From: Desulfofarcimen acetoxidans DSM 771
Lineage (GTDB): Bacteria > Bacillota > Desulfotomaculia > Desulfotomaculales > Desulfofarciminaceae
Assembly: GCF_000024205.1 (NCBI RefSeq)
Contig: NC_013216.1
Coordinates: 992,001-1,056,000, forward strand
DNA: 64,000 bases
Reading direction: 5' to 3'
This document shows, piece after piece, positions 1 through 64,000 of this stretch. Within the stretch, counting starts at the first letter, position 1. Each line of letters starts with the position of its first letter. The notes below the pieces were generated by a model, which did no database searches, had not been told where the DNA came from, and worked only from the letters and a program-made list of their open reading frames with translations. The position numbers were made by a program, and so were the translations under genes.

Positions 1-1335
1 GCTATATGGGCTAATGAGGATATAAAACCTATTCAAAAAAGGGTTGACCAAATCCAGCAGGTTGTATATGTTGTAATGATACTTGGGGTTGTTTTGGCTT
101 TTGGCGGGGCTTTTAGTTTGATTAGTAAATTTGCCAAAAATGTCAATGAGATTAAAAAGGGTCTGAATATCATGGGCAACGATCCAACCTTTATGCTGCC
201 CAAAGCTACAGGTGAGTTAGGACAAATAACTGATGCAGTTAATGATATGTTCAATAAACTAATTGATATTCAAAACTATAACGAGCTTATTCTAACAAGC
301 ATAGATGACGGCATCATTACTATAGATAAGAATGAAAAGATAATGAGTTTTAACTCAACGGCGGGTGCAATGCTGGATCTCGATAGTAATTGTATCGAGA
401 AAAAAATAGATGAGGTTTTTCCTCCGGACTTCCCTCTATCCTATTATCTGAAGAATACTCTTATTGAGGGTAAAGCGGTAAAGGATAAGGACTTGATTTT
501 CGAAAACTTTACTGATGGACCACGGCACCTGTTGGTCAGTACATCCTTAATGATTAATGTCAGGCAGGAATTGGTGGGTGCTCTGCTGCATTTCAGGGAT
601 ATTACAGAGTTATCCCGTTTAAGGGAAAGCGTAAACAGGCAGAAAAGACTTGCTTCACTGGGTAAGCTGGTAGCCGGTGTAGCACATGAAATCAGAAGCC
701 CGTTAACTTCAATTACCGGGTATATGCAGTTTTGGAATAAGGGTCGGGTTCCTTCTTCTAAATCATTAAATATTGTTAACCAGGAATTAAATCGATTGAT
801 CTCAGTAACTGATAAGCTGTTGCAGTTTGCCAGACCTTCCAGAGCGGTATTTGAACCGTATGAATTAAATATTTTAATCAGAAGAGCCGTGCAATTTTTT
901 AGAGATATACACGGCAGCAGTGATGTTAAGATTTCCTGTAATTGTGCGGAAAACTTGCCTTTAGCCTGGATAGACGCACATCAAATGGAACAGGTTCTGT
1001 CTAATATCCTGTATAATGCTTATCAGGCTATAAACCGCACAGGAAATTTAGAGATAACGACCTGGCTGGAAAAAGAAAGGAATATGTTATGCGTGGGAGT
1101 GAGGGACAATGGCTGCGGTATCCCTAAAGATGTCATACAAAATATGTTTGAGCCGTTTTACACCACTAAATCGAAAGGTACAGGATTGGGGCTTTCTATT
1201 GCAAAAGAGATAATATCAGCGCATAACGGGGAAATTCAGGTGGAAAGTGAACTAAATGTTGGGACTATGGTTGTAATTTATTTACCGATGTTTATAGGGG
1301 ATGATATGAATGTCAAAAGTGTTGATAGTCGATGA
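1..1335 (+). CDS. Sensor histidine kinase with HAMP and PAS domains (5' end outside window)
   Basis: The frame is open from the first base, so the N-terminus and probably an extracytoplasmic sensor lie upstream. Visible in order: a membrane segment (around bases 55-130), a HAMP linker, a PAS domain starting near 'NELILTSIDDGIITID', a dimerisation/phosphoacceptor box 'VAGVAHEIRSPLTSI' with the His, and an ATPase domain with 'DNGCGIPKD' and 'GTGLGLSIAKEI'. The layout is that of AtoS/NtrB-type kinases that work with sigma-54 activators. The stop overlaps the downstream regulator gene by 26 bases, so the two are translationally linked and form one two-component system. The signal sensed cannot be read from the sequence. 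A paralogous kinase of the same design lies at 40040-41875. Confidence 0.93.
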   Translation, partial: AIWANEDIKPIQKRVDQIQQVVYVVMILGVVLAFGGAFSLISKFAKNVNEIKKGLNIMGNDPTFMLPKATGELGQITDAVNDMFNKLIDIQNYNELILTSIDDGIITIDKNEKIMSFNSTAGAMLDLDSNCIEKKIDEVFPPDFPLSYYLKNTLIEGKAVKDKDLIFENFTDGPRHLLVSTSLMINVRQELVGALLHFRDITELSRLRESVNRQKRLASLGKLVAGVAHEIRSPLTSITGYMQFWNKGRVPSSKSLNIVNQELNRLISVTDKLLQFARPSRAVFEPYELNILIRRAVQFFRDIHGSSDVKISCNCAENLPLAWIDAHQMEQVLSNILYNAYQAINRTGNLEITTWLEKERNMLCVGVRDNGCGIPKDVIQNMFEPFYTTKSKGTGLGLSIAKEIISAHNGEIQVESELNVGTMVVIYLPMFIGDDMNVKSVDSR

Positions 1336-2689
1336 TGAAGAAGGCGTTTGTGAGATGCTGAAGGATGTCCTGGAAGATGAGGGTTTCGAAATTACATTGG
1401 CCTATAACGCTAAAGATGCTTTAAAGATTATGGAAACAGAATTTCCCGATACGGTGCTTTTGGATATCAGACTGCCTGATGCCGATGGAATAGAGGTTAT
1501 GGATAAGTTGAAACAAATGGGCATAGAGGTTCCGGTTATTTTAATGACTGCTTTCGGTACAACTGAGATTGCTATTCAGGCAATGAAGCAGGGAGCACAT
1601 GACTACCTGAATAAACCCTTAAATTTAGATGAATTGGTGCTTGCCGTACAAAAATCAATAAAAATGCAGAGGTTGGTTTCTGAAGTAGCTATTTTGAGAG
1701 AAGAGTTAGATCAAGAAACAGATTCAGTAGATAGCTTTATCGGACAATCCAGGCATATGCAGGATGTGTTTAAAACTATCGGTAAAGTTGTTGACAGTGA
1801 TATTACTGTTTTGATACAAGGGGAAAGCGGCACCGGAAAAGAGGTAGTGGCCAGGACTATTCATAGCAACAGCAGGCGCAGCAGCCGTCCTTTCATTAAG
1901 ATTAATTGTGCCACGATACCTGAGCAGTTAATGGAGAGTGAATTGTTCGGGCATGAAAAGGGTTCTTTTACCGGGGCTGTCAGTCAGAAAGCAGGTAAAT
2001 TTGAGATAGCTCACAATGGCATTGTATTTTTGGATGAGATAGGTGAACTGCCGCTGCACACTCAAGCTAAGCTGCTGCGCGTTCTTCAAGAAAAGGAATT
2101 TGAGAGAGTTGGGGGCACTAAAAGTATTGAGGTGGATGTACGTATTTTAGCCGCCACCAACAGAAATCTTGAAGATATGGTGCAAGAAGGCAAGTTTCGC
2201 GAGGACCTTTACTACAGGTTAAATGTGGTTAATGTAAAACTGCCGCCGCTTCGGGAAAGAAAAGAAGATATATCGTTATTAATTAATTATTTTGTGAAAA
2301 AGTTTGCTCGAAAGTATAATAAAAATATAAGCGGCATATCCCAGGAAGCAATGATTTTCGCAGAGAAATATGCTTGGCCGGGTAATGTCAGAGAAATTAA
2401 AAACGTGTGTGAGCAGGCTGTTGTTATGGCCCGCAATTCAGTATTAATGCTTGATGATATGCCACTTATAGGAAATGGCAATGGATTTTTGGAATTTAAG
2501 AACAATGCTAAAATATCATTGGATACTAATGATAAAAGATCTCTTAAAGATATTGTTGCTGAAGTGGAAAAACAAGTAATTTTGAAATCATTAAACGAAA
2601 ATAACTGGAATCGACAGAATACAGCCAAAGCACTGGGTCTGAACAGGAGGTCTTTGTATGCGAAAATGAAAGAGTATGATTTGTTGTAA
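1310..2689 (+). CDS. Sigma-54-dependent response regulator (AtoC/NtrC family)
   Basis: 459 residues in the three-part NtrC layout. Receiver domain: 'VLIVDDEEGV' at the start, phosphoacceptor Asp in 'TVLLDIRLPDADG' and the Lys of 'YLNKPL'. AAA+ domain: Walker A 'GESGTGKE', the sigma-54 contact loop 'GSFTGA' (Ser in place of the commoner Ala) and Walker B 'IVFLDEIGEL'. C-terminal Fis-type helix-turn-helix: 'NRQNTAKALGLNRRSLYAKM'. It is the partner of the kinase immediately upstream (26-base overlap). It should remodel sigma-54 RNA polymerase at distant promoters; no sigma-54 promoter is visible next to this pair, so the targets are elsewhere, possibly at 8452 or 38257 in this window (inference). 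Confidence 0.95.
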   Translation: MSKVLIVDDEEGVCEMLKDVLEDEGFEITLAYNAKDALKIMETEFPDTVLLDIRLPDADGIEVMDKLKQMGIEVPVILMTAFGTTEIAIQAMKQGAHDYLNKPLNLDELVLAVQKSIKMQRLVSEVAILREELDQETDSVDSFIGQSRHMQDVFKTIGKVVDSDITVLIQGESGTGKEVVARTIHSNSRRSSRPFIKINCATIPEQLMESELFGHEKGSFTGAVSQKAGKFEIAHNGIVFLDEIGELPLHTQAKLLRVLQEKEFERVGGTKSIEVDVRILAATNRNLEDMVQEGKFREDLYYRLNVVNVKLPPLRERKEDISLLINYFVKKFARKYNKNISGISQEAMIFAEKYAWPGNVREIKNVCEQAVVMARNSVLMLDDMPLIGNGNGFLEFKNNAKISLDTNDKRSLKDIVAEVEKQVILKSLNENNWNRQNTAKALGLNRRSLYAKMKEYDLL

Positions 2690-2698
2690 GTTAAAATA

Positions 2699-2738
2699 AT
2701 AAGGGCAAAAGACAAATAACTTTGTCCTGCCCTTTTCT
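2699..2738. terminator. Bidirectional intrinsic terminator
   Basis: Stem AAGGGCA/TGCCCTT continues through an internal GACAAA/TTTGTC pairing. T-rich tracts follow on the plus side and A/T-rich sequence on the minus side. It separates the converging response-regulator and methyltransferase genes. Confidence 0.8.
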
Positions 2739-2757
2739 TGTCGTGAATTTACGGCTG

Positions 2758-3912
2758 TCATTTTGTGTTCGAGGTTTGTTTCGGTGGGCGGGGCCCGAAA
2801 AACTGGTAGTAATATGTCTTAATTCTCCCGTTGTAAAGCTTCCTGTTTTTATCCGCTTTACGGCCAAAAAGCTTTTCAAATCCTTCGTGTGAAGTTATCA
2901 CGTAATAAGACCATGTGTCCAGGTTGTTTCTGAAGATTTGTCCCATTTGCCGGTAGAGCTGTTCTGCTTCGGCTATATCTCCCAACCTTTCACCGTAGGG
3001 AGGGTTGCAGATGACGAAACCGTATTTATGCCGGGAACGCAATTCTGACAGAGGCAATTTTTGAAAGTGCACCTGTTCTTCCACTCCGGCTTCGCGGGCG
3101 TGATAGCGTGCCAGGCTTAATACTTCGCCGTCTATATCCTGCCCCAGGATGTCAAGCTTGCGGTTATAATCTGCCTGTTCGTGAGCTGTTTTTCGTGCTG
3201 ACTGCCACAGTTGCTTGGGAATGACAGGCCATTCTTCGGAAATAAAATTCCTGCCAATGCCGGGCGCGATATTTTGACCGATTAATGCTGCTTCAATCGG
3301 CAAAGTGCCCGACCCGCAAAAAGGATCCAGTAAAACCCTGTCAGGCCTCCAGCGGCTTAAAAGGATCATGGCAGCTGCTAGTGTTTCTTTCAGCGGGGCG
3401 CTGCTGCTCAGTTTGCGGTAGCCCCTCTTGTGTAAGCCTGCCCCGCTGGTATCTATGGTTAAGGTTGCCAGGTCCTTTAGCAGGGAAATTTCTATTTTAA
3501 AGCGCGGGCCCTTTTCCTCAAACCATTCGCGTTTGTAGCTTTGTTTAAGTTTCTCAACCACAGCTTTTTTAACGATAGCCTGGCAGTCGGGTACGCTGAA
3601 GAGTTTGGATTTGATTGACTTGCCTTCAACCGGGAATTCCGCGTTTTCCGGCAGCCAGTCGGCCCAGGGCAGGGCTTTGGTTTTTTCAAAAAGCTGCTCA
3701 AAGGTCTCAGCCCTAAACTCGCCAACTTTAATCAATATTCGATCAGCCGTTCTAAGCCATAAATTAGTCTGGCAGATATCACTCAGATCACCGTTGAAGG
3801 TAACTCTGGCGTTTTCGACTTTCAGGTCATTATAGCCCAGAGCCTTAAGCTCTTGCGCTGCTACTGCTTCCAGCCCGAAAGTTGCTGTGGCTATAAGTTC
3901 AATTTTATCCAT
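2758..3912 (-). CDS. THUMP-domain class I rRNA methyltransferase (RlmL/YpsC type)
   Basis: 384 residues. An N-terminal THUMP-type RNA-binding region (about residues 45-155) is followed by a Rossmann methyltransferase: 'LLDPFCGSGTLPIEAALI' is the SAM-binding region and 'ICNPPYGERLGD' the NPPY catalytic motif of N2-guanine/N6-adenine methyltransferases. The family methylates guanine N2 in 23S rRNA; the exact position cannot be read here. Length matches the Bacillus YpsC-like single-domain form rather than the bifunctional E. coli RlmL/K. The ATG is preceded by a weak purine stretch only. Transcribed alone, converging on the upstream regulator. Confidence 0.9.
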   Translation of the reverse strand: MDKIELIATATFGLEAVAAQELKALGYNDLKVENARVTFNGDLSDICQTNLWLRTADRILIKVGEFRAETFEQLFEKTKALPWADWLPENAEFPVEGKSIKSKLFSVPDCQAIVKKAVVEKLKQSYKREWFEEKGPRFKIEISLLKDLATLTIDTSGAGLHKRGYRKLSSSAPLKETLAAAMILLSRWRPDRVLLDPFCGSGTLPIEAALIGQNIAPGIGRNFISEEWPVIPKQLWQSARKTAHEQADYNRKLDILGQDIDGEVLSLARYHAREAGVEEQVHFQKLPLSELRSRHKYGFVICNPPYGERLGDIAEAEQLYRQMGQIFRNNLDTWSYYVITSHEGFEKLFGRKADKNRKLYNGRIKTYYYQFFGPRPPKQTSNTK

Positions 3913-3962
3913 AATATATCACCTGTCACTAGTATCACCTTTCCCCCAAGGGGTATGCACAT

Positions 3963-4160
3963 CTAATTTAAAAGAAGCCGGATTACTTGAAAAACCGCTC
4001 CGCACTCAGGGCAGGTTAGCTTATTATTTTTCGGTAACTTTATGAAAGTTACTTCCTTATCACATTCCGGGCACTTAGCGGCAAACAAACCTTGCCCGTT
4101 GATATATTCTTTGGCCTTATCATTATTGCTGCAGGAAGAACAGCTGCCACATCCTGACAT
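3963..4160 (-). CDS. Small zinc-ribbon protein
   Basis: 65 residues. The start at 4160 is chosen because GGAGAG lies eight bases upstream; an in-frame start six codons earlier lies before the ribosome binding site. The sequence begins 'MSGCGSCSSCSNND' and carries two CxxC pairs, 'CPEC' near residue 30 and 'CPEC' near residue 50, the usual pattern of a zinc ribbon. No enzymatic domain is visible. Small proteins of this kind are common in Peptococcaceae and have no assigned function. It is separated from the methyltransferase by about 50 bases and could be co-transcribed with it. Confidence 0.75.
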   Translation of the reverse strand: MSGCGSCSSCSNNDKAKEYINGQGLFAAKCPECDKEVTFIKLPKNNKLTCPECGAVFQVIRLLLN

Positions 4161-4368
4161 ATAAATCTCTCCTCTCAAAAATCATATCTCTTTTATATTA
4201 AATTCCATGTACAACGTCTTAACCCTTTTGTTGCGGAGAAAAAAACATAACAATATAAAATTTCTTTTATTAATCAAGTAATTTTATATGTTTCCAAACG
4301 GTTGTGAACAATATTATAATATATAAATCCAAAAGTATTTAAATTTTCTAAAGGGAGATGGCCCATAA

Positions 4369-6147
4369 TTGAATTTAAGAACTGATTATTCCGCTGCTTA
4401 CCGGGAAGTTGTTGATACAGCCAGGGGCCTCAGGTCTGCCGATGCATATATAATAAACGGCACTGTAATAAATGTTTATACGGGGGAATTGATTAAGTCT
4501 AATGTCGCGGTGTGCGGTAAGTATATTGCTTATGTGGGTGAATCTGATAGGTCGCTGGGTCAGGATACTGAAGTTATAGATGCTTCCGGCAGGTTTCTCT
4601 GTCCGGGTTACATAGAACCGCACGGGCATCCTTTTTTAATGTATAACCCGGTCAGTTTGTCTGATAAAATATTGCCGCTGGGTACTACTATGATGGTGGC
4701 AGATAATCTTTTCTTTTTTCGGGCGCTGGGTCCGGAGGGTTTTGAGACGGTTATTGAGGATTTGAAAAAACTGCCGTTAAAGCTTTTTTGGAGTGTTCGC
4801 CTGGACGCGCAGGCCTCCTCAGCCAGGCTTGATGCTGTTTTTTCTCCTGAAAATATCAGCCGACTGGTAAATAACCGGTCGGTTTTACAGGTAGGTGAGA
4901 TCACTGATTGGCCTTCTTTGTTAAATGGAAAGCCGGGTATGGTTGAAGGAATTCTGGCAGCTTTAAAAACCGGTAAGAAAGCTGAGGGACATGCTCCCGG
5001 CGCTTCCCAGGACACCCTCAACACTTTGGCCGCCGCGGGTATTACTGCCTGTCATGAGAGTATTTCAGGGGAAGAGGTCTTGCGCAGGTTGAGGCTTGGT
5101 ATGTATGCAAATTTAAGGCACAGCTCTTTACGACCTGATTTACCCCGGCTGATTAAAGCTTTACTGGCGGCGGGTGTGCCTCTTAACCGGGCCATGTTGA
5201 CCACAGACGGGCCTTCTCCCGCTTATTTGGCAAAGGGCTTTACTGATTATGTATTAAGAACTGCCATGGAGGCGGGGTTAAATCCCGTTACCGCTTATCA
5301 AATGGCTACTCTGAATGCAGCCACCTATTATGGTTTAGATAATCTGGTGGGGGGAATTGCTCCTGGCTGCCATGCGGATATATTATTGTTGGAGGAACTG
5401 GATAACCCTACTCCGGTGCTGGTTATGGCTGACGGAAAAGTATTCGCCGATAAGACACTTAACGGTTGCCCGGGGAAAAGTGATTTTTCGAAAACTGATG
5501 GGTTTACTGTCAATTGGGAGAAATATGGTTTGGGACCGATTCCGCGCCAAACAGTATCCCCTGATTTTTTCAGCATTCAGGCTACGGGCAGGCCTTTTCC
5601 GGTGATGTATTTGGAAAACCCGGTTATTACCAGAAGAAGGGATAAAGAACTGCCGGTAAGACACGGTTTGCTGGATATCGGCGGCATACCGGGATTGCAA
5701 TATGCGGCCCTGCTCGATTACGGGTGCAGCTGGGTTTGCGGCGGTGTTTTGAGCGGTTTTGCCGATCATATAGGCGGGCTGGCCAGTTCTGTCAGTATTG
5801 CGGGCAACCTGGTTGTTATCGGCAGCAGCCGGGAGGATATGTCTATGGCGGCAAATCGTTTGTATGAGTTGGGCGGCGGTATAGTTATTTATGAAGCAGG
5901 TGCCTGTATATTTGAACTGCCCTTGCCCCTAAACGGCAGTATTACTGCTGAACCGGTTGATTGCCTGGTGAGAAAGTGCCTGCTTTTTGCAGAAATCCTG
6001 AAAAAGAAGGGACATAGATTTCATGATCCTGTGTATACAGTACTCTTTTTATCCACAGCCCATTTGCCGGAGTTAAGGCTTTCTCCCGAGGGACTCTGGG
6101 AAGTTAAGACGAAAAAGGTGCTGCTGCCGATTCAAAAGTTAAAATAA
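4369..6147 (+). CDS. ade: Adenine deaminase
   Basis: 592 residues, the usual length for the family. It converts adenine to hypoxanthine and ammonia in the cytoplasm for purine salvage. The amidohydrolase metal motif is 'PGYIEPHGHPF' near residue 90; further conserved pieces are 'GHAPGAS' near 205, 'CHESISG' near 228 and 'TTDGPSP' near 280, followed by the C-terminal adenine-deaminase domain. The start is TTG at 4369 with AGGGAG eleven bases upstream; no better ATG exists. No purine riboswitch was recognised in the 200-base leader; TATAAT at 4315 may be a -10 box. Monocistronic by appearance. Confidence 0.93.
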   Translation: MNLRTDYSAAYREVVDTARGLRSADAYIINGTVINVYTGELIKSNVAVCGKYIAYVGESDRSLGQDTEVIDASGRFLCPGYIEPHGHPFLMYNPVSLSDKILPLGTTMMVADNLFFFRALGPEGFETVIEDLKKLPLKLFWSVRLDAQASSARLDAVFSPENISRLVNNRSVLQVGEITDWPSLLNGKPGMVEGILAALKTGKKAEGHAPGASQDTLNTLAAAGITACHESISGEEVLRRLRLGMYANLRHSSLRPDLPRLIKALLAAGVPLNRAMLTTDGPSPAYLAKGFTDYVLRTAMEAGLNPVTAYQMATLNAATYYGLDNLVGGIAPGCHADILLLEELDNPTPVLVMADGKVFADKTLNGCPGKSDFSKTDGFTVNWEKYGLGPIPRQTVSPDFFSIQATGRPFPVMYLENPVITRRRDKELPVRHGLLDIGGIPGLQYAALLDYGCSWVCGGVLSGFADHIGGLASSVSIAGNLVVIGSSREDMSMAANRLYELGGGIVIYEAGACIFELPLPLNGSITAEPVDCLVRKCLLFAEILKKKGHRFHDPVYTVLFLSTAHLPELRLSPEGLWEVKTKKVLLPIQKLK

Positions 6148-6276
6148 TAAGCAATGGGGATTTTACAATCCGGAAAATTAAAGCTGAGAAAATAGTGATT
6201 CTTGAATTACCAAGGTAAAATACTATATAATACTCTGGTAAAGTATAATCATGAGGACAGTTTTCGGAGGTATGTG

Positions 6277-6444
6277 ATGAGTGAAGAAATTAAGACACTG
6301 CAGCAAAAAATTGCAGATTTAAAGAATCGGTTACCGGCACATTCGGTTAAACCGGTTATGATTGCTGAATTGGAAGAGCTTGAAGCGGAACTGTCCAGGT
6401 TGCAGAGAGAAGAACAAAACAGCAGTAAGTTGAAGAGGATATAA
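6277..6444 (+). CDS. Small coiled-coil protein, function unknown
   Basis: 55 residues. The ATG at 6277 follows GGAGG by six bases, so the longer frame beginning at 6202 is rejected. The sequence 'MSEEIKTLQQKIADLKNRLP' and the second half, rich in Glu, Leu, Lys and Arg, have heptad-like spacing and suggest two short helices joined at a Pro-containing turn. I do not recognise the family. It lies 26 bases upstream of the next small gene with the same orientation, so the two are probably co-transcribed. Confidence 0.7.
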   Translation: MSEEIKTLQQKIADLKNRLPAHSVKPVMIAELEELEAELSRLQREEQNSSKLKRI

Positions 6445-6470
6445 TTAGCAGGCTTAAGGAGGTTTATTAT

Positions 6471-6749
6471 ATGGTTAGAATAGAATTGCCTGACGGAAGA
6501 TTGGATGTTTTGCCGGATGAACAGGCAGCTTGTTTTGAGGAAACCAGAGTAAGATTTGCGCCTTTTTCCGGATTCTTGTTGTTGTACGAAGATGAAGACT
6601 TGCAAACTGTCAAAAAGCAGCTGGCGGAAGGTACTGCTGTGGAAAAATACAGGCAGGGCAAATTGGGTGAGGTAGACCAGGAACACTTCGAAATTCTGCA
6701 AAGGGGAGACGACAAAGTATTGGAAGAGGGGCAGCATAAGACAGTATAG
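6471..6749 (+). CDS. Small acidic protein, function unknown
   Basis: 92 residues with a clear AGGAGG about eight bases before the ATG. It has no Cys clusters, signal peptide or membrane segment, and is acidic towards the C-terminus. I do not recognise it. It forms a probable two-gene operon with the coiled-coil gene upstream and ends at a shared terminator with the converging sigma-54 regulator. Confidence 0.7.
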   Translation: MVRIELPDGRLDVLPDEQAACFEETRVRFAPFSGFLLLYEDEDLQTVKKQLAEGTAVEKYRQGKLGEVDQEHFEILQRGDDKVLEEGQHKTV

Positions 6750-6755
6750 CAACCG

Positions 6756-6792
6756 GGGATTTCCCTAAAGATCAGGTTATTAGGGGAATCCC
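6756..6792. terminator. Bidirectional terminator
   Basis: Twelve-base arms at 6756-6767 and 6781-6792 pair with one G-U wobble. On the plus strand the stem is followed by ATATTTTTG. The stem overlaps the 3' end of the minus-strand regulator gene. Confidence 0.7.
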
Positions 6793-8100
6793 ATATTTTT
6801 GTGTGCGATAGAGTAAAGCCGAACGGGTTATGCCCAGCAATTGAGCTGCTTTGGTCTGATTGCCTTTGCTTTTTTGCAGTGCCATGATGATAAGTTGTTT
6901 TTCTACTTCCACCAGTGAGATTCCCTCGTCGGGCAATCTTATGATTGGTTCAACAGTGGCGGCAGAGGACTTTTGCAGTTCCGGAGGTAAATGCACGGGA
7001 AGTATTTCCAGGTCCTGACTTATAATTACGGCCCTTTCGATTATATTTTGCATTTCACGGATATTGCCGGGCCAGCAGTAATTATAAAGAAGCCGCATAG
7101 CTTCTCCGGATACTTTTTTAGCCTGATAGGTATGTGATAATTTATCTAAAAAATGCGAAACTAAGAGCGGTATGTCTTCCTTTCTCTCTCTCAGAGGAGG
7201 AAGGTGGATATGGATTACGTTTAACCTGTAGTACAGGTCTTCCCGAAACATACCGTTCATCACAGCATCAGACAGATTTTTGTTAGTGGCTGCAATTACC
7301 CTGACATCAATATTGAGTGTTTCTGTTCCGCCAACTCTTTCAAAAGATTTTTCCTGCAATATGCGAAGCAGTTTTGCCTGCATAGTTAAAGGCATATCAC
7401 CGATTTCGTCAAGAAAAACCGTACCTGTATGCGCTAATTCAAACCTGCCCTGTCTTTTGGTAAAAGCCCCTGTAAAAGCACCTTTTTCATGCCCGAACAG
7501 CTCGCTTTCTAAAAGCTGTTCCGGAAGTGCCACACAGTTTACGGTAACAAAGGGATTGTTGCAGCGTTGGCTGGCCCTGTGTATGGACATAGCGGCTACT
7601 TCTTTGCCGGTGCCGCTTTCTCCTGTAATTAAAACAGTGGCGTTTGTGGCTGCTACTTTTTCGATTAGCCTGTTAATTTCTATTATCGCTGGAGTTTCTC
7701 CCAATATATAGTTATAGTCTTGAGTAGAGCTTAATTTATTTTTGTGGCTGGCAGACAGTGTTTTGAGGATATTCTTTAATTTTTCCGGATTTACCGGTTT
7801 CGTCATGTAATCCATGGCACCTTTTTTAAGAGCGTCAATAGCCTTTTCAATAGTACCCTGGTGAGCTAGCATAATTATCGGAACAGAAGGGGAAAAGCTT
7901 TTTATATTTATGAGCGGATCATTATTATCTGTTTCCAGGCCTAGAAAGACTAAGTAAAACATTTCTTTTATTAAAAGCGAGACAGCGTCCGGCTCGTTAG
8001 TGGCGATTATGGCTTGATAGCCTTCTTGTTGGATAGCCCGTTCCATTGTTCGGCAAGAGCTTATATCGTTATCAATTATTAATATTTTGGAGTCTGTCAT
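6772..8100 (-). CDS. Sigma-54-dependent response regulator
   Basis: 442 residues from the ATG at 8100, chosen because GGGAGATGG stands just upstream; the longer frame to 8184 has no ribosome binding site. Receiver domain begins 'SKILIIDNDISSC'. AAA+ domain has 'GESGTGKE', the sigma-54 loop 'GAFTGAF' and 'TVFLDEIGDM'. The C-terminal Fis helix-turn-helix is 'TKAAQLLGITRSALLYRTQK'. The receiver position normally holding the phosphoacceptor Asp reads 'FYLVFLGLETDNND', where the usual D is replaced by G, so phosphorylation control may be lost or altered. No kinase gene adjoins it. It is divergent from a CBS gene that has a sigma-54 promoter, the most likely target (inference). Confidence 0.92.
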   Translation of the reverse strand: MTDSKILIIDNDISSCRTMERAIQQEGYQAIIATNEPDAVSLLIKEMFYLVFLGLETDNNDPLINIKSFSPSVPIIMLAHQGTIEKAIDALKKGAMDYMTKPVNPEKLKNILKTLSASHKNKLSSTQDYNYILGETPAIIEINRLIEKVAATNATVLITGESGTGKEVAAMSIHRASQRCNNPFVTVNCVALPEQLLESELFGHEKGAFTGAFTKRQGRFELAHTGTVFLDEIGDMPLTMQAKLLRILQEKSFERVGGTETLNIDVRVIAATNKNLSDAVMNGMFREDLYYRLNVIHIHLPPLRERKEDIPLLVSHFLDKLSHTYQAKKVSGEAMRLLYNYCWPGNIREMQNIIERAVIISQDLEILPVHLPPELQKSSAATVEPIIRLPDEGISLVEVEKQLIIMALQKSKGNQTKAAQLLGITRSALLYRTQKYGIPLIT

Positions 8101-8451
8101 ATATGTCCATCTCCCTAATGCTATCTCATGGCAAACATAAAAGTAAAATAGTCTATTATGATTATACCATAGCCGGTTATTCAATTCGACTCTGATATTG
8201 TTTAGATTAAAGTAATATTTACAGCTAATGTAAAGATCTATTATTTAATGGCATGCACCGGTATACCCTTTTTTAATTCAGGCCGGTAAGACAGTTTTAG
8301 CAGCCAGGAAATTGGGGCTTTTACTTGACCATGAGAAGCAGCGATGAAAAATGGTATGATAACATACATAAGCAAAAATAATGTGTTTGATAATGTACAA
8401 TAATGTTTTGTCTTGGCCCCGGAAAGTCTCTCAGGATGCGCTTTCCTCCCT
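8101..8451. other. Divergent intergenic region
   Basis: About 350 bases between the sigma-54 regulator and the sigma-54 promoter of the CBS gene. AT-rich, no open frame. This is the distance range where upstream activator sites are expected; partial repeats around 8350-8410 (for example GATAACATAC and GATAATGTAC) could be such sites, but I cannot define them. Confidence 0.4.
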
Positions 8452-8467
8452 TGGCATGGGTTTTGCG
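8452..8467 (+). promoter_or_regulatory. Sigma-54 (-24/-12) promoter
   Basis: TGGCAT-GGGTT-TTGCG fits the TGGCAC-N5-TTGCW consensus. The invariant GG (8453-8454) and GC (8465-8466) are separated by exactly ten bases. It lies 40 bases before the CBS gene start and opposite a sigma-54 activator gene. Confidence 0.85.
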
Positions 8468-8506
8468 TGTATAATCAGGTAAGCGACTTCATTTGGAGGT
8501 ACTGTT

Positions 8507-9019
8507 ATGAGCAGCCTTAAACAGGAAAAAAAAATAAGAGATATAATGGTTGCTATAAAACAGTTCCCGGCTGTTAAAAGCACCAGTCTGATTAAGGAAG
8601 CTGTTTGTTTGATTCAAAAAGCGCAGGAGAGTCAAAGCCCTGACTGTGGCATTCTTCTGGTTATTGACGATACTCAAAACTGGATTGGGGTTACAGACAG
8701 AAAAATGGTTCTCCGAACACTGGGTTTATATTTGGAAAACCATATCTGCCGTTCGGGAGGTGAGGTATATTCAGACAGGGCACCGCCTTTTGAACCGGGG
8801 TTATTCACCGAGTGCTGCCGCCTGCAGTTAGCCAGATGTGTTGAAGAAATTATGTACCCGAGGGAAGTAGTCATTATAGGGATTGATGATGATCTGCCGC
8901 AGGCTTTGCATTTAATGACCGAGGGGGAGGTTGATTCGTTAGTTGTAGTGGAAAATAATGAACCTATCGGGGTTGTTCACTCAGTGGATGTATTTAATGA
9001 GATTGGCAGGAGTGTTTAG
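8507..9019 (+). CDS. CBS-domain pair protein
   Basis: 170 residues; ATG preceded by GGAGG eight bases upstream. It consists of two CBS motifs, one opening with 'KIRDIMVAIKQFPAVKST' and the second with 'CVEEIMYPREVVIIGIDD', separated by a short insert. CBS pairs bind adenosyl ligands and usually regulate a partner. It stands alone behind a sigma-54 promoter next to a sigma-54 activator. Two relatives with the same IM-P signature lie at 43273 and 43794 downstream of another sigma-54 regulator, so the association of these CBS proteins with sigma-54 control recurs. Ligand and partner are unknown. Confidence 0.88.
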   Translation: MSSLKQEKKIRDIMVAIKQFPAVKSTSLIKEAVCLIQKAQESQSPDCGILLVIDDTQNWIGVTDRKMVLRTLGLYLENHICRSGGEVYSDRAPPFEPGLFTECCRLQLARCVEEIMYPREVVIIGIDDDLPQALHLMTEGEVDSLVVVENNEPIGVVHSVDVFNEIGRSV

Positions 9020-9040
9020 GGTTTATTTATAGACTCTATA

Positions 9041-9068
9041 TTGAAAAGGGTTATCTATAGTGTATAAT
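9041..9068 (+). promoter_or_regulatory. SigA-type promoter for the sulfate permease
   Basis: TTGAAA and TATAAT are separated by 16 bases, in the region upstream of the SulP gene with about 175 bases of leader. No terminator or riboswitch was recognised in the leader. Confidence 0.6.
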
Positions 9069-9243
9069 TACTACAACAACTGTTACCGGTTTGCAGTAAA
9101 TAAATTATGGTAGCAGTGATAATAAAATGCTATAGAGAGGGGGCTTAATATTTAATCAAACGGTATTTTCATATTGTAGAAAGAGATAAAAATCACAAAA
9201 ATGAATGAGTTACCTTGATGGGAAAAAGGAAGGGGGCGTAATT

Positions 9244-10986
9244 ATGGGAAAAGCTTTAAAATTCGTTCCAATATTAGACACACTAGTTAACTATAAAAAA
9301 GAAGATATGAGATTTGATTTAATTGCCGCTCTAACCGTGGCTATTGTTGCGCTGCCGCAATCTATGGCTTATGCGCTTATTGCCGGTGTTAATCCTGCCT
9401 ATGGATTATATACGGCCATAGTGCTGGTTATTTTAGGTGCTATGTTTGGCAGCTCTCATCACCTTACTACCGGTCCGACCAATGCTATTGCGCTTTTAAT
9501 CTGCGCCAATATGGGACCTTTTGTGGCCAAGGCGGGAGAAGATGCATATCCTTTTGCCATATTGTTTTTGCTTACCTTTATGGTTGGTGCAATTCAGTTT
9601 GGTATGGGTGTTTTGAAACTGGGTAAATTGGTTAATTACGTTTCTCACTCGGTAATTGTAGGCTTTACTGCCGGAGCCGGTACAATTATTGCTATTGGCC
9701 AGTTGGGTGCGTTTTTAGGGGTTAAGCTTCCCAAGCCGCACGACTTAGGTAAAGAGGTATTCACATCCCTGGACAAATTAGTTTTACCTTTTAAATATCT
9801 TGACACAATGAATAAATACTCTTTTGCTATAGCGGTTTTTGTTTTGGTTTTGATTATAGTCTGTAAGAAAATTAATAAAAACATACCGGGTCCCTTAGTT
9901 GGTATTATAATTTCCGTAATTTTAGTAATGACTATGCATCTTGATCAATACGGGGTAAAGCTTACAGGTGAAATCCCGTCAGCAATTCCTCCGTTTTTCC
10001 CGGTAAATATATTTGATGTCGGCTCTATGTTGATGTTGTGGAAAGGCGCGATTATCATAGCCTTAATCGGTTTGGTTGAAGCGCTTGCCATATCAAAAGC
10101 CATTTCTTCTATGACAGGACAAAAAATTGATTCCAACCAGGAATTTATCGGGCAGGGTGTCGCTAACATGGGAGGCGCTTTCTTTAGTTCTTTTGCCGGT
10201 TCCGGTTCCTTTACCCGTTCTGCTGTTACTTTCCAATCGGGTGGCCGAACCAGACTGGCCCCGGTGATATCCGGTGTTATTGTTTTAATCGTTCTGCTTT
10301 TCTTGAAGGACTATGCCAAGTATATTCCAAATGCCAGTTTAGCAGGGGTTCTTATGATAGTTGCTTATTCAATGATTGATAAAAAAGCTGTGAAAAAGGT
10401 ATTAACCTCCAACAGAAATGATGCCATTGTTATGACTGTTACTTTCTTAACCACTATCCTGGCTCCTGAACTTGAGCAGGCTATTTACGCCGGTCTCGCT
10501 ATTTCAATACTTCTGTATTTAAGAGATACCGGTTCAGTTTATGTTAAGAGATTGGTACCGGTTAAAGATAGCGAAGGCAAATATGTTGAGCATGAGGTTG
10601 ATGCTCATTATGACGAAACACAATGCCCGCTTGTTTCTGTAGTGCAGATTGAAGGAAACCTGTATTTCGGTTCTGCTTCTGACCTGGAAAGCAAGCTGGA
10701 TGCCGCTTTCAATAATTCCAAGGTATTTATTCTGCGTTTTAAGGGTGTTGGTATGATTGATCTTACCTCGCTGGAAATTATTGAACATTTTATCCATAAA
10801 GCCTTGCACGATAATAAGAAGGTAATGCTTTACGGCGTAAATGAAAATGTCAGAAAGCAGCTGGAAAAGGGTCATGTTGTCAGTATGGTTGGTGAAGAAA
10901 ATGTGTTCACCTCTGAAGAAGATGTATTTGTTCCTTCATCCAAGACACTTAACCAGGCTAACAACTATGCAAGTGCAACGGTATAA
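9244..10986 (+). CDS. SulP-family sulfate/anion permease
   Basis: 580 residues from ATG 9244, which follows GGGGGC; an upstream in-frame start at 9205 lacks a ribosome binding site. About ten to twelve hydrophobic segments cover residues 20-440, with the family signature region 'ALPQSMAYALIAGVNPAYGL' near residue 40 and 'GSGSFTRSAV' near 320. A C-terminal STAS domain starts near residue 480 ('VVQIEGNLYFGSASDL'). SulP proteins carry sulfate or other anions, some bicarbonate. Given the carbonic-anhydrase-like gene and TauE genes nearby, sulfate uptake for respiration is most likely, but bicarbonate transport is possible. Confidence 0.92.
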   Translation: MGKALKFVPILDTLVNYKKEDMRFDLIAALTVAIVALPQSMAYALIAGVNPAYGLYTAIVLVILGAMFGSSHHLTTGPTNAIALLICANMGPFVAKAGEDAYPFAILFLLTFMVGAIQFGMGVLKLGKLVNYVSHSVIVGFTAGAGTIIAIGQLGAFLGVKLPKPHDLGKEVFTSLDKLVLPFKYLDTMNKYSFAIAVFVLVLIIVCKKINKNIPGPLVGIIISVILVMTMHLDQYGVKLTGEIPSAIPPFFPVNIFDVGSMLMLWKGAIIIALIGLVEALAISKAISSMTGQKIDSNQEFIGQGVANMGGAFFSSFAGSGSFTRSAVTFQSGGRTRLAPVISGVIVLIVLLFLKDYAKYIPNASLAGVLMIVAYSMIDKKAVKKVLTSNRNDAIVMTVTFLTTILAPELEQAIYAGLAISILLYLRDTGSVYVKRLVPVKDSEGKYVEHEVDAHYDETQCPLVSVVQIEGNLYFGSASDLESKLDAAFNNSKVFILRFKGVGMIDLTSLEIIEHFIHKALHDNKKVMLYGVNENVRKQLEKGHVVSMVGEENVFTSEEDVFVPSSKTLNQANNYASATV

Positions 10987-11136
10987 TGATACTCGAGTTT
11001 TACGCATGCAGTTAAGTTATGCAAGTTTTATACCAGTGTAGCCGACAGCTTAATTGATTGATTTGTGTGGTTTTCAGGAAATCTGAGTTGTTATCGGGAA
11101 GGTAAACTGGTGAAATTTTAAACAAATGATGTTGAG

Positions 11137-11186
11137 AAAATAAACACAGGAACCCGGACAGTGCTCCGGGTTCCTGTGTTTATTTT
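11137..11186. terminator. Bidirectional terminator with 22-base perfect arms
   Basis: Perfect inverted repeat at 11137-11158 and 11165-11186 with a six-base loop. The arms end in AAAA/TTTT, giving a T-run on both strands. It serves both the SulP gene and the converging binding-protein gene, whose stop codon it contains. Confidence 0.9.
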
Positions 11187-12006
11187 AGCAGGGTATCAGA
11201 CCGCATTTCTCCAGTACTTGTTCTCCCTGCATACCGATCAGAATGTCTATAAACTTTCTGGCCAGCTCAATATTTTTTGATTTTTTAGGGATAGCAACAG
11301 CAAATTCTATGGGTGCCCCGGTTATTTGCGAAATATCTCCCGCTTTATTTCTAATCTTAACAACTGTTGTTTTGTATTTATCAGCATAGATAGGGTTGGA
11401 GAGGTTTATTCTGGAGGGCAAGGCTATATACTGTGAGCCAAATTGTTTGGCTACGGAGCGATAGATAAAGGTGTAATCAAGCCTGCCCTCCAGCAGCGCA
11501 CCGGCTAAATCAATTGATTTAGGGTAAATGAATTCTTTGGAGCACTTCTGGTTCAGGTCTGAGTATAGACCGGGAATATTGTAATGATTTTCTGCCAACT
11601 GCCAGACCATCAGAGTTCTATAGCCGCAGGGATCAAGATTTTCATCGGAGCGTCCAAAGGTTACTCTTCGTTTGGTTAAAATAGCAGGCCAGTTATCTTT
11701 GTTGATTATTGAACTGTGTTTGGAAAACTCATCAAAAGCAATTACTATTTGATCAGTTGCGAAAACAAAGAATACCTCCACGTGGTGGGGAACCAGCAGT
11801 TCCTCAAAAATATGAGGGTCTGCCAGTGCTATAATATCGACGTCATCACCATCCAGCACAGCATAGGCGCAGGATCTGGAGCCGGCATAATCCAAATCTA
11901 TTTTGATTCCCGGACAAATATCCATTAACATGTGTGAAATTTCTTTTATGGGTTTTCTTAAGGCTCCCGCATGCAGGATTCTTAGGGTATGTTTGTTATC
12001 AGACAT
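11185..12006 (-). CDS. Cytoplasmic molybdate/tungstate-type oxyanion-binding protein
   Basis: 273 residues from the ATG at 12006, preceded by AGAGGA; an earlier start at 12030 overlaps the end of the PadR gene. It resembles the ModA/WtpA periplasmic-binding-protein fold: 'LRILHAGALRKPIKEI' at the start, 'DIIALADPHIFEELL', 'TFGRSDENLDPCGYRTLMVW' and 'FAVAIPKKSKNIELARKFID' near the end. The odd point is that no signal peptide or lipobox is present, so the protein should stay in the cytoplasm, and no ABC permease genes follow. It overlaps or abuts the PadR gene, which suggests a ligand-sensing role together with that regulator (inference). A transporter component that lost its leader is the alternative. 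Confidence 0.8.
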   Translation of the reverse strand: MSDNKHTLRILHAGALRKPIKEISHMLMDICPGIKIDLDYAGSRSCAYAVLDGDDVDIIALADPHIFEELLVPHHVEVFFVFATDQIVIAFDEFSKHSSIINKDNWPAILTKRRVTFGRSDENLDPCGYRTLMVWQLAENHYNIPGLYSDLNQKCSKEFIYPKSIDLAGALLEGRLDYTFIYRSVAKQFGSQYIALPSRINLSNPIYADKYKTTVVKIRNKAGDISQITGAPIEFAVAIPKKSKNIELARKFIDILIGMQGEQVLEKCGLIPC

Positions 12007-12022
12007 TTTAGCAACCAATCCT

Positions 12023-12406
12023 CTAATCATTTTTTATTATTATATATTCTTTATAGGAGTTAAGGAATAACTCAATTTGCCGCTTTCTTGTCTGTATTGA
12101 AGCAACCCAGTTATCCAGCAGCTGCAAACCCGATTGAGTTATTTGATATTTTCTGCGGGCGGGCCCGAATTCGCCGTGTTCCCAGCGGGAGACAATGATC
12201 TTATCCTGCTCCATACGCCTTAAAATTCTGTATACGGTTGCTGTTTCAAGTTCTCCCTCAATATATTCCAGCTGGTTCAAGCGCTGAATAATGTCATAGC
12301 CGTGTGCTTCAATCTTCGCCAGTAGAAGCAGTATTGCAGGGTAAGTCAGTTTTTCCGGGGAAGTATTGTGAAAACTTTTATTTATAACCTTTTCCTCTTT
12401 ACTCAT
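12023..12406 (-). CDS. PadR-family transcriptional regulator
   Basis: 127 residues from ATG 12406, chosen for the AAGGTGG six bases upstream; a GTG at 12445 has no ribosome binding site. The winged helix-turn-helix has the PadR pattern 'ILLLLAKIEAHGYDIIQRL' followed by 'TVYRILRRMEQDKIIVSRWE' and 'RRKYQITQSGLQLLDNW'. PadR proteins are usually repressors that respond to small molecules. It is the first gene of a two-gene unit with the oxyanion-binding protein, and a 13-base perfect palindrome lies 30 bases upstream and may be its operator. Confidence 0.88.
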   Translation of the reverse strand: MSKEEKVINKSFHNTSPEKLTYPAILLLLAKIEAHGYDIIQRLNQLEYIEGELETATVYRILRRMEQDKIIVSRWEHGEFGPARRKYQITQSGLQLLDNWVASIQTRKRQIELFLNSYKEYIIIKND

Positions 12407-12435
12407 CTGCGCCACCTTTTGTCTAACTGAATATT

Positions 12436-12468
12436 TTTTAGGCACGGGAGTAAAACCCGTGCCTAAAA
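12436..12468. repeat. 13-base perfect palindrome upstream of padR
   Basis: Arms TTTTAGGCACGGG (12436-12448) and CCCGTGCCTAAAA (12456-12468) with a seven-base spacer. T-tracts lie before and A-tracts after the stem on both strands, the wrong polarity for an intrinsic terminator. An operator for the PadR protein is the preferred reading. Confidence 0.6.
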
Positions 12469-12516
12469 TTAGTATACCCAGAAAATTGTGTCTCCTTAGA
12501 TTATGATTTGAAAGGC

Positions 12517-13485
12517 TTAAGAAAAAAATTGCGTGATATATTTTATTGCCAGGAAAAGCACCAGTGCGGCCATGATGGCTTTAACTGTTTTTTCTTTAAG
12601 GTATTTTTGAGTGTAGGCACCGCAGTAGGTTCCCATTAGCCCGCCTATGCCAAATAAAAAACCTAATAACCAGTCAGGGGAAACGTTTGCTGTTGCTCCT
12701 ACCTGTGTTGAAGCCAGAATAGTATAAAAAATAACTCCGGCAATGGAAGTTATAAAGGTACCGGCCAGTGCTGCTCCGGCTACAGTGTAAACCGGCAGCT
12801 GCAGGATAGAGACACAAAAAGGTGCAATAATGGCTCCGCCGCCGATCCCGTAAATACCACCGATTAGTCCCACAATCAGGGCCAGAACAAAAATTGTCAT
12901 GGTACTGAAAGAATAGGTTTCGCCCCAAAAATCGTATTCAATCTTTTTCAGGGAAAAAGTTCTGGTTTTGACTACTGCGTCAACCGGTAAGCCTGCGGTC
13001 ATTTTACTATTGGATTCCGCTTTTATTTTTTTCATATGTTCTTCGAATTTTTGCTGCAGGGCTTTGTTCTGAGTTTTTTGATTTTTAGCCCTTCCGGTAA
13101 ATTCAGTTATCAACCTGATGCCCAGATACAATAAGACACAGCCTACAAACATTTTAAAGGATTTTTCACCTTTTAAAAGATATATCCTGATCCAGGAGCC
13201 TAAAAAAACGCCTGGCAGAGTAGCCACTACAACCACCCAGGTCAAGGGCCAGGCCATGCGTCCTTCTTTAATGAATCTGTACAGTCCTCCCGGAATGGCC
13301 ACTATATTGTAAACGAGATTTGTCGGGCTTACGGAAGGACTGGTGTAATGCAGGATACTCATTTGAAAAGGCAAAAGCAAGAAAGCTCCCGATACCCCGG
13401 CTGAGGCTGTGACAGACGATACCAGGAAGGCTACTAAAGGCGGAATAAATGGGTTAACATCTACTCCTGAGACAGGAAAAAGCAT
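12517..13485 (-). CDS. TauE/SafE-family sulfite/anion exporter
   Basis: 322 residues with ATG preceded by AAAGGG. Eight or so hydrophobic segments occur in two repeats: 'VTASAGVSGAFLLLPFQ' opens the first and 'GLIGGIYGIGGGAIIAPF' the second, the Gly-rich signatures of this family. A hydrophilic charged loop lies at about residues 128-170. TauE/SafE proteins are thought to move sulfite, sulfoacetate or other small organic anions across the membrane. Close to the SulP gene and UspA; a second family member is at 38755. Direction of transport and substrate are not visible. Confidence 0.88.
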   Translation of the reverse strand: MLFPVSGVDVNPFIPPLVAFLVSSVTASAGVSGAFLLLPFQMSILHYTSPSVSPTNLVYNIVAIPGGLYRFIKEGRMAWPLTWVVVVATLPGVFLGSWIRIYLLKGEKSFKMFVGCVLLYLGIRLITEFTGRAKNQKTQNKALQQKFEEHMKKIKAESNSKMTAGLPVDAVVKTRTFSLKKIEYDFWGETYSFSTMTIFVLALIVGLIGGIYGIGGGAIIAPFCVSILQLPVYTVAGAALAGTFITSIAGVIFYTILASTQVGATANVSPDWLLGFLFGIGGLMGTYCGAYTQKYLKEKTVKAIMAALVLFLAIKYITQFFS

Positions 13486-13523
13486 GTAAATCGCCCTTTC
13501 TCAGTATTATGAAGGAAAACTGT

Positions 13524-13946
13524 TTAGCGGACGATTAGTACCGGGCAGTCCGCGTGCTGGACAACCTGTTTGCTGACACTTCCCATCAGAAAGCTTTTGA
13601 TTTCCCCTAAACCGCGACTGCCTATAACTACCAGGTCATAATTATTGTCCTTGGCCTTCTTGCATATTTCATGTGCCTGGTGACCAGAGGCTGTTTCTGT
13701 TTTGACAGTCAAGTTATAGCTATCGATTCTTTTCCTCGCCTGTTCCAGTATGCGCTGCCCTTGCTGCTGGTTTTCTCTCATAAAGAGTTCTTTAATGTCG
13801 CTGGGTGTGTCAATCACTGTTAAAGGAACTACTACATGAAACAAGGTTATTTCCGCTCCCATAGCGGAGGCTATTTCTGCGGCTTGCAGAGCAGCCTTGG
13901 CGGCCTGTTCAGAACCGTCAACCGGAACCAGTATTTTTTTGTACAT
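13524..13946 (-). CDS. Universal stress protein (UspA family)
   Basis: 140 residues, single domain, AAGGAG before the ATG. It begins 'MYKKILVPVDGSEQAAKAAL' and ends with the ATP-binding signature 'VIGSRGLGEIKSFLMGSVS' plus 'HADCPVLIVR'. The ATP-binding subclass has G-2x-G-9x-G(S/T), which fits here. It sits 38 bases upstream of the TauE gene on the same strand and may form an operon with it; UspA proteins next to anion transporters are common. Confidence 0.92.
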   Translation of the reverse strand: MYKKILVPVDGSEQAAKAALQAAEIASAMGAEITLFHVVVPLTVIDTPSDIKELFMRENQQQGQRILEQARKRIDSYNLTVKTETASGHQAHEICKKAKDNNYDLVVIGSRGLGEIKSFLMGSVSKQVVQHADCPVLIVR

Positions 13947-14205
13947 GGAATCAACTCCTTTATTATTTTATTAAATAGATGAACTGTTCTGTTAAAACCA
14001 ATATCCCTATCTGCATGCTGTATATAGAGTTAAATCTATAATAGCATGATTTGGGCGGGACATCAATATATTTAAGATAATATTGTTAAGATTTTCACTT
14101 TCGATTTAATTATTGAATGTTATAAAAAGGTCATGTTAAATATTTCCCAATGTACTATTTATTGCTGGAAGATATATTGCACGCTGTTTTATTAATAATA
14201 CAAAT

Positions 14206-14228
14206 AAAAGACCCTTATCGGGTCTTTT
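14206..14228 (-). terminator. Intrinsic terminator
   Basis: AAAAGACCC/GGGTCTTTT stem with a five-base loop, followed on the minus strand by TATTTG; it lies just past the end of the carbonic-anhydrase-like gene. Confidence 0.85.
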
Positions 14229-14236
14229 AGGAGTAA

Positions 14237-14782
14237 TTATGCGTTTTCGTTCATTAAATACAATCTATTTTCTTTCAGCATGTAAAACAGGGGTGCGACG
14301 AGAATTTTGGGATAACGCAAGCGCAATCTTTTAGCCTCGCTCAGTACAAAATCAACTTCATTGCCAATCTCAAACATAGGCGCAAAATGCATAAAGTGAG
14401 CTTCTGCCGCCTCCCTGTTCCACCCTGCCTTTTCTACCAAGCCGTTAATAAATTTTTCCTGTTTGGAGACAAGGTTAACCATTCCGCAGTTATCGTGACC
14501 GAGAAGGGCAATGGCTTTGACACCGCCAATTGCAATGGAGTAGGAGACACGAAACTCGCTAAATCTTAAATTGCCACCGCCTGTTCTAATTACATAGGCA
14601 AAGTTTTCAGGGATATGCAGCCTCTTTCTGTTGTCCATGCACATGCCAATTAAAATATCGGCATGTTCATAATCGTCATGAGGACGATCAAGGTTGTGGT
14701 ATTCCAATAGTCTGCCGATGGGAGTGTTTTGATACTCAGGAAAAATGTCATTAACCGTATTAACTGGCACAAAATAAGACAT
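14237..14782 (-). CDS. Beta-carbonic-anhydrase-like protein
   Basis: 181 residues. The zinc-site pattern of beta carbonic anhydrases is present: Cys-x-Asp-x-Arg in 'ILIGMCMDNRKRL' (about residues 45-57) and His-x-x-Cys in 'LGHDNCGMVNL' (about residue 95). The family interconverts CO2 and bicarbonate. The region between these motifs is 'IRTGGGNLRFSEFRVSYSIA', similar to the usual 'NAGG' segment but altered. Monocistronic with its own terminator. Proteins of this divergent group in anaerobes are sometimes annotated only as carbonic-anhydrase-related, so activity is likely but not certain. Confidence 0.8.
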   Translation of the reverse strand: MSYFVPVNTVNDIFPEYQNTPIGRLLEYHNLDRPHDDYEHADILIGMCMDNRKRLHIPENFAYVIRTGGGNLRFSEFRVSYSIAIGGVKAIALLGHDNCGMVNLVSKQEKFINGLVEKAGWNREAAEAHFMHFAPMFEIGNEVDFVLSEAKRLRLRYPKILVAPLFYMLKENRLYLMNENA

Positions 14783-14923
14783 TACTAATCTCCCCCTTTT
14801 TTCCCATTAATCATGTGAAAAAAATATCTATCTATATATAAGAGTTTACCATAGGGTAAATTTATTTGTCAATTAGTTATTATTATAGTAAACAATTAAC
14901 AAGCATCTTTATTTGGGAGATTA

Positions 14924-15661
14924 TCATTTTATGTCTGTTTGCTTCAGGGTATCTTTAACTTTATTGATACTATATAGAAAAAAGTCCTCCAGATCATTCT
15001 CCACGACCAAGGCTGCTTTCTCAATTAAGGCAGCTACTTCAGCTATATTGACAGAGATATTGTGTTTTGTTATCATCTGGGTATTGTATTTAGCAGCCAG
15101 TGAGAGCGCGGTTACCTTGGCAGTTTCAATATAATCAATGAAGAATCCGGCTTTTTGTACCAGGCAGTGTTTTTTCTCCGGGCTGATATCGCCCAGCAGA
15201 TCATCCAGATCCTTGAGCAGGGCTTTGTTTTCTAAAGCACCGCGGATTGTGGGGCCAAAATCCTTAATTGCATTTATGCGAAGCTCTATACCCATTTCAA
15301 TAATATTGTGTGCTTTCCACCAGCCCATGCGCAAGGGGATATTGCAGGCTTTTACTGTTTCTCCGATAAAAGGCCTCCCCTTTTCAAAACAGTAGCCTCG
15401 CTCATAGTCAAGGTATTTTTCATCCCCGTAATAATCAAGCCCGTGAGGTTTAATGCCATGTGTAATAACGGCCCGGGCCAAATCAAGGAATTTTTCGCTG
15501 CTACGGCAGAGATTAAATATTTTATGACCGCTTTGATGGCTAACTTCGTGAGGTAGTGTCTTGCTAATAATAAAGTCGGGGAAAATACTTCCTATTGTTA
15601 TTTCATCAGATATTTTACCCAGGATTTTTTCCGCAAAATAAAGATGAGTTTGTGGATACAA
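14924..15661 (-). CDS. Unknown protein with histidine-rich N-terminus
   Basis: 245 residues, soluble, no signal peptide. The start 'MYPQTHLYFAEKILG' and the segment 'GSIFPDFIISKTLPHEVSHQ' place His and Asp residues in a manner that recalls zinc-dependent phospholipase C/S1-P1-type proteins, but the match is partial. The remaining sequence is mostly helical by composition. I do not recognise a specific family. It is transcribed alone; a purine-rich GGAGG lies before the ATG. Confidence 0.65.
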   Translation of the reverse strand: MYPQTHLYFAEKILGKISDEITIGSIFPDFIISKTLPHEVSHQSGHKIFNLCRSSEKFLDLARAVITHGIKPHGLDYYGDEKYLDYERGYCFEKGRPFIGETVKACNIPLRMGWWKAHNIIEMGIELRINAIKDFGPTIRGALENKALLKDLDDLLGDISPEKKHCLVQKAGFFIDYIETAKVTALSLAAKYNTQMITKHNISVNIAEVAALIEKAALVVENDLEDFFLYSINKVKDTLKQTDIK

Positions 15662-15865
15662 TATTTTAACCTCCCAAAACCTATGTCTCTACAATATATT
15701 ATTTGTGATTAAGACAAGGAATCCTTTAAATCTTTGAGGATATATATACCGTGAACTTAGTTAATAATATTTGCTGTCTGGCAGGGTAGGTGATATTGTA
15801 GTATAATTATAAATGGTCGAAAAATATCTGTCTTAACCAATAACCTAATTTAAGGAGTGATATAT

Positions 15866-16603
15866 ATGTTACCGGTGGACAAACTGTACATGCTAATAAA
15901 CCAGGCTGAAACAGAAAACTATTTTAAACAGCTTCAGGAAATATATAATAAGCTGCCGGACACTTCCTGTGAACAGTGCGGCACCTGTTGTACGGTGCCT
16001 CAACCTGCTTTTTTGATGGAGTATCTGAACATATATCGTTTTTTGAAAAACAATTTGCAGGAACAATTACCGGAAATTTTGAAAAAAGCCGCTCGCTATT
16101 ATTTCCTGGAACTGGGTGACATTAATATTAAGTGCCCTTTTCTAGATGAAGAAAACAAATGCGCTATATACCCGGTCAGACCATATAATTGTCGCACCTT
16201 TGGCGTGTTGCCGGAAAAAGACACTGTTTTTGGAACTGAGGGTCAAATGGCAGCTCTAGCGCAAAAATTCCGGAGTGAGCATGATATCCGCTTACCGGAG
16301 GAAATTGTTAACTTTAAGTTGTCGCCCTGTTATAAAGTTGAGTTGTTGAATAATAAGAAAGTAACCAGGCAGAAATTGGGCGAGTATCTGGCTGAGGTAA
16401 GTAAATTTGATGGTTTGCTGCTGCCTCCGGAAATTGTGGAAAAAAACCTTACCTTTATACCTGCCGCAGTTCACTTGGCTCACACTGTTTTGAGTGAGGG
16501 AGCGAGAGTTCGTAAGATGAAAGTGCTGAAAGAGTATATTGATACCGGTAAAAGTGAGGCACTGGATAAATATATTGATGATGCTGCAAGTTTTAATTTG
16601 TAA
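15866..16603 (+). CDS. YkgJ-family cysteine-cluster protein
   Basis: 245 residues from ATG 15866, eight bases after AAGGAG; the GTG nine bases earlier is part of that site. The cysteine pattern 'SCEQCGTCC' near residue 37, 'CPFLDEENKCAIYPVRPYNC' near 95-115 and a later Cys at 'LSPCYKVE' match the Fe/Zn-chelating UPF0153/YkgJ family, which probably binds an Fe-S cluster or zinc. Function of the family is poorly known. Monocistronic, with a terminator directly after the stop. Confidence 0.85.
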   Translation: MLPVDKLYMLINQAETENYFKQLQEIYNKLPDTSCEQCGTCCTVPQPAFLMEYLNIYRFLKNNLQEQLPEILKKAARYYFLELGDINIKCPFLDEENKCAIYPVRPYNCRTFGVLPEKDTVFGTEGQMAALAQKFRSEHDIRLPEEIVNFKLSPCYKVELLNNKKVTRQKLGEYLAEVSKFDGLLLPPEIVEKNLTFIPAAVHLAHTVLSEGARVRKMKVLKEYIDTGKSEALDKYIDDAASFNL

Positions 16604-16611
16604 GCAATCCG

Positions 16612-16637
16612 ACCGGCAGATTAATATGCCGGTTTTA
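16612..16637 (+). terminator. Intrinsic terminator
   Basis: ACCGGCA/TGCCGGT stem with an eight-base loop followed by TTTATT, nine bases after the YkgJ-family stop codon. Confidence 0.8.
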
Positions 16638-16737
16638 TTCTAGGCACTGGCAATAATTTCATTATATATTTTGCGAGGCCAGCGAATAGTTTATTCAATG
16701 TTAACATTAGAAAGTAGATTAAAATGGAGGGGGATTT

Positions 16738-17886
16738 ATGCAGAACTGGAGGCGCAATCTTTTGTTTGTGGCCATAGCTGCTTTTGTGGCAGGGTTGATG
16801 TTTTCCGGTGCTTCCCTGCTGGTGCAAGATTTATCGCCCAAGGCAGACAAATCTAAATACTCGGCCAGTGGGTCAGCTGCAGGAGTAGGCCCTGATACAA
16901 TTGCCAATATTGTGGATAAGGCCGGTGCTTCAGTGGTTAAAATCAGTACTACGGTTACTGTTGATGTGAGAAGGCAGAATAACCCGTTTTTCAGCGACCC
17001 GTTTTTTAGGCAGTTCTTCGGGCCAGGTTTATCTGAGCCCAGGCAGAGGCAGGAGACAGGTTTGGGTTCCGGCTTTATTATATCGCAGGATGGGTATATT
17101 GTGACTAATGAGCACGTAATAGACGGGGCCGAGCAAATAGAGGTTACTATGAAGGGCAGCGATAAGCCTTCTAAAGCAACTGTGGTGGGTTCTGATTTTG
17201 ATTTGGATCTGGCGGTAATAAAAATCGACTCTTCAGAGAAGCTGCCGGTTTTGAAAATGGGAGATTCAGAGCAGATAAAAGTGGGAAACTGGGTAATAGC
17301 TATAGGCAATCCTTATGGACTGGACCATACTGTAACCATCGGGGTGATTAGTGCTAAAGGCAGGCCGGTTAATATAGAACAAAGGCAGTATAAAAATTTG
17401 CTGCAAACGGATGCCTCTATTAATCCCGGTAACAGCGGAGGCCCTCTCTTAAACCTGGACGGTGAAGTTGTGGGCATAAATACAGCTATTAATGCTGAGG
17501 CCCAGGGAATTGGCTTTGCTATTCCTACCAGTACCGTGAAGTCTGTGCTTGATGAGTTAATTCAAAAAGGCAAGGTTGTTCATCCCTGGATGGGAGTGCA
17601 ATTGCAACCGGTTACCGAGCAAATTGCCGAATATTATAGTTTAAAGAATACGGATGGTGCTCTGGTAGCCGGTGTGGTAAAGGACAGCCCGGCAGAGAAA
17701 GTAGGTTTGCAGCAGGGTGATATTATCCTGGAAATTGACGGTCAGAAAATTAAGTCTGTTGATAATTTGATAGATATTGTAGGACAAACTAAGGTGGGTC
17801 AAAAGCTCAAGCTTTTAGTTCACCGGGAAAAGGATTTTTATGTTAGCATAATTGTCAATGAGAAGCCCTCCCAGCTTACTAAATAG
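16738..17886 (+). CDS. HtrA/DegP-type serine protease
   Basis: 382 residues. An N-terminal membrane anchor (about 8-28) is followed by a linker, a trypsin-like domain with the catalytic triad His126 ('TNEHVIDG'), Asp157 ('DFDLDLAVI') and Ser233 ('NPGNSGGPL'), and one PDZ domain (about 285-370). The family degrades or refolds damaged extracytoplasmic proteins; membrane-anchored forms act at the outer face of the cell membrane. GGAGGGGG precedes the ATG. No CssRS-type regulator is adjacent. Confidence 0.94.
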   Translation: MQNWRRNLLFVAIAAFVAGLMFSGASLLVQDLSPKADKSKYSASGSAAGVGPDTIANIVDKAGASVVKISTTVTVDVRRQNNPFFSDPFFRQFFGPGLSEPRQRQETGLGSGFIISQDGYIVTNEHVIDGAEQIEVTMKGSDKPSKATVVGSDFDLDLAVIKIDSSEKLPVLKMGDSEQIKVGNWVIAIGNPYGLDHTVTIGVISAKGRPVNIEQRQYKNLLQTDASINPGNSGGPLLNLDGEVVGINTAINAEAQGIGFAIPTSTVKSVLDELIQKGKVVHPWMGVQLQPVTEQIAEYYSLKNTDGALVAGVVKDSPAEKVGLQQGDIILEIDGQKIKSVDNLIDIVGQTKVGQKLKLLVHREKDFYVSIIVNEKPSQLTK

Positions 17887-17969
17887 ATTGAAGGGGATTT
17901 AAGCAAAAAGATCGGTTAAAACAAATCAAATCTCAGCTATATCTTTATTATAGAAGTAAACAGCATGAA

Positions 17970-18003
17970 AAACCCGTACCACTTTATGTAGTGATACGGG
18001 TTT
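17970..18003. terminator. Bidirectional terminator
   Basis: AAACCCGTA/TACGGGTTT outer stem with an inner CACT/AGTG pairing. It lies between the converging htrA and glcF genes. Confidence 0.75.
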
Positions 18004-18071
18004 ACTTATAGTTTAAGATTTGCAGTTTATCCCTTGGAGTCAATCCTATTGATCCTTTGCCTATGTTACCG

Positions 18072-19307
18072 CTATAGCCCGAGTGTCTCGGCCAGGAGTT
18101 CCAGTGGGTGTTTTACTTCAATTTGAAGTCCGTGCTTATCCAAACCGTGTTTAAGCTGCATAGTACAGGTAGGACAGCAGGTGGCTACAATGTCAGCACC
18201 GGTTTCTTTGATGGATGCGATTTTTCGATCCAGAATACGCATGCTCAGATCATAGTTTTTCACGACGAAAGTGCCGGCACCGCCGCAGCAGTTATCGGCC
18301 CCGGGCATTTCCCTGTATTCCACGCCCGGCAGCATCTGCAGTAATTGTCGTGGCTGCTGCCTGATTCTTTGTGCTTTGGCTAGGTGGCAGGGATCATGGT
18401 AGGTTACTATTTTAATTGGTTGATTATTAATTTGTTTTTTATCTGACAAATCCAGCTTTAATTCCTGTATAATATATTTTACGGCGTCATATACCGGTAG
18501 AGCTTGTCCCCAGTTTTCCGCTAAGGTAGCACTGCAAGAAGCACAGTCACAGACTACTGCTTCAACCCCGGCCCGTTTAAAGATTTGCAAGTTTTGCCTG
18601 GCTAAATTGTGTCCGGCAGCAGGTTCGCCGTTAGCCAGCTGAGGCAAGCCGCAGCAGGTTAGTTCACGAGGTATTACTACTTCACAGCCAAGGTGTGACA
18701 GTATTTTTACTGTACTGAAAGCCACTTGAGGATAGAGGTAGTTGGTGGCACAGCCCAAAAAATACCCGGTGCGCGCCTTTTGTCTGGTTGTGGGGGGTAC
18801 TATTTCCGGCAGTGCCTGTCGTGCCGGTTTCCCTGGCAGTTCACCCAGCAGGCGTCCTGATTTTGGCAGCAGTCCTGATTTGGTGCCGAAATCCAGCAGT
18901 CCGAGTGCTTGACCGGTTTTAATTAGATTGAAACTTAAATTCATTAAAGAAGGTTTGCTCCATAAATCTTTGAAGATCAATTTATTTGCCTTGTTTGTTA
19001 ATGAAGGATTGTTTTCATTAACCATGGATCGAGCCAGGCTGACTATTTTGTGCACTTCGATTCCCGAAGGGCACTCGCTGGAACAGGATTCACACATCAG
19101 GCACATGGAAAGGTTTTGGGCGGCTTTGCTGTCAGGTGTAATTTCTCCTTCTGCCAGCATTTGTGCTAAAAATACTTTGCCTCTGGGAGCTGCGGTTTCC
19201 CTGCGGTCTTCTTTAAAAATAGGACAGACCGATCGGCAGAGCCCGCAGCGCACGCATTTTTGAAATTGACTCTGTATATCTTTTAATTGATCCGGTTGAC
19301 TTAGCAC
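18072..19307 (-). CDS. glcF: GlcF-type Fe-S subunit of a glycolate/lactate dehydrogenase
   Basis: 411 residues. Two 4Fe-4S motifs are in the first 90 residues: 'CVRCGLCRSVCP' and 'CLMCESCSSECP'. Two CCG domains follow: 'GYFLGCATNYLYPQV...ELTCCGLPQ' and 'VTYHDPCHLAKAQR...DNCCGGAGTF'. It passes electrons from a flavin subunit to the membrane or an electron carrier. It overlaps the 3' end of the flavoprotein gene by seven bases, so the two form one operon. With the divergent lactate racemase gene the likely substrate is lactate rather than glycolate (inference). Confidence 0.9.
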   Translation of the reverse strand: MLSQPDQLKDIQSQFQKCVRCGLCRSVCPIFKEDRRETAAPRGKVFLAQMLAEGEITPDSKAAQNLSMCLMCESCSSECPSGIEVHKIVSLARSMVNENNPSLTNKANKLIFKDLWSKPSLMNLSFNLIKTGQALGLLDFGTKSGLLPKSGRLLGELPGKPARQALPEIVPPTTRQKARTGYFLGCATNYLYPQVAFSTVKILSHLGCEVVIPRELTCCGLPQLANGEPAAGHNLARQNLQIFKRAGVEAVVCDCASCSATLAENWGQALPVYDAVKYIIQELKLDLSDKKQINNQPIKIVTYHDPCHLAKAQRIRQQPRQLLQMLPGVEYREMPGADNCCGGAGTFVVKNYDLSMRILDRKIASIKETGADIVATCCPTCTMQLKHGLDKHGLQIEVKHPLELLAETLGL

Positions 19308-20728
19308 TGGCTATCGTCTCCCTCCGGGGGAAGTAATTTGCCGGGATTCATAATGCCTTTGGGATCCAAGACAGATTTAATCATTCTCATTACATTAAGT
19401 GCTCTGCCATGTTCCGCGGGAGCGTAGCGGGATCTGACCGCACCGACACCGTGTTCTCCGGTAGTGGCACCGCCAAGTTCAACCGCCAGGCGGTGGATGG
19501 CATCGGTCAGTTTTTGTACCTGTTCAACTTCTGCCTGGTTGTCCATATTGATCACGGGAGCAGTATGGACATTGCCGTCCCCGATATGGCCGTAGTTCAC
19601 TACAGCAATCCCATGTTGGGCAGCTAATTCTTTGATGCGGCGCAGGCATTCGGTAACCCTGTTTAGTGGCACACTGATATCTTCTCCGGCGAAAATTCTA
19701 CTGCCGTCGGGACGGACACGGGCCGCAGCGGTTGCTACCACTGAGCGTCCTTGCCAGAGACTGTTGATTCTGTTGGGCTCAGTGGCCCATTCAACACTGA
19801 CGGCCCTGCGGGAGACGATTTCTTTTATCTGTTGGCCTTCCCATTCCACACCTGCCGGGTTTCCGTCCACTTCAAAAAGCAGGATGGCTTCGGCATTCGG
19901 AAGGTTGATTTCCGGTTTATACATGTTAATAGCTTTAATGGCTGAATCGTCCAGGATTTCAATGCCGGAGGGCAGAATGCCGCCCTGGTAGACATCCAGC
20001 ACTGACTGGGGGGCTTGTTCCAGGTTGTCAAAGACTGCCATTGCCAATCCCCGGCTTTTGGGTTTTGGCCAGACGCGCAGCCTTATCTTTGTCACAATAC
20101 CCAGGATACCTTCCGAGCCAACGAAAAGCTTAGTTAAATTCAGCCCGGAAACGTTTTTTATAGCTCTTGACTTTTGTCCTCCGGTGATAACAACCTCACC
20201 GTTGGGCAATACTACCTCCAGGCCAAGTATGTATTGCTCTGTAGTGCCGTACTTGACTGCTCTCAAACCGCTGGAGTTGTTGGCAACCATGCCTCCGACG
20301 GTGCACATGCGGCTGCTGCCGGGATCGGGCGGAAAAAATAAGCCGTAAGAGGCCAGATGGTTATTTAAATTGGCGTGAACTACTCCGGGGCGAACGAAAA
20401 CCTGCATATTGGCTGTATCGACTTCTTCAATAGTATCCCAGGTGGATAAATCCATCACCAAGCCGCCCTCGACAGCCAGGCAGCCACAGGTTTCCCCTGT
20501 GCCTGCGCCTCTGGGTGTGACTGGAATGCCGTGTTCATAGGCCAGTCGCATAACCGCCGCAACTTCCTCTGTAGAACGGGGAAATACCACAGCGTCCGGG
20601 AAATAACGGTTAAGTTTGGCCTGAAAAGAACTGTCATAGGAATAAAATTTTAAATCAAATTCGTCAGACAGCACCTGCTCCGGGCTGAGAATCTTTAATA
20701 AACTTTCAGTTAAAAATATTTGATTCAA
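19301..20728 (-). CDS. glcD: GlcD-type FAD-linked D-lactate/glycolate dehydrogenase subunit
   Basis: 475 residues from a TTG at 20728 that follows GAGGTG by six bases; the GTG at 20737 is itself part of that site. FAD-binding PCMH domain: 'PRGAGTGETCGCLAVEGGLV' and 'GTVGGMVANNSSGL' (written here as read: 'CTVGGMVANNSSG'). The C-terminal FAD-oxidase domain includes 'VNYGHIGDGNVHTAPV' and 'GGATTGEHGVGAVRS'. Oxidises a 2-hydroxy acid, probably D-lactate, to the keto acid. Operon with glcF; divergent from larA, from which it is separated by about 140 bases. Confidence 0.92.
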   Translation of the reverse strand: MNQIFLTESLLKILSPEQVLSDEFDLKFYSYDSSFQAKLNRYFPDAVVFPRSTEEVAAVMRLAYEHGIPVTPRGAGTGETCGCLAVEGGLVMDLSTWDTIEEVDTANMQVFVRPGVVHANLNNHLASYGLFFPPDPGSSRMCTVGGMVANNSSGLRAVKYGTTEQYILGLEVVLPNGEVVITGGQKSRAIKNVSGLNLTKLFVGSEGILGIVTKIRLRVWPKPKSRGLAMAVFDNLEQAPQSVLDVYQGGILPSGIEILDDSAIKAINMYKPEINLPNAEAILLFEVDGNPAGVEWEGQQIKEIVSRRAVSVEWATEPNRINSLWQGRSVVATAAARVRPDGSRIFAGEDISVPLNRVTECLRRIKELAAQHGIAVVNYGHIGDGNVHTAPVINMDNQAEVEQVQKLTDAIHRLAVELGGATTGEHGVGAVRSRYAPAEHGRALNVMRMIKSVLDPKGIMNPGKLLPPEGDDSQC

Positions 20729-20868
20729 AACAGACACCTCTTTTAATAATTAACTTTATATTTAGAAAGGAAGGTGAAGGGCCTTCTGCTATGGCGGATG
20801 TAAACAATCTGTCCACAAAAGACATTGAAAAGTGAGATCAATGTTTCATTAATAGAAGAGCCCGTACT

Positions 20869-22128
20869 ATGCAAATTAAATTGAAATACGGTAATTCTTA
20901 TATGACGGCTGAGATTAATGACCGGCATGTAGCCGGTGTGTTATTGCCCAAGGAACAAGCAGAAGTGGATAATCCTGCCGGACTGGTAAGGGAAGCTCTA
21001 AGCAGGCCCATTGGTACCCCCCTATTATCAGAACTGGCAGCGCAAAAAAAGCCTGACAGGGTGGTGGTTGTCGTTAATGATGCTACCCGTCCTACACCCT
21101 ATGACCATATGCTGCCTCCTTTGTTGGACGAAATTCACTCAGCCGGTATTTATAAAGAGCAAATAACCCTGGTTATCGCCACAGGAGCTCACCGTCCTAA
21201 TACGGAAGAGGAAAACCGCCGGATATTCTCCGACAGTATTGTAGATAATTATCGCCTGGTTAACCACAACTGTGATGAAAACTTGTTTTCACTGGGACAA
21301 TTGAGCAATGGCAGTGATTTGCTGGTAAATGCTGAAGTAGCTGCGGCTGATTTGCTGATAACCACAGGTATTATTATACCACATTATATAGCCGGTTTTT
21401 CCGGTGGTCGTAAATCTATTTTGCCGGGTGTAGCTGCCCGCCCGTTAATTACCGCCAATCACGCCAGTATGACGGACCCGCGTGTTGATACGGCCCGCTG
21501 GAAGGACAATCCCGTACATCAATTAATGACAGAGGCTGCCAGAATGGCCGGTGTGGATTTCATTTTAAACGTAGTGACCAATGAAAAAAACAGGATTGTT
21601 GCGGTTGTAGCCGGTGATCTCGAAGAGGCCTGGCAGGCGGGGGTAAACATATCTTCTGATTTAAATTTAGTGGATGTTAAAGAACCGGTTGACGTGGTAA
21701 TTGCCGGTTCAGGCGGTTATCCAAAGGATATTAATCTTTACCAGGCACAAAAACCTATGGATAATGCATCGAGAGTAACTAAGGATAACGGTACGATTAT
21801 TCTGGTAGCTGAATGTTCCGAGGGTTATGGCAGCCCTGTTTTCACAAACTGGATGACCGAGGCCAGGAACTTGCAGGACATATTTGAACGCTTTGATAAG
21901 GGCTTTGTCCTGGGTGGTCACAAAGCTTACGCATACGCAAGGGTGCTCGACAAAAAGGAAGTAATTCTCGTATCGGCTATGAGTGAGAAAGATGTTAAAA
22001 ATATGTTCATGACCTGCTGCCATACTCTGGAGGAGGCTTTAAATTATGCGGAAAAAAAGCACGGGCCGGATTACAGGGCTATAATTATGCCCCAGGCAGG
22101 ATTGGTCTTGCCGCGGGCAGGGAAATAG
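20869..22128 (+). CDS. larA: LarA-type nickel-dependent lactate racemase
   Basis: 419 residues, the normal length. Characteristic pieces: 'VVNDATRPTPYDHMLPPLL' near residue 65, 'ATGAHRPNTEEEN' near 105, and 'GFSGGRKSILPGV' near 175 with 'ANHASMTDPRVD' after it; the Lys of GGRK is the one that carries the nickel-pincer cofactor in characterised LarA. The enzyme interconverts D- and L-lactate, which would feed the stereospecific GlcDF next door. The larB/C/E cofactor genes are not in the window. LarA homologues also act on other 2-hydroxy acids, so the substrate is inferred from context. Only a weak ribosome binding site precedes the ATG. Confidence 0.87.
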   Translation: MQIKLKYGNSYMTAEINDRHVAGVLLPKEQAEVDNPAGLVREALSRPIGTPLLSELAAQKKPDRVVVVVNDATRPTPYDHMLPPLLDEIHSAGIYKEQITLVIATGAHRPNTEEENRRIFSDSIVDNYRLVNHNCDENLFSLGQLSNGSDLLVNAEVAAADLLITTGIIIPHYIAGFSGGRKSILPGVAARPLITANHASMTDPRVDTARWKDNPVHQLMTEAARMAGVDFILNVVTNEKNRIVAVVAGDLEEAWQAGVNISSDLNLVDVKEPVDVVIAGSGGYPKDINLYQAQKPMDNASRVTKDNGTIILVAECSEGYGSPVFTNWMTEARNLQDIFERFDKGFVLGGHKAYAYARVLDKKEVILVSAMSEKDVKNMFMTCCHTLEEALNYAEKKHGPDYRAIIMPQAGLVLPRAGK

Positions 22129-22164
22129 CGCCGAATTATAACTTGAAAAGTTAGATCTTTAGTG

Positions 22165-22181
22165 TTAACATAATATTAACA
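22165..22181 (+). promoter_or_regulatory. PhoP-box-like direct repeats
   Basis: Two TTAACA hexamers separated by five bases, the TT(A/T)ACA-N5 pattern bound by PhoP in Bacillus. They lie 49 bases before the Na/Pi cotransporter start. Inverted TGTTA sequences follow at 22193 and 22207. Confidence 0.55.
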
Positions 22182-22229
22182 TTTATTTAATATTGTTAGT
22201 AATTGTTTGTTAATATGAGGAGAACTATC

Positions 22230-23930
22230 ATGTGGAATGAGTTCTTTTTAGGTCTTTTGGGTGGAATGGGTCTTCTTTTATTTGGAATGCAAATGCTGAG
22301 CGAAAGTCTACAGACTATTGCCGGTTTGCGTTTGAAAATTATCTTGAGTACACTGACTAAAAACAGGTTTGTCGGCATGCTCCTGGGAGTAGTTATTACC
22401 GTACTTTTTCAGAGCAGTACAGCCACCTCAGTCATACTGGTCGGTCTGACCAGTGCCTCGATAATTACCTTAAACCAGACGTTGAGCGTTTTGCTTGGCT
22501 CTGGTATCGGTACAACGATTACTGCCCAGTTAATAGCCTTTAAGATAACGGAAGTTGCCTTACCGATGGTAGGTATCGGTGCAATGATTATCTTTTTTAC
22601 CAAGCGGGTTAAGCACAGGCAATACGGGTTGGCTATATTGGGTTTTGGCTTGACATTTTTGGGTTTGAAAATTATGTCGGACACCATGTACCCGCTCAGA
22701 GATGACCCTTTTTTTCAGCATTTAATGGTGGGTTTGGAGAATAAGCCTTTTTTAGCTATGCTAATTGCTTCCCTGTTTGCCTTTTTGGTACACAGCAGTG
22801 CGGCTACAATAGGCATTATTATGCTGCTGGCCATGCAGGGCTTAACATCTTTGGAATCCGCCATCTTTCTTTTGTTTGGAGCAAATATAGGAACCTGTTT
22901 TACAGCTATTCTTTCCAGTCTGGGTTCCTCCCGTGAATCACAGAGAGTGGCTTTTGCTCAGGTCTTGTTTAAGATCATAGGAGTAGTAATTATGCTGCCC
23001 ATTGTTCATCCTTTTGCCGATTTTGTAGCCATGACCACGTCTAATCACGGACACCAGGTAGCTAATGCGCATACCGTGTATAATATTTTAGTTGCTGTTG
23101 TTTGTCTTCCGTTTTTGAATAAATTTGAGTCTGTATTGAGTAAGATTATACCTGATAAAAAAGAAAGCAAAAATATGCAGGTTCCACGCTATCTAAATGA
23201 TGAGTCAATTAAATCACCGGTTATTGGCATTGGCTTAGCTACCAGAGAGACATTGCATATGTCCGATCATGTATCCGACATGACCTTTGCTATTTTAAAG
23301 GTTTTTAAAGAAAATGATCCGGAGCTTTTGGAATATATTATGGAAAAGGAAAAATATGTAGATATTTTAGCCAGAGAAACCAGCCAGTTTTTGGCTAAGA
23401 TTTTGCGGCAGACACTTACTAAAGCGGATTTTAACAGGTGTATTGGTCTAATGAATATCGTCAATGACTTTGAACATATAGGTGATATTATTGAGAAGTA
23501 TATTATAGACTTGGCCAAAGAAAAGTATAAAATTAATTTTGATTTCTCCGAGAAGGGCTGGCAAGAACTAAATGAAATGCATGAAAGAGTCTGTGAGATA
23601 ATAAGGATGGTCAGTATTGCTCTGGCCACAAATAATCAGGATCTGGCCCGTGAGGTGCTAAGTATTCAACCGGAGTTGTTTAAACTGGAGAAGCACTTTC
23701 GTCAGAGGCACATTGATCGCCTGATGGAAGGCGCTCAATGTACGGAGGAAACCAGTTCCATTCACCTGGATTTGATAAATGCCTTTTTAAGAATAAGCGA
23801 TCATGTAAAAAATATTGCAAATACCATAGTATCCGAGTCGCTGGAAGTAGATATTGATTTTGCTAAAAGAGAGGACGCCTTCGACGGGTATGACCATGCA
23901 GAAAAAAATATAGAAAGTATATACTATTGA
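22230..23930 (+). CDS. Na+/Pi cotransporter family protein with PhoU-like domain
   Basis: 566 residues from ATG 22230 (AGGAGA six bases upstream; the TTG/ATG codons further up are unsupported). The N-terminal half has eight or more hydrophobic segments with the duplicated signature 'QSSTATSVILVGL' near residue 75 and 'HSSAATIGIIMLLA' near 190. Residues 360-560 form a helical PhoU-like domain. Such proteins take up phosphate with sodium, or export it when phosphate is high. A PhoP-box-like repeat upstream supports phosphate control. Confidence 0.9.
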   Translation: MWNEFFLGLLGGMGLLLFGMQMLSESLQTIAGLRLKIILSTLTKNRFVGMLLGVVITVLFQSSTATSVILVGLTSASIITLNQTLSVLLGSGIGTTITAQLIAFKITEVALPMVGIGAMIIFFTKRVKHRQYGLAILGFGLTFLGLKIMSDTMYPLRDDPFFQHLMVGLENKPFLAMLIASLFAFLVHSSAATIGIIMLLAMQGLTSLESAIFLLFGANIGTCFTAILSSLGSSRESQRVAFAQVLFKIIGVVIMLPIVHPFADFVAMTTSNHGHQVANAHTVYNILVAVVCLPFLNKFESVLSKIIPDKKESKNMQVPRYLNDESIKSPVIGIGLATRETLHMSDHVSDMTFAILKVFKENDPELLEYIMEKEKYVDILARETSQFLAKILRQTLTKADFNRCIGLMNIVNDFEHIGDIIEKYIIDLAKEKYKINFDFSEKGWQELNEMHERVCEIIRMVSIALATNNQDLAREVLSIQPELFKLEKHFRQRHIDRLMEGAQCTEETSSIHLDLINAFLRISDHVKNIANTIVSESLEVDIDFAKREDAFDGYDHAEKNIESIYY

Positions 23931-23960
23931 CCCCGTTATAAAAGTTACAACGGGGTTTTC
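23931..23960 (+). terminator. Intrinsic terminator
   Basis: CCCCGTT/AACGGGG stem with an 11-base loop and TTTTCGTTT tail, directly after the cotransporter stop codon. Confidence 0.9.
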
Positions 23961-23982
23961 GTTTATTCAATTGCTTCGAGTA

Positions 23983-24645
23983 TTAACCGCCTAAGGTTGT
24001 ATCCTGGCAATCATACCAGGCCAGAGCTTCATAGAAGTGATCAGGTTTAAAATCCGGCCACATGTCCTCGACGATGTAAAAGTCCGAGTAGATGGATTGA
24101 ATTGGCAGAAAACCGCTCAGTCTTCGTCTGCCTCCCCAGCGAATAATTAAATCAATACGGGACACTTCTGAAGAAGCTATAGCTTTAACCGGATTGGTTT
24201 GATTAAAACTGCTTGTTTGCAGTGCGGAATATAAATCCCATTTCCAGCCATAGTTTACCAAAAAATTTATTTTAATTAAATCTTTGCCGAAGACCTGTCT
24301 TTTGGTATAAACCTTGAGTTCCGGTGGGAAAAGCGGAGATGCCGCATTACCTATAACCAGGAGTGAAGCGTCTTTTTGGGACAGCATTTTAACCGCATCT
24401 GTACAAGCTTTTTGAAAAGCCTTTCTTTGTGCTGACGGTCTTTTGGTGTTATCCTGGGTAAAACCATAGAAAGTCAGTTCTTTAACACCTAGCTTTACGC
24501 AAAGATCATAGAGCTGCAAGCCAGGCTCCAGTCCGAATTCATAACCAGCTTCTTTAGCAAAGCCTTTGCTTTGAGCCCAGCGCCTGTTTCCGTCTGGTAT
24601 AATCCCGATGTGCTTTGGCAAGCGCTTGAATTTTAGCAGAGACAT
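23983..24645 (-). CDS. Cis-prenyltransferase (undecaprenyl diphosphate synthase family)
   Basis: 220 residues, shorter than the usual 245-260 of UppS. The substrate-binding start 'HIGIIPDGNRRWAQSKG' has the conserved Asp-Gly-Asn-Arg-Arg-Trp. The C-terminal conserved region, normally 'RTGGEQRLSNFL', reads 'IIRWGGRRRLSGFLPIQSIY', keeping Gly-Gly and Arg but not the Thr and Glu. The family condenses isopentenyl diphosphate units to cis-polyprenyls. The changes and the length suggest a paralogue with different product length, not the essential UppS. Transcribed alone. Confidence 0.82.
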   Translation of the reverse strand: MSLLKFKRLPKHIGIIPDGNRRWAQSKGFAKEAGYEFGLEPGLQLYDLCVKLGVKELTFYGFTQDNTKRPSAQRKAFQKACTDAVKMLSQKDASLLVIGNAASPLFPPELKVYTKRQVFGKDLIKINFLVNYGWKWDLYSALQTSSFNQTNPVKAIASSEVSRIDLIIRWGGRRRLSGFLPIQSIYSDFYIVEDMWPDFKPDHFYEALAWYDCQDTTLGG

Positions 24646-24869
24646 GGTTGATCACCCTAGTTAGATTATTCTAAAACTGCTGCATACTTCTAGATAATCT
24701 TTGCCTTTATAAGATAATTTATACCTTTTAAATAATTCTTTGGATTTAATCTGTTTTGTTGGTTATTATCCCCCTCATAACCAGCAGTTCCCGAAGGGTT
24801 CGGAGCAGGGATTTGTCATTTTTTATCGAAAATAATTAATTGTTTTATTAATTAAGTAGGGGGGAGATA

Positions 24870-26150
24870 ATGGGGAAACTGGGAATCAAGTCAGTTACCT
24901 GTCTGGTTGTTTTTTTTCTTTTTGCCGTATGGTTTCCCACAGTCGCACTGGCGGGAACAAGTGTTACACCGGGTAATTTAAGACTCGGTGACAGAGGGCC
25001 TGATGTTACTTTGCTGCAGACAAAACTTAAAGTTGCGGGCTTTTATCAAGGAGAAAAGGTTTCCGGTTATTTTGGCTTGAATACACTTTTCGCAGTCTCA
25101 AAATTTGAGAAAGCTAACCGGCTGCGTGTTGACGGTATAGTTGATGCTGAGGAATGGATTGCACTGCAAAAACTTACCGCTATTCCGGCAGACAAGCTAA
25201 AGAAGATGGTATTAGGTTATTATACAGTGGATTATACAGGAGATAAGTTATCCTATAATTCCCTGGATAAGTACAGCAGTTATATAGATACTGTAGCTAC
25301 TTTCAGTTTCAAAGTTAACCGCGATGGCAGTTTAACCGGTGAAGTGCCGCAGGATGCTTTAAAACTGGCCAAGGAGAGAAGCGTGGAAACATTGCTGTTG
25401 GTTCATAATATTGGCCAGCCAATTGACAGTGATGCTGCTCACTACGCTCTGTCAGTTGCCGAAAACCGCAGCAGGCTGGAAGCAAACATCATGTCAAAAG
25501 TGAAGGCCAATGGTTATAACGGTGTTAATATTGACATTGAAGCTTTACCGCCGGGAGACAGGCAGTATTATAATATTTTCCTAAAGGAATTAGGCGACCA
25601 ATTGCACAAGGAAAATTTGCTGCTTACCGTTTCTATCCCGGCTAAAACTTTTGACTCTACCAATGATAGCTGGTCCGGTGCTTATAGTTATAAGGATATT
25701 GGCCAACTGGTTGATCAGGCTATGATTATGACCTATGATGAGCACTGGTTTGGCGGTTCTCCCGGTCCGATTGCCTCGGTGCCCTGGATTAACAAGGTTA
25801 TGGACTATGCAGTCGAGGTGATGCCCAGAGAAAAAATTTTTCTTGGCGTGGCTGCTTATGGTTATGATTGGTCCAGTCAGGGAACCAGAGCAGTGCGCTG
25901 GAATCAAGTCAATGATTTAGTTAAGAATTCCGGTAATGTTATATGGGACAATACAAACAGTGTACCCTGTGTCATTTATTATAAAAATGGTGTCAGGCAT
26001 GAGTTGTGGTTTGAAAATAACTACAGTTTGCGTTTTAAATTGGAAACGGTTAAGAGTTATAACGTTTCAGGTATAGCCATCTGGCGTCTTGGTTTTGAGG
26101 ATGACTCCTTTTGGAAAATGGTTAATGATGAATTTAGACAGGCTGACTAA
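24870..26150 (+). CDS. Secreted GH18 hydrolase with peptidoglycan-binding domain (spore type)
   Basis: 426 residues. Signal peptide of about 29 residues ending 'TVALAGT', a peptidoglycan-binding type 1 repeat (about 38-95: 'LRLGDRGPDVTLLQTKL'), then a GH18 barrel from 'LGYYTVDYTGDKLSYNSLD'. The catalytic strand reads 'NGVNIDIEALP', the form found in spore cortex lytic and YaaH/SleL-type N-acetylglucosaminidases, with the Glu as proton donor. 'MIMTYDEHWFGGSPGP' is also conserved. Likely function is cleavage of spore cortex or cell-wall peptidoglycan, consistent with an endospore former. AT-rich promoter region, GGGGG before ATG. Confidence 0.88.
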   Translation: MGKLGIKSVTCLVVFFLFAVWFPTVALAGTSVTPGNLRLGDRGPDVTLLQTKLKVAGFYQGEKVSGYFGLNTLFAVSKFEKANRLRVDGIVDAEEWIALQKLTAIPADKLKKMVLGYYTVDYTGDKLSYNSLDKYSSYIDTVATFSFKVNRDGSLTGEVPQDALKLAKERSVETLLLVHNIGQPIDSDAAHYALSVAENRSRLEANIMSKVKANGYNGVNIDIEALPPGDRQYYNIFLKELGDQLHKENLLLTVSIPAKTFDSTNDSWSGAYSYKDIGQLVDQAMIMTYDEHWFGGSPGPIASVPWINKVMDYAVEVMPREKIFLGVAAYGYDWSSQGTRAVRWNQVNDLVKNSGNVIWDNTNSVPCVIYYKNGVRHELWFENNYSLRFKLETVKSYNVSGIAIWRLGFEDDSFWKMVNDEFRQAD

Positions 26151-26228
26151 AAAAGAACAAGGGGTGGTTAGGTACGTTTTAATAGGGTAACTTATTGAAC
26201 CATACCCCAAGCCGGTACGGAAATGCGA

Positions 26229-26266
26229 GAGATAGGCGTTGTCCCACAAGGGATGATGCCTATCTC
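26229..26266. repeat. Inverted repeat near the left edge of the decayed island
   Basis: GAGATAGGC/GCCTATCTC arms with an inner TCCC/GGGA pairing; no T-run follows on either strand. It may be a weak terminator of the GH18 gene or a boundary structure of the island that starts about 180 bases further on. Confidence 0.4.
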
Positions 26267-26446
26267 CAACAGCTAACAAAATAAAGCCGACCGAAATTCT
26301 GTTGTGTCTTTTGAATACTGTTCTTGTAAATCGTTAACCTCACACAAACTGTTAAAGCGGATTGACTTATATTTCAAAATCATGGTAAGGGTTTCAATGC
26401 TCGTGTAATGGTATAAAGCTCCAGATTAACCGTTTACCTCCTTTTG

Positions 26447-27283
26447 CTACAGATACATTTTCAAAAACTCTGCCGCCACTACCCTGCTCAGAACAGGATG
26501 CCAGTCTTGATTGTAGTAGTCACGGAGGCATTTGTAGCAGGACGGCGAGCATTCGCACTCCGAGCAAATCTCATGAGCTTTGCGGATAACGCTCTGGAAT
26601 ATGCTCTCATCGGCTGCAATGCGGTGGATGTGACCCGCTCCGCCCGGAACGCTGTCGTAAAGGATAATTGAGTATTGAACATTGCCGTTTGCGGCATAAA
26701 GGCATCCGCTAATGTCCGTGCTTTCAATGTCAAGCACCTGCGAAGTCGCTCTAAGCAAGGCATACATCACGGACAGCATCGTGCCGAAATCCGCGTTGTC
26801 CGAGAACATTAGCTACACAACATCGGTCTTGAAAATGTGTGACAGTCTGTATGGATACAGCTTTGTGTTGGAGCATTCCCGTCCATACGAGGCTTTGTGC
26901 TTCTCTTCATGCACGAAACCCCAGTTCTTTGATTCCTTGCGGCTCTTGGCGAATCCACAGTAACCGCAAACATGGAATTCGGTATCACAGCTAATCATCA
27001 AGGAGTCGTTTGCCGTTGTCCGAAGCACAACTTGGTGGTCACCGAAACGGAACGTGCTGATGTCGAGTTCGTGGCGTTCGGTATCGCCTAAATAAATGAT
27101 GTCGCCGCGATGGTATTTCCGTGGTTTTCGGCTACCGGCAGGGACGATATCGTTGGGGTCATTGCCAACAACAAAGCCTTTCCGAGGCTCGATATTCTTC
27201 CTCCACCCGCTGTCAATAGTAGTACCGCAAGCAACACAAGGCGCACCTTGCCATCGTATGCGCCGATAGCCGTAATGGAAAAC
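26447..27283 (-). pseudogene. C-terminal remnant of a DUF1998-domain (helicase-associated) protein
   Basis: Open in one frame from 27283 down to 26447 except for a TAG at 26813-26815, where 'FKTDVV' is followed by stop, one codon and then 'MFSDNADFG'. Before the stop: zinc-ribbon-like 'PCVACGTTIDSGW' and 'FHVCGYCGFA'. After it: 'SIILYDSVPGGAGHIHRI' and 'CSECECSPSCYKCLRDYYNQ', the Cys-rich end of DUF1998 proteins (found in DrmB and many helicase-linked defence proteins). A CAG-to-TAG change would explain the break. No helicase motifs are present, so this is a fragment. Confidence 0.75.
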
Positions 27284-28170
27284 TCATCACGGTTGAACAG
27301 CGGGTATGAAATGTCACGCGCAACATACTCCACTTGCGTTTGCGGCAGACGGAAACGGAGCGAACCTTCCGGCATTCGTGAGCAAAAGAGCAATCTTCCG
27401 TCAGCGAAGACCAAAACCTCACCCTGAATATAAATGTCAATCAACTGAGCGAAATAAGAGCGGCGTTGCCGTTCGACATTGCCTTGGAACTTTATATTAA
27501 CCGATTTGGGTGCGAACAGAACATAGTTGCCCTCATCAATGGTTTTTCCTGTTTGGAGTTTTGAGTCTTTGAAAAGCAGAGCCACGGCATTCAGTCCGTT
27601 TCCGGAAGTATAAATCTCTTTGCCGCCAATCATTATCTCAGCGTAAAACCTGATAAAGTCGGCATCGGAAATATCGGAAAGCGGAACGATAGTCTCTTCT
27701 GATGTTGCTGCGTAATCGTTTCCGTAGATGCCAATGGTGTGCTGATATACCATATCAGCGTTTGAGAAGATTCTCAGCACCGGGTTATCACGGCTCGCCA
27801 ATCGGATAGACGGGATTCGTATAGCTGGTTCGCCTTCATCGTCGAGTATGTACTCAACTTTGATTTTACCGTAGGAGAACGCAATATCCGTAGTGCGTTT
27901 ATGCGCCGGTACGCTTCTCTTTACTGATGTTGTCGCCGTTGATGCCGGTTCAGTGAGCTTGACGATGAACCACTGAGTCAGCAGAACATCAACATAATCC
28001 TTGCCGGGCAGTTCGTCGCCGGATAGGATATTGCCTATTTGCTTAAGCGTCTTTGTGAGGAAGTGCTTCATATATCCGGGGCGGGTGGTCAGCAAGACTT
28101 TCAGCCCAACCTGAATGCCGTAAGCATTGCCGCGAATGTCATCGTCCTGCTCAACGCTCGCATGTTTGTG
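27088..28170 (-). pseudogene. Unrecognised island protein, frame-shifted and without a clear start
   Basis: An open stretch of about 360 codons with no ATG near its beginning; the first usable codon is a TTG at 28095 without ribosome binding site. Coding-like sequence runs from 'DDDIRGNAYGIQVGLKVLLT' to about 'FSITAIGAYDGKVRL' near 27250, after which the frame becomes Leu/Ala-rich noise and stops at 27088. In the next frame the DUF1998 remnant picks up with 'CVACGTTIDSGW', so a single-base deletion near 27245 could have split one long protein. Family unknown; the composition suggests beta-rich domains. Confidence 0.55.
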
Positions 28171-28333
28171 TTAATCTAAAAATAGGCCACAATAATAATT
28201 GAAAATCCCGCCACGCCTCGTTTTCCTCATTGCCCAGCTTTTCAAAGAGTCGCAGAAGCGCCTCGAACTGTTCAAATGTTTCGGCGGCGTACAGCAATGA
28301 GCGTTCGCCCGCGTTGATTGTGATATGCCACAT
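28151..28333 (-). CDS. Small protein, function unknown
   Basis: 60 residues starting 'MWHITINAGERSLLYAAETF', with AGGTGA eight bases before the ATG. The ribosome binding site overlaps the stop of the 41-residue gene upstream, so the two look translationally coupled. No domain recognised. The last eight residues overlap the open part of the broken downstream gene. Confidence 0.55.
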   Translation of the reverse strand: MWHITINAGERSLLYAAETFEQFEALLRLFEKLGNEENEAWRDFQLLLWPIFRLTQTCER

Positions 28334-28344
28334 TGCTGTTCACC

Positions 28345-28470
28345 TCACTTACTCAGCTTTCGTGTTGCCGGCGGAACACCACCACTCGTAATATTATCCA
28401 GCGAAGTCGGTTCGTCAAGATAGTCAACATACTCTTCTTCGGCGAGCAAACCACACTCCGGTAGCCTCAT
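28345..28470 (-). CDS. 41-residue protein, function unknown
   Basis: ATG at 28470 preceded by GGGGGTTGATG; stop TGA at 28345. Acidic in the middle ('AEEEYVDYLDEP'), Pro/Thr in the tail. It is 11 bases upstream of the 60-residue gene and 30 bases downstream of the RhuM gene, all on the minus strand, so it probably belongs to the same operon. Too short for family assignment. Confidence 0.5.
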   Translation of the reverse strand: MRLPECGLLAEEEYVDYLDEPTSLDNITSGGVPPATRKLSK

Positions 28471-28500
28471 ACCATCAACCCCCGAAAACTATATTGAACC

Positions 28501-29571
28501 TCAGTTTTTGTCGCCATTAGAATCTTTATCTTTTTCTGATTTTGCAATCTCCTGTTCAAGAATTTTCATTTGCTTGTCAAAATCGTTCTCAAACAGCTTG
28601 TCCTGGATGACTCTATACTTTTCATATTCGCTTTCTGCATGATCCTTTGCAATTTGTGCCGATATTTTTCCTGCGTTTGTTAAAAGCTCCCTGTCATCAG
28701 CCTGCAGGAAGATATCGAGTCTATTAGCCCAGTCTTCCATAGTCATTGGGATTCTGCGTTTGGCGCGCCTTTCAGCCAAGTCCAAGTAAGCATTCACAAT
28801 AGCGCCTAAATCAGCAAGTTCTTCAGCCGTCAGATAATTCTTGGCGATAGTAACATCGCTTTTGAGAATCTTCCCGTCAGGACTATTCGCCCAGCTGGTT
28901 AATCCCATATAATCTTTTTTAGCGTCGGCACGTTCAACAATCAATTCGGCAGCAGTACTCCCGTGAACGGCAAAATGCATTTTATTTTGAACCTTTGCAA
29001 AGAACTCTTTTGTTATGGGCGAATCTTTATCATAATCCATCGCAGTTGAATAGATGTCGGTGATTTTTTGATAAAAGCGTCGTTCTGAGAGTCGTATTTC
29101 CCGAATCTCTTCAAGCAGACGTTCGAAATAATCCTCATCAAGAAAAGCGCCGTTTTCCATCCGCTTTCTATCGAGCAAGTAGCCATGCAGAGCATAATCA
29201 CGCAAAACTCCTGTTGCCCATTGTCGAAAGGCTGTCGCTCGTTTTGAATTTACACGATAACCTACAGCAATGATGGCATCAAGGTTATAATGCTTGACAC
29301 GATAATTTTTGCCGTCTTCGGCAGTTACCGAGAATTCCTCGGTAACTGAATCTTGTTTCAATTCTTCTTCTTTAAAAATATTTTTTAGATGAAGGCCAAT
29401 GTTACCAGATGAAGTGTCAAATAACAATCCCATCTGCTTCTGGCTCAGCCATATTGTTCCGTTCTGAACACGGACTTCAACACCATCACCGCCGACCTGA
29501 TATGAAAATATTAAAAACTCGGCTGTGCTGTTGCGAAGCTGTACACTTTTTTTCTTCTTCTTATCACTCAT
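28501..29571 (-). CDS. RhuM-family protein
   Basis: 356 residues from ATG 29571 with AAGGCGG upstream; a GTG three codons earlier is less well placed. It contains the RhuM core: 'TIWLSQKQMGLLFDTSSGNI' near residue 45, 'YRVKHYNLDAIIAVGYRVNS' near 95 and 'FRQWATGVLRDYALHGYLLD' near 120, followed by a helical, charged C-terminal half. RhuM-like proteins occur in pathogenicity islands, phages and abortive-infection loci; their biochemical role is not known. First well-preserved gene of the island, intact by length. Confidence 0.85.
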   Translation of the reverse strand: MSDKKKKKSVQLRNSTAEFLIFSYQVGGDGVEVRVQNGTIWLSQKQMGLLFDTSSGNIGLHLKNIFKEEELKQDSVTEEFSVTAEDGKNYRVKHYNLDAIIAVGYRVNSKRATAFRQWATGVLRDYALHGYLLDRKRMENGAFLDEDYFERLLEEIREIRLSERRFYQKITDIYSTAMDYDKDSPITKEFFAKVQNKMHFAVHGSTAAELIVERADAKKDYMGLTSWANSPDGKILKSDVTIAKNYLTAEELADLGAIVNAYLDLAERRAKRRIPMTMEDWANRLDIFLQADDRELLTNAGKISAQIAKDHAESEYEKYRVIQDKLFENDFDKQMKILEQEIAKSEKDKDSNGDKN

Positions 29572-29591
29572 GATGTTCACCGCCTTTATGG

Positions 29592-30575
29592 TTAATTTGG
29601 GGAATCATCCTCGGTTGTAACACTTATCTTTGAAATCCATCCTGTAAAAGAATTACCTTGCTCGTCTATGTACTCAACCTGAACCCAGCGGGGCATTTCT
29701 GAAATCATCTGAAGTTTTGTATCGTACAGCAAACGTACAAGCTGCGGTGATTTTGAGTCGGCTGATTCCCTGAGTACTGCGCTGTCTCTGATTACATAAG
29801 CAAAGGTTTCTTCGTGTTGCGGACTAAGTGTCGAAATAACTGCCTTGATTTTTTCAGAATAATACTCAATCTTGTCAGAAACATCCGGTAGCGTTAGAAG
29901 TATAAAAATGATAAAGGGTATCACCCAATACTTTTTCTTAAATTCTTCAAACCGTTCCGGTATCGACTTATGCGTTTGAACTAAAACAATTTCATTGTCC
30001 AGTTCCATGCTTAGCTCCGCAGACGTGTATTCATGACCGTCATAAATAAGTGTGCCTTCGCCGAAACTAATAAAATTGAAATCGAAACCCCGAACCATTT
30101 CCGCAAAATTTAATTGAGCATCCGCAATGGTTTTTATAAGAGGAGTGTCTGAAATAATCGGCATCAGCGTTTCGATGCTGCGAAACAACATAGAATTACT
30201 GTTATACCATGCAGTAGCTTCCTGTGCCGCTTTCATAAGTCCAGTATTAGCGAACAAATCTTTTTGTAGCAAAGCAGCTCCATTTATACTTTGCATTAGC
30301 TGTTGATTGCCCAAAATATCTTTGAGCCTGTCCTGCATATCGAGCATAGGCTTAGCGGCTTCCCATATGCGAATTGATTCCGTCGCCCGTTGTAACTGTG
30401 ACGAATAATCAAGCAGTTTGCTATTTCGCTCCCATATGGTTTGTAATTGTGAAATTTGGTTAAGCCGAGAGTTCGTTTCGTTAAATGACCTCACCCAAGC
30501 GGGCTCTCTAAAAAGCTCTTCCATACGTCTTACTGACCGCATCCAGGGCGGGTCATCCCATAATATATTACTCAT
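29592..30575 (-). CDS. Membrane protein with C-terminal SH3-like domain
   Basis: 327 residues. The N-terminal 140 residues are helical and Gln/Leu/Ser-rich, a single membrane segment lies at about 218-237 ('YWVIPFIIFILLTLPD'), and the last 60 residues ('AYVIRDSAVLRESADSKSPQ' through 'WVQVEYIDEQGNSFTGWIS') form a bacterial SH3-type domain. No catalytic motifs. It lies 20 bases upstream of the RhuM gene and 30 downstream of the XRE gene on the same strand. Proteins with this outline occur in mobile islands and may be effectors at the membrane (inference). Confidence 0.7.
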   Translation of the reverse strand: MSNILWDDPPWMRSVRRMEELFREPAWVRSFNETNSRLNQISQLQTIWERNSKLLDYSSQLQRATESIRIWEAAKPMLDMQDRLKDILGNQQLMQSINGAALLQKDLFANTGLMKAAQEATAWYNSNSMLFRSIETLMPIISDTPLIKTIADAQLNFAEMVRGFDFNFISFGEGTLIYDGHEYTSAELSMELDNEIVLVQTHKSIPERFEEFKKKYWVIPFIIFILLTLPDVSDKIEYYSEKIKAVISTLSPQHEETFAYVIRDSAVLRESADSKSPQLVRLLYDTKLQMISEMPRWVQVEYIDEQGNSFTGWISKISVTTEDDSPN

Positions 30576-30605
30576 TTCTATCCCCTACAAAATCACCTAT
30601 AAGGC

Positions 30606-30821
30606 TTAATCTTTTGGCTCGTCCGGGATAATCTCCATGACATCACTGATATCGCACTTTAAAGCATTGCATATTTTCATTAGCACTGTCATTGTCACAG
30701 GTTCATCGCGCCCAAGTTTTGTGACTAAGCTGGCGCTGATACCTGCAGCAGACTGCAATTCTTTCTTTTTCATTTTTTTATCAATAAGCAATTTCCAAAG
30801 CTTATTATAACTAACCGCCAC
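30606..30821 (-). CDS. XRE-family helix-turn-helix regulator (YozG-like)
   Basis: 71 residues from GTG 30821, chosen for GAGGTGA five bases upstream and because the family starts at 'AVSYNKLWKLLIDKKMKKKE'. An upstream ATG at 30848 also has a weak site. The helix-turn-helix is 'KKELQSAAGISASLVTKLGR'. These short Cro-like regulators are found in many Firmicute conjugative elements. It probably controls the operon that runs through the SH3 and RhuM genes. Confidence 0.85.
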   Translation of the reverse strand: MAVSYNKLWKLLIDKKMKKKELQSAAGISASLVTKLGRDEPVTMTVLMKICNALKCDISDVMEIIPDEPKD

Positions 30822-31018
30822 GTTATTCACCTCGTTACTATTTCTCATGGCATGCTACCTTGCATGGCATCATTATATCACATGCGGAGCTTGAAAACAC
30901 CTCTTTTCGTATAAAAAAAACAAATATCGCATTTTTACCACATTTTTGCCTCAGCATTTTTGTGAAGATTTTAGTAGCTTTCTGCACTGTCTTGTGGTAT
31001 GTGTGTTGGCGAAGGGAG

Positions 31019-31670
31019 ATGGTTTATAAGAAAAGGCAAATAATCGCTGGAATTGGCGTCATCACCTGTGTCGCGCTGTGTGCCTCTGTGTGACCACGGA
31101 ACGCAGAGGTGGAGGGTTTAACCCGCCGCGCCAATAAAAGCCGCCATAAACGCCGAATCTGAGGCTCGGTCAGAGGTGGTTCCGCATATTTTTATCTCTG
31201 AAGATACCCCGATTCTCGAAGCAGAGATTGTCGCGGAAAGCAACTTGTCGAAAACGGAGAAAACTACAGAGAAAGAAACAGAGACGCCGACAGCACCAGC
31301 AGTACAGTCTTAGTCAAAATCTGTTCCAGCCTCCGCCGAACCAAAGCCAGGCGATAGAACAGTCATCGACGGCAAGCCCCATGTATGGATACCAGGCTTC
31401 GGATGGGTAGTTGATGAGGGCGGCGGTAGCATCGGTACAATGGTTGGCAATCCCGGCGACCAACTCACCGGAAATAAGGTTGGTGTCATGGGAGGTGGAA
31501 CTGTTGGCAGCAAGGGCGATATCAATAAACAGGTCGGTATTATGGGCGGCGGCACCGTTGCCGAGGATATGTATGAAAATGGTCATAAAATAGGAATCAT
31601 GGGCGATGATGATTTTGCACCAAAAGGAACGTCTCCTCCGAGGATTACAACACAGAACAAAAAAGCCTGA
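31019..31670 (+). pseudogene. Broken DUF6550-like conjugative-element gene
   Basis: Starts 'MVYKKRQIIAGIGVITCVAL' with a membrane segment, then hits TGA at 31091-31093 where a Trp codon would continue 'ASV-PRNAEVEG'. After a frame change coding resumes at about 31150 ('EVVPHIFISEDTPILEAE'), is interrupted by TAG near 31312, and continues through 'GKPHVWIPGFGWV' to the Gly-rich repeats 'NKVGVMGGGTV', 'KQVGIMGGGTV' and 'HKIGIMGD'. The order of membrane anchor, Pro/Glu linker, GFGWV and GIMG repeats matches DUF6550 proteins of integrative conjugative elements. At least three lesions make it a pseudogene. Confidence 0.75.
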
Positions 31671-31957
31671 AGGAGCGTATCCCACAGACAGCACATCGGA
31701 TTGAGGAACTGCAAGCATCCATCTCAAACGTCACCCGATTCATCGACAAGGCGAAGCGGTACACTGAAATAACCGAGTTAAGCGGTGAACTTCTGAACAT
31801 CTTTATCGAAAAGATTGAGGTCGGCGAGAGAGCAGAACGGTACTCCAGAACGGCGGAGCAGGAAATTAGAATCCACTGCCGTGACATCTGCGTCGTCGGA
31901 GCTTTTGCAGAAGAAGCCGAGAAAATAGCCGAACAACGGCAAAGGCAGACAGCTTAA
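31628..31957 (+). pseudogene. C-terminal fragment of a large serine recombinase
   Basis: An open frame of 109 codons without a start, reading 'EDYNTEQKSLKERIPQ' near its beginning, 'TRFIDKAKRYTEITELSGEL' in the middle and 'FIEKIEVGERAERYSRTAEQ' towards the end. This is the coiled-coil and C-terminal part of TndX/CcrB-type recombinases that move Firmicute elements. It joins the DUF6550-like remnant directly at about 31628, so a deletion has fused two ends of a former element. The catalytic serine domain is absent. Confidence 0.8.
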
Positions 31958-31970
31958 TCTGCTGTCTGCC
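31944..31970. repeat. Perfect 10-base inverted repeat at the recombinase stop
   Basis: GGCAGACAGC (31944-31953) and GCTGTCTGCC (31961-31970) enclose the TAA. No T-run follows. It may be a former terminator or part of an element end. Confidence 0.55.
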
Positions 31971-32057
31971 TCACCTAATACCCACGGTTCATAATTTGTC
32001 CCTATGGATATGCGCCTTTGTCCACTCCTTGTTCTTTTAATGTTTTGAAAAACAGCA

Positions 32058-32192
32058 TTACCTTCTTACTGCCAGCAGATAGACTTCGTCTTTATTATTC
32101 TGGTTAATTTTCTTTTCTGCGTCTAAGAGCATCTGAAACTCCTCATTATTTAAATCAGCAACGTTTAATCCGTTAGTATCAATTTGAACCAA
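32058..32192 (-). CDS. 44-residue protein, function unknown
   Basis: TTG start at 32192 with AAGGAGGG upstream, a very strong site; stop TAA at 32058. The protein begins 'MVQIDTNGLNVADLNNEEFQ' and ends 'DEVYLLAVRR', acidic to neutral with helix-forming composition. It lies alone in a 500-base space between the recombinase remnant and the dacF-like gene. The codon use and ribosome binding site support a real gene; no family recognised. Confidence 0.6.
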   Translation of the reverse strand: MVQIDTNGLNVADLNNEEFQMLLDAEKKINQNNKDEVYLLAVRR

Positions 32193-32474
32193 AATATAAC
32201 CCTCCTTGATTATGATTATATATAGTTTTTCCCTTTAATCTCGAATATAATCTGCAAACAAAAAAAGTTTTTGAATGTAAATGGAAATAATTATATGATA
32301 TTATGTTTGTTAGCTCGTTTATTTGGTTATTTTAATGTTGCAGAACACAAGCTCTAAAATAGATATTGGAGATTGTCTTATTTATTGGTATAATACTATA
32401 GTATGTTTATTGGGGTTAATAGTATGAGCATAATATTTATCTAACAAAAATGATCTGGTTTAAGGGTGAAAGGA

Positions 32475-33704
32475 ATGTTGAAGAAGCATATCATCGGTAT
32501 TATCTTTTTAATATATTTACTGGCATTTGCTGCACCGGTATTTGCAGATGATGCCCCCGATATCACCGGTATGACTGCAGTATTAATGGATGCTCAAAAT
32601 ATGCAAATACTATATAATAAAGACATGCAGGAGAGGATGTATCCAGCCAGCACAACCAAGATCCTTACTGGTATTATTGCTATTGAAAAAGGTAAAATGG
32701 ATGATCTGATACCTGTGAGTTGGGAAGCGGCAAATACTGAGGGAACAAATATCGGTTTGCAAGAAGGGGAGAAACTAACTCTTAGGGATTTGCTTTATGC
32801 TTTGTTGCTTTCTTCCTCCAATGATGCCGCGGAGGCCATTGCTGAGCACTATGGAAAGTCTGCGGATAATTTTGCTGTTATGATGAATCAAAAGGCGAAA
32901 GAAATAGGGGCTGTTCATTCCCATTTTACTAATCCTCATGGTCTGCCGGATGAAGATCATTATACTACCGCTTATGATTTAGCTCTAATCGCAAGGTATG
33001 CTATGCAAAATGATAAGTTCAGGGAAATAGTGCGGGAAAAAGAAATAACTATTGCCAGGGTTGATCCTGAAGGTCAAAAATATATGGTGAATCATAATAA
33101 GCTGTTGTCCAGATATGAAGGGGCTATTGGTATCAAAACCGGTTATACTGTTGCAGCCGGACAGTGTATTGCGGCAGAAGTCAAGCGAGATGACCGTGAG
33201 TTGATTGCGGTAGTGTTAAAGAGTGAAGGGAATGATCTTTGGACTGATACGGAGAATTTGTTTAACTATGGTTTTAATAGTTTTCGTAATATATATCTGG
33301 TCAAGCGTGGACAGGTTATGGGTCAGGCAGAAGTGTCGAATGGCTCACTGAAGGCTGTTTCCCTGGTAACCGACAGGGATTTTACCTGGAATTTGCCTAC
33401 TAAAAATGGCAATGAATTAAAAAGAAGGCTGGTTTTGAATAAAAATATAAAAGCTCCGCTGAAAAAAGGTCAAAAATTGGGCGAGCTAATCTTTAGTGAT
33501 GGAGAAACCGACATAGCTCGTATTGATTTACTGGCTCAAAGCGATATTGAAAGAAATATTATTGCCAGGTGGTGGGTTTGGTCCTTATCGGTGGGTTTAG
33601 TGGGAATATTATTGGGAATATTATTATTGAGGTTAAGAATAAGCAGAATTCGTAGACGCAAGCGTTATATCAGACGCCGGTACTCCAATGGATATATAAG
33701 ATAA
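32475..33704 (+). CDS. D-alanyl-D-alanine carboxypeptidase (DacF/PBP5 family)
   Basis: 409 residues from ATG 32475. Signal peptide ends near 'APVFADDAP'. Penicillin-binding motifs: Ser59-Thr-Thr-Lys62 ('PASTTKIL'), Ser114-Ser-Asn116 and Lys-Thr-Gly ('AIGIKTGYTVAAG'). A PBP5-type C-terminal domain and a membrane segment near 370-390 are followed by an Arg-rich tail. It removes the terminal D-Ala of peptidoglycan stem peptides outside the membrane; the DacF/DacB group acts in vegetative wall or spore cortex. Monocistronic with its own terminator. Confidence 0.92.
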   Translation: MLKKHIIGIIFLIYLLAFAAPVFADDAPDITGMTAVLMDAQNMQILYNKDMQERMYPASTTKILTGIIAIEKGKMDDLIPVSWEAANTEGTNIGLQEGEKLTLRDLLYALLLSSSNDAAEAIAEHYGKSADNFAVMMNQKAKEIGAVHSHFTNPHGLPDEDHYTTAYDLALIARYAMQNDKFREIVREKEITIARVDPEGQKYMVNHNKLLSRYEGAIGIKTGYTVAAGQCIAAEVKRDDRELIAVVLKSEGNDLWTDTENLFNYGFNSFRNIYLVKRGQVMGQAEVSNGSLKAVSLVTDRDFTWNLPTKNGNELKRRLVLNKNIKAPLKKGQKLGELIFSDGETDIARIDLLAQSDIERNIIARWWVWSLSVGLVGILLGILLLRLRISRIRRRKRYIRRRYSNGYIR

Positions 33705-33707
33705 TAG

Positions 33708-33753
33708 AAAAAGTTTATTTGCTTTTATGCAATAAGCTTTTTCTTTTTTTTAA
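33708..33753 (+). terminator. Intrinsic terminator
   Basis: AAAAAG-TTATT-GC/GC-AATAA-CTTTTT imperfect stem followed by a run of T, directly after the carboxypeptidase stop. Confidence 0.8.
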
Positions 33754-33911
33754 TTATGTCAATAATTCTTTGTTTCCTTCAAAGGGTTTTGCTTAAAAAG
33801 TACAGAATATAATATATTAATAACAATTGATTTCAGTTATACTTATTGTATACTGCTCTTTTTAGTTGACAAATTAATTTTGGTTAAATATACTAACAAA
33901 AAAGTGCTCTG

Positions 33912-34382
33912 GTGGTGGAACAAGTGCGGAAATTTATTGCAGAAGTCAGCGAGAAGCTAAGATCTCATGAACACAAACTTACATCAAGACGAGAATGTAT
34001 TTTATGCATATTGTTGGAGAATAAAGATAAGCACCTGAGTGCTGAGGAAGTATATAATTTAGTTAAGCAAAAATCCCCTGATATGGGCTTGGCAACTGTT
34101 TACCGTACTCTAGAGTTATTTTGTGAGTTCAATATTATTCATGCCATGGATTTTGGGGATGGCCGCAAGCGGTATGAGTTTGGCGATGACAGTGGGGACG
34201 GTCACCACCACCATCATTTAATTTGTGAAAAGTGTAATAAAATTATTGAAGTAAATGAGGATTTGCTGGAGGAATTGGAGAATAGAATAACTAATGATTA
34301 CCAGTTTTCTATTAGCAACCACCACTTAAAAATATTTGGTATATGCAAAGAGTGTATGGCCAAGTCAAATAATAAACAGTAA
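33912..34382 (+). CDS. Fur-family metalloregulator
   Basis: 156 residues from GTG 33912; GTG codons at 33915 and 33924 are alternatives because no strong ribosome binding site is present. The winged helix includes 'LSAEEVYNLVKQKSPDMGLA' and 'ATVYRTLELFCEFNII'. The metal-binding hinge has 'DGHHHHHLICEKC' and a second pair 'GICKECM', the two CxxC motifs of a structural zinc site. Such proteins act as Fur, PerR or Zur; the sequence does not settle which. PerR is common in anaerobic Firmicutes. Monocistronic. Confidence 0.9.
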   Translation: MVEQVRKFIAEVSEKLRSHEHKLTSRRECILCILLENKDKHLSAEEVYNLVKQKSPDMGLATVYRTLELFCEFNIIHAMDFGDGRKRYEFGDDSGDGHHHHHLICEKCNKIIEVNEDLLEELENRITNDYQFSISNHHLKIFGICKECMAKSNNKQ

Positions 34383-34404
34383 AACACCCATAAATGGGTG
34401 TTTT
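34381..34404. terminator. Bidirectional terminator
   Basis: AAAACACCCA/TGGGTGTTTT with a four-base loop, shared by the converging Fur-family and methyltransferase genes. Confidence 0.9.
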
Positions 34405-35338
34405 ACTGTTTATCTCCTGTGATTATTTGTCTTCCGCTGATTTCGGAATAAGGTTTAACCTTAAAACCCGCATCTGTAAGCCATTCTTTGTATTGTTCAA
34501 AAGTCCAGGTGCCTCCGTTTTCAGTATTTACCAGCATGTTTACTGCAAATAGCGCGGCGTGGACATTTGTACCGCGAATCATATCTATTATAGCAATTCT
34601 TCCCTCTGCCGACAGTGCTTTAGCGGATCGTTGAAAGAGCCGCCGGTTTTCTTTTTCACCATATATGTGGCATACATTGCCCAGATAAATTAAATCGAAG
34701 GGACCGTCAGGCAATCCTTCATTAAAGTCTCCTTTAAGCATAGTAATCGGTTCACCCGGCAAAAGATCCGGCTGCATCATATCTATAACTGCAGGTAGAT
34801 CGAGAATAGTAACGGAAGCTCCGCGTTTTACAAATTCCCTCGCGTAAGTTAAAGGTCCGCCTCCTATATCAAGTATTTTAGATTTCCGTGGCAGTCCTTC
34901 TAAACAATAAGCGGTTACGTTGGGGGCGCTTTTTTGAGCGATATGACTCATGGCCCTGATGAAATTTTTAGGCGGTCCCTGTTTTTTTTCTTTGGGGTAA
35001 GGTTTTCCGCTGATTATCGTGTCCGGCAATCCCAACCAGGGAGTAAACAAGTCATAAGTATGCATAAAAGCAAAACCGTTATAGTCCGGGCTTTCGGGGT
35101 TGTAAAACATAGAGTTGGCCTGATTGCTGATTTTTAAAACATTATCTGTTTGTTTAAGGTAACCTAATTCCAAAAGTGATTCTGTTACAACCCAGACAGC
35201 CCTTGGATCAGCTTTTAATTTTTGTGCCAACTGTTCCGGGGTTAATGCTTCTTTGTGCAGGGCTTGAAAAATGCCCGTTTTAACTGCTGCTCCAACAATC
35301 AAGAATTCTCTGGGGAATTCAAAATTATTGATATTCAT
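34403..35338 (-). CDS. SAM-dependent methyltransferase with N-terminal winged helix (O-methyltransferase type)
   Basis: 311 residues, AAGGAG before ATG. An N-terminal winged-helix dimerisation domain ('GIFQALHKEALTPEQLAQKL') is followed by a Rossmann domain with motif I 'ILDIGGGPLTYAREF' and acidic 'VTILDLPAVIDMM'. The layout is that of plant-type/antibiotic O-methyltransferases. The substrate is unknown; no biosynthetic genes adjoin it. A related role in quinone, porphyrin or small-molecule methylation is possible. Confidence 0.85.
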   Translation of the reverse strand: MNINNFEFPREFLIVGAAVKTGIFQALHKEALTPEQLAQKLKADPRAVWVVTESLLELGYLKQTDNVLKISNQANSMFYNPESPDYNGFAFMHTYDLFTPWLGLPDTIISGKPYPKEKKQGPPKNFIRAMSHIAQKSAPNVTAYCLEGLPRKSKILDIGGGPLTYAREFVKRGASVTILDLPAVIDMMQPDLLPGEPITMLKGDFNEGLPDGPFDLIYLGNVCHIYGEKENRRLFQRSAKALSAEGRIAIIDMIRGTNVHAALFAVNMLVNTENGGTWTFEQYKEWLTDAGFKVKPYSEISGRQIITGDKQ

Positions 35339-35461
35339 GAAGATTCTCCTTTCAAGTTTTAAACTATCATAATATATTTTTTTGTTTTATAATACTCTAA
35401 ATCTTAAAAAACATTTCAGTAATTATAAAGCTATTTTTTATCGCTATAATATTTAGTGAGC

Positions 35462-35491
35462 TTGTAAATAAATAGGTATGTGTGTTAAAAT
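35462..35491 (+). promoter_or_regulatory. Possible SigA promoter of the aroF leader
   Basis: TTGTAA and TAAAAT separated by 18 bases, about 90 bases before the leader peptide. Confidence 0.4.
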
Positions 35492-35560
35492 GTAAAATGT
35501 AGAATGGGTTATTGCATATAGGTCTGAGAGTCGCGGTATTATCTGTAAAATGTAGGATGG
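35491..35560 (+). repeat. Direct repeat in the aroF leader
   Basis: TGTAAAATGTAGAATGG (35491-35507) recurs as TGTAAAATGTAGGATGG (35544-35560), 16 of 17 bases identical with a 53-base period. Confidence 0.7.
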
Positions 35561-35582
35561 AAGTATGGTAGGGGGGATTATT

Positions 35583-35628
35583 ATGTTTTTAAGTACCGGT
35601 TAACACTCCTCTGCAGGGGGTGTTTTTT
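35583..35628 (+). promoter_or_regulatory. Leader peptide and attenuator of aroF-tyrA
   Basis: GGGGGG (35571-35576) precedes ATG 35583, which opens a six-codon frame (Met-Phe-Leu-Ser-Thr-Gly) ending at 35603. The stop overlaps the base of a stem (ACACTCC/GGGGTGT, 35603-35623) followed by six T. This is the classical order leader peptide, terminator, biosynthetic gene. Confidence 0.6.
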
Positions 35629-35707
35629 GCGTTTTTTAGTGACTGTTCCGTTTAGTAGGCAGAAGACTGTCAAAACAAATAGCTATAAACGCTGAGGAGG
35701 TACTGTT

Positions 35708-36760
35708 ATGCTTATTGAATTTAACCGCTTTGCACCGGAGAAAGATATAGATTTAGTATTGGGCAGGCTTAATGATGAAGGTGTATTGGCGTTTAGGACC
35801 AGAAGCAATATGAATCCGGTGATAGTTTCCACATTAAAGGTTGATGGTTTGAAAAAACTTAATATTGAAGGGGTTGCTTCTGTTCAGCGGGTAGTTGAAG
35901 TTTCTACGCCGTTTAAACTGGCCAGCAGGGCTTTTAAGAAAACCGATACAGTAGTTAAGGTAGATAATTTGGAAATAGGTGGAGACAAAATTCATGTTAT
36001 GGCAGGGCCGTGTGCGGTTGAAAGCCGGGAGCAGCTTTTGAAAACAGCTCATACAGTTAAAGCTTGCGGTGCTACTTTTTTGCGTGGTGGAGCTTTTAAG
36101 CCTCGCACCTCTCCCTACTCATTTCAGGGTCTCAATGAAGACGGCCTAAAATTTTTAGCTGAGGCCAGGACATTAACCGGACTGAAAATTGTAACAGAGG
36201 TTATGGATACAAGATCTGTGCAGCTAGTGGCTAAATACGCCGATGTGCTGCAGATTGGCGCCAGGAATATGCAAAACTTTGACTTGTTAAAGGAAGTTGG
36301 ACGGGTTAGCAAACCGGTACTTTTAAAGAGGGGAGCCAATGCTACTATTGAGGAGTTTTTAGCCGCGGCAGAATATGTTTTAGCCGGAGGTAATGAAGAT
36401 GTTATCCTTTGCGAGCGTGGTGTTAGAGGTGTAAACGAGTTTACGCGTTATACTCTGGATATTGCGGCTGTTCCTGTACTTAAAAAACTTACCCACCTGC
36501 CGGTAGTAGTGGATCCCAGTCATGCAACGGGTCACTGGAATTATGTTGAGCCAATGGCTATGGCTTCTCTCGCAGCAGGAGCAGATGGCCTGATCATAGA
36601 AGTTCATCCCGAACCGGAAAAGGCTCTTTGTGACGGGGCACAGTCACTGACACCGAAAAATTTTACTGTATTGATGCTTAGATTGGCCGGCCTGCAGAAT
36701 TCTGTTTGCCGAGATTTGGCCGTCCCTGATATGCATTTGCAGCAGCTTGACATCAGTTAG
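35708..36760 (+). CDS. aroF: 3-deoxy-7-phosphoheptulonate (DAHP) synthase, AroAI-beta type
   Basis: 350 residues. It condenses phosphoenolpyruvate and erythrose 4-phosphate, the first step of aromatic amino acid synthesis. An N-terminal ferredoxin-like domain (about 1-75) is followed by the barrel: 'HVMAGPCAVESREQLLKTAH', 'FLRGGAFKPRTSPYSFQGL', 'ILCERGVRG' and 'PVVVDPSHATGHW'. The N-terminal domain is where Tyr or Phe feedback acts in Thermotoga-type enzymes. GGAGG precedes the ATG. It is followed by tyrA after a hairpin, and preceded by a leader peptide/terminator. Confidence 0.95.
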   Translation: MLIEFNRFAPEKDIDLVLGRLNDEGVLAFRTRSNMNPVIVSTLKVDGLKKLNIEGVASVQRVVEVSTPFKLASRAFKKTDTVVKVDNLEIGGDKIHVMAGPCAVESREQLLKTAHTVKACGATFLRGGAFKPRTSPYSFQGLNEDGLKFLAEARTLTGLKIVTEVMDTRSVQLVAKYADVLQIGARNMQNFDLLKEVGRVSKPVLLKRGANATIEEFLAAAEYVLAGGNEDVILCERGVRGVNEFTRYTLDIAAVPVLKKLTHLPVVVDPSHATGHWNYVEPMAMASLAAGADGLIIEVHPEPEKALCDGAQSLTPKNFTVLMLRLAGLQNSVCRDLAVPDMHLQQLDIS

Positions 36761-36817
36761 TTGTTGGCAGTGTAATAAAAAGATAAGCGGTTGCGCGCGG
36801 GATGCTTAAAATCTAAG

Positions 36818-36870
36818 AACCGCCTTGCTGTGAAACGGGCTGTTCCGTTTTTCAAGGCGGTTTCTTGTTT
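36818..36870 (+). terminator. Hairpin between aroF and tyrA
   Basis: AACCGCCTTG (36818-36827) pairs with CAAGGCGGTT (36853-36862), with an inner AAACGG/CCGTTT hairpin in the loop and TTTCTTGTTT after it. It can terminate or attenuate transcription into tyrA. Confidence 0.7.
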
Positions 36871-36889
36871 CGGTGGGAGGAAAGTTAGG

Positions 36890-37984
36890 ATGTTTAAAAA
36901 AATTGCTATTGTCGGAGTGGGCCTGATTGGTGGTTCAATAGGTCTGTCCTTAAGTAATAAACTTACTGATGTGAAAATAACAGGTATAGATTTGGATAAA
37001 GAAAATCTTAGGCTGGCCTTGGAATTAGGTGCGGTTAGCGAGACTACAGTTTCCCTGGAGGAGGGTGTTAGAGCCGCTGAGCTGGTTATACTGGCAGCAC
37101 CGGTAGCTCAATCAGTTATTTTACTTGAGAGGATGCTGCCGTATTTATCAGCCGGGACTGTTATAACGGATGTCGGCAGCACTAAGATGGAAATTACTGC
37201 TAGGGCCGCAGCTTTACTGCCCGGGGATATATATTTTGTAGGTGGTCATCCCATGGCTGGCTCGGAAATTTCAGGTGTCTTGGGTGCGGATTCCCATCTT
37301 TTTGAAAATGCTTATTATTTGCTTACCATAAACGAAGATACTGATGTTGCTGCTCTTAGTAAAGTAAAATATATGGTTAGCTTGCTGGGAGCAAGAACTG
37401 TAGAACTGGCTCCCGAGGAGCATGATCAGTCAGTTGCTGTTATTAGTCATTTGCCGCACCTTGTAGCTTATACGCTGGTAAATACTTTAGCTGCCCTGCC
37501 GGGCTGGGAGAGTATTTTGCCGTTGGCGGCGGGAGGGTTTAAAGATACTACCAGGATTGCTATGTCCAACGCGGTTATGTGGCGGGACATATTTTTGTCC
37601 AATAGAGAAAAAGTGCTGCAGGTTTTGGCTGATTTTAATATGCAATTAGCTTTATTTAAGGAGGCAGTTGAAAAATCGGATGATAAAAAGATTATGGGAC
37701 TGATACAGGAGGCTGCTAAAGTCAGAGCAGCTGTTCCGGCCAAGTCCAAAGGCTACTTTCCCGCACTCTATGAAATTGTCGTTACCATACCGGATCGTCC
37801 CGGTATGATTGCTGATGTGACAGGTTATTTGGGTGAATTAGATATTAATATTTCTGATATAGAAATATTAAGGGTGCGTGAAGGGCATGAGGGTACTATT
37901 CGCCTGGCTTTTATTGATGAATTCCGGCAAGAGGCGGCGTTGCGGACCTTACAGGAGCAGGGTTTTCTGGTGAGAAAAAGGTGA
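36890..37984 (+). CDS. tyrA: Prephenate dehydrogenase with ACT domain
   Basis: 364 residues from ATG 36890, behind GGGAGG; the frame extending to 36791 covers the intergenic hairpin and is rejected. The NAD-binding fold is 'KIAIVGVGLIGGSIGLSLSN'; further conserved parts are 'VITDVGSTKMEI', 'FVGGHPMAGSEISGV' and 'VISHLPHLVAY'. A C-terminal ACT domain (about 290-360) begins 'IVVTIPDRPGMIADVTGYLG' and probably binds Tyr. It converts prephenate to 4-hydroxyphenylpyruvate. It follows aroF at 130 bases; the hairpin between them may set relative expression. Confidence 0.94.
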   Translation: MFKKIAIVGVGLIGGSIGLSLSNKLTDVKITGIDLDKENLRLALELGAVSETTVSLEEGVRAAELVILAAPVAQSVILLERMLPYLSAGTVITDVGSTKMEITARAAALLPGDIYFVGGHPMAGSEISGVLGADSHLFENAYYLLTINEDTDVAALSKVKYMVSLLGARTVELAPEEHDQSVAVISHLPHLVAYTLVNTLAALPGWESILPLAAGGFKDTTRIAMSNAVMWRDIFLSNREKVLQVLADFNMQLALFKEAVEKSDDKKIMGLIQEAAKVRAAVPAKSKGYFPALYEIVVTIPDRPGMIADVTGYLGELDINISDIEILRVREGHEGTIRLAFIDEFRQEAALRTLQEQGFLVRKR

Positions 37985-38150
37985 GATTAGGAATTTGGGC
38001 GGTAAGCATAAAAATATTTCGCTAAAGAAGTAAGGGTAAATTATTCGGATGAACTTTAACATGTGTTTGTTGGCTTATATCTGGACAGTTGAGCATTATA
38101 AAAATGTCCGATAAAAAGTTTAAAAAACTTAATGGGCGGATTTTTTCAGT

Positions 38151-38210
38151 GGCAGGTGATTAAAAAATAACCGGCGTTGACCGGATACTAATCACCTGCC
38201 TATTGTTTTA
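38151..38210 (+). terminator. Long inverted repeat, probable terminator of aroF-tyrA
   Basis: Twelve-base perfect arms with an inner hairpin; TATTGTTTT tail. It lies 167 bases after the tyrA stop. Confidence 0.55.
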
Positions 38211-38256
38211 GGGTGAGAAATTGCTGCAATCACTGGGGTGGCGGTTGAAAAAATAT

Positions 38257-38273
38257 TGGCATTGTATTTGCTA
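38257..38273 (+). promoter_or_regulatory. Sigma-54 (-24/-12) promoter
   Basis: TGGCAT-TGTAT-TTGCT; GG at 38258-38259 and GC at 38270-38271 are ten bases apart. It precedes the small membrane protein/TauE operon by 210 bases. Confidence 0.75.
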
Positions 38274-38485
38274 CTTGTACTGGTAAAGAGAGGGGGTATG
38301 CTGAAGCAAGTTATAAAAAGTACTAATAAGTTTGACCGTCTCAATTAAGCACCTTAGCAATTTAATCTTATCCTTAAGCACCTTTGAAGTTGAAGAGCCA
38401 AGCACATTATTTGACACAGTAATTTGATGAATTGATTAAATTAATTTTGTATTTTATTGGGAAAGCTTTTAGGAGGTGGAGTACC

Positions 38486-38752
38486 TTGAGTCACGATCAC
38501 CATACAGAGAGTAAATCGTCAGCAATTATTAAGGCAGTAATATTATTCATATTATCAGGTATTATATATTATATGGTTTTTACTAATGCTAAAGCGTTAA
38601 TGGATCTTTTAACTAATAAAACATATTATGCTCCTCTGATTTCGATGAGCATTACAGTAGTTGTATCTTATATTTTCGGAGCAGCCATTTCAAAACTTTG
38701 CAAGTGTACTTTAGAACAAACTCTGGAATCTCAAGTTTTGAGGGAGGAATAG
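38486..38752 (+). CDS. Small membrane protein of the TauE operon
   Basis: 88 residues from TTG 38486, six bases after GGAGGTGG; the earlier ATG at 38432 lacks a site. The N-terminus is His-rich ('MSHDHHTESKS'), then two hydrophobic segments (about 14-32 and 50-70). The stop is two bases before the TauE ATG, so the pair are co-translated. It is probably an accessory subunit or assembly partner of the transporter (inference). The His cluster could bind a metal. Confidence 0.75.
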   Translation: MSHDHHTESKSSAIIKAVILFILSGIIYYMVFTNAKALMDLLTNKTYYAPLISMSITVVVSYIFGAAISKLCKCTLEQTLESQVLREE

Positions 38753-38754
38753 AC

Positions 38755-39843
38755 ATGGCAGGTGGAGCAATGCCGACAGCAGGGGAAGCTATTACGTTTC
38801 TTACTATGACTCCCCCGTTTGCTATAAAACTTGCGGCAATTGGTTTTGTAGGAGGGTTATTAAGCGGGTTTTTAGGTTCCGGTGGAGCCTTTATCATGAC
38901 ACCTGCTATGATGAGCCTTGGTGTCCCTGGTATAATGGCTGTAGCCGCGAATATTACACATAAATTCGGTAAGGCTATAGTTGGTTCCAAGAAACATGGT
39001 GAATTTGGTAATGTTGATAGAAAAATGGGCATAGTAATGTTTATCGCGCTATTGGCCGGTGTGCAGGTTGCTGTAACTATGAACAGCGGGGTTTTGCATA
39101 AGTTGGGTCAGGCCGGTTCAAATTTGTATATCAGTGTTTTGTTTGTGGTTATGCTTACAGGTGTATCACTGTTTATGGCCCGTGACATCAGTAATATAAA
39201 GAAAGGCATAAAACCCAAAGGTGGAGGCTTGGCTGAAAAAATAAAGAACATAAACCTTCCGCCCATGGTTTATTTTAAGGTTGCCAATGTTAGAACCTCT
39301 GTCTGGCTTGCTCTGGCAGTTGGTTTTGCCACAGGTTTTTTGGCGGGTTCTATCGGTGTAGGCGGTTTTATCGGTGTGCCGGCAATGATTTATATACTGG
39401 GTGTGCCGACTTATGTGGCCGCCGGTACAGAACTCTTTTTGGCTGTGTTCTCCGGGATGCAGGGAGCTTTCATGTATGCTCTTTACGGCTATGTTGATTT
39501 AAGAATTGTACTTTGCCTGTATTTGGGCTCTTTGTTAGGCTTAACTCTTGGCGCTATCGGTACGCGTGTAGTGCGTGGTTTTCAAATTAAAATTGTTATG
39601 ACCAGTGTTATTGCGGTGGTGGCCATAAGCCGTGTATTAATGGTTCCTGTATATTTGAATGATCTGGGTAGTTTGTCAATGGCTAAAGCCATGCATGATA
39701 ACTTAACTTTGGCCAGTAATTTAATACTTTATGCCAGTGGTTTGGTTGGCTCAGGTATTATTCTCAGTTGGATGCTTAAGGCTTATCGAAGGGGTTCGAT
39801 TGTCAAAGGTCAAGTTGCTGAAAGTAAAGCCAGCGCATCATAA
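38755..39843 (+). CDS. TauE/SafE-family sulfite/anion transporter
   Basis: 362 residues from ATG 38755 behind GGGAGGAA. Two repeats of membrane segments with Gly-rich signatures 'GFVGGLLSGFLGSGGAFIMT' and 'GFLAGSIGVGGFIGVPAMIY'. Second family member in the window but with a different, slightly longer architecture and a dedicated small membrane partner. Sigma-54 control, by a promoter upstream of the operon, is unusual for this family. The adjoining sensor kinase and sigma-54 regulator may regulate it. Substrate probably a sulfur oxyanion, not proven. Confidence 0.88.
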   Translation: MAGGAMPTAGEAITFLTMTPPFAIKLAAIGFVGGLLSGFLGSGGAFIMTPAMMSLGVPGIMAVAANITHKFGKAIVGSKKHGEFGNVDRKMGIVMFIALLAGVQVAVTMNSGVLHKLGQAGSNLYISVLFVVMLTGVSLFMARDISNIKKGIKPKGGGLAEKIKNINLPPMVYFKVANVRTSVWLALAVGFATGFLAGSIGVGGFIGVPAMIYILGVPTYVAAGTELFLAVFSGMQGAFMYALYGYVDLRIVLCLYLGSLLGLTLGAIGTRVVRGFQIKIVMTSVIAVVAISRVLMVPVYLNDLGSLSMAKAMHDNLTLASNLILYASGLVGSGIILSWMLKAYRRGSIVKGQVAESKASAS

Positions 39844-39906
39844 AAATGTCATTAAGGATTAAGGTTCTGACCTTAATATTACTAATCTTCCCATAAATAT
39901 GTGTTA

Positions 39907-39940
39907 TTGGCAGAGTTTAAAACTTTGCCAATTTTTTTTA
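39907..39940 (+). terminator. Intrinsic terminator of the TauE operon
   Basis: TTGGCAGAGTTT/AAACTTTGCCAA stem followed by eight T. Confidence 0.9.
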
Positions 39941-40039
39941 TAAGGCACTCTCCCTTGAAGAGATAAGTTATATTCTTTACTTCAGTAAGTGACTGAATAT
40001 ATAATAGTAGTTATCTCTTATAGAAAAGCGGGGGTATTA

Positions 40040-41875
40040 ATGCGCAAGCTTATACTAAAAAAACTAAACAATGTAAGTTTTGGTAACCGCATTTTGTTCT
40101 TTGTTCTATTACTATTAGTTATCCCGGTGCTTTTGATCGGTTATATGCTGCATATCAGCAAGAATAGTGAGATGGCTTTGTTAGAAAATCAGAAAAAAAC
40201 CCTCAATATGGCTGCTTATCGTATCGAACAGGAGATACCCGGTAGTTTGAGCAGTTATTTGGAAAGTCAAGGCGCGGCTAAACTGAGCAGGGAAGAGCAA
40301 AGAATCATTCTGGGCAAAATGGTTAACGGGGTAATAGGCAGTGTTCACCGGGATTACCCAAATGTTCATATGGGGATATATTGTAAAGAATTGGATGTAT
40401 TTTATGACGGTACGGAGCGATTAAATGAAAATTATTCACTGCGCCGCAAGAAGGCTTTTGATGAAACTCTGGAAAAACAACAGGATGTTTTTCAAAATGT
40501 GGGCTCAGAGGAAGGTGGAATTGTCGAAATATATAAGCCTTTTGTCAGGGATAACCGGGTGGAAGGCGTTATCAGAATTGCTGACTATCTTTCCGAGGTT
40601 GGTTATTATACCAAGCGTCGGGAAGTAGAGACTATAGTTTACGCTGTTATTTTAACTCTTATTGTTACCGGGATTGGCGGCAGCATGCTGCTATTCCGGC
40701 AGTTTGTCGACCAGGTGCACCATATCAGGGATGGTGTAAATTTATTGGAAAATAATTTAAGCAAAACCTTAACTGCAGCACCGGGTGAGTTGGGTGAAAT
40801 AGTAAACGCTGTTAACCGTTTTGCTAAAAAAATATCTGACCTTAATCTATATAATCAAACTATGCTGCTTTCAATTAATGATGCTATTTTAGTGGTCGAT
40901 GCGGCCGGAAAGCTAATTATTGCCAGCAATATGGCTAAAGAGATTTTTAACCTTCCGCCGGATTTTTTTTATAAGCATTACGCTGAGGTGCTGCCTGTTG
41001 ATCCTCCTTTTGCCGATTATATGAGGAGGACACTGGAAGATAACTGGTATTCTAAAGATTTGCTGGTTGTTTGGCATACTGAGGCGAAGGAGTTGTTGCA
41101 GCTTCTTTTAAGCGCTTCGCCTTTGTTGGATGCTCAAGATAATATTATCGGCGCTGTTTTGACTGTGCATGATATTACTGAACGTGTTAAACTTAGGGAA
41201 AGGGTTCACCGTCAGGAACGCTTGGCGGCTCTGGGTAAACTGGTCGCCGGTGTGGCGCATGAAATCAGAAACCCTCTTACTTCAATTAGTTGTTATATTC
41301 AGCACTGGCAGGATCAAAATATCCCAAGTCCCAAGGCCCTGTCAACCATGTTTAGAGAAGTGACCAGGCTTGATACAATAGTAGACCAGCTTTTGTATTT
41401 TGCCAAGCCGGCCGAGGCGAAATTTATCAAAAAGGATATTAACTTTTTAATAGAAGATGTGTTAGGTTTCTTTCAAGAGGTTTACAAGGATAAATGCAAT
41501 TTTGTTCGAAATTACCAATCAAATTTACCTCTGGTATGGATCGATCCGGAGCAGATCGAGCGTGTTTTGGCAAATATGTTTTTTAACGCTATGCAGGCAA
41601 TACAGGAAGAAATAACTGTTACCGTAAGCACTGAATATTGTGCGGCCAAAGATAAGGTTTATGTTTCCGTATCGGATACCGGTTGTGGAATTCCCCCTGA
41701 AAACTTGGCTCAGCTATTCGATCCTTTCTTTTCTACTCGTCCTAAAGGAACCGGTCTTGGATTGGCTATTGCGCATGAGATAATACAAGCGCATGGTGGG
41801 CATATTGAAGTGGAAAGTGAGGTAGGTCGGGGAGCAAAATTTTCGTTTTATTTAAAAACGAAGGAGGAAGATTAG
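40040..41875 (+). CDS. Membrane sensor histidine kinase with HAMP and PAS domains
   Basis: 611 residues from ATG 40040 (GGGGG upstream). Two membrane segments (about 17-37 and 195-217) flank a 155-residue extracytoplasmic sensor; HAMP, then PAS ('LLSINDAILVVDAAGKLIIA'), His box 'VAGVAHEIRNPLTSI', and ATPase 'DTGCGIPPENLAQL' and 'GTGLGLAIAHEI'. Same layout as the kinase at the start of the window. It directly abuts its sigma-54 partner. Position between the TauE operon and the CBS genes suggests it controls one of these (inference). Confidence 0.94.
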   Translation: MRKLILKKLNNVSFGNRILFFVLLLLVIPVLLIGYMLHISKNSEMALLENQKKTLNMAAYRIEQEIPGSLSSYLESQGAAKLSREEQRIILGKMVNGVIGSVHRDYPNVHMGIYCKELDVFYDGTERLNENYSLRRKKAFDETLEKQQDVFQNVGSEEGGIVEIYKPFVRDNRVEGVIRIADYLSEVGYYTKRREVETIVYAVILTLIVTGIGGSMLLFRQFVDQVHHIRDGVNLLENNLSKTLTAAPGELGEIVNAVNRFAKKISDLNLYNQTMLLSINDAILVVDAAGKLIIASNMAKEIFNLPPDFFYKHYAEVLPVDPPFADYMRRTLEDNWYSKDLLVVWHTEAKELLQLLLSASPLLDAQDNIIGAVLTVHDITERVKLRERVHRQERLAALGKLVAGVAHEIRNPLTSISCYIQHWQDQNIPSPKALSTMFREVTRLDTIVDQLLYFAKPAEAKFIKKDINFLIEDVLGFFQEVYKDKCNFVRNYQSNLPLVWIDPEQIERVLANMFFNAMQAIQEEITVTVSTEYCAAKDKVYVSVSDTGCGIPPENLAQLFDPFFSTRPKGTGLGLAIAHEIIQAHGGHIEVESEVGRGAKFSFYLKTKEED

Positions 41876-43246
41876 ATGACCAAGCCTGCTAAGCTGGTTC
41901 TGGTAGTAGATGATGAGAGCAGTGTACGTGAGGTGCTCACGGATATTTTCCTGGACAGCGGCTTTAATGTGAAAACAGCCTCAAACGGTCGGGATGCTCT
42001 GGATAAAATTGATCAATATCAGCCGGATGTTGTTTTCATGGATATAAGAATGCCTGAAATGGGCGGTATTGAGGTGCTGGAAATTATAAATAGAAGGGGC
42101 AGTCAAATACCAATAATTCTTATGACTGCCTACGGATCAACGGAAACGACGATTGAGGCTATGAAATTAGGTGCTTTTGATTATTTAATGAAGCCTTTAA
42201 ATATTAAGGAAGTCATGAGGGTTTTGGAAAAGGCTGTAGAAATAAAAGAATTGATTGATGATAATACAGATATGCCGGATGAAGATATTGAATATAAAGA
42301 AGATCAGATGATCGGTTTTTCACCTATTATGCAGAATGTTTATAAAATTATCGGCCGGGTTGCCAACACCTCAGCTACAGTGTTAATCCGCGGGGAAAGC
42401 GGTACCGGCAAAGAGCTGGTGGCACGGGCCATTCATTATAACAGTGTGCGAAAGGATAAACCTTTTATAAAAATCAATTGCGCCTCCATACCGGAAAGTT
42501 TGTTGGAAAGTGAACTGTTTGGTTATGAAAGAGGGGCCTTTACAGGAGCAGTGAGTGTTAAATCAGGCAGGTTTGAGCTGGCAAATAAAGGGACATTGTT
42601 TTTGGATGAAATTGGAGAAATGTCTCCTGCTTTACAGGCAAAACTGCTAAGAGTGCTGCAGGAGAAGGAATTTGACAGGTTGGGCGGTACTGAAACTATT
42701 AAGGTTGATGTGCGGATTATTGCCGCTACGAATATCGACTTGGAAAAGTCTATCGAGGAAGGGGTATTTAGGGAGGACCTGTTTTATCGCCTTAATGTTG
42801 TAGATATTATGTTGCCTCCCTTAAGAGAGAGAAAAGAAGATATACCCGCACTGGTGGACTATATCATTAAATGCTGCAATGTTGAGTACAGTAAGGCTGT
42901 AACGGGTTTTTCCAATGAGGCAGCCGCAATGTTGAGAGCCTATGACTGGCCGGGCAATGTACGAGAATTGAAAAACCTGTGTGAGCGAGCCGTGTTGATG
43001 TCAAGCGGGCCGGTTCTTACTCTGGATGACCTGCCAATAAGTCTAAAAAAGGGTTCTAAACGGTTAAGCTGGCTTTCTGAGATTGAAGGAGAATCTTTTA
43101 AAGAGATAGTCTCGGAGGTTGAACGGGAGGTTATAATTAAAGCGCTGGAAGATAATAACTGGAACAGATCGGCAGCTGCCAGCGCCTTAAAAATGAACCG
43201 CAGCTCGTTTTATGCAAAGATGAAAGAGCTGGGTATCATCGAATAA
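41876..43246 (+). CDS. Sigma-54-dependent response regulator (AtoC/NtrC family)
   Basis: 456 residues; ATG immediately follows the kinase stop, with GGAGG overlapping the kinase end. Receiver: 'LVLVVDDESSVREV', Asp in 'VVFMDIRMPEMGG', Lys in 'YLMKPLN'. AAA+: 'GESGTGKELV', sigma-54 loop 'GAFTGA', 'TLFLDEIGEM'. C-terminal Fis domain 'RSAAASALKMNRSSFYAKMK'. A close paralogue of the regulator at 1310. All parts needed for phospho-dependent sigma-54 activation are present. Operon: kinase, regulator, then two CBS genes. Confidence 0.95.
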   Translation: MTKPAKLVLVVDDESSVREVLTDIFLDSGFNVKTASNGRDALDKIDQYQPDVVFMDIRMPEMGGIEVLEIINRRGSQIPIILMTAYGSTETTIEAMKLGAFDYLMKPLNIKEVMRVLEKAVEIKELIDDNTDMPDEDIEYKEDQMIGFSPIMQNVYKIIGRVANTSATVLIRGESGTGKELVARAIHYNSVRKDKPFIKINCASIPESLLESELFGYERGAFTGAVSVKSGRFELANKGTLFLDEIGEMSPALQAKLLRVLQEKEFDRLGGTETIKVDVRIIAATNIDLEKSIEEGVFREDLFYRLNVVDIMLPPLRERKEDIPALVDYIIKCCNVEYSKAVTGFSNEAAAMLRAYDWPGNVRELKNLCERAVLMSSGPVLTLDDLPISLKKGSKRLSWLSEIEGESFKEIVSEVEREVIIKALEDNNWNRSAAASALKMNRSSFYAKMKELGIIE

Positions 43247-43272
43247 TTAACGGTAAAAACGGGGGTTGGTAT

Positions 43273-43761
43273 ATGGCCCGAGTATCTACAGTTCAAAGCA
43301 TCATGATTCCCAAAGAGGATTACCCGGTCATAAAGCAGGATGCATTAGTCGTAGAAGCTATTAATACTTTAAGTGTATTTTTTCATCAAAAGGACGGCAC
43401 CTGGTTCGGTTTTCAATCCCTTCTTGTAATTAATAATAAAGGGATTCCCATTGGTATTCTGACTTTGCGAAGTCTGTTAAAGGCTCTGAAGATGAAAGCC
43501 GGTGGTGAGCAACTGACAAAAAACCGTTCATTCAGTGATTTTTATTTCGCTCATTATCTGGATGATGCAAGTATCACGGTTAAAGAGATTATGCGACCGA
43601 TTAATATGGTTACCGTACAGAAAGATGAATCTGTATTTGAGGCCCTGCTTCTGGTGGTTAAAAGGAGGGTGAATTCTTTACCGGTGATGGACAAAAAACA
43701 ACTGGTAGGCATTGTCCGGACAATTGATTTGTTCTGGTCACTGGGAGAATTATTGGAATAA
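43273..43761 (+). CDS. CBS-domain pair protein
   Basis: 162 residues. Two CBS motifs: 'VQSIMIPKEDYPVIKQDALV' and 'VKEIMRPINMVTVQKDESVF'. 'FFHQKDGTWFGFQSLLVINN' in the first unit is shared with the next gene. It is 26 bases after the sigma-54 regulator and 30 before a second CBS gene, so it belongs to the same operon. A ligand-sensing (ATP, AMP, SAM) role is expected from the family; the partner is unknown. Confidence 0.88.
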   Translation: MARVSTVQSIMIPKEDYPVIKQDALVVEAINTLSVFFHQKDGTWFGFQSLLVINNKGIPIGILTLRSLLKALKMKAGGEQLTKNRSFSDFYFAHYLDDASITVKEIMRPINMVTVQKDESVFEALLLVVKRRVNSLPVMDKKQLVGIVRTIDLFWSLGELLE

Positions 43762-43793
43762 TAAGATAATTATTGCCGCCGGGGGGTATAGGC

Positions 43794-44285
43794 TTGGTAC
43801 GTAATAAGGCAGTTGAAGAAATAATGATTCCGGTAGAAGATTATCAAAAAATTGCCGAGGATGCTACAGTTTACGATGCAATTAAGGTTATACAGAATTC
43901 CTTTCACCGGGATGGAATGGCTTGGCATGGACATAGAAGCGTTCTGGTTATAAATAATTGCAGTCAATTTGTAGGTGTCCTAACTATACGGGGTTTACTG
44001 AAAGCAGCCGGCTTACAGGAATTGCTTGATGATATAGGTATTAAGTCTGAGTCCTGGGGCTGGTACTATATGCAGCGTTTAAAAGAGAATTCAATCAGGG
44101 TCAGAGATGTTATGAGGCCTATTAACAGTGCCTCGGTTAATGCCGGAGACAGTATTTACGAGGCAGCTAAGGTATTGCTAAAATATAATGTAAACTCATT
44201 GCCGGTATTAAGGAATAATCAATTAGTGGGTGTAGTGCGTGTATTGGATATTTTTGCGGTTATTAAGAATTATTTTGTTGTTTAA
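43794..44285 (+). CDS. CBS-domain pair protein
   Basis: 163 residues from TTG 43794, seven bases after GGGGGG; the longer TTG start at 43773 would place that site inside the gene. CBS motifs 'VEEIMIPVEDYQKIAEDATV' and 'VRDVMRPINSASVNAGDSIY'. Similar over its length to the CBS gene just upstream, so the two arose by duplication. Last gene of the kinase-regulator-CBS operon, followed by a terminator. Confidence 0.86.
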   Translation: MVRNKAVEEIMIPVEDYQKIAEDATVYDAIKVIQNSFHRDGMAWHGHRSVLVINNCSQFVGVLTIRGLLKAAGLQELLDDIGIKSESWGWYYMQRLKENSIRVRDVMRPINSASVNAGDSIYEAAKVLLKYNVNSLPVLRNNQLVGVVRVLDIFAVIKNYFVV

Positions 44286-44363
44286 CTTGATTCTTATCGC
44301 CGGACAATTACTGATTTTTAGTTGCTGCTGCACTTGAAAATAATAAATTTATGAAACAGACAT

Positions 44364-44396
44364 AAAAACCCTGCCATTCGACAGGGTTTTTTATGT
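44364..44396 (+). terminator. Intrinsic terminator
   Basis: AAAACCCTG/CAGGGTTTT stem with a short loop and further T; it ends the CBS operon. Confidence 0.9.
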
Positions 44397-44673
44397 TTGT
44401 TTCATAAATATTGTTCTAAGAATTTAAGGTATTTAAAAGGTAATTTATAAAGTTGCTAGAATTTATATAAAAATATTTTATTTAGTCAGATATTTTTGAA
44501 AATAATAGGCATTTATAATAAAAATTGATATTGTAATATGTCAATATACTTAATTATTAATAAAAAGGAGGAAATAAAACCTCGTATAAATCTCTAAAAT
44601 CAGAAGGGAGTGTGCATATCATGAAGCAAAGGGACTTATAAGCATTCTGATATATATTATAATTGGAGGAAGG
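44397..44673. other. AT-rich leader of the chemoreceptor gene
   Basis: Very AT-rich, with two purine-rich GGAGG-like sites (about 44565-44573 and 44602-44610) and a six-codon frame at 44621-44641 (Met-Lys-Gln-Arg-Asp-Leu). No riboswitch was recognised; I do not consider the short frame established. Confidence 0.35.
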
Positions 44674-46260
44674 ATGATAGTTTTGAGATTTAGAAATATG
44701 AAACTGGCTACAAAGATAATCAGCTCTTTTATACTGGTTTTGCTGGTTATATCAATAGCTGCACTGATAGCCGTGTATAAATTCGGTGTCATTTATGAAG
44801 AGGCAGTTAATTTGCAGAAAAACGAAATGCCAAGGTACAATAATGCTTACATGCTGCAGAAATACCTTGACCAGCAGGTGATGGAACTAAGGGCCTTTAT
44901 GCTTTACGGTGATGAGAAATATGCCCTCCAGTTTGCTGAGACGGCAAAAAAAGCTTCTCAAAAAACTCAGGAAATTGCAAACGCCAGTCGCCAGCCGAAA
45001 AATATAGAATTGATGAATAAGATAAAATCAAGCAATGATCATTATGTAGAGGTATGTCTGCAGGAGGTTATCCCTCTGGTCAGAGCAGGTGATTTGCCCG
45101 GAGCAAAGGAAGCGGGTACTACTGTACTGGATGAATACCAGGAAACTCAGAGATTGCTTCAGGAGTATACTGACAGCAAGTATACCGATATAGATAAAAT
45201 AGTGACAAGTACTGTTGACGATGCCGCGGCAGTGAGAAGACTGGTCGTAATTATAATAACCATAGCTATTTTAATTGCTCTCTTAATTGCAGTGTTAATA
45301 ACCAGGTCCATATCCAGTCCGATTGTTGAAGTAACTAATGAAATGCACAGAATGGGCGCAGAAAATGACTTGACTGAAAGAGAGTTGCAGATTAAATCAA
45401 ATGATGAGATAGGCAAATTAAGGGTTACTTTTAATAAAATGCTTAAGGACAGGCGAGGCATGATTATGGAAATAAGCGGTTCTTCCAATAATTTGGCAGC
45501 CCACAGCCAACAGTTATCTGCTACCTCCGAACAAGTGACCTCGGCGGTGCAGGAGGTAGTGGGGACTATAACTGAGTTGGCCTCTATTGTGGAAGAGCAG
45601 TCTGCCAGTTCCAGTATTATTAACCGCACATCTGAAGAAATGGCAGTTAAGGCTCGACAGGGCAGCCAGGCAGTGGATAATACCATGCAGAAGATGGATT
45701 TGATTAACGGCAAAGTACTGGAAAGCACAGCCGTGATCAGTGATTTAGCTAAACGCTCTCACGAGATCGGACAAATACTTGAAGTTATCACTAATATAGC
45801 TGATCAGACCAACCTGTTGGCTTTGAATGCGGCTATTGAAGCGGCCAGAGCAGGTGAAGCCGGCAGGGGTTTTGCCGTGGTGGCGGAGGAAGTTCGCAAG
45901 TTAGCTGAACAGTCGGCCGGTGCCACTAAAGATATTGCCAGTATTGTTAAAGAGATACAACAGCAGACCGAACTGGCGGTGACATCCATGAGCGATGTTA
46001 GCCTGCAGGTAAATGATGGGGTAAAAGTATCACAGGAAACAGGCGATGTGCTGACAGAAATAATAACTGAAATAAACCAGGTTTCCAAAATGATAGCGGA
46101 AATATCCTCAGCCATAGAGAATACTTCTCAGATGGCACAGAACTTAGCGGCAGCCAGTGAGCAAACCAACGCCAATATAGAACAGGTGTCGAGTTCTGCT
46201 CATGATTTGACAAGTATGGCAGAGCGCCTTCAGGCATTAACTGCTATGTATAAACTATAA
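44674..46260 (+). CDS. Methyl-accepting chemotaxis protein
   Basis: 528 residues. Membrane segment about 15-35, a four-helix-bundle sensor of about 150 residues, second membrane segment about 190-210, HAMP, and a long coiled-coil signalling domain with the hairpin tip '[20 protein letters not shown]' and '[20 protein letters not shown]'. It senses an external ligand and controls CheA. The start codon is ATG 44674 with GGAGG a little close; a TTG ten bases on is possible. Its ligand is unknown. It lies next to the ammonium transport genes but in a separate transcription unit. Confidence 0.93.
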
Positions 46261-46303
46261 GACCAGTTTGTAAAAGAAGTCGAAAATTTTATAAGAAAAT
46301 AGG

Positions 46304-46332
46304 TTGCTTTTTTGATAGTTTTTATATATAAT
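46304..46332 (+). promoter_or_regulatory. SigA promoter for glnB
   Basis: TTGCTT, 17 bases, TATAAT. The transcript would begin about 15-20 bases before the first hexaloop hairpin of the glnB leader. Confidence 0.65.
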
Positions 46333-46352
46333 TAGCTCAGTGAAGCATTAAG

Positions 46353-46457
46353 GATACATAGTTGTATCAAATGATATTAGGGCTTTAAGTTTTTGTAGGA
46401 ATTATGAGGCAACGATGCCCCTACAACTTTCACTTAGTTGAGGGGCGTTTTATTTTC
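46353..46457 (+). promoter_or_regulatory. Leader element A (ANTAR-type dual hexaloop plus terminator), glnB
   Basis: First hairpin GATAC-ATAGTT-GTATC (46353-46368). Second hairpin GGC-AACGAT-GCC (46408-46419). Both loops have A at 1 and G at 4. The terminator GCCCCTACAACT/AGTTGAGGGGC (46417-46446) with TTTTATTTT re-uses the 3' arm of the second hairpin. The linker of about 39 bases is longer than in the other elements. Confidence 0.6.
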
Positions 46458-46494
46458 TTGCTTTCTGACTGTCTTTTGCAGGGGGATGTTATTC

Positions 46495-46836
46495 GTGAAG
46501 AAGATTGAAGCTGTTATACGGCCATCCAAGCTTGAAGAGGTTAAAGACGGCTTGGGGAAGTGCGGTGTTTTGGGTATGACCGTTTCCCAGGTCCTTGGAT
46601 GTGGCCTGCAGAAAGGCAGAACCGGTATATATCGTGGTCATGAGTATAGCATAAATTTGCTGCCCAAGGTTAGGCTGGAGATAATAGTTGTGGATGAGTT
46701 GGTGGATAAGGTAATTGACATAATTATTAAAGCAGCCAGAACCGGTGAAGTGGGTGACGGTAAGATATTTGTTCTACCGGTTGAGAATGCTTTAAGGATT
46801 CGAACTGGTGACAGAGGAGACGATGCTCTGCGTTAG
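46495..46836 (+). CDS. glnB: PII nitrogen regulatory protein
   Basis: 113 residues from GTG 46495, eight bases after GGGGGAT; this start gives the exact PII family N-terminus 'MKKIEAVIRPSKLEEVKDGL'. Tyr51, the uridylylation site of proteobacterial PII, is present in 'YRGHEYSINLLPK'; T-loop, B-loop ('ARTGEVGDGKIFV') and C-loop are complete. It binds ATP/ADP and 2-oxoglutarate and gates the adjacent Amt channel. A leader element with an ANTAR-like terminator precedes it, and another separates it from amt. Confidence 0.93.
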   Translation: MKKIEAVIRPSKLEEVKDGLGKCGVLGMTVSQVLGCGLQKGRTGIYRGHEYSINLLPKVRLEIIVVDELVDKVIDIIIKAARTGEVGDGKIFVLPVENALRIRTGDRGDDALR

Positions 46837-46898
46837 ACACAAGGCTGTGATTTGAGCAACTGTACTCTGTGGAGAGATTTTTAAAAAACTGAATACAT

Positions 46899-46968
46899 AG
46901 ACAAAGATGTTTACTGAGCAAAGACGCTCTGAGGATAAGTGATTTCTCCCCAGGGTGTTTTTATTTTT
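46899..46968 (+). promoter_or_regulatory. Leader element B (ANTAR-type dual hexaloop plus terminator), amt1
   Basis: First hairpin AGAC-AAAGAT-GTTT (46899-46912), three-base linker, second hairpin GAGC-AAAGAC-GCTC (46916-46929). Both loops fit A1/G4. The terminator ACGCTCTGAGGA with TCCCCAGGGTGT, then TTTTTATTTTT, starts inside the second hairpin. It is the clearest of the set. Confidence 0.75.
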
Positions 46969-46982
46969 AAGGAGGAGAAAAC

Positions 46983-48320
46983 ATGGAAGTCAGTTCGCAA
47001 TCACTTGCAGTAGGGCTTGATACTGTTTGGGTATTGCTCTGTGCAGCACTGGTTTTTCTCATGGAAGGCGGCTTTGCTTTTTTGGAAGCCGGTTTCATTC
47101 GGGCCAAAAACTCAGTAAATATTGTCATGAAGGTTTTTACAGATACGACTGTAGGCATGTTAGCTTATTGGTTAATTGGTTTTAGTGTTATGTTTGGACT
47201 GGATCACTCGGGGTTGTGGGGAAGTGGCGGCTATATGGTCAGCGGCAGCTTCTCGCACCTGGGATTAAGAATACCTATTTGCGCGTTCTGGTTATTCCAG
47301 GCAGCATTTGCCATGGCACTGGCCTCAATCGTTTCAGGTGCTGTGGCAGAGAGAATGAAGTTTTTTCCTTATATGGTCTATACTTTTTGTGCCGCGGCCT
47401 TTGTTTACCCCATAGCCGGTCACTGGGTCTGGAACTCCGGCGGCTGGTTGGCCCAAATGGGTATGAAGGATTTTGCCGGGTCAGCGGTTGTTCACGCTGT
47501 GGGAGGATGGAGTGCTTTAGCTGCAGTGATGGTTTTAGGACCCCGCCGCGGCAAATTTAATGAAGACGGCTCTGTAAATGTTATACCGGCACATAACCTG
47601 CATTTAGCGTTTTTAGGGGCTTTTATTCTCTGGTTTGGTTGGTTTGGTTTTAACCCAGGCAGTTCTTTGTCGGGCTTGGATGGGAATATTGCTTCGATTG
47701 CAATGACAACTAATCTGTCAGCTGCTGCCGGTGGATTTATGGGGATGGTCTTTACCCGGTTAAAATACGGCAAGGCAGATCCCAGTATGGCTATGAACGG
47801 CGCTCTTGCCGGATTGGTAGCTATTACAGGCGGTACAGCCTATGTTACACCGGGCAGCTCTGTTATTATCGGACTCATTGCAGGTATTTTGGTTGTTCTT
47901 GCGGTAGAGTTTTTTGATAAAGTGAAAGCCGATGACCCTGTCGGTGCCATAGCCGTACATGGTGTTAACGGTGTTTGGGGAGCCCTGGCTCTCGGTTTGT
48001 TTGCTAAAGATGGCGGTTTATTTTACGGTGGCGGTGTTAAGTTCTTATCAATACAGGCTCTGGGTGTTGTTTCTGTATCAGTGTGGGCTTTTGGGCTAAC
48101 CTTTTTGATATTCAGTCTGCTTAAAGCTACTGTGGGTATCAGGGTAACCGCCGATGAAGAAATGGAAGGCTTGGATTTAAGTGAGCATGGCATACCCGCG
48201 TATTGCGGTCTGGTAGTAAGTCCCATAAATATTCAGGAAAGTACTGAAATAGGCGGGCAAAGTCTGCAAGCATCATTAATTAACACCCCTGGATTTTCAC
48301 TTGCCAATACCAATGAATAA
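46983..48320 (+). CDS. amt: Ammonium transporter (Amt)
   Basis: 445 residues with about eleven membrane segments. Conserved: 'FLMEGGFAFLEAGFIRAKN' near 25, 'GHWVWNSGGWL' near 145, 'DFAGSAVVHAVGGWSALAA' near 165 (first pore His) and 'AVHGVNGVWGALALGLFA' near 325 (second pore His). It conducts ammonia/ammonium and is blocked by the PII protein encoded upstream. No signal peptide, unlike the next amt. It lies behind leader element B. Confidence 0.94.
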   Translation: MEVSSQSLAVGLDTVWVLLCAALVFLMEGGFAFLEAGFIRAKNSVNIVMKVFTDTTVGMLAYWLIGFSVMFGLDHSGLWGSGGYMVSGSFSHLGLRIPICAFWLFQAAFAMALASIVSGAVAERMKFFPYMVYTFCAAAFVYPIAGHWVWNSGGWLAQMGMKDFAGSAVVHAVGGWSALAAVMVLGPRRGKFNEDGSVNVIPAHNLHLAFLGAFILWFGWFGFNPGSSLSGLDGNIASIAMTTNLSAAAGGFMGMVFTRLKYGKADPSMAMNGALAGLVAITGGTAYVTPGSSVIIGLIAGILVVLAVEFFDKVKADDPVGAIAVHGVNGVWGALALGLFAKDGGLFYGGGVKFLSIQALGVVSVSVWAFGLTFLIFSLLKATVGIRVTADEEMEGLDLSEHGIPAYCGLVVSPINIQESTEIGGQSLQASLINTPGFSLANTNE

Positions 48321-48345
48321 TATGTTTTAATTTATATAATTTGTG

Positions 48346-48420
48346 GAATACAAAGTAGTATTCACCAGCGAGGGCGCTTGTTTAAGAGAGAATAGTCTCT
48401 TGAACAAAGCGCCTTTTTTT
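48346..48420 (+). promoter_or_regulatory. Leader element C (dual hexaloop plus terminator), amt2
   Basis: First hairpin GAATAC-AAAGTA-GTATTC (48346-48363), six perfect pairs. Second AGC-GAGGGC-GCT (48367-48378), loop position 1 is G. The terminator GGCGCTTGTTTAAGAGA with TCTCTTGAACAAAGCGCC and seven T begins in the second hairpin. Confidence 0.65.
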
Positions 48421-48536
48421 ATACTCCAGGAAACTATGCTTATGATAAATGACGGGTAATGGACAGCTGTTTTTCGCACTTATTTATATTTTAATAGGAG
48501 CTGTCTTTACATAAAAAAATTAGGGGGTTGTTTCAT

Positions 48537-49892
48537 ATGTTGAAAAATTTATGGCGGTTAGTTTTGGTAACATTAAGCATGTTGCTGTTACCCGGTCTAG
48601 CCTGGGCAGAAGATGCTGTTCCACCTGCAATTAATGCGGGTGACACTGCTTTTGTACTTATGTCGGCAGCTCTTGTCCTATTGATGACTCCTGGTCTGGC
48701 TCTATTTTACGGTGGGATGGTGCGCGAGAAGAATGTTTTGAGTGTTATTATGCAAAGTTTCATTGTTATTGGGCTTGTTTCTGTTCAATGGGTATTGTTC
48801 GGTTACAGTGCGGCTTTTGGCCCGGACATCAAACATATTATAGGTTCTATGGATTGGGCCGGTCTGGCTAATGTAGGTCAGGATCCTAATACAGATTATG
48901 CCGGTACTGTTCCGCACCTGGCTTTCATGTCCTTTCAGTTAATGTTTGCTATTATTACCGCGGCTTTAATTACTGGCTCTTTTGCTGAAAGAATGCGTTT
49001 CCCGGCTTTTCTAATCTTTACTTTGCTCTGGACCTCACTGGTTTATGATCCTCTGGCCCACTGGGTATGGGGTGTTGACGGTTGGCTGAGAAATCTGGGT
49101 GCCTTAGACTTTGCCGGAGGTACTGTAGTCCATATTAGTTCAGGTGTTTCGGGATTGGTGGCAGCCATAGTGCTGGGCAGGCGTAAAGGGTATGGTACCG
49201 AGCCGATGATTCCGCATCATTTGCCGATGACAGTTCTTGGTGCTTCGCTTCTCTGGTTTGGCTGGTTTGGTTTTAATGCGGGCAGCGCAGTGTCAGCAAA
49301 CGGTCTGGCTTGCAGTGCCTTTGTAGTGACTAACACGGCTGCAGCCGCCGCAGCTCTTTCATGGGTTGCAGTGGAATGGATGAGACATGGCAAGCCCACA
49401 GTGCTGGGTGCTGCCAGCGGATGTGTGGCCGGTTTGGTTGCCATCACTCCCGCTTCAGGATTTGTCAGTCCCCTGGCAGCAATTGTTATTGGTTTGGTGG
49501 CAGGCGTGCTTTGTTACCTGGCAGTAAGTGTATTGAAAACAAAGTTAGGTTATGATGATTCACTGGATGCTTTTGGTGTGCATGGTCTGGGCGGAACCTG
49601 GGGTGCTGTTGCAACCGGCTTATTTGCAAGCAAGGCAGTTAATTCTGCCGGAAATGACGGTCTTTTTTATGGTAATGCCGCACAATTGGTTACCCAGATT
49701 GAAACCGTTGCCGTAACATGGTTATTTGCCGGGCTTGCTACCTTCATAATTCTTAAAGTGGTTGGACTGTTCTGCAAATTGCGTGTTGATGCTGATGATG
49801 AAGAGGCAGGTTTGGATATTACCCAGCATGGTGAAGAAGCTTATGCTGCCAATGTTTCTTCGGGAACTTTATTCAGGGATACAATGGCTTAA
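48537..49892 (+). CDS. amt: Ammonium transporter (Amt) with signal peptide
   Basis: 451 residues from ATG 48537 (GGGGG nine bases upstream; TTG 48528 is unsupported). A signal peptide ends 'LPGLAWAEDAVPP', as in E. coli AmtB. Conserved parts: 'LALFYGGMVREKNVLSVIMQ', 'GALDFAGGTVVHISSGVSGL' and 'DAFGVHGLGGTWGAVATGLF' with the pore His residues. It is followed by its own PII gene (glnK). The order is amt-glnK here and glnB-amt upstream, so the two pairs are arranged in opposite order. Confidence 0.95.
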   Translation: MLKNLWRLVLVTLSMLLLPGLAWAEDAVPPAINAGDTAFVLMSAALVLLMTPGLALFYGGMVREKNVLSVIMQSFIVIGLVSVQWVLFGYSAAFGPDIKHIIGSMDWAGLANVGQDPNTDYAGTVPHLAFMSFQLMFAIITAALITGSFAERMRFPAFLIFTLLWTSLVYDPLAHWVWGVDGWLRNLGALDFAGGTVVHISSGVSGLVAAIVLGRRKGYGTEPMIPHHLPMTVLGASLLWFGWFGFNAGSAVSANGLACSAFVVTNTAAAAAALSWVAVEWMRHGKPTVLGAASGCVAGLVAITPASGFVSPLAAIVIGLVAGVLCYLAVSVLKTKLGYDDSLDAFGVHGLGGTWGAVATGLFASKAVNSAGNDGLFYGNAAQLVTQIETVAVTWLFAGLATFIILKVVGLFCKLRVDADDEEAGLDITQHGEEAYAANVSSGTLFRDTMA

Positions 49893-49945
49893 GTATAATT
49901 GTCCGGTCAAATAAATATGGAATGTGGTTTTATTTGATAAACTAA

Positions 49946-50311
<366 letters not shown>

Positions 50312-50325
50312 TCCCAGAGCTTGTT

Positions 50326-50410
50326 TTACAATGATGTAATCTTAAGGGCTGAGACGCCCTGCAGTTAGGGGTTGGTAAGAAACTCGACTGCGGGGCGTCT
50401 CTTTTATATT
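50326..50410 (+). promoter_or_regulatory. Leader element D (dual hexaloop plus terminator), ArAE gene
   Basis: First hairpin TTAC-AATGAT-GTAA (50326-50339), second AGGGC-TGAGAC-GCCCT (50345-50360, five pairs; loop position 1 is T, position 4 G). Terminator arms of 15 bases at 50351-50365 and 50387-50401 (one wobble), then TTTTATATT. The 5' arm overlaps the second hairpin. Confidence 0.65.
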
Positions 50411-50501
50411 CGTTGGAGAATTTCCGCCGAGCATGAGTGTCTGCGGTTGTTTAGAAAGTTGCTTAAGCGACTTTCCAGAATAATTTTAAGGGGTGAGAGA
50501 A

Positions 50502-51608
50502 GTGTTTCCGGCATTTATTGGCGCCAGGATTTTAAAGACTGGATTGGCGGTAGCTATTGCTACTTTTATTAGCATTCAGCTTCGGGTGGAACCGGTTTTA
50601 TTTGCGGCAGTTTCAGCAGTATTAAACATGCAGCCCTCTGTTTACATGTCGCTGAAGAATGCCAGGGAGCAGTTGTATATTCATCTATCGGGAGTTGCCG
50701 TAGCTTTGCTTTTGGGTTCTACTGCGGGCCAGAACCCCTTAACTCTTGGCTTGGCTACAATTATAGAAATATTTTTGTGTGTCAAGTTGAAGTTAAAGGG
50801 CAGCGTGGCTATGGGGGTGGTGACAGCAATCTTTATTTTAAATTCACCGGCTGACCAGTTTATGTCACATGCTTTGGGCCGCACTTCGGTTGTTTTAATC
50901 GGTCTTGCAGTGGCTCTTTCGGTTAATGCTTTGATTGTGCCGCCTAAATACAGAGATAAGTTTTTGGCTAAAATTGAAGAGTTAAATGAGTTGGTTATAG
51001 TTGTTTTCAATGAGGCAATGGACGGTTTTATACGACTGGATCAGGAAAAGTTTGTTAACTGGAAAGAGAAAAAAACTGTAATAAGCTCTCTGATTTTGGA
51101 TTGCCAGGAACTACTGGAGCGCTGCCGGGAGCAGGCTGAGTATAAGAATATAATGTATGGCGGGGAAATGAAAAATGAGGCAGAGTTTTTTGAGCAATAT
51201 TTAAAACTAAATATCGAACTTTATTATAAAACAAACAGTATTTACGAATTAATTCCCCAGCGTTTACAGAGAAGAGAACAAAAGGGCAACAGAGAGATAA
51301 GCAGTGAATTTTATTTAATCTTAGATAAGCTGGAGACCGGACGCAGATCGGTAGAGAGATTAAACAGAGAACTTCTGCAGGCAGTTTTTTCCCAAAGAGA
51401 AAAGATGCAGAATATAGTCGATGACGGGTTTTGGGATCAAATGAGTAAGACTGTGGCTGATTGGTATCTGAAATTTTCAGGAAGTTACTATTTATATGCT
51501 TTTATGGAGGTTTCAGTAGTTGCCCAGGAGCTTAGGTGGGCAGCCGTGGAAATGCAAAGGCTTTTACATTTGAGAAAAGAGATTGATATTGTGAATAGTC
51601 AGATGTGA
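50502..51608 (+). CDS. Aromatic acid exporter (ArAE/DUF939-type) membrane protein
   Basis: 368 residues from GTG 50502, after AAGGGGTGA; a GTG nine bases earlier lies inside that site. An N-terminal membrane domain of about six segments ('FPAFIGARILKTGLAVAIAT' start, 'AVSAVLNMQPSVYMSLKNAR') is followed by a 190-residue charged helical domain. The family exports aromatic acids or is of unknown function (YqjA/DUF939). A nitrogen-type leader element precedes it, so a role in ammonium or amino-compound export during nitrogen change is possible (inference). Confidence 0.78.
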   Translation: MFPAFIGARILKTGLAVAIATFISIQLRVEPVLFAAVSAVLNMQPSVYMSLKNAREQLYIHLSGVAVALLLGSTAGQNPLTLGLATIIEIFLCVKLKLKGSVAMGVVTAIFILNSPADQFMSHALGRTSVVLIGLAVALSVNALIVPPKYRDKFLAKIEELNELVIVVFNEAMDGFIRLDQEKFVNWKEKKTVISSLILDCQELLERCREQAEYKNIMYGGEMKNEAEFFEQYLKLNIELYYKTNSIYELIPQRLQRREQKGNREISSEFYLILDKLETGRRSVERLNRELLQAVFSQREKMQNIVDDGFWDQMSKTVADWYLKFSGSYYLYAFMEVSVVAQELRWAAVEMQRLLHLRKEIDIVNSQM

Positions 51609-51667
51609 GGATTGCTTTTAATAAAAAATACTCAGTATCAGGGTACGTGAAAAAGTTTAAAAAGTTG

Positions 51668-51696
51668 TTGACATGGAATGCCTTATTTGATAATAT
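51668..51696 (+). promoter_or_regulatory. SigA promoter before leader element E
   Basis: TTGACA, 17 bases, TAATAT. The first hexaloop stem starts five bases after the -10 box, so the hairpin would stand at the 5' end of the transcript. Confidence 0.75.
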
Positions 51697-51700
51697 AATA

Positions 51701-51780
51701 TTAATACAAAGTTGTATTAACAAGGGCAAAGGTTGCCTCACCACTACAGTGATTGTAGATGGGTGGGGTTTTTGTGTTTT
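51701..51780 (+). promoter_or_regulatory. Leader element E (dual hairpin plus terminator)
   Basis: First hairpin TTAATAC-AAAGTT-GTATTAA (51701-51720), seven perfect pairs, loop A1/G4. Second hairpin GGGC/GCCT (51724-51738) has a seven-base loop AAAGGTT. Terminator CCTCACCACTACA with TGTAGATGGGTGGGG, then TTTTTG. No gene follows before element F. Confidence 0.6.
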
Positions 51781-51794
51781 AAATAAATATTGTG

Positions 51795-51866
51795 ACACCA
51801 AAATGTGTTGCACGTAGCGAAGGCGCTTATTAAGAGTACTTTAAACTCTTGGCAAGCGCTTTTATT
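51795..51866 (+). promoter_or_regulatory. Leader element F (dual hairpin plus terminator)
   Basis: First hairpin ACAC-CAAAAT-GTGT (51795-51808; loop departs from A1/G4), second AGC-GAAGGC-GCT (51816-51827; G1, G4). Terminator GCGCTT/AAGCGC with inner AAGAGT/ACTCTT, then TTTTATTG. The weakest fit of the set. Confidence 0.5.
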
Positions 51867-51945
51867 GTTTTAAATCTAAGCATTTTACGGATATAATGTC
51901 GGTATACGGTTTTCTTTATTGTAAGCTTGGAGGGTTTAATATAAT

Positions 51946-51975
51946 TTGGAGGTGAATATTATATTAAGATAAATA
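51946..51975 (+). promoter_or_regulatory. Possible SigA promoter before leader element G
   Basis: TTGGAG, 18 bases, TAAATA, immediately before the first hairpin of element G. Confidence 0.4.
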
Positions 51976-52060
51976 TTTACAATGAAGTAAAACCCGGGGC
52001 AACGGTGCCCTACGTTTAAGGTTTTTAAATAAATCTTAAACGTAGGGCACCTCATATTTT
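51976..52060 (+). promoter_or_regulatory. Leader element G (ANTAR-type dual hexaloop plus long stem), nifV
   Basis: First hairpin TTTAC-AATGAA-GTAAA (51976-51991), second GGGC-AACGGT-GCCC (51997-52010); both loops A1/G4. A 16-base perfect inverted repeat (52005-52020 with 52035-52050) overlaps the second hairpin. The T-run after it is interrupted (CTCATATTTT). Confidence 0.7.
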
Positions 52061-52140
52061 AAGATATGTGTTTCCCGGTCTTAAGTTAGTAACTGTTGAA
52101 CTTAGTTGTAGTAATGATTGTTATTTGAGGGGGTGTGCAT

Positions 52141-53004
52141 TTGGCAAAAGTTTGTATTGTTGATACTACTCTGCGCGATGGTGAGCAGTCACCGGGTGTT
52201 GCCTTCAGTGCCAAAGAAAAAATAAAAATTGCTCAGTATCTTGATTTACTTGGAGTAGAGCAAATTGAGTTAGGCATACCGGCGATGGGCGGTATTGAAG
52301 TTGATGCCATAAGTTCTATTGCAAGCTTGGATCTAAAGGCCAGGTTAACCACTTGGAACAGATTGCACTTGTCGGATATAAGAGCTTCCTTAAGCTGCAG
52401 AGTGAAAAATCTACACATTTGTGCTCCTGTATCAGATATCCAAATAGAATACAAGTTGAACAAAAGTCGATTGTGGGTGCTTGATTGTCTGAAAAGAGCA
52501 ATTCGCTATGCTAAAGATTATGGCTGTTGGATATCTGTAGGAGCTGAAGATGCTTCCCGGGCCGATCCTGAGTTCTTGCTGGAATATGCGCTGCTGGCTC
52601 AGGAGATGGGTGCTGAAAGGTTGCGTTATGCAGATACTGTTGGAGTATTGGAGCCATTTTCAACTTATAGGGAACTTAGTTGGTTGAAGGATAAATTAAA
52701 GATAGAGTTGGAATTTCACGGGCATAATGATTTTGGTTTGGCCACGGCCAATACAGTTGCTGCTGTCAATGCAGGAGTAAGGTTTATTGATGTTACGGTT
52801 AACGGACTTGGTGAGCGAGCCGGTAATGCTAATATGGAAGAAGTGGTGGCAGCCATTAGGATGTCCTGCGGCATAGGTATGAATTGGGCTAATGATAAAA
52901 TGAAAGCCTTGTCATCATATGTTGCCCGTGCCTCCAATCGAAAGATGCCAAAAACTTTTCATGATTTCAGAAAATCCGGTATTACGCTATATAAATATGT
53001 GTAA
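52141..53004 (+). CDS. nifV: Homocitrate synthase NifV (short form)
   Basis: 287 residues from TTG 52141, seven bases after GAGGGGG. It carries the barrel signatures of the isopropylmalate/homocitrate synthase family: 'KVCIVDTTLRDGEQSPG' and 'LEFHGHNDFGLATANTVAAV'. It condenses acetyl-CoA and 2-oxoglutarate into homocitrate for the FeMo cofactor. It lacks the approximately 90-residue C-terminal region of typical NifV (about 375 residues) and recalls the split NifV-alpha/omega of clostridia. No second subunit gene is in the window. Element G precedes it, and element H separates it from nifH. Confidence 0.85.
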   Translation: MAKVCIVDTTLRDGEQSPGVAFSAKEKIKIAQYLDLLGVEQIELGIPAMGGIEVDAISSIASLDLKARLTTWNRLHLSDIRASLSCRVKNLHICAPVSDIQIEYKLNKSRLWVLDCLKRAIRYAKDYGCWISVGAEDASRADPEFLLEYALLAQEMGAERLRYADTVGVLEPFSTYRELSWLKDKLKIELEFHGHNDFGLATANTVAAVNAGVRFIDVTVNGLGERAGNANMEEVVAAIRMSCGIGMNWANDKMKALSSYVARASNRKMPKTFHDFRKSGITLYKYV

Positions 53005-53017
53005 TAATTAAAAAAGA

Positions 53018-53940
<923 letters not shown>

Positions 53941-54007
53941 GGCTTTAAATTTTGTAAATTGTTAAGATCAGTCTTATATAAGATAAATAATAGGGAGGTA
54001 TTCATTT

Positions 54008-54334
54008 ATGCTAATGATCCGGGCTATAGTACGGCCGGAAAAATCTAATATTATATTGTCTGAATTAAATGGGGCCGGTTTTCCGGCTGTTACTAAAATG
54101 GATGTAGTAGGGCGCGGAAAACAGAGAGGTGTTAAAGTCGGGGAAGTTGTCTATGACGAGATACCCAAAGAAATGCTGATGCTGGTGGTCAGAGATGAGG
54201 ATAAGGATGACGTAATCAGCATCATTGCTAAAAATGCCAAGACCGGTGAAAAGGGTGCCTTTGGTGACGGTAAAATTTTTGTCACCTATGTAGAGGAGGC
54301 CTATACTATAAGCAGCGGCACCAAAGGACTGTAG
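54008..54334 (+). CDS. nifI1: NifI1, PII-like regulator of nitrogenase
   Basis: 108 residues, GGAGG before ATG. PII family start 'MLMIRAIVRPEKSNIILSEL' and an altered T-loop region ending 'GKQRGVKVGEVVYDEIPKEM', without the Tyr of GlnB. 'NAKTGEKGAFGDGKIFVTYV' is the B-loop. NifI1 and NifI2 together bind NifDK and block activity when ammonium is present. It stands between nifH and nifD, the diagnostic place in methanogens and many anaerobic bacteria. Confidence 0.93.
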   Translation: MLMIRAIVRPEKSNIILSELNGAGFPAVTKMDVVGRGKQRGVKVGEVVYDEIPKEMLMLVVRDEDKDDVISIIAKNAKTGEKGAFGDGKIFVTYVEEAYTISSGTKGL

Positions 54335-54345
54335 GAGGAGGAAAT

Positions 54346-54726
54346 ATGAAGGAAATAATTGCCATTATTCGCATGAATAAGGTTAATATCACCAAAAAAG
54401 CCCTGGCCGATGTGGGAGTCTGCGGACTTCATGCCATAAAGGTGATGGGGCGAGGCAAGCTGATGGTGGATTTTTCTATACTTGATCAACTGGGTGTAAG
54501 AGAAGAGATAGGCGGTATTTTGGCCGATGGTTTATCCGGCGGCACCAGGTTGATTCCCAAGCGTTTGTTGACTATCCTGGCGCGGGATGAGGACGTGAAG
54601 AAAATAGTTGATACCGTAATAAAGGTTAATCAGGAAGGTAACAAGGGAGACGGCAGAATTTTTATAGCTCCGGTAATAGATGCTTACCGAGTCAGAACCG
54701 CTGAGAAGGGAGAAGCAGCAGTATAA
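54346..54726 (+). CDS. nifI2: NifI2, PII-like regulator of nitrogenase
   Basis: 126 residues with GGAGGAGG before ATG, 12 bases after nifI1. Start 'MKEIIAIIRMNKVNITKKAL', longer T-loop region containing 'GRGKLMVDFSILDQLGVREE', B-loop 'NKGDGRIFIAPVIDAYRVRT'. Partner of NifI1 in the ammonium switch-off complex, which responds to 2-oxoglutarate and ATP. Followed by nifD after 23 bases. Confidence 0.93.
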   Translation: MKEIIAIIRMNKVNITKKALADVGVCGLHAIKVMGRGKLMVDFSILDQLGVREEIGGILADGLSGGTRLIPKRLLTILARDEDVKKIVDTVIKVNQEGNKGDGRIFIAPVIDAYRVRTAEKGEAAV

Positions 54727-54749
54727 CTTAAGGAAGGGAGGTAATATTT

Positions 54750-56387
54750 GTGGCAGTAAACGAAAAAGATTTGTTGATGGATAAGCAGATAGAAGAGATG
54801 TTGAACCAGTATCCGGCTAAAGTCAAGAGAAACCGGAAAAACCACATAGTGCTCAATGATACTTCCTTGGAGCACCAGCAGATTGAAGCCAACACACGTA
54901 CGATTCCCGGCATCATAACCAATCGGGGCTGTGCTTATGCCGGTTGTAAAGGCGTTGTATTGGGGCCTCTGAAAGACATGGTGCATATAGTTCACGGCCC
55001 TATCGGCTGTTCATATTATGCCTGGATGACCAGGAGAAATAAGGCCAAGTCAGAGGATCCCAAGAAAAATTTTCTCAATTATTGTGTTTCAACTGATATG
55101 CAGGAAAGTGATATTGTTTTTGGCGGGGAGAAAAAACTGGCCAGAATGATTGACGAAGTAGTGGAGATATTCAAACCAAACGCTATTACAGTATCCGCTA
55201 CTTGTCCGGTAGGCCTGATCGGAGACGATATACAGTCGATTGCCAAGGCAGCTGAGGATAAGTACGGCATACCTATTATGGCTTTTAACTGCGAGGGCTA
55301 CAAGGGTGTGAGTCAGTCGGCCGGACACCATATCGCCAATAACGGTTTAATGGAGCATGTCATAGGCAGAGGTGATTTGGAAGAGGCCCCGGCCAAATAT
55401 ACCATAAATATGCTAGGTGAATATAACATAGGCGGAGACAGTTGGGAAATAGAAAGAGTTCTTACGGAGTTAGGCTATCATGTACAAACGGTAATGACGG
55501 GAAACGGTGCCTATGAGGATTTAAAAAACGCCCATATAGCTCAATTAAATTTGGTGCAGTGTCATCGTTCCATTAACTATATAGCAGATATGCTGGAAAA
55601 AAAATATGGTACTCCCTGGTTAAAGGTGAACTTTATAGGCATTCGCAGCACTATTGAATCACTGCGCAACATGGCTATGTATTTCGGTGACAAAGAGTTA
55701 ATTGATAAAACCGAAGAAGTGATTGCCCGTGAATTGGCTGAAATTGAACCGGCCCTGGATAAGTACAGAAAATACACCAATGGAAAAACAGCCTTTTGTT
55801 TTGTCGGGGGTTCACGCGGCCACCACTACCAGATTCTCTATGAGGAACTGGGTATAAAGACACTCCTGGCAGGTTACGAGTTTGCGCATCGGGATGATTA
55901 TGAAGGAAGAGTGGTTCTTCCTGATATCAAACCGGATGCTGACAGTAAAAACATTCCTGACCTGCATGTAGAGCCGGATGAAAGACGTTACCGGGTTAAG
56001 ATTCCACAGGAAAGAATGGCTGAATTGCAGGAAAAAATGCCTTTGTGTAATTATAAAGGCATGAGGATGGATATGATTGACAACACTGTAATGGTGGATG
56101 ACTTAAATCACTACGAAACAGAAGAATTTATCCGGATATTAAAACCAGATATCTTCTCCTCGGGTATTAAAGACAAGTACATTGTGCAGAAAATGGGTAT
56201 TCCATCTAAGCAGCTGCATAATTATGACTACAGCGGCCCATATGCCGGATTTAAAGGAGCAGTAAACTTTGCCCGCGATATAACCATGGGAATTGTTTCG
56301 CCAACCTGGAAATATATTACCCCACCCTGGAAGAGCAGTCCTTTAATTGAAGGAACTATTGAGGAAGGGAGGTCATGCGGATGCTAG
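54750..56387 (+). CDS. nifD: Nitrogenase MoFe protein alpha subunit NifD
   Basis: 545 residues from GTG 54750 (GGGAGG upstream). P-cluster ligands Cys61 ('NRGCAYAGC'), Cys87 ('HGPIGCSYY') and Cys152 ('SATCPVGLIGDD'). FeMo-cofactor ligands Cys271 ('VQCHRSINYIAD') and His490 ('KQLHNYDYSGPYAGF'); the substrate-site His193 is in 'GVSQSAGHHIANN'. It is longer than the 490-residue Azotobacter form because of a segment of about 50 residues around 385-440, as in Clostridium and methanogen NifD. All functional residues are present, so it should be active. Confidence 0.97.
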   Translation: MAVNEKDLLMDKQIEEMLNQYPAKVKRNRKNHIVLNDTSLEHQQIEANTRTIPGIITNRGCAYAGCKGVVLGPLKDMVHIVHGPIGCSYYAWMTRRNKAKSEDPKKNFLNYCVSTDMQESDIVFGGEKKLARMIDEVVEIFKPNAITVSATCPVGLIGDDIQSIAKAAEDKYGIPIMAFNCEGYKGVSQSAGHHIANNGLMEHVIGRGDLEEAPAKYTINMLGEYNIGGDSWEIERVLTELGYHVQTVMTGNGAYEDLKNAHIAQLNLVQCHRSINYIADMLEKKYGTPWLKVNFIGIRSTIESLRNMAMYFGDKELIDKTEEVIARELAEIEPALDKYRKYTNGKTAFCFVGGSRGHHYQILYEELGIKTLLAGYEFAHRDDYEGRVVLPDIKPDADSKNIPDLHVEPDERRYRVKIPQERMAELQEKMPLCNYKGMRMDMIDNTVMVDDLNHYETEEFIRILKPDIFSSGIKDKYIVQKMGIPSKQLHNYDYSGPYAGFKGAVNFARDITMGIVSPTWKYITPPWKSSPLIEGTIEEGRSCGC

Positions 56388-57766
56388 ACAGTACACCAAA
56401 AGAAATAATTGAACGCAAAGGTGGGATGATCAATCCCGCTAAGACCTGCCAGCCGATTGGCGCCATGTATGCCGCTCTGGGAATTCACAAATGCTTGCCC
56501 CACAGCCATGGCTCGCAAGGCTGCTGCTCCTACCACAGAATGCATCTGACCAGGCATTTTCGGGATCCTGTAATGGCCTCGACTAGTTCATTTACAGAAG
56601 GAGCTTCGGTTTTTGGTGGAGTAGCTAACCTAAAAACAGCCATTAAAAATGTTTTTTCCATATACAACCCGGATGTTATGGCAGTTCATACCACCTGTTT
56701 GTCAGAAACTATCGGTGATGACATTCCTAAAATAATTAAGACCTCGGAAGTTCCGGAAGGTAAGCTGGTTATTCATACCAATACACCCAGCTATCAGGGA
56801 TCACATATTACGGGTTTTTCCAATATGACCAAGAGTATGGTCAGTTACCTCTGCGAGGTGACAAAAGAAGTTAAGGAAGAGAGAGTAAATTTAATTCCGG
56901 GCTTTATCAATCCCTCGGATATGAGAGAAATTAAAAGACTAACAAAGCTGATGGGGATTGATTTTATCATGTTTCCCGATACTTCAGGGGTTCTGGATAC
57001 TCCGATGACAGGCGAGTTTATCATGTACCCGGCCGGAGGAACGAAAATTGAGGACATTAGAGAAGCCGGCAACTCCAAAGTGACTCTGGCGCTGGGGAGT
57101 TATGCTTCCAGTGATGCTGCCAATACACTCGAGAGAAAATGCAAAGTACCTGCTTTTACAATGAAAACACCCATAGGAATCAAGGCTACTGACGAATTAA
57201 TAATGATGCTGAGACAGAAATTTACTCAAGAGGTGCCTTATGAACTGGAAGAGGAAAGAGGACAGTTAGTTGATATTATGACAGATAACCACTTCCAGTT
57301 CCATGGTAAAAAAGTGGCTGTTTTTGGAGACCCGGATATTGTTGTAGCAATGACAGAGTTTCTCCTGGACTTGGGCATGTTGCCGGTGCATGTGTTGACC
57401 GGTACACCGGGCATGACCATCGGTGTATCTGTGGGTAACTTTGAAGCAGAAATAAAGGCTATGTTGGATGAGGCTGGGGTTAAGGGTAGAGTAAAAGCCG
57501 CCGGTGATTTGTTTGAACTGCACCAGTGGATTAAAAATGAACCGGTGGATTTGCTGATAGGCAACACTTACGGTAAATATATAGCCAGAGCCGAAGACCT
57601 GCCGTTTGTCCGGGTAGGTTTCCCGGTACTGGACAGAAGCGTTCATTCTTACTTTCCGATTGTAGGTTACAAAGGTGCCATGCGGTTGCTAGAGATGATT
57701 ACTAATGCTTTGCTGGAAAGGCAGGACCGAGATGCTTCAGACGAGGACTTCGAACTTGTAATGTAG
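56381..57766 (+). CDS. nifK: Nitrogenase MoFe protein beta subunit NifK
   Basis: 461 residues from ATG 56381, eight bases after GGGAGG; ATG 56375, inside nifD, is an alternative. It overlaps nifD. P-cluster ligands are in 'NPAKTCQPIGAMYAALG', 'SHGSQGCCSYHRMHLTRHF' and 'AVHTTCLSETIGDD'. It pairs with NifD in the alpha2beta2 tetramer. It lacks the long N-terminal extension of Azotobacter NifK, as in the clostridial/methanogen group. Confidence 0.96.
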   Translation: MLDSTPKEIIERKGGMINPAKTCQPIGAMYAALGIHKCLPHSHGSQGCCSYHRMHLTRHFRDPVMASTSSFTEGASVFGGVANLKTAIKNVFSIYNPDVMAVHTTCLSETIGDDIPKIIKTSEVPEGKLVIHTNTPSYQGSHITGFSNMTKSMVSYLCEVTKEVKEERVNLIPGFINPSDMREIKRLTKLMGIDFIMFPDTSGVLDTPMTGEFIMYPAGGTKIEDIREAGNSKVTLALGSYASSDAANTLERKCKVPAFTMKTPIGIKATDELIMMLRQKFTQEVPYELEEERGQLVDIMTDNHFQFHGKKVAVFGDPDIVVAMTEFLLDLGMLPVHVLTGTPGMTIGVSVGNFEAEIKAMLDEAGVKGRVKAAGDLFELHQWIKNEPVDLLIGNTYGKYIARAEDLPFVRVGFPVLDRSVHSYFPIVGYKGAMRLLEMITNALLERQDRDASDEDFELVM

Positions 57767-57854
57767 TATGATCGGATGCCAAATCGGTGATGGAGTTCGG
57801 ACAGCCGGGCTTCATACCGATAAAAGGTTCTGAATTAAACTTTGAATAAATTAA

Positions 57855-57896
57855 GTAACAGAATAAACTCAGGGTGTTCTATGTTTATCCTGTTGC
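57855..57896 (+). repeat. Imperfect hairpin in the nifK-nifE gap
   Basis: AACAGAATAAAC (57857-57868) with GTTTATCCTGTT (57883-57894), one mismatch, extended by a wobble and a G-C pair. No T-run follows, so RNA processing or stability is as likely as termination. Confidence 0.55.
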
Positions 57897-58014
57897 TCAA
57901 GCGTCAAACCGGATACTAAAACGGGATAAACATAGTGCGCCCGCTATATTAGCACTGATATGTCTTTTAAAGAAATATGCAAGGAATAAACTTATTGAGA
58001 AAGTTGGGGTGGAT

Positions 58015-59388
58015 ATGCAAGCAATAAAACTAACAGATGCTTTGATTGAGGAAAGAAAAAATTCTATTACAGTTAAGGGTTCTGTGGAAGCTAAACAAAA
58101 GCAGTCTTTAACCTGTGATGCAGAAAGCGTTGCCGGGTGTGTAAGCCAGCGTGCCTGTGTTTACTGCGGGGCCAGAGTTGTTTTGAACCCTGTTACGGAT
58201 GCTATTCACCTGGTGCACGGTCCGATTGGCTGTTCTAGTTATACCTGGGATATCAGAGGCAGCCTGAGCAGTGCTGCTGATTTGTACCGCAACAGTTTTT
58301 GTACTGATTTAAAAGAGCATGATATCATTTTCGGTGGTGAGAAAAAGCTTGCTTTTGCTATTGACGAGTTAGTTCGGAAATATGACTCCAGGCTGGTTTT
58401 TGTATACTCTACCTGTGTGGTCGGTGTTATCGGTGATGATCTGGAGGCAGTCTGCAAGGCGGCGGCGGAAAAGCATAATATTGAGGTAATCCCGGTGCAG
58501 TCAAGTGGCTTTATTGGCAATAAATCAGCCGGTTACCGGGCTGCCTGTGATTCTCTGCTTCGACTGATAGAACCGAACTCCGGGGATGTTAAGGATATAG
58601 TGAAAATACCAGACAGTATTAATTATCTAGGAGATTTTAATCTGGCTGGTGAAGTCTGGATTATAAAAAGTTATTTGGAGCAAATTGGTGTTAAAGTTAA
58701 CGTTGCTTTTACCGGTGATTCACACTGCGATGCCTTGAAAAAAGCCCCTGCAGCAGCTTTGAATATAGTGCAGTGTGCCGGTTCCATGCGCTACCTGGCA
58801 CAAAAGATGGAAGAAATATATGATATTCCTTGCCTGAATATTTCATTTATAGGATTGCAGGACACAGCTGATTCTCTAAGGAAAATTGCCGACTGGTTCA
58901 GTAATGAAGCAATGCTCAAGAGAGCGGAAAAACTAATTGAGAAAAAGACAGCCGAGGTAAAACCTTTACTGAGAAATTACAGAAAAAAACTGGAGGGTAA
59001 AAAAGCCGCTATTTTTGTTGGCGGTGGTTTTAAAGCAGTTTCTCTGATTAAGCAATTTAAAGAAATTGGTATAGATGTGGTGATGGTCGGTACACAGACC
59101 GGCAGCCAGGAGGAATATGAGACTATTAATGATTTAGCAGATGAGGGGACGGTTATACTGGATGATGCCAACCCTTCGGAACTGGAGAAGTTTATGACGG
59201 AGAAAGGTGCCGACCTCCTGGTTGGTGGTGTTAAAGAAAGGCCTTTGGCTTATAAATTAGGTATGGCCTTTATAGATCATAATCATGATCGCAAGCATCC
59301 ATTAAGCGGTTTTGTAGGGGCGGTTAATTTTGCTAAAGAAGTCTACTCAACTGTTTGTTCACCGGTTTGGAAATATGCCAAGGACTGA
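58015..59388 (+). CDS. nifE: Nitrogenase cofactor scaffold subunit NifE
   Basis: 457 residues from ATG 58015 (GGGGTGG before it); the frame open to 57874 runs through the hairpin and gives an atypical N-terminus. Cysteines for the P-cluster-like Fe-S site: 'RACVYCGARVV', 'HGPIGCSSYTWD', 'YSTCVVGVIGDD'. The equivalent of the cofactor Cys is in 'VQCAGSMRYLAQKM'. NifE forms the NifEN scaffold that receives the NifB cofactor and adds Mo and homocitrate. 14 bases upstream of nifN. Confidence 0.93.
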   Translation: MQAIKLTDALIEERKNSITVKGSVEAKQKQSLTCDAESVAGCVSQRACVYCGARVVLNPVTDAIHLVHGPIGCSSYTWDIRGSLSSAADLYRNSFCTDLKEHDIIFGGEKKLAFAIDELVRKYDSRLVFVYSTCVVGVIGDDLEAVCKAAAEKHNIEVIPVQSSGFIGNKSAGYRAACDSLLRLIEPNSGDVKDIVKIPDSINYLGDFNLAGEVWIIKSYLEQIGVKVNVAFTGDSHCDALKKAPAAALNIVQCAGSMRYLAQKMEEIYDIPCLNISFIGLQDTADSLRKIADWFSNEAMLKRAEKLIEKKTAEVKPLLRNYRKKLEGKKAAIFVGGGFKAVSLIKQFKEIGIDVVMVGTQTGSQEEYETINDLADEGTVILDDANPSELEKFMTEKGADLLVGGVKERPLAYKLGMAFIDHNHDRKHPLSGFVGAVNFAKEVYSTVCSPVWKYAKD

Positions 59389-59401
59389 GGGGGTGGGATA
59401 T

Positions 59402-60802
59402 TTGAAAAAGGAAAACCTGCATTATAAAAATGTTAATGAAAATCCGTGCAATATGTGTATGCCCATGGGGGGTATCCTACCCTTTAAGGGTTTGGAGAAT
59501 TCCATGGTAATTATTCACGGTTCGCAGGGCTGCAGTACCTATATGCGCAGGCATATGGCGGAGCACTTTAATGAACCCATTGATGTAGGCTCTACCTCCT
59601 TGAATGAAAAAGGTACAATTTATGGTGGAGGAAACAACCTGAAAAGGGGTCTGGATAACATATTGAAGGTTTATCAGCCAGGTTTGATCGGTGTGTTGAC
59701 TACTTGTCTGGCCGAAACCATTGGAGAGGATACAGAGAGGCTGTCGGCAGAATACCTGCTGGAGAGAGGAATGCCTGACTATCCCGTGATTCCTGTACCT
59801 ACTCCCGGTTACGGGGGCAGTCATGCGGAGGGCTATTGGCTGGCTGTAAGAAAAATAGTAGGTAAGCTTGCTCGTGAGACAGAACCTCACAATAAAATCA
59901 ACATCATTATTCCCAACATCAGTCCTGCTGATATAAGGGAAATTAAGCGATTGCTGCAACTGATGCAGGCGGATTATACACTCTTGCCTGACTTTTCCGA
60001 TACACTGGATAGGCCCTATGAACGAAGCTACAAGAAGATGCCGGAAGGAGGCACAAAGGTTTCCGACATAATACGAATGGCGGGAGCCATGGCTACTGTT
60101 CAGCTGGGGCTGACGGTAGATGAAAATTATTCACCGGGGCTTTACTTGGAAAGAGAATTTGGCGTACCCTTTTACAACTTACCCATACCTATGGGAGTAG
60201 AGTCTGTGGATTTGTTCCTAAAAGTGCTGTCTGATTTGACTGGAAATGATGTGCCTGAGTGTTTATTGCAGGAAAGAGGCAGATTGCTGGATTGCATGAT
60301 TGACTCACATAAATATAACTTTCAGGGTAAAAGTGTTATCTTCGGAGAACCGGAACTCGTCTATGCCATAAGCAGAACCTGTCTGGAAAACGGTATTAAG
60401 CCAGTGGTAGTGGCTACAGGCAGCAAAACAGGGAGACTCTCCGAATTGCTTAAACCCCTTCTTGATGAAGCAAGTGAAAAGAATTTTATTCTTGAGGAAA
60501 CTGATTTTGTGACAGTTCGCAGTAAGAGTAAAGAAGCCGGTGCCAATATTGCTATCGGGCATTCGGACGGCAAATATTTGACAGAAAGGGAAAGCATTCC
60601 GTTGGTTCGCATGGGTTTTCCCATTCATGACAGGGTTGGTGGACAGAGATTATTGTCGGTTGGCTATACCGGAACAACTATGTTTTTAGATAGAGTAACC
60701 AATAAGTTATTAGAGAATAAGCACGGAAATTACCGCAAGCTAATCTATCAAAATTTTTACCGGGGTACTGGGAGGAAAAAACTGTGCTGTCCGGGAAGTT
60801 GA
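59402..60802 (+). CDS. nifN: Nitrogenase cofactor scaffold subunit NifN
   Basis: 466 residues from TTG 59402, behind GGGGGTGGG; earlier in-frame codons lie inside nifE. Start 'MKKENLHYKNVNENPCNMCM' with conserved 'IIHGSQGCSTYMRRHMAEHF' and 'GVLTTCLAETIGED'. It pairs with NifE. The tail ends 'RGTGRKKLCCPGS', Cys-containing and basic, of unknown role. No NifX fusion. Confidence 0.92.
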   Translation: MKKENLHYKNVNENPCNMCMPMGGILPFKGLENSMVIIHGSQGCSTYMRRHMAEHFNEPIDVGSTSLNEKGTIYGGGNNLKRGLDNILKVYQPGLIGVLTTCLAETIGEDTERLSAEYLLERGMPDYPVIPVPTPGYGGSHAEGYWLAVRKIVGKLARETEPHNKINIIIPNISPADIREIKRLLQLMQADYTLLPDFSDTLDRPYERSYKKMPEGGTKVSDIIRMAGAMATVQLGLTVDENYSPGLYLEREFGVPFYNLPIPMGVESVDLFLKVLSDLTGNDVPECLLQERGRLLDCMIDSHKYNFQGKSVIFGEPELVYAISRTCLENGIKPVVVATGSKTGRLSELLKPLLDEASEKNFILEETDFVTVRSKSKEAGANIAIGHSDGKYLTERESIPLVRMGFPIHDRVGGQRLLSVGYTGTTMFLDRVTNKLLENKHGNYRKLIYQNFYRGTGRKKLCCPGS

Positions 60803-60812
60803 GGTGAAGAAA

Positions 60813-61727
60813 ATGACCTGTGGCTGCACCAATCGGCCGAATCTTAAAAATATATCGGCGGAAACCATGGAAAAGACCGGGCGACATCCTTGTTTTTCCT
60901 TTGAGGCTCACAACAGTTATGCCAGGATGCACTTGCCGGTAGCGCCCAAATGCAATATCAGCTGCAATTATTGCAACAGAAAATTCGATTGTGTTAATGA
61001 AAGCAGGCCTGGTGTGACCAGTGAAATTCTAACACCTTTAGATGCTTTGTATAAATATCGACTGGTCAAAGAAAAAATACCTTATCTAAGTGTGGTTGGG
61101 ATTGCCGGGCCGGGAGATGCTCTCGCTAATTGGGAGCATACCAGACGTTCAATAGAATTGATTAAAGAAGCTGACTCGGAAGTTGTTTTTTGCTTATCTA
61201 CTAACGGATTGATGCTGCCGTATTATGCCAAGGAAATAATAGAACTGGGATTAAAACATGTGACTGTCACTGTTAACAGTATTGAGCCGGCTATAGGGGG
61301 AAGAATTTATAAATTTGTTAACTACCGGGAGAAAAAATATGAAGGCGCCGCAGGTGCAGAGATATTGCTTAATAACCAGTTGGAAGGTATTTCTTTGCTT
61401 ACCGGGGCAGGTATTCTGGTTAAGGTTAACATAGTGATGATTAAAGGCATAAATGATTCACATATACCGCATGTTGTGAGAAAAGTTAAGAATTTAGGTG
61501 TTTTTATTAGCAATATTATGCCCTTGCTGCCTGCACCCGGCAGTAATTTTGCAGACTATCCACAAACAGGCAAAAAGGAACTGAATGAGATGAGAAAACT
61601 CTGCCAGCTTGATTTGCAGCAGATGTTTCACTGCAAGCAGTGCAGGGCTGACGCCATAGGTTTGCTGGCCGATGACAGGTCTTCTGAATTCAGGCTGACT
61701 GAGAAGAAAAAAGAGGCGGTGCTCTAA
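60813..61727 (+). CDS. nifB: FeMo-cofactor biosynthesis radical SAM protein NifB
   Basis: 304 residues from ATG 60813 with GAGGTGA upstream (GTG 60804 overlaps that site). N-terminal 'MTCGCTNRPNLKNI', then the radical SAM motif Cys-x3-Cys-x2-Cys in 'VAPKCNISCNYCNRKFDC', and C-terminal Cys residues 'MFHCKQCRADAIGLLADD'. It fuses two [4Fe-4S] clusters and inserts carbide to form the NifB cofactor. It lacks the NifX-like C-terminal domain of proteobacterial NifB and is the stand-alone form of methanogens and clostridia. Confidence 0.95.
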   Translation: MTCGCTNRPNLKNISAETMEKTGRHPCFSFEAHNSYARMHLPVAPKCNISCNYCNRKFDCVNESRPGVTSEILTPLDALYKYRLVKEKIPYLSVVGIAGPGDALANWEHTRRSIELIKEADSEVVFCLSTNGLMLPYYAKEIIELGLKHVTVTVNSIEPAIGGRIYKFVNYREKKYEGAAGAEILLNNQLEGISLLTGAGILVKVNIVMIKGINDSHIPHVVRKVKNLGVFISNIMPLLPAPGSNFADYPQTGKKELNEMRKLCQLDLQQMFHCKQCRADAIGLLADDRSSEFRLTEKKKEAVL

Positions 61728-61835
61728 GTAAGGCATTTGCCGGAAGATTTGATTGATTTGTTTATATATTAACATTAACCCTGAGAACAGCATTAACTCA
61801 TACATTAACTAAATAAAAACTTTTGAGGTGAGATT

Positions 61836-62144
61836 ATGTTAAAACCAAAGAAGCATATATTTGTCTGTACCAGTTCCCGACCAAACGGGCAACAGAAAGG
61901 CTTCTGCCACACAAAAGCCGGTGTAGATATTTTGAATAATTTTCGTGAGGAAATAGAGGAGCGGGGACTGGGCGGCGAAGTATTTATCTCTAACACCGGT
62001 TGTTTTGGTCTATGTGAGCAGGGTCCCATAGTTGTTGTCTATCCGGAAAATGTCTGGTACGGTGCAGTTGTACCGGATGATGTGGAGGAAATCATGGATG
62101 AACATATAGAAGGTGATAATGTAGTGAAGAGATTGGAGTTGTAG
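61836..62144 (+). CDS. Thioredoxin-like [2Fe-2S] ferredoxin
   Basis: 102 residues, GAGGTGAG before ATG. 'KHIFVCTSSRPNGQQKGFCH' and 'ISNTGCFGLCEQGPIVVVYP' supply the four Cys of the thioredoxin-like [2Fe-2S] ferredoxin fold (as in Clostridium pasteurianum 2Fe-2S ferredoxin and the FdI-like partner found in nif clusters). It probably donates electrons or interacts with MoFe protein. It lies 109 bases after nifB and 50 before the AnfO-like gene. Confidence 0.9.
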   Translation: MLKPKKHIFVCTSSRPNGQQKGFCHTKAGVDILNNFREEIEERGLGGEVFISNTGCFGLCEQGPIVVVYPENVWYGAVVPDDVEEIMDEHIEGDNVVKRLEL

Positions 62145-62192
62145 TGCTTGTCCGCTAAAATAAGGGCTGAAGAGCGTTGGGAGGGATAACTT

Positions 62193-62831
62193 ATGTCAAA
62201 AAATATAGCCGTGTGTTTGGGCGAAGACGGGAATACAGCCACTCTGTTTGATAAAGGAAAGCTGGTTGTCTATACAAAAAGTGCGGGCAAATGGGAATCC
62301 GTCAGGGAGATGGAGCATCATATAGACAGAAGCTTGGGTATGGTTCAATTGCGCCTTAGGATGAAAGAGATTTTGAATTTTTTAAACGGCTGCCAGGTTT
62401 TTGCGGGTCTTTCAGTAACGGGTGTGCCCTATTTCGAGTTAGAGAAGCAAAAAATCAGTATCTGGGAATTTTCCGAAAAGCCTGCCGAATTTTTGGACTA
62501 TATATTAGAGAAGGAAGAAGAGGCGGAAATAGAAAATGCAGCGACACAGAAGAAAGATAACATTATTCAAATGACACCGGTAGAGATTGCAGCCGGTTGC
62601 TACAGAATTTCTATTAAGGAGATTCAGGAGAAAAATACGGGGATAACATCAAAACAAGTGCTATTGCCATTTTTACGAAAGAGCGCTTTTTATTCCCTGG
62701 AGATTATCTGCAACCATATCCCGCCCTGGTTGGAAGCAGAAATGATTGTTGGCAAATTAGAAGGGAATATTGCCAGGACAGGGGAAAATGAGCATACAGT
62801 TGTTTTGAGTAAAAAGTGTTGTCCGGTATGA
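62193..62831 (+). CDS. AnfO-family nitrogenase accessory protein
   Basis: 212 residues, GGGAGG before ATG. N-terminal 'NIAVCLGEDGNTATLFDKGK' and the conserved stretch 'VFAGLSVTGVPYFELEKQKI', followed by 'SIWEFSEKPAEFLDYIL', match the AnfO family described with Fe-only nitrogenase. Here the cluster is a Mo-type one (nifE, nifN and nifV present, no anfDGK seen), so the protein may have a wider role in cofactor delivery. Ends 'VVLSKKCCPV' with paired Cys. Last gene of the nif transcript. Confidence 0.8.
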   Translation: MSKNIAVCLGEDGNTATLFDKGKLVVYTKSAGKWESVREMEHHIDRSLGMVQLRLRMKEILNFLNGCQVFAGLSVTGVPYFELEKQKISIWEFSEKPAEFLDYILEKEEEAEIENAATQKKDNIIQMTPVEIAAGCYRISIKEIQEKNTGITSKQVLLPFLRKSAFYSLEIICNHIPPWLEAEMIVGKLEGNIARTGENEHTVVLSKKCCPV

Positions 62832-62866
62832 GAGCAGAATTATGATATTTATTAAGGGATATTTAT

Positions 62867-62897
62867 AACGCTATTGGGTAACTAAATAGCGTTTTTT
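62867..62897 (+). terminator. Terminator of the nif operon
   Basis: AACGCTATT/AATAGCGTT stem with a short loop and TTTTTTATT tail. Confidence 0.9.
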
Positions 62898-62945
62898 ATT
62901 TCGTGGAGATTATAAATTTTACATATATTGCCGTTATGTTTTTTG

Positions 62946-64000
62946 TTACTCAAAATCAGTGATAATATCCGCGCATAAAATATAATTATTGTCTTTTACT
63001 TGAAACAGAGTGGAAATTGTCACACACAGGTTACCGGAAGCCATGGAAATATATGGTTCTGTAAAAAAATAATCTGATCCTGAGTCTTTTAATAAATAAT
63101 AATACTTTTTAAAAGAATGATCGGTTCCCTGAGCAGCGGGTCGAAAAATAGATACTCTGCGTTTGAAAAGTTTGCTGTCATTGCATACTGTGTTGCTTAT
63201 TTGCACTCCTTGTTCATTGAGAATATATATGCAATCCATAATAGGATAGTTGGATATTATTTCTGATAGTTTTGCATTTATATCCTTTGTATCAATACTA
63301 TCCATATGGGCTAAAATATTACTGGCGATTCTGCGATATTCCATCCTGCGCATTTTGTCAGTTTTAGTTTTTATGATCATGTGGTTCTTGAATTTATTCG
63401 CCAGCAGTCTGATTTTGTCTTTGTAGTCATTATTAGTACACAGAATATTAACACTTGGTTTGTCAAAATAATAACCCTGCAACATATCTGCTCCCAGTTC
63501 TAAGGCACAAATTGATTCATCTTCTCCTTCAATACCCTCAGCTACAACCAGCGCACCTATTTTTTTAGCAAGGTTGACCAGTGATTTAAAAACTTCCTGC
63601 TTGTGAAATTCCTTATTTATATTCCTGATTAAAAAGGCATCCAGTTTTAGAAGGTCTGGTTTTACCAGGGATATTCTATTCAAATTTGAGTGTCCTGAAC
63701 CAATATCATCCAAAGCGATTATAAAACCATAGTTTTTATAATTATTAATAAATTTATCAAGTTCCTTTAGATTATTAGCTTCAGATTCTTTAATTTCAAT
63801 TACTATTCTTTGTGGGTCTACATTAAAACAGCGAACCATATTTAGCAAATTGCCGGAACCAACTACACCTTTGTCAATTATTGTAGTATCAAAATTAAGA
63901 AAGAGAAGGCTGTTTTTTACTTTTTGCTGTACCAGTTTAAAATTGGCTAAGGCTAGTTTTCTGCATAATCTGTCTAACTCCAGAGTTAACTGTTGTTTTG
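62946..64000 (-). CDS. EAL-domain protein (5' end outside window)
   Basis: The frame is open to the window end. The EAL phosphodiesterase core is visible: 'SLLFLNFDTTIIDKG', 'IVIEIKESEANNL', 'IIALDDIGSGHSNL', 'LVKPDLLKLDAFLI', 'VVAEGIEGEDE' and 'GADMLQGYYFDKPS'. The substrate-binding EAL/EGL itself lies outside. After it, about 170 residues form a C-terminal sensor-like domain ('YPIMDCIYILNEQGVQISNT') resembling the EAL-associated domain (YkuI_C-type). It may hydrolyse cyclic di-GMP or sense a ligand. It converges on the nif operon terminator. Confidence 0.85.
   Translation of the reverse strand, partial: KQQLTLELDRLCRKLALANFKLVQQKVKNSLLFLNFDTTIIDKGVVGSGNLLNMVRCFNVDPQRIVIEIKESEANNLKELDKFINNYKNYGFIIALDDIGSGHSNLNRISLVKPDLLKLDAFLIRNINKEFHKQEVFKSLVNLAKKIGALVVAEGIEGEDESICALELGADMLQGYYFDKPSVNILCTNNDYKDKIRLLANKFKNHMIIKTKTDKMRRMEYRRIASNILAHMDSIDTKDINAKLSEIISNYPIMDCIYILNEQGVQISNTVCNDSKLFKRRVSIFRPAAQGTDHSFKKYYYLLKDSGSDYFFTEPYISMASGNLCVTISTLFQVKDNNYILCADIITDFE

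Follow-up and report, generated by a model that had tools for sequence, protein, structure and literature searches.

A row of putative ANTAR-dependent attenuators in the nifV-nifH leader of Desulfofarcimen acetoxidans DSM 771

Described ANTAR leaders and the nif locus

In the EutV model of antitermination, as set out in two reports (PMC3369931; PMC8934654), an ANTAR dimer binds one hairpin of the leader RNA (P1) and then a second (P2), and P2 excludes the terminator. According to the text of the first report, mutation of A1 or G4 in either loop of the EutV/eutP system, or an altered linker, lowered antitermination (PMC3369931). The same text, by Ramesh et al. (2012), counts, for the organism studied here, no fewer than 13 ANTAR RNAs spread over six transcription units of nitrogen metabolism; two of the elements described below, E and G, are very probably among the RNAs listed, and the text contains no discussion of rows in one leader, of a degenerate member or of promoters (PMC3369931). 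The eut locus of E. faecalis likewise has four ANTAR-controlled terminators, the number of candidates found here, but those precede different genes (as our element H does), whereas E, F, and G all lie in a single gap. The arrangement further resembles the tandem riboswitches (TPP, glycine, c-di-GMP-I), in which complete switch-plus-terminator units stand before one gene and give a steeper response (PMC9481103); for such serial homologous riboswitches, pseudo-cooperativity is established (PMC9481103). Tandem riboswitches bind a small molecule, however, whereas the effector here would be a putative protein that favours read-through, and the elements are unequal in strength.

The genome of Desulfofarcimen (Desulfotomaculum) acetoxidans DSM 771 comprises 4,545,624 bp in one contig, and the organism is the sole member of its genus in our genome set. 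The genome paper mentions a nitrogenase cluster and states that nitrogen fixation in D. acetoxidans was not tested (PMC3035247). We analysed a window of 64,000 nucleotides around this cluster, in which the genes are ordered PII, amt, amt, PII, an ArAE_1 membrane-protein gene, a nifV-like gene, nifH (53113 to 53940), two PII genes (nifI-like), nifD, nifK, nifE, a nifN-like gene, and nifB; the nif features given below with coordinates all lie on the + strand. The nifV-like homocitrate synthase gene (52135 to 53004, 289 amino acids) scores below the NCBIfam nifV cut-off and is shorter than the model. Downstream of the Mo-nitrogenase cluster, at 62193 to 62831, lies a gene for an AnfO-like protein, its match falling just under the family cut-off; despite this gene, no iron-only nitrogenase genes were found in the 64-kb window. 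The gene upstream of nifV ends at 51608, leaving a gap of 526 nt, and the statement of the initial annotation that no credible gene separates E, F, and G holds, there being no + strand open reading frame of at least 80 amino acids within 51609 to 52134.

ANTAR elements in the nif leader

At the gathering threshold, Rfam finds no family, and hence no riboswitch, in the 64-kb window, and an E-value search of 51500 to 52200 gave chance matches only. Because the ANTAR elements had no Rfam match, two covariance models were built to score them, R1 trained on nine elements (seven from the D. acetoxidans genome) and R2 trained on 60 elements from other genomes alone, gathered using R1. The stems of the R2 alignment covary; 91.4% of cells are paired across the 60 relatives' elements, and the covariation score of 0.324 exceeds that of shuffles (0.137) and of slid versions (no higher than 0.130). 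G4 is present in all 60 P1 and all 60 P2 loops, a constancy that is somewhat overstated since the gathering model favours G4. An extra base pair between positions 1 and 6 of the P2 loop was too weakly indicated to be retained (37/60 paired versus 32.5 in shuffled alignments, with 86 of 5000 shuffles as high).

In the window, R2 assigns 34.1 bits to E, 31.5 to B, 29.5 to G, 29.3 to C, 27.9 to D, 27.1 to H, and 23.2 to A, and no E-value among these is above 4e-4; F follows at 12.0 bits (E = 0.3 per window), and the next-ranked matches reach 9.4 bits at most. Scored by a model that holds no sequence from their own genome, E and G are confirmed, at the level of sequence, as genuine ANTAR dual-hexaloop antiterminators. 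The initial annotation had seen three tandem elements before nifV, of which E and G stand, but F is degenerate, and element H, between nifV and nifH, had been overlooked; with this fourth element, nifHDK lies behind one more candidate attenuator than nifV. A strict descriptor (A1 and G4 in both loops, terminator with a good U-tract) missed E, F, and G, each for a different reason, and was loosened stepwise after this failure, each version being tested against shuffles. Under a composite rule (six-base P1 loop, G at position 4 of the P2 loop, overlapping terminator), the gap from 51609 to 52134 holds three P1/P2/terminator composites, a number reached in none of 1500 dinucleotide shuffles of the gap under the normal U-tract rule and in one once that rule was relaxed; none of the 1500 contained two composites having a canonical P1 loop.

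Like the EutV/eutP, NasR/nasF, and AmiR/amiE leaders, E, G, and H have two small hexaloop hairpins, a P2 that overlaps the terminator, and a short linker; A1 and G4 are complete in G, while E shows them in P2 by register and H has G1 in P1. The characterised ANTAR leaders have one element per intergenic region, whereas here several complete elements lie in one leader; they also differ in that P2 loops often begin with G (25 of the 60 relatives' elements) and that the P1 of F lacks A1 and G4. The independent model finds two adjacent small hairpins with six-base loops in E, G, and H; F has both and scores low. Element E (51703 to 51738) has a canonical P1, aatacAAAGUUguauu, with A1 and G4, and a P2, ggcAAAGGUUgcc, whose loop reads as 7 nt (AAAGGUU) and carries A1 and G4 by register. 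The 5' arm of its terminator (51735 to 51773, tail UUUUUGUGUUUU), which is graded fair, overlaps the 3' strand of P2. Both hairpins of element G (51976 to 52011; P1 uuuacAAUGAAguaaa, P2 gggcAACGGUgccc) carry A1 and G4. Its 21-bp stem (52004 to 52062, –34 kcal/mol) is the most stable in the row, yet it is followed by a broken U-tract, UCAUAUUUUA, with a negative terminator score, and G may terminate little. Thus, E, F, and G do carry the terminator-like stems initially ascribed to them, but termination is doubtful at G, whereas E, F, and H have U-rich tails behind the P2 overlap. Element H (53018 to 53055), which is in neither training set, scores 25.8 bits with R1 and 27.1 with R2; its P1, uugacGAUGUUguuaa, has G1 and G4, its P2, aagcAAAGGCgcuu, has A1 and G4, and its terminator (53046 to 53090, tail UUUUUUU) has the top terminator score among the nif elements.

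Element F (51792 to 51828; R2 12.0 bits, R1 18.7 bits) forms a strong P1 hairpin in which the AC/GU closing pairs are retained, but the loop, CAAAAU, is devoid of the recognition bases A1 and G4; no alternative P1 with G at position 4 was found on reading 51775 to 51830. Its P2, agcGAAGGCgcu, has G1 and G4 and is a variant shared with element C and many relatives, and a terminator-like stem of 10 + 8 bp follows (51819 to 51872, tail UUUUAUUGUUUU). Since its P1 has lost the recognition bases, F probably responds only in part or acts as a leaky stop; in eutP, a change of either P1 loop base lowered induction (PMC3369931), so the F stop may respond poorly. A poorly answering F would put a ceiling on nif expression, or else nif would be transcribed from a promoter downstream of F. 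It is somewhat unlikely that F is instead a plain terminator, or a stop with an insulating role, in which the likeness of the 5' arm to P2 is fortuitous, only E, G, and H being regulated, a reading that concerns F alone and fits either promoter model considered below. The 12 bits from the independent model and the CAAAAU loop, set against G4 in 60/60 of the relatives' P1 loops, agree with a plain stop, but the P2 of F is a recurrent variant, as noted above, and overlaps the terminator canonically, F starts 91 nt after E, which is the usual spacing in relatives (median 90), and the rows of relatives likewise include P2-plus-terminator units that have no canonical P1 (L081, L109).

Element rows and promoters in relatives

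Few relatives have nifV directly before nifH, and nifH was therefore chosen for comparison; R2 matches and terminators were recorded upstream of nifH in the best 30 nifH loci of the order. Within 800 bases upstream of nifH, 24 of the 29 relatives' leaders contain two or three P2(G4)-plus-terminator units, with three elements, one sometimes with a weak U-tract, in L081, L084, L087, L089, L091, L092, L096, L103, and L107. An overlapping terminator under the normal rule accompanies 42 of the 51 relatives' elements tabulated. Successive elements of the relatives start 63 to 154 bases apart (median 90), compared with 91 from E to F and 182 from F to G. From the first element to the last, the model score falls (medians 34 versus 17 bits in 21 rows, paired p = 0.003, the species not being independent). 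The departure from the usual single-leader arrangement remarked on in the initial annotation is real when measured against textbook ANTAR leaders, but within the clade a leader with two or three elements upstream of nifH is the norm. Of 299 sampled genomes of the phylum, 38 contain the ANTAR motif, and no same-strand pairs less than 400 bases apart occur among the matches listed, the search being one that misses weak members.

The middle element of the three-element rows has a strong stem and a broken U-tract like that of G in L084, L087, L089, L091, L092, and L103; such middle elements are perhaps pause sites or factor-dependent terminators. Three loci with the nifV-nifH order (L018, L017, and L013) have a single ANTAR element upstream of nifV, followed by two or three in the nifV-nifH interval, and the distribution in D. 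acetoxidans is the reverse, three before nifV and one between nifV and nifH.

The row in D. acetoxidans is headed by a promoter-like site, TTGACA-N17-TAATAT (51668 to 51696, 10/12), with a predicted start at about 51703. It is the best match before E and ends 6 nt before the P1 of E, in keeping with the earlier proposal that it places the first hexaloop at the very start of the transcript; an equally good match arose in 43 of 1000 shuffles of this stretch, and the site alone is not decisive. In the relatives, 20 of the 22 first elements, as against 1 of the 19 later ones, have a sigma-A-type promoter scoring 9/12 or more in the 40 bases upstream; the first-element promoters are mostly TTGNNN-N17-TATAAT and end 12 to 22 bases before P1. 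This pattern, the strongest evidence on the point, favours transcription of such rows from a single head promoter, with the elements acting as serial attenuators.

A second promoter-like site, TTTAAA-N17-TATAAT (51869 to 51897, 10/12), lies between F and G and could bypass E and F. We consider it unlikely, but not negligibly so, that this site serves G and nifV, with E and F making up a short transcription unit upstream that ends at the F terminator and has no input into nif. The site equals the one before E in score, the F-to-G spacing of 182 nt is the longest seen, and F appears unresponsive, so that the E promoter may be a dead end; however, an equally good promoter turned up in 79 of 1000 shuffled versions of the F-G gap (the site is not significant), only one of the 19 later elements in relatives has a promoter of its own, and the site is 78 nt upstream of the P1 of G, compared with 12 to 22 nt for most first elements of relatives. 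A different candidate for G, TTGGAG-N17-ATAAAT at 51946, had been named initially; it is ruled out, as the RNA would start inside the P1 of G, and the site at 51869 to 51897 is the better match.

Proposed mechanism and its significance

Two REC-ANTAR proteins are encoded in the D. acetoxidans genome, each adjoining a copy of glnA and both outside the nif locus. That of L001 (1483 to 2067, minus strand) has Glu at the position of the expected phospho-acceptor Asp (VIMEP), which suggests that it is not controlled by phosphorylation; its paralogue in L002 keeps the Asp (VIMDS-type, IIMDS). Across the order, 99 of 113 genomes encode ANTAR proteins. Within the window, element A (46353 to 46420) stands before a PII gene and has a canonical P1, auacAUAGUUguau; a hexaloop hairpin, ggcAACGAUgcc, follows about 40 nt downstream, far over the usual linker, and is partly within a longer stem. 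Elements B, C, and D (46898 to 46929, 48347 to 48379, and 50325 to 50359) precede the ammonium-transporter genes and the ArAE_1 membrane-protein gene. With A to D and the nif elements in one stretch, the entire PII-amt-nif stretch would constitute an ANTAR regulon. Elsewhere in the genome, a second serial ANTAR pair lies at 34408 and about 34598 (L042, 1501 to 1533 and 1691 to 1724) before an ammonium-transporter-like gene. The search of the organism's own genome gave 13 matches at E < 0.03, plus F and the second element after 34408, a set similar to the total of at least 13 ANTAR RNAs given in the text of Ramesh et al. (PMC3369931).

We propose, with reasonable confidence, that ANTAR-dependent attenuators stand in a row in the nifV-nifH leader. 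In this scheme, transcription would begin at about 51703, and the default fold of each unit would be an intrinsic terminator. Under nitrogen shortage, an active REC-ANTAR protein, putatively either of the two, would bind the hexaloop of P1 and next that of P2; the bound P2 would hide the 5' arm of the terminator and let RNA polymerase pass. A nifV mRNA would arise when polymerase passes E, F, and G, and a nifHDK mRNA when it passes H too. The chances of read-through would multiply along the row, which would give very low leak and a steep response; in an illustrative calculation, a read-through of 0.1 in the off state and 0.8 in the on state yields an 8-fold change with one unit and a 512-fold change with three. 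The "strongly cooperative" nif expression suggested initially is right in so far as serial decisions multiply, but the behaviour would be pseudo-cooperative, as occupancy of one element need not assist binding at the following one (PMC9481103). Three features count against an attenuator row: if P1 is essential, F would be a permanent stop for transcripts from the E promoter; there is a promoter-like site between F and G; and the G terminator has a poor U-tract.

A further reading is a relay, in which the first element of Desulfotomaculales nif leaders would load an ANTAR dimer and hand it over to later elements whose P1 is weak or missing, such as F, the row acting as one unit instead of a set of independent switches. 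The fall in score along the 21 rows is compatible with such a handover, which we nevertheless hold to be quite improbable. A decoy role for E and F, as an RNA that titrates ANTAR protein in the manner of EutX/Rli55, is very improbable. The two ANTAR-like sites in a gene-free stretch with a strong terminator at its end would suit it, but the EutV site of EutX/Rli55 has no terminator and sits behind a cobalamin riboswitch (PMC5821096), whereas each unit here has its own terminator-like stem, Rfam gives no riboswitch in the window, and the equivalent rows of relatives are directly before nifH.

As elements, E and G are probably not new; what is new is the clade-wide serial nif row and the degenerate F. 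No description of serial nif rows in one leader, their recurrence in the order, the promoter pattern, or a degenerate member was found in the open-access literature, in which Ramesh et al. is represented by its text without figures and tables. The claim is moderate, the parts being known and the organism's regulon having been listed in 2012.

The members of the row, being unequal, are natural variants for separating the contributions of P1 and P2, which are of interest since the EutV-RNA structure suggested successive binding of the two loops. For the costly nitrogenase, repeated protein-controlled terminators on one transcript would replace or supplement control at the promoter. Serial rows of this kind probably make switching-on steeper and leak-proof; if serial ANTAR units do multiply, a sharp, low-leak switch would be made from simple parts, a protein-controlled counterpart of the tandem riboswitches.
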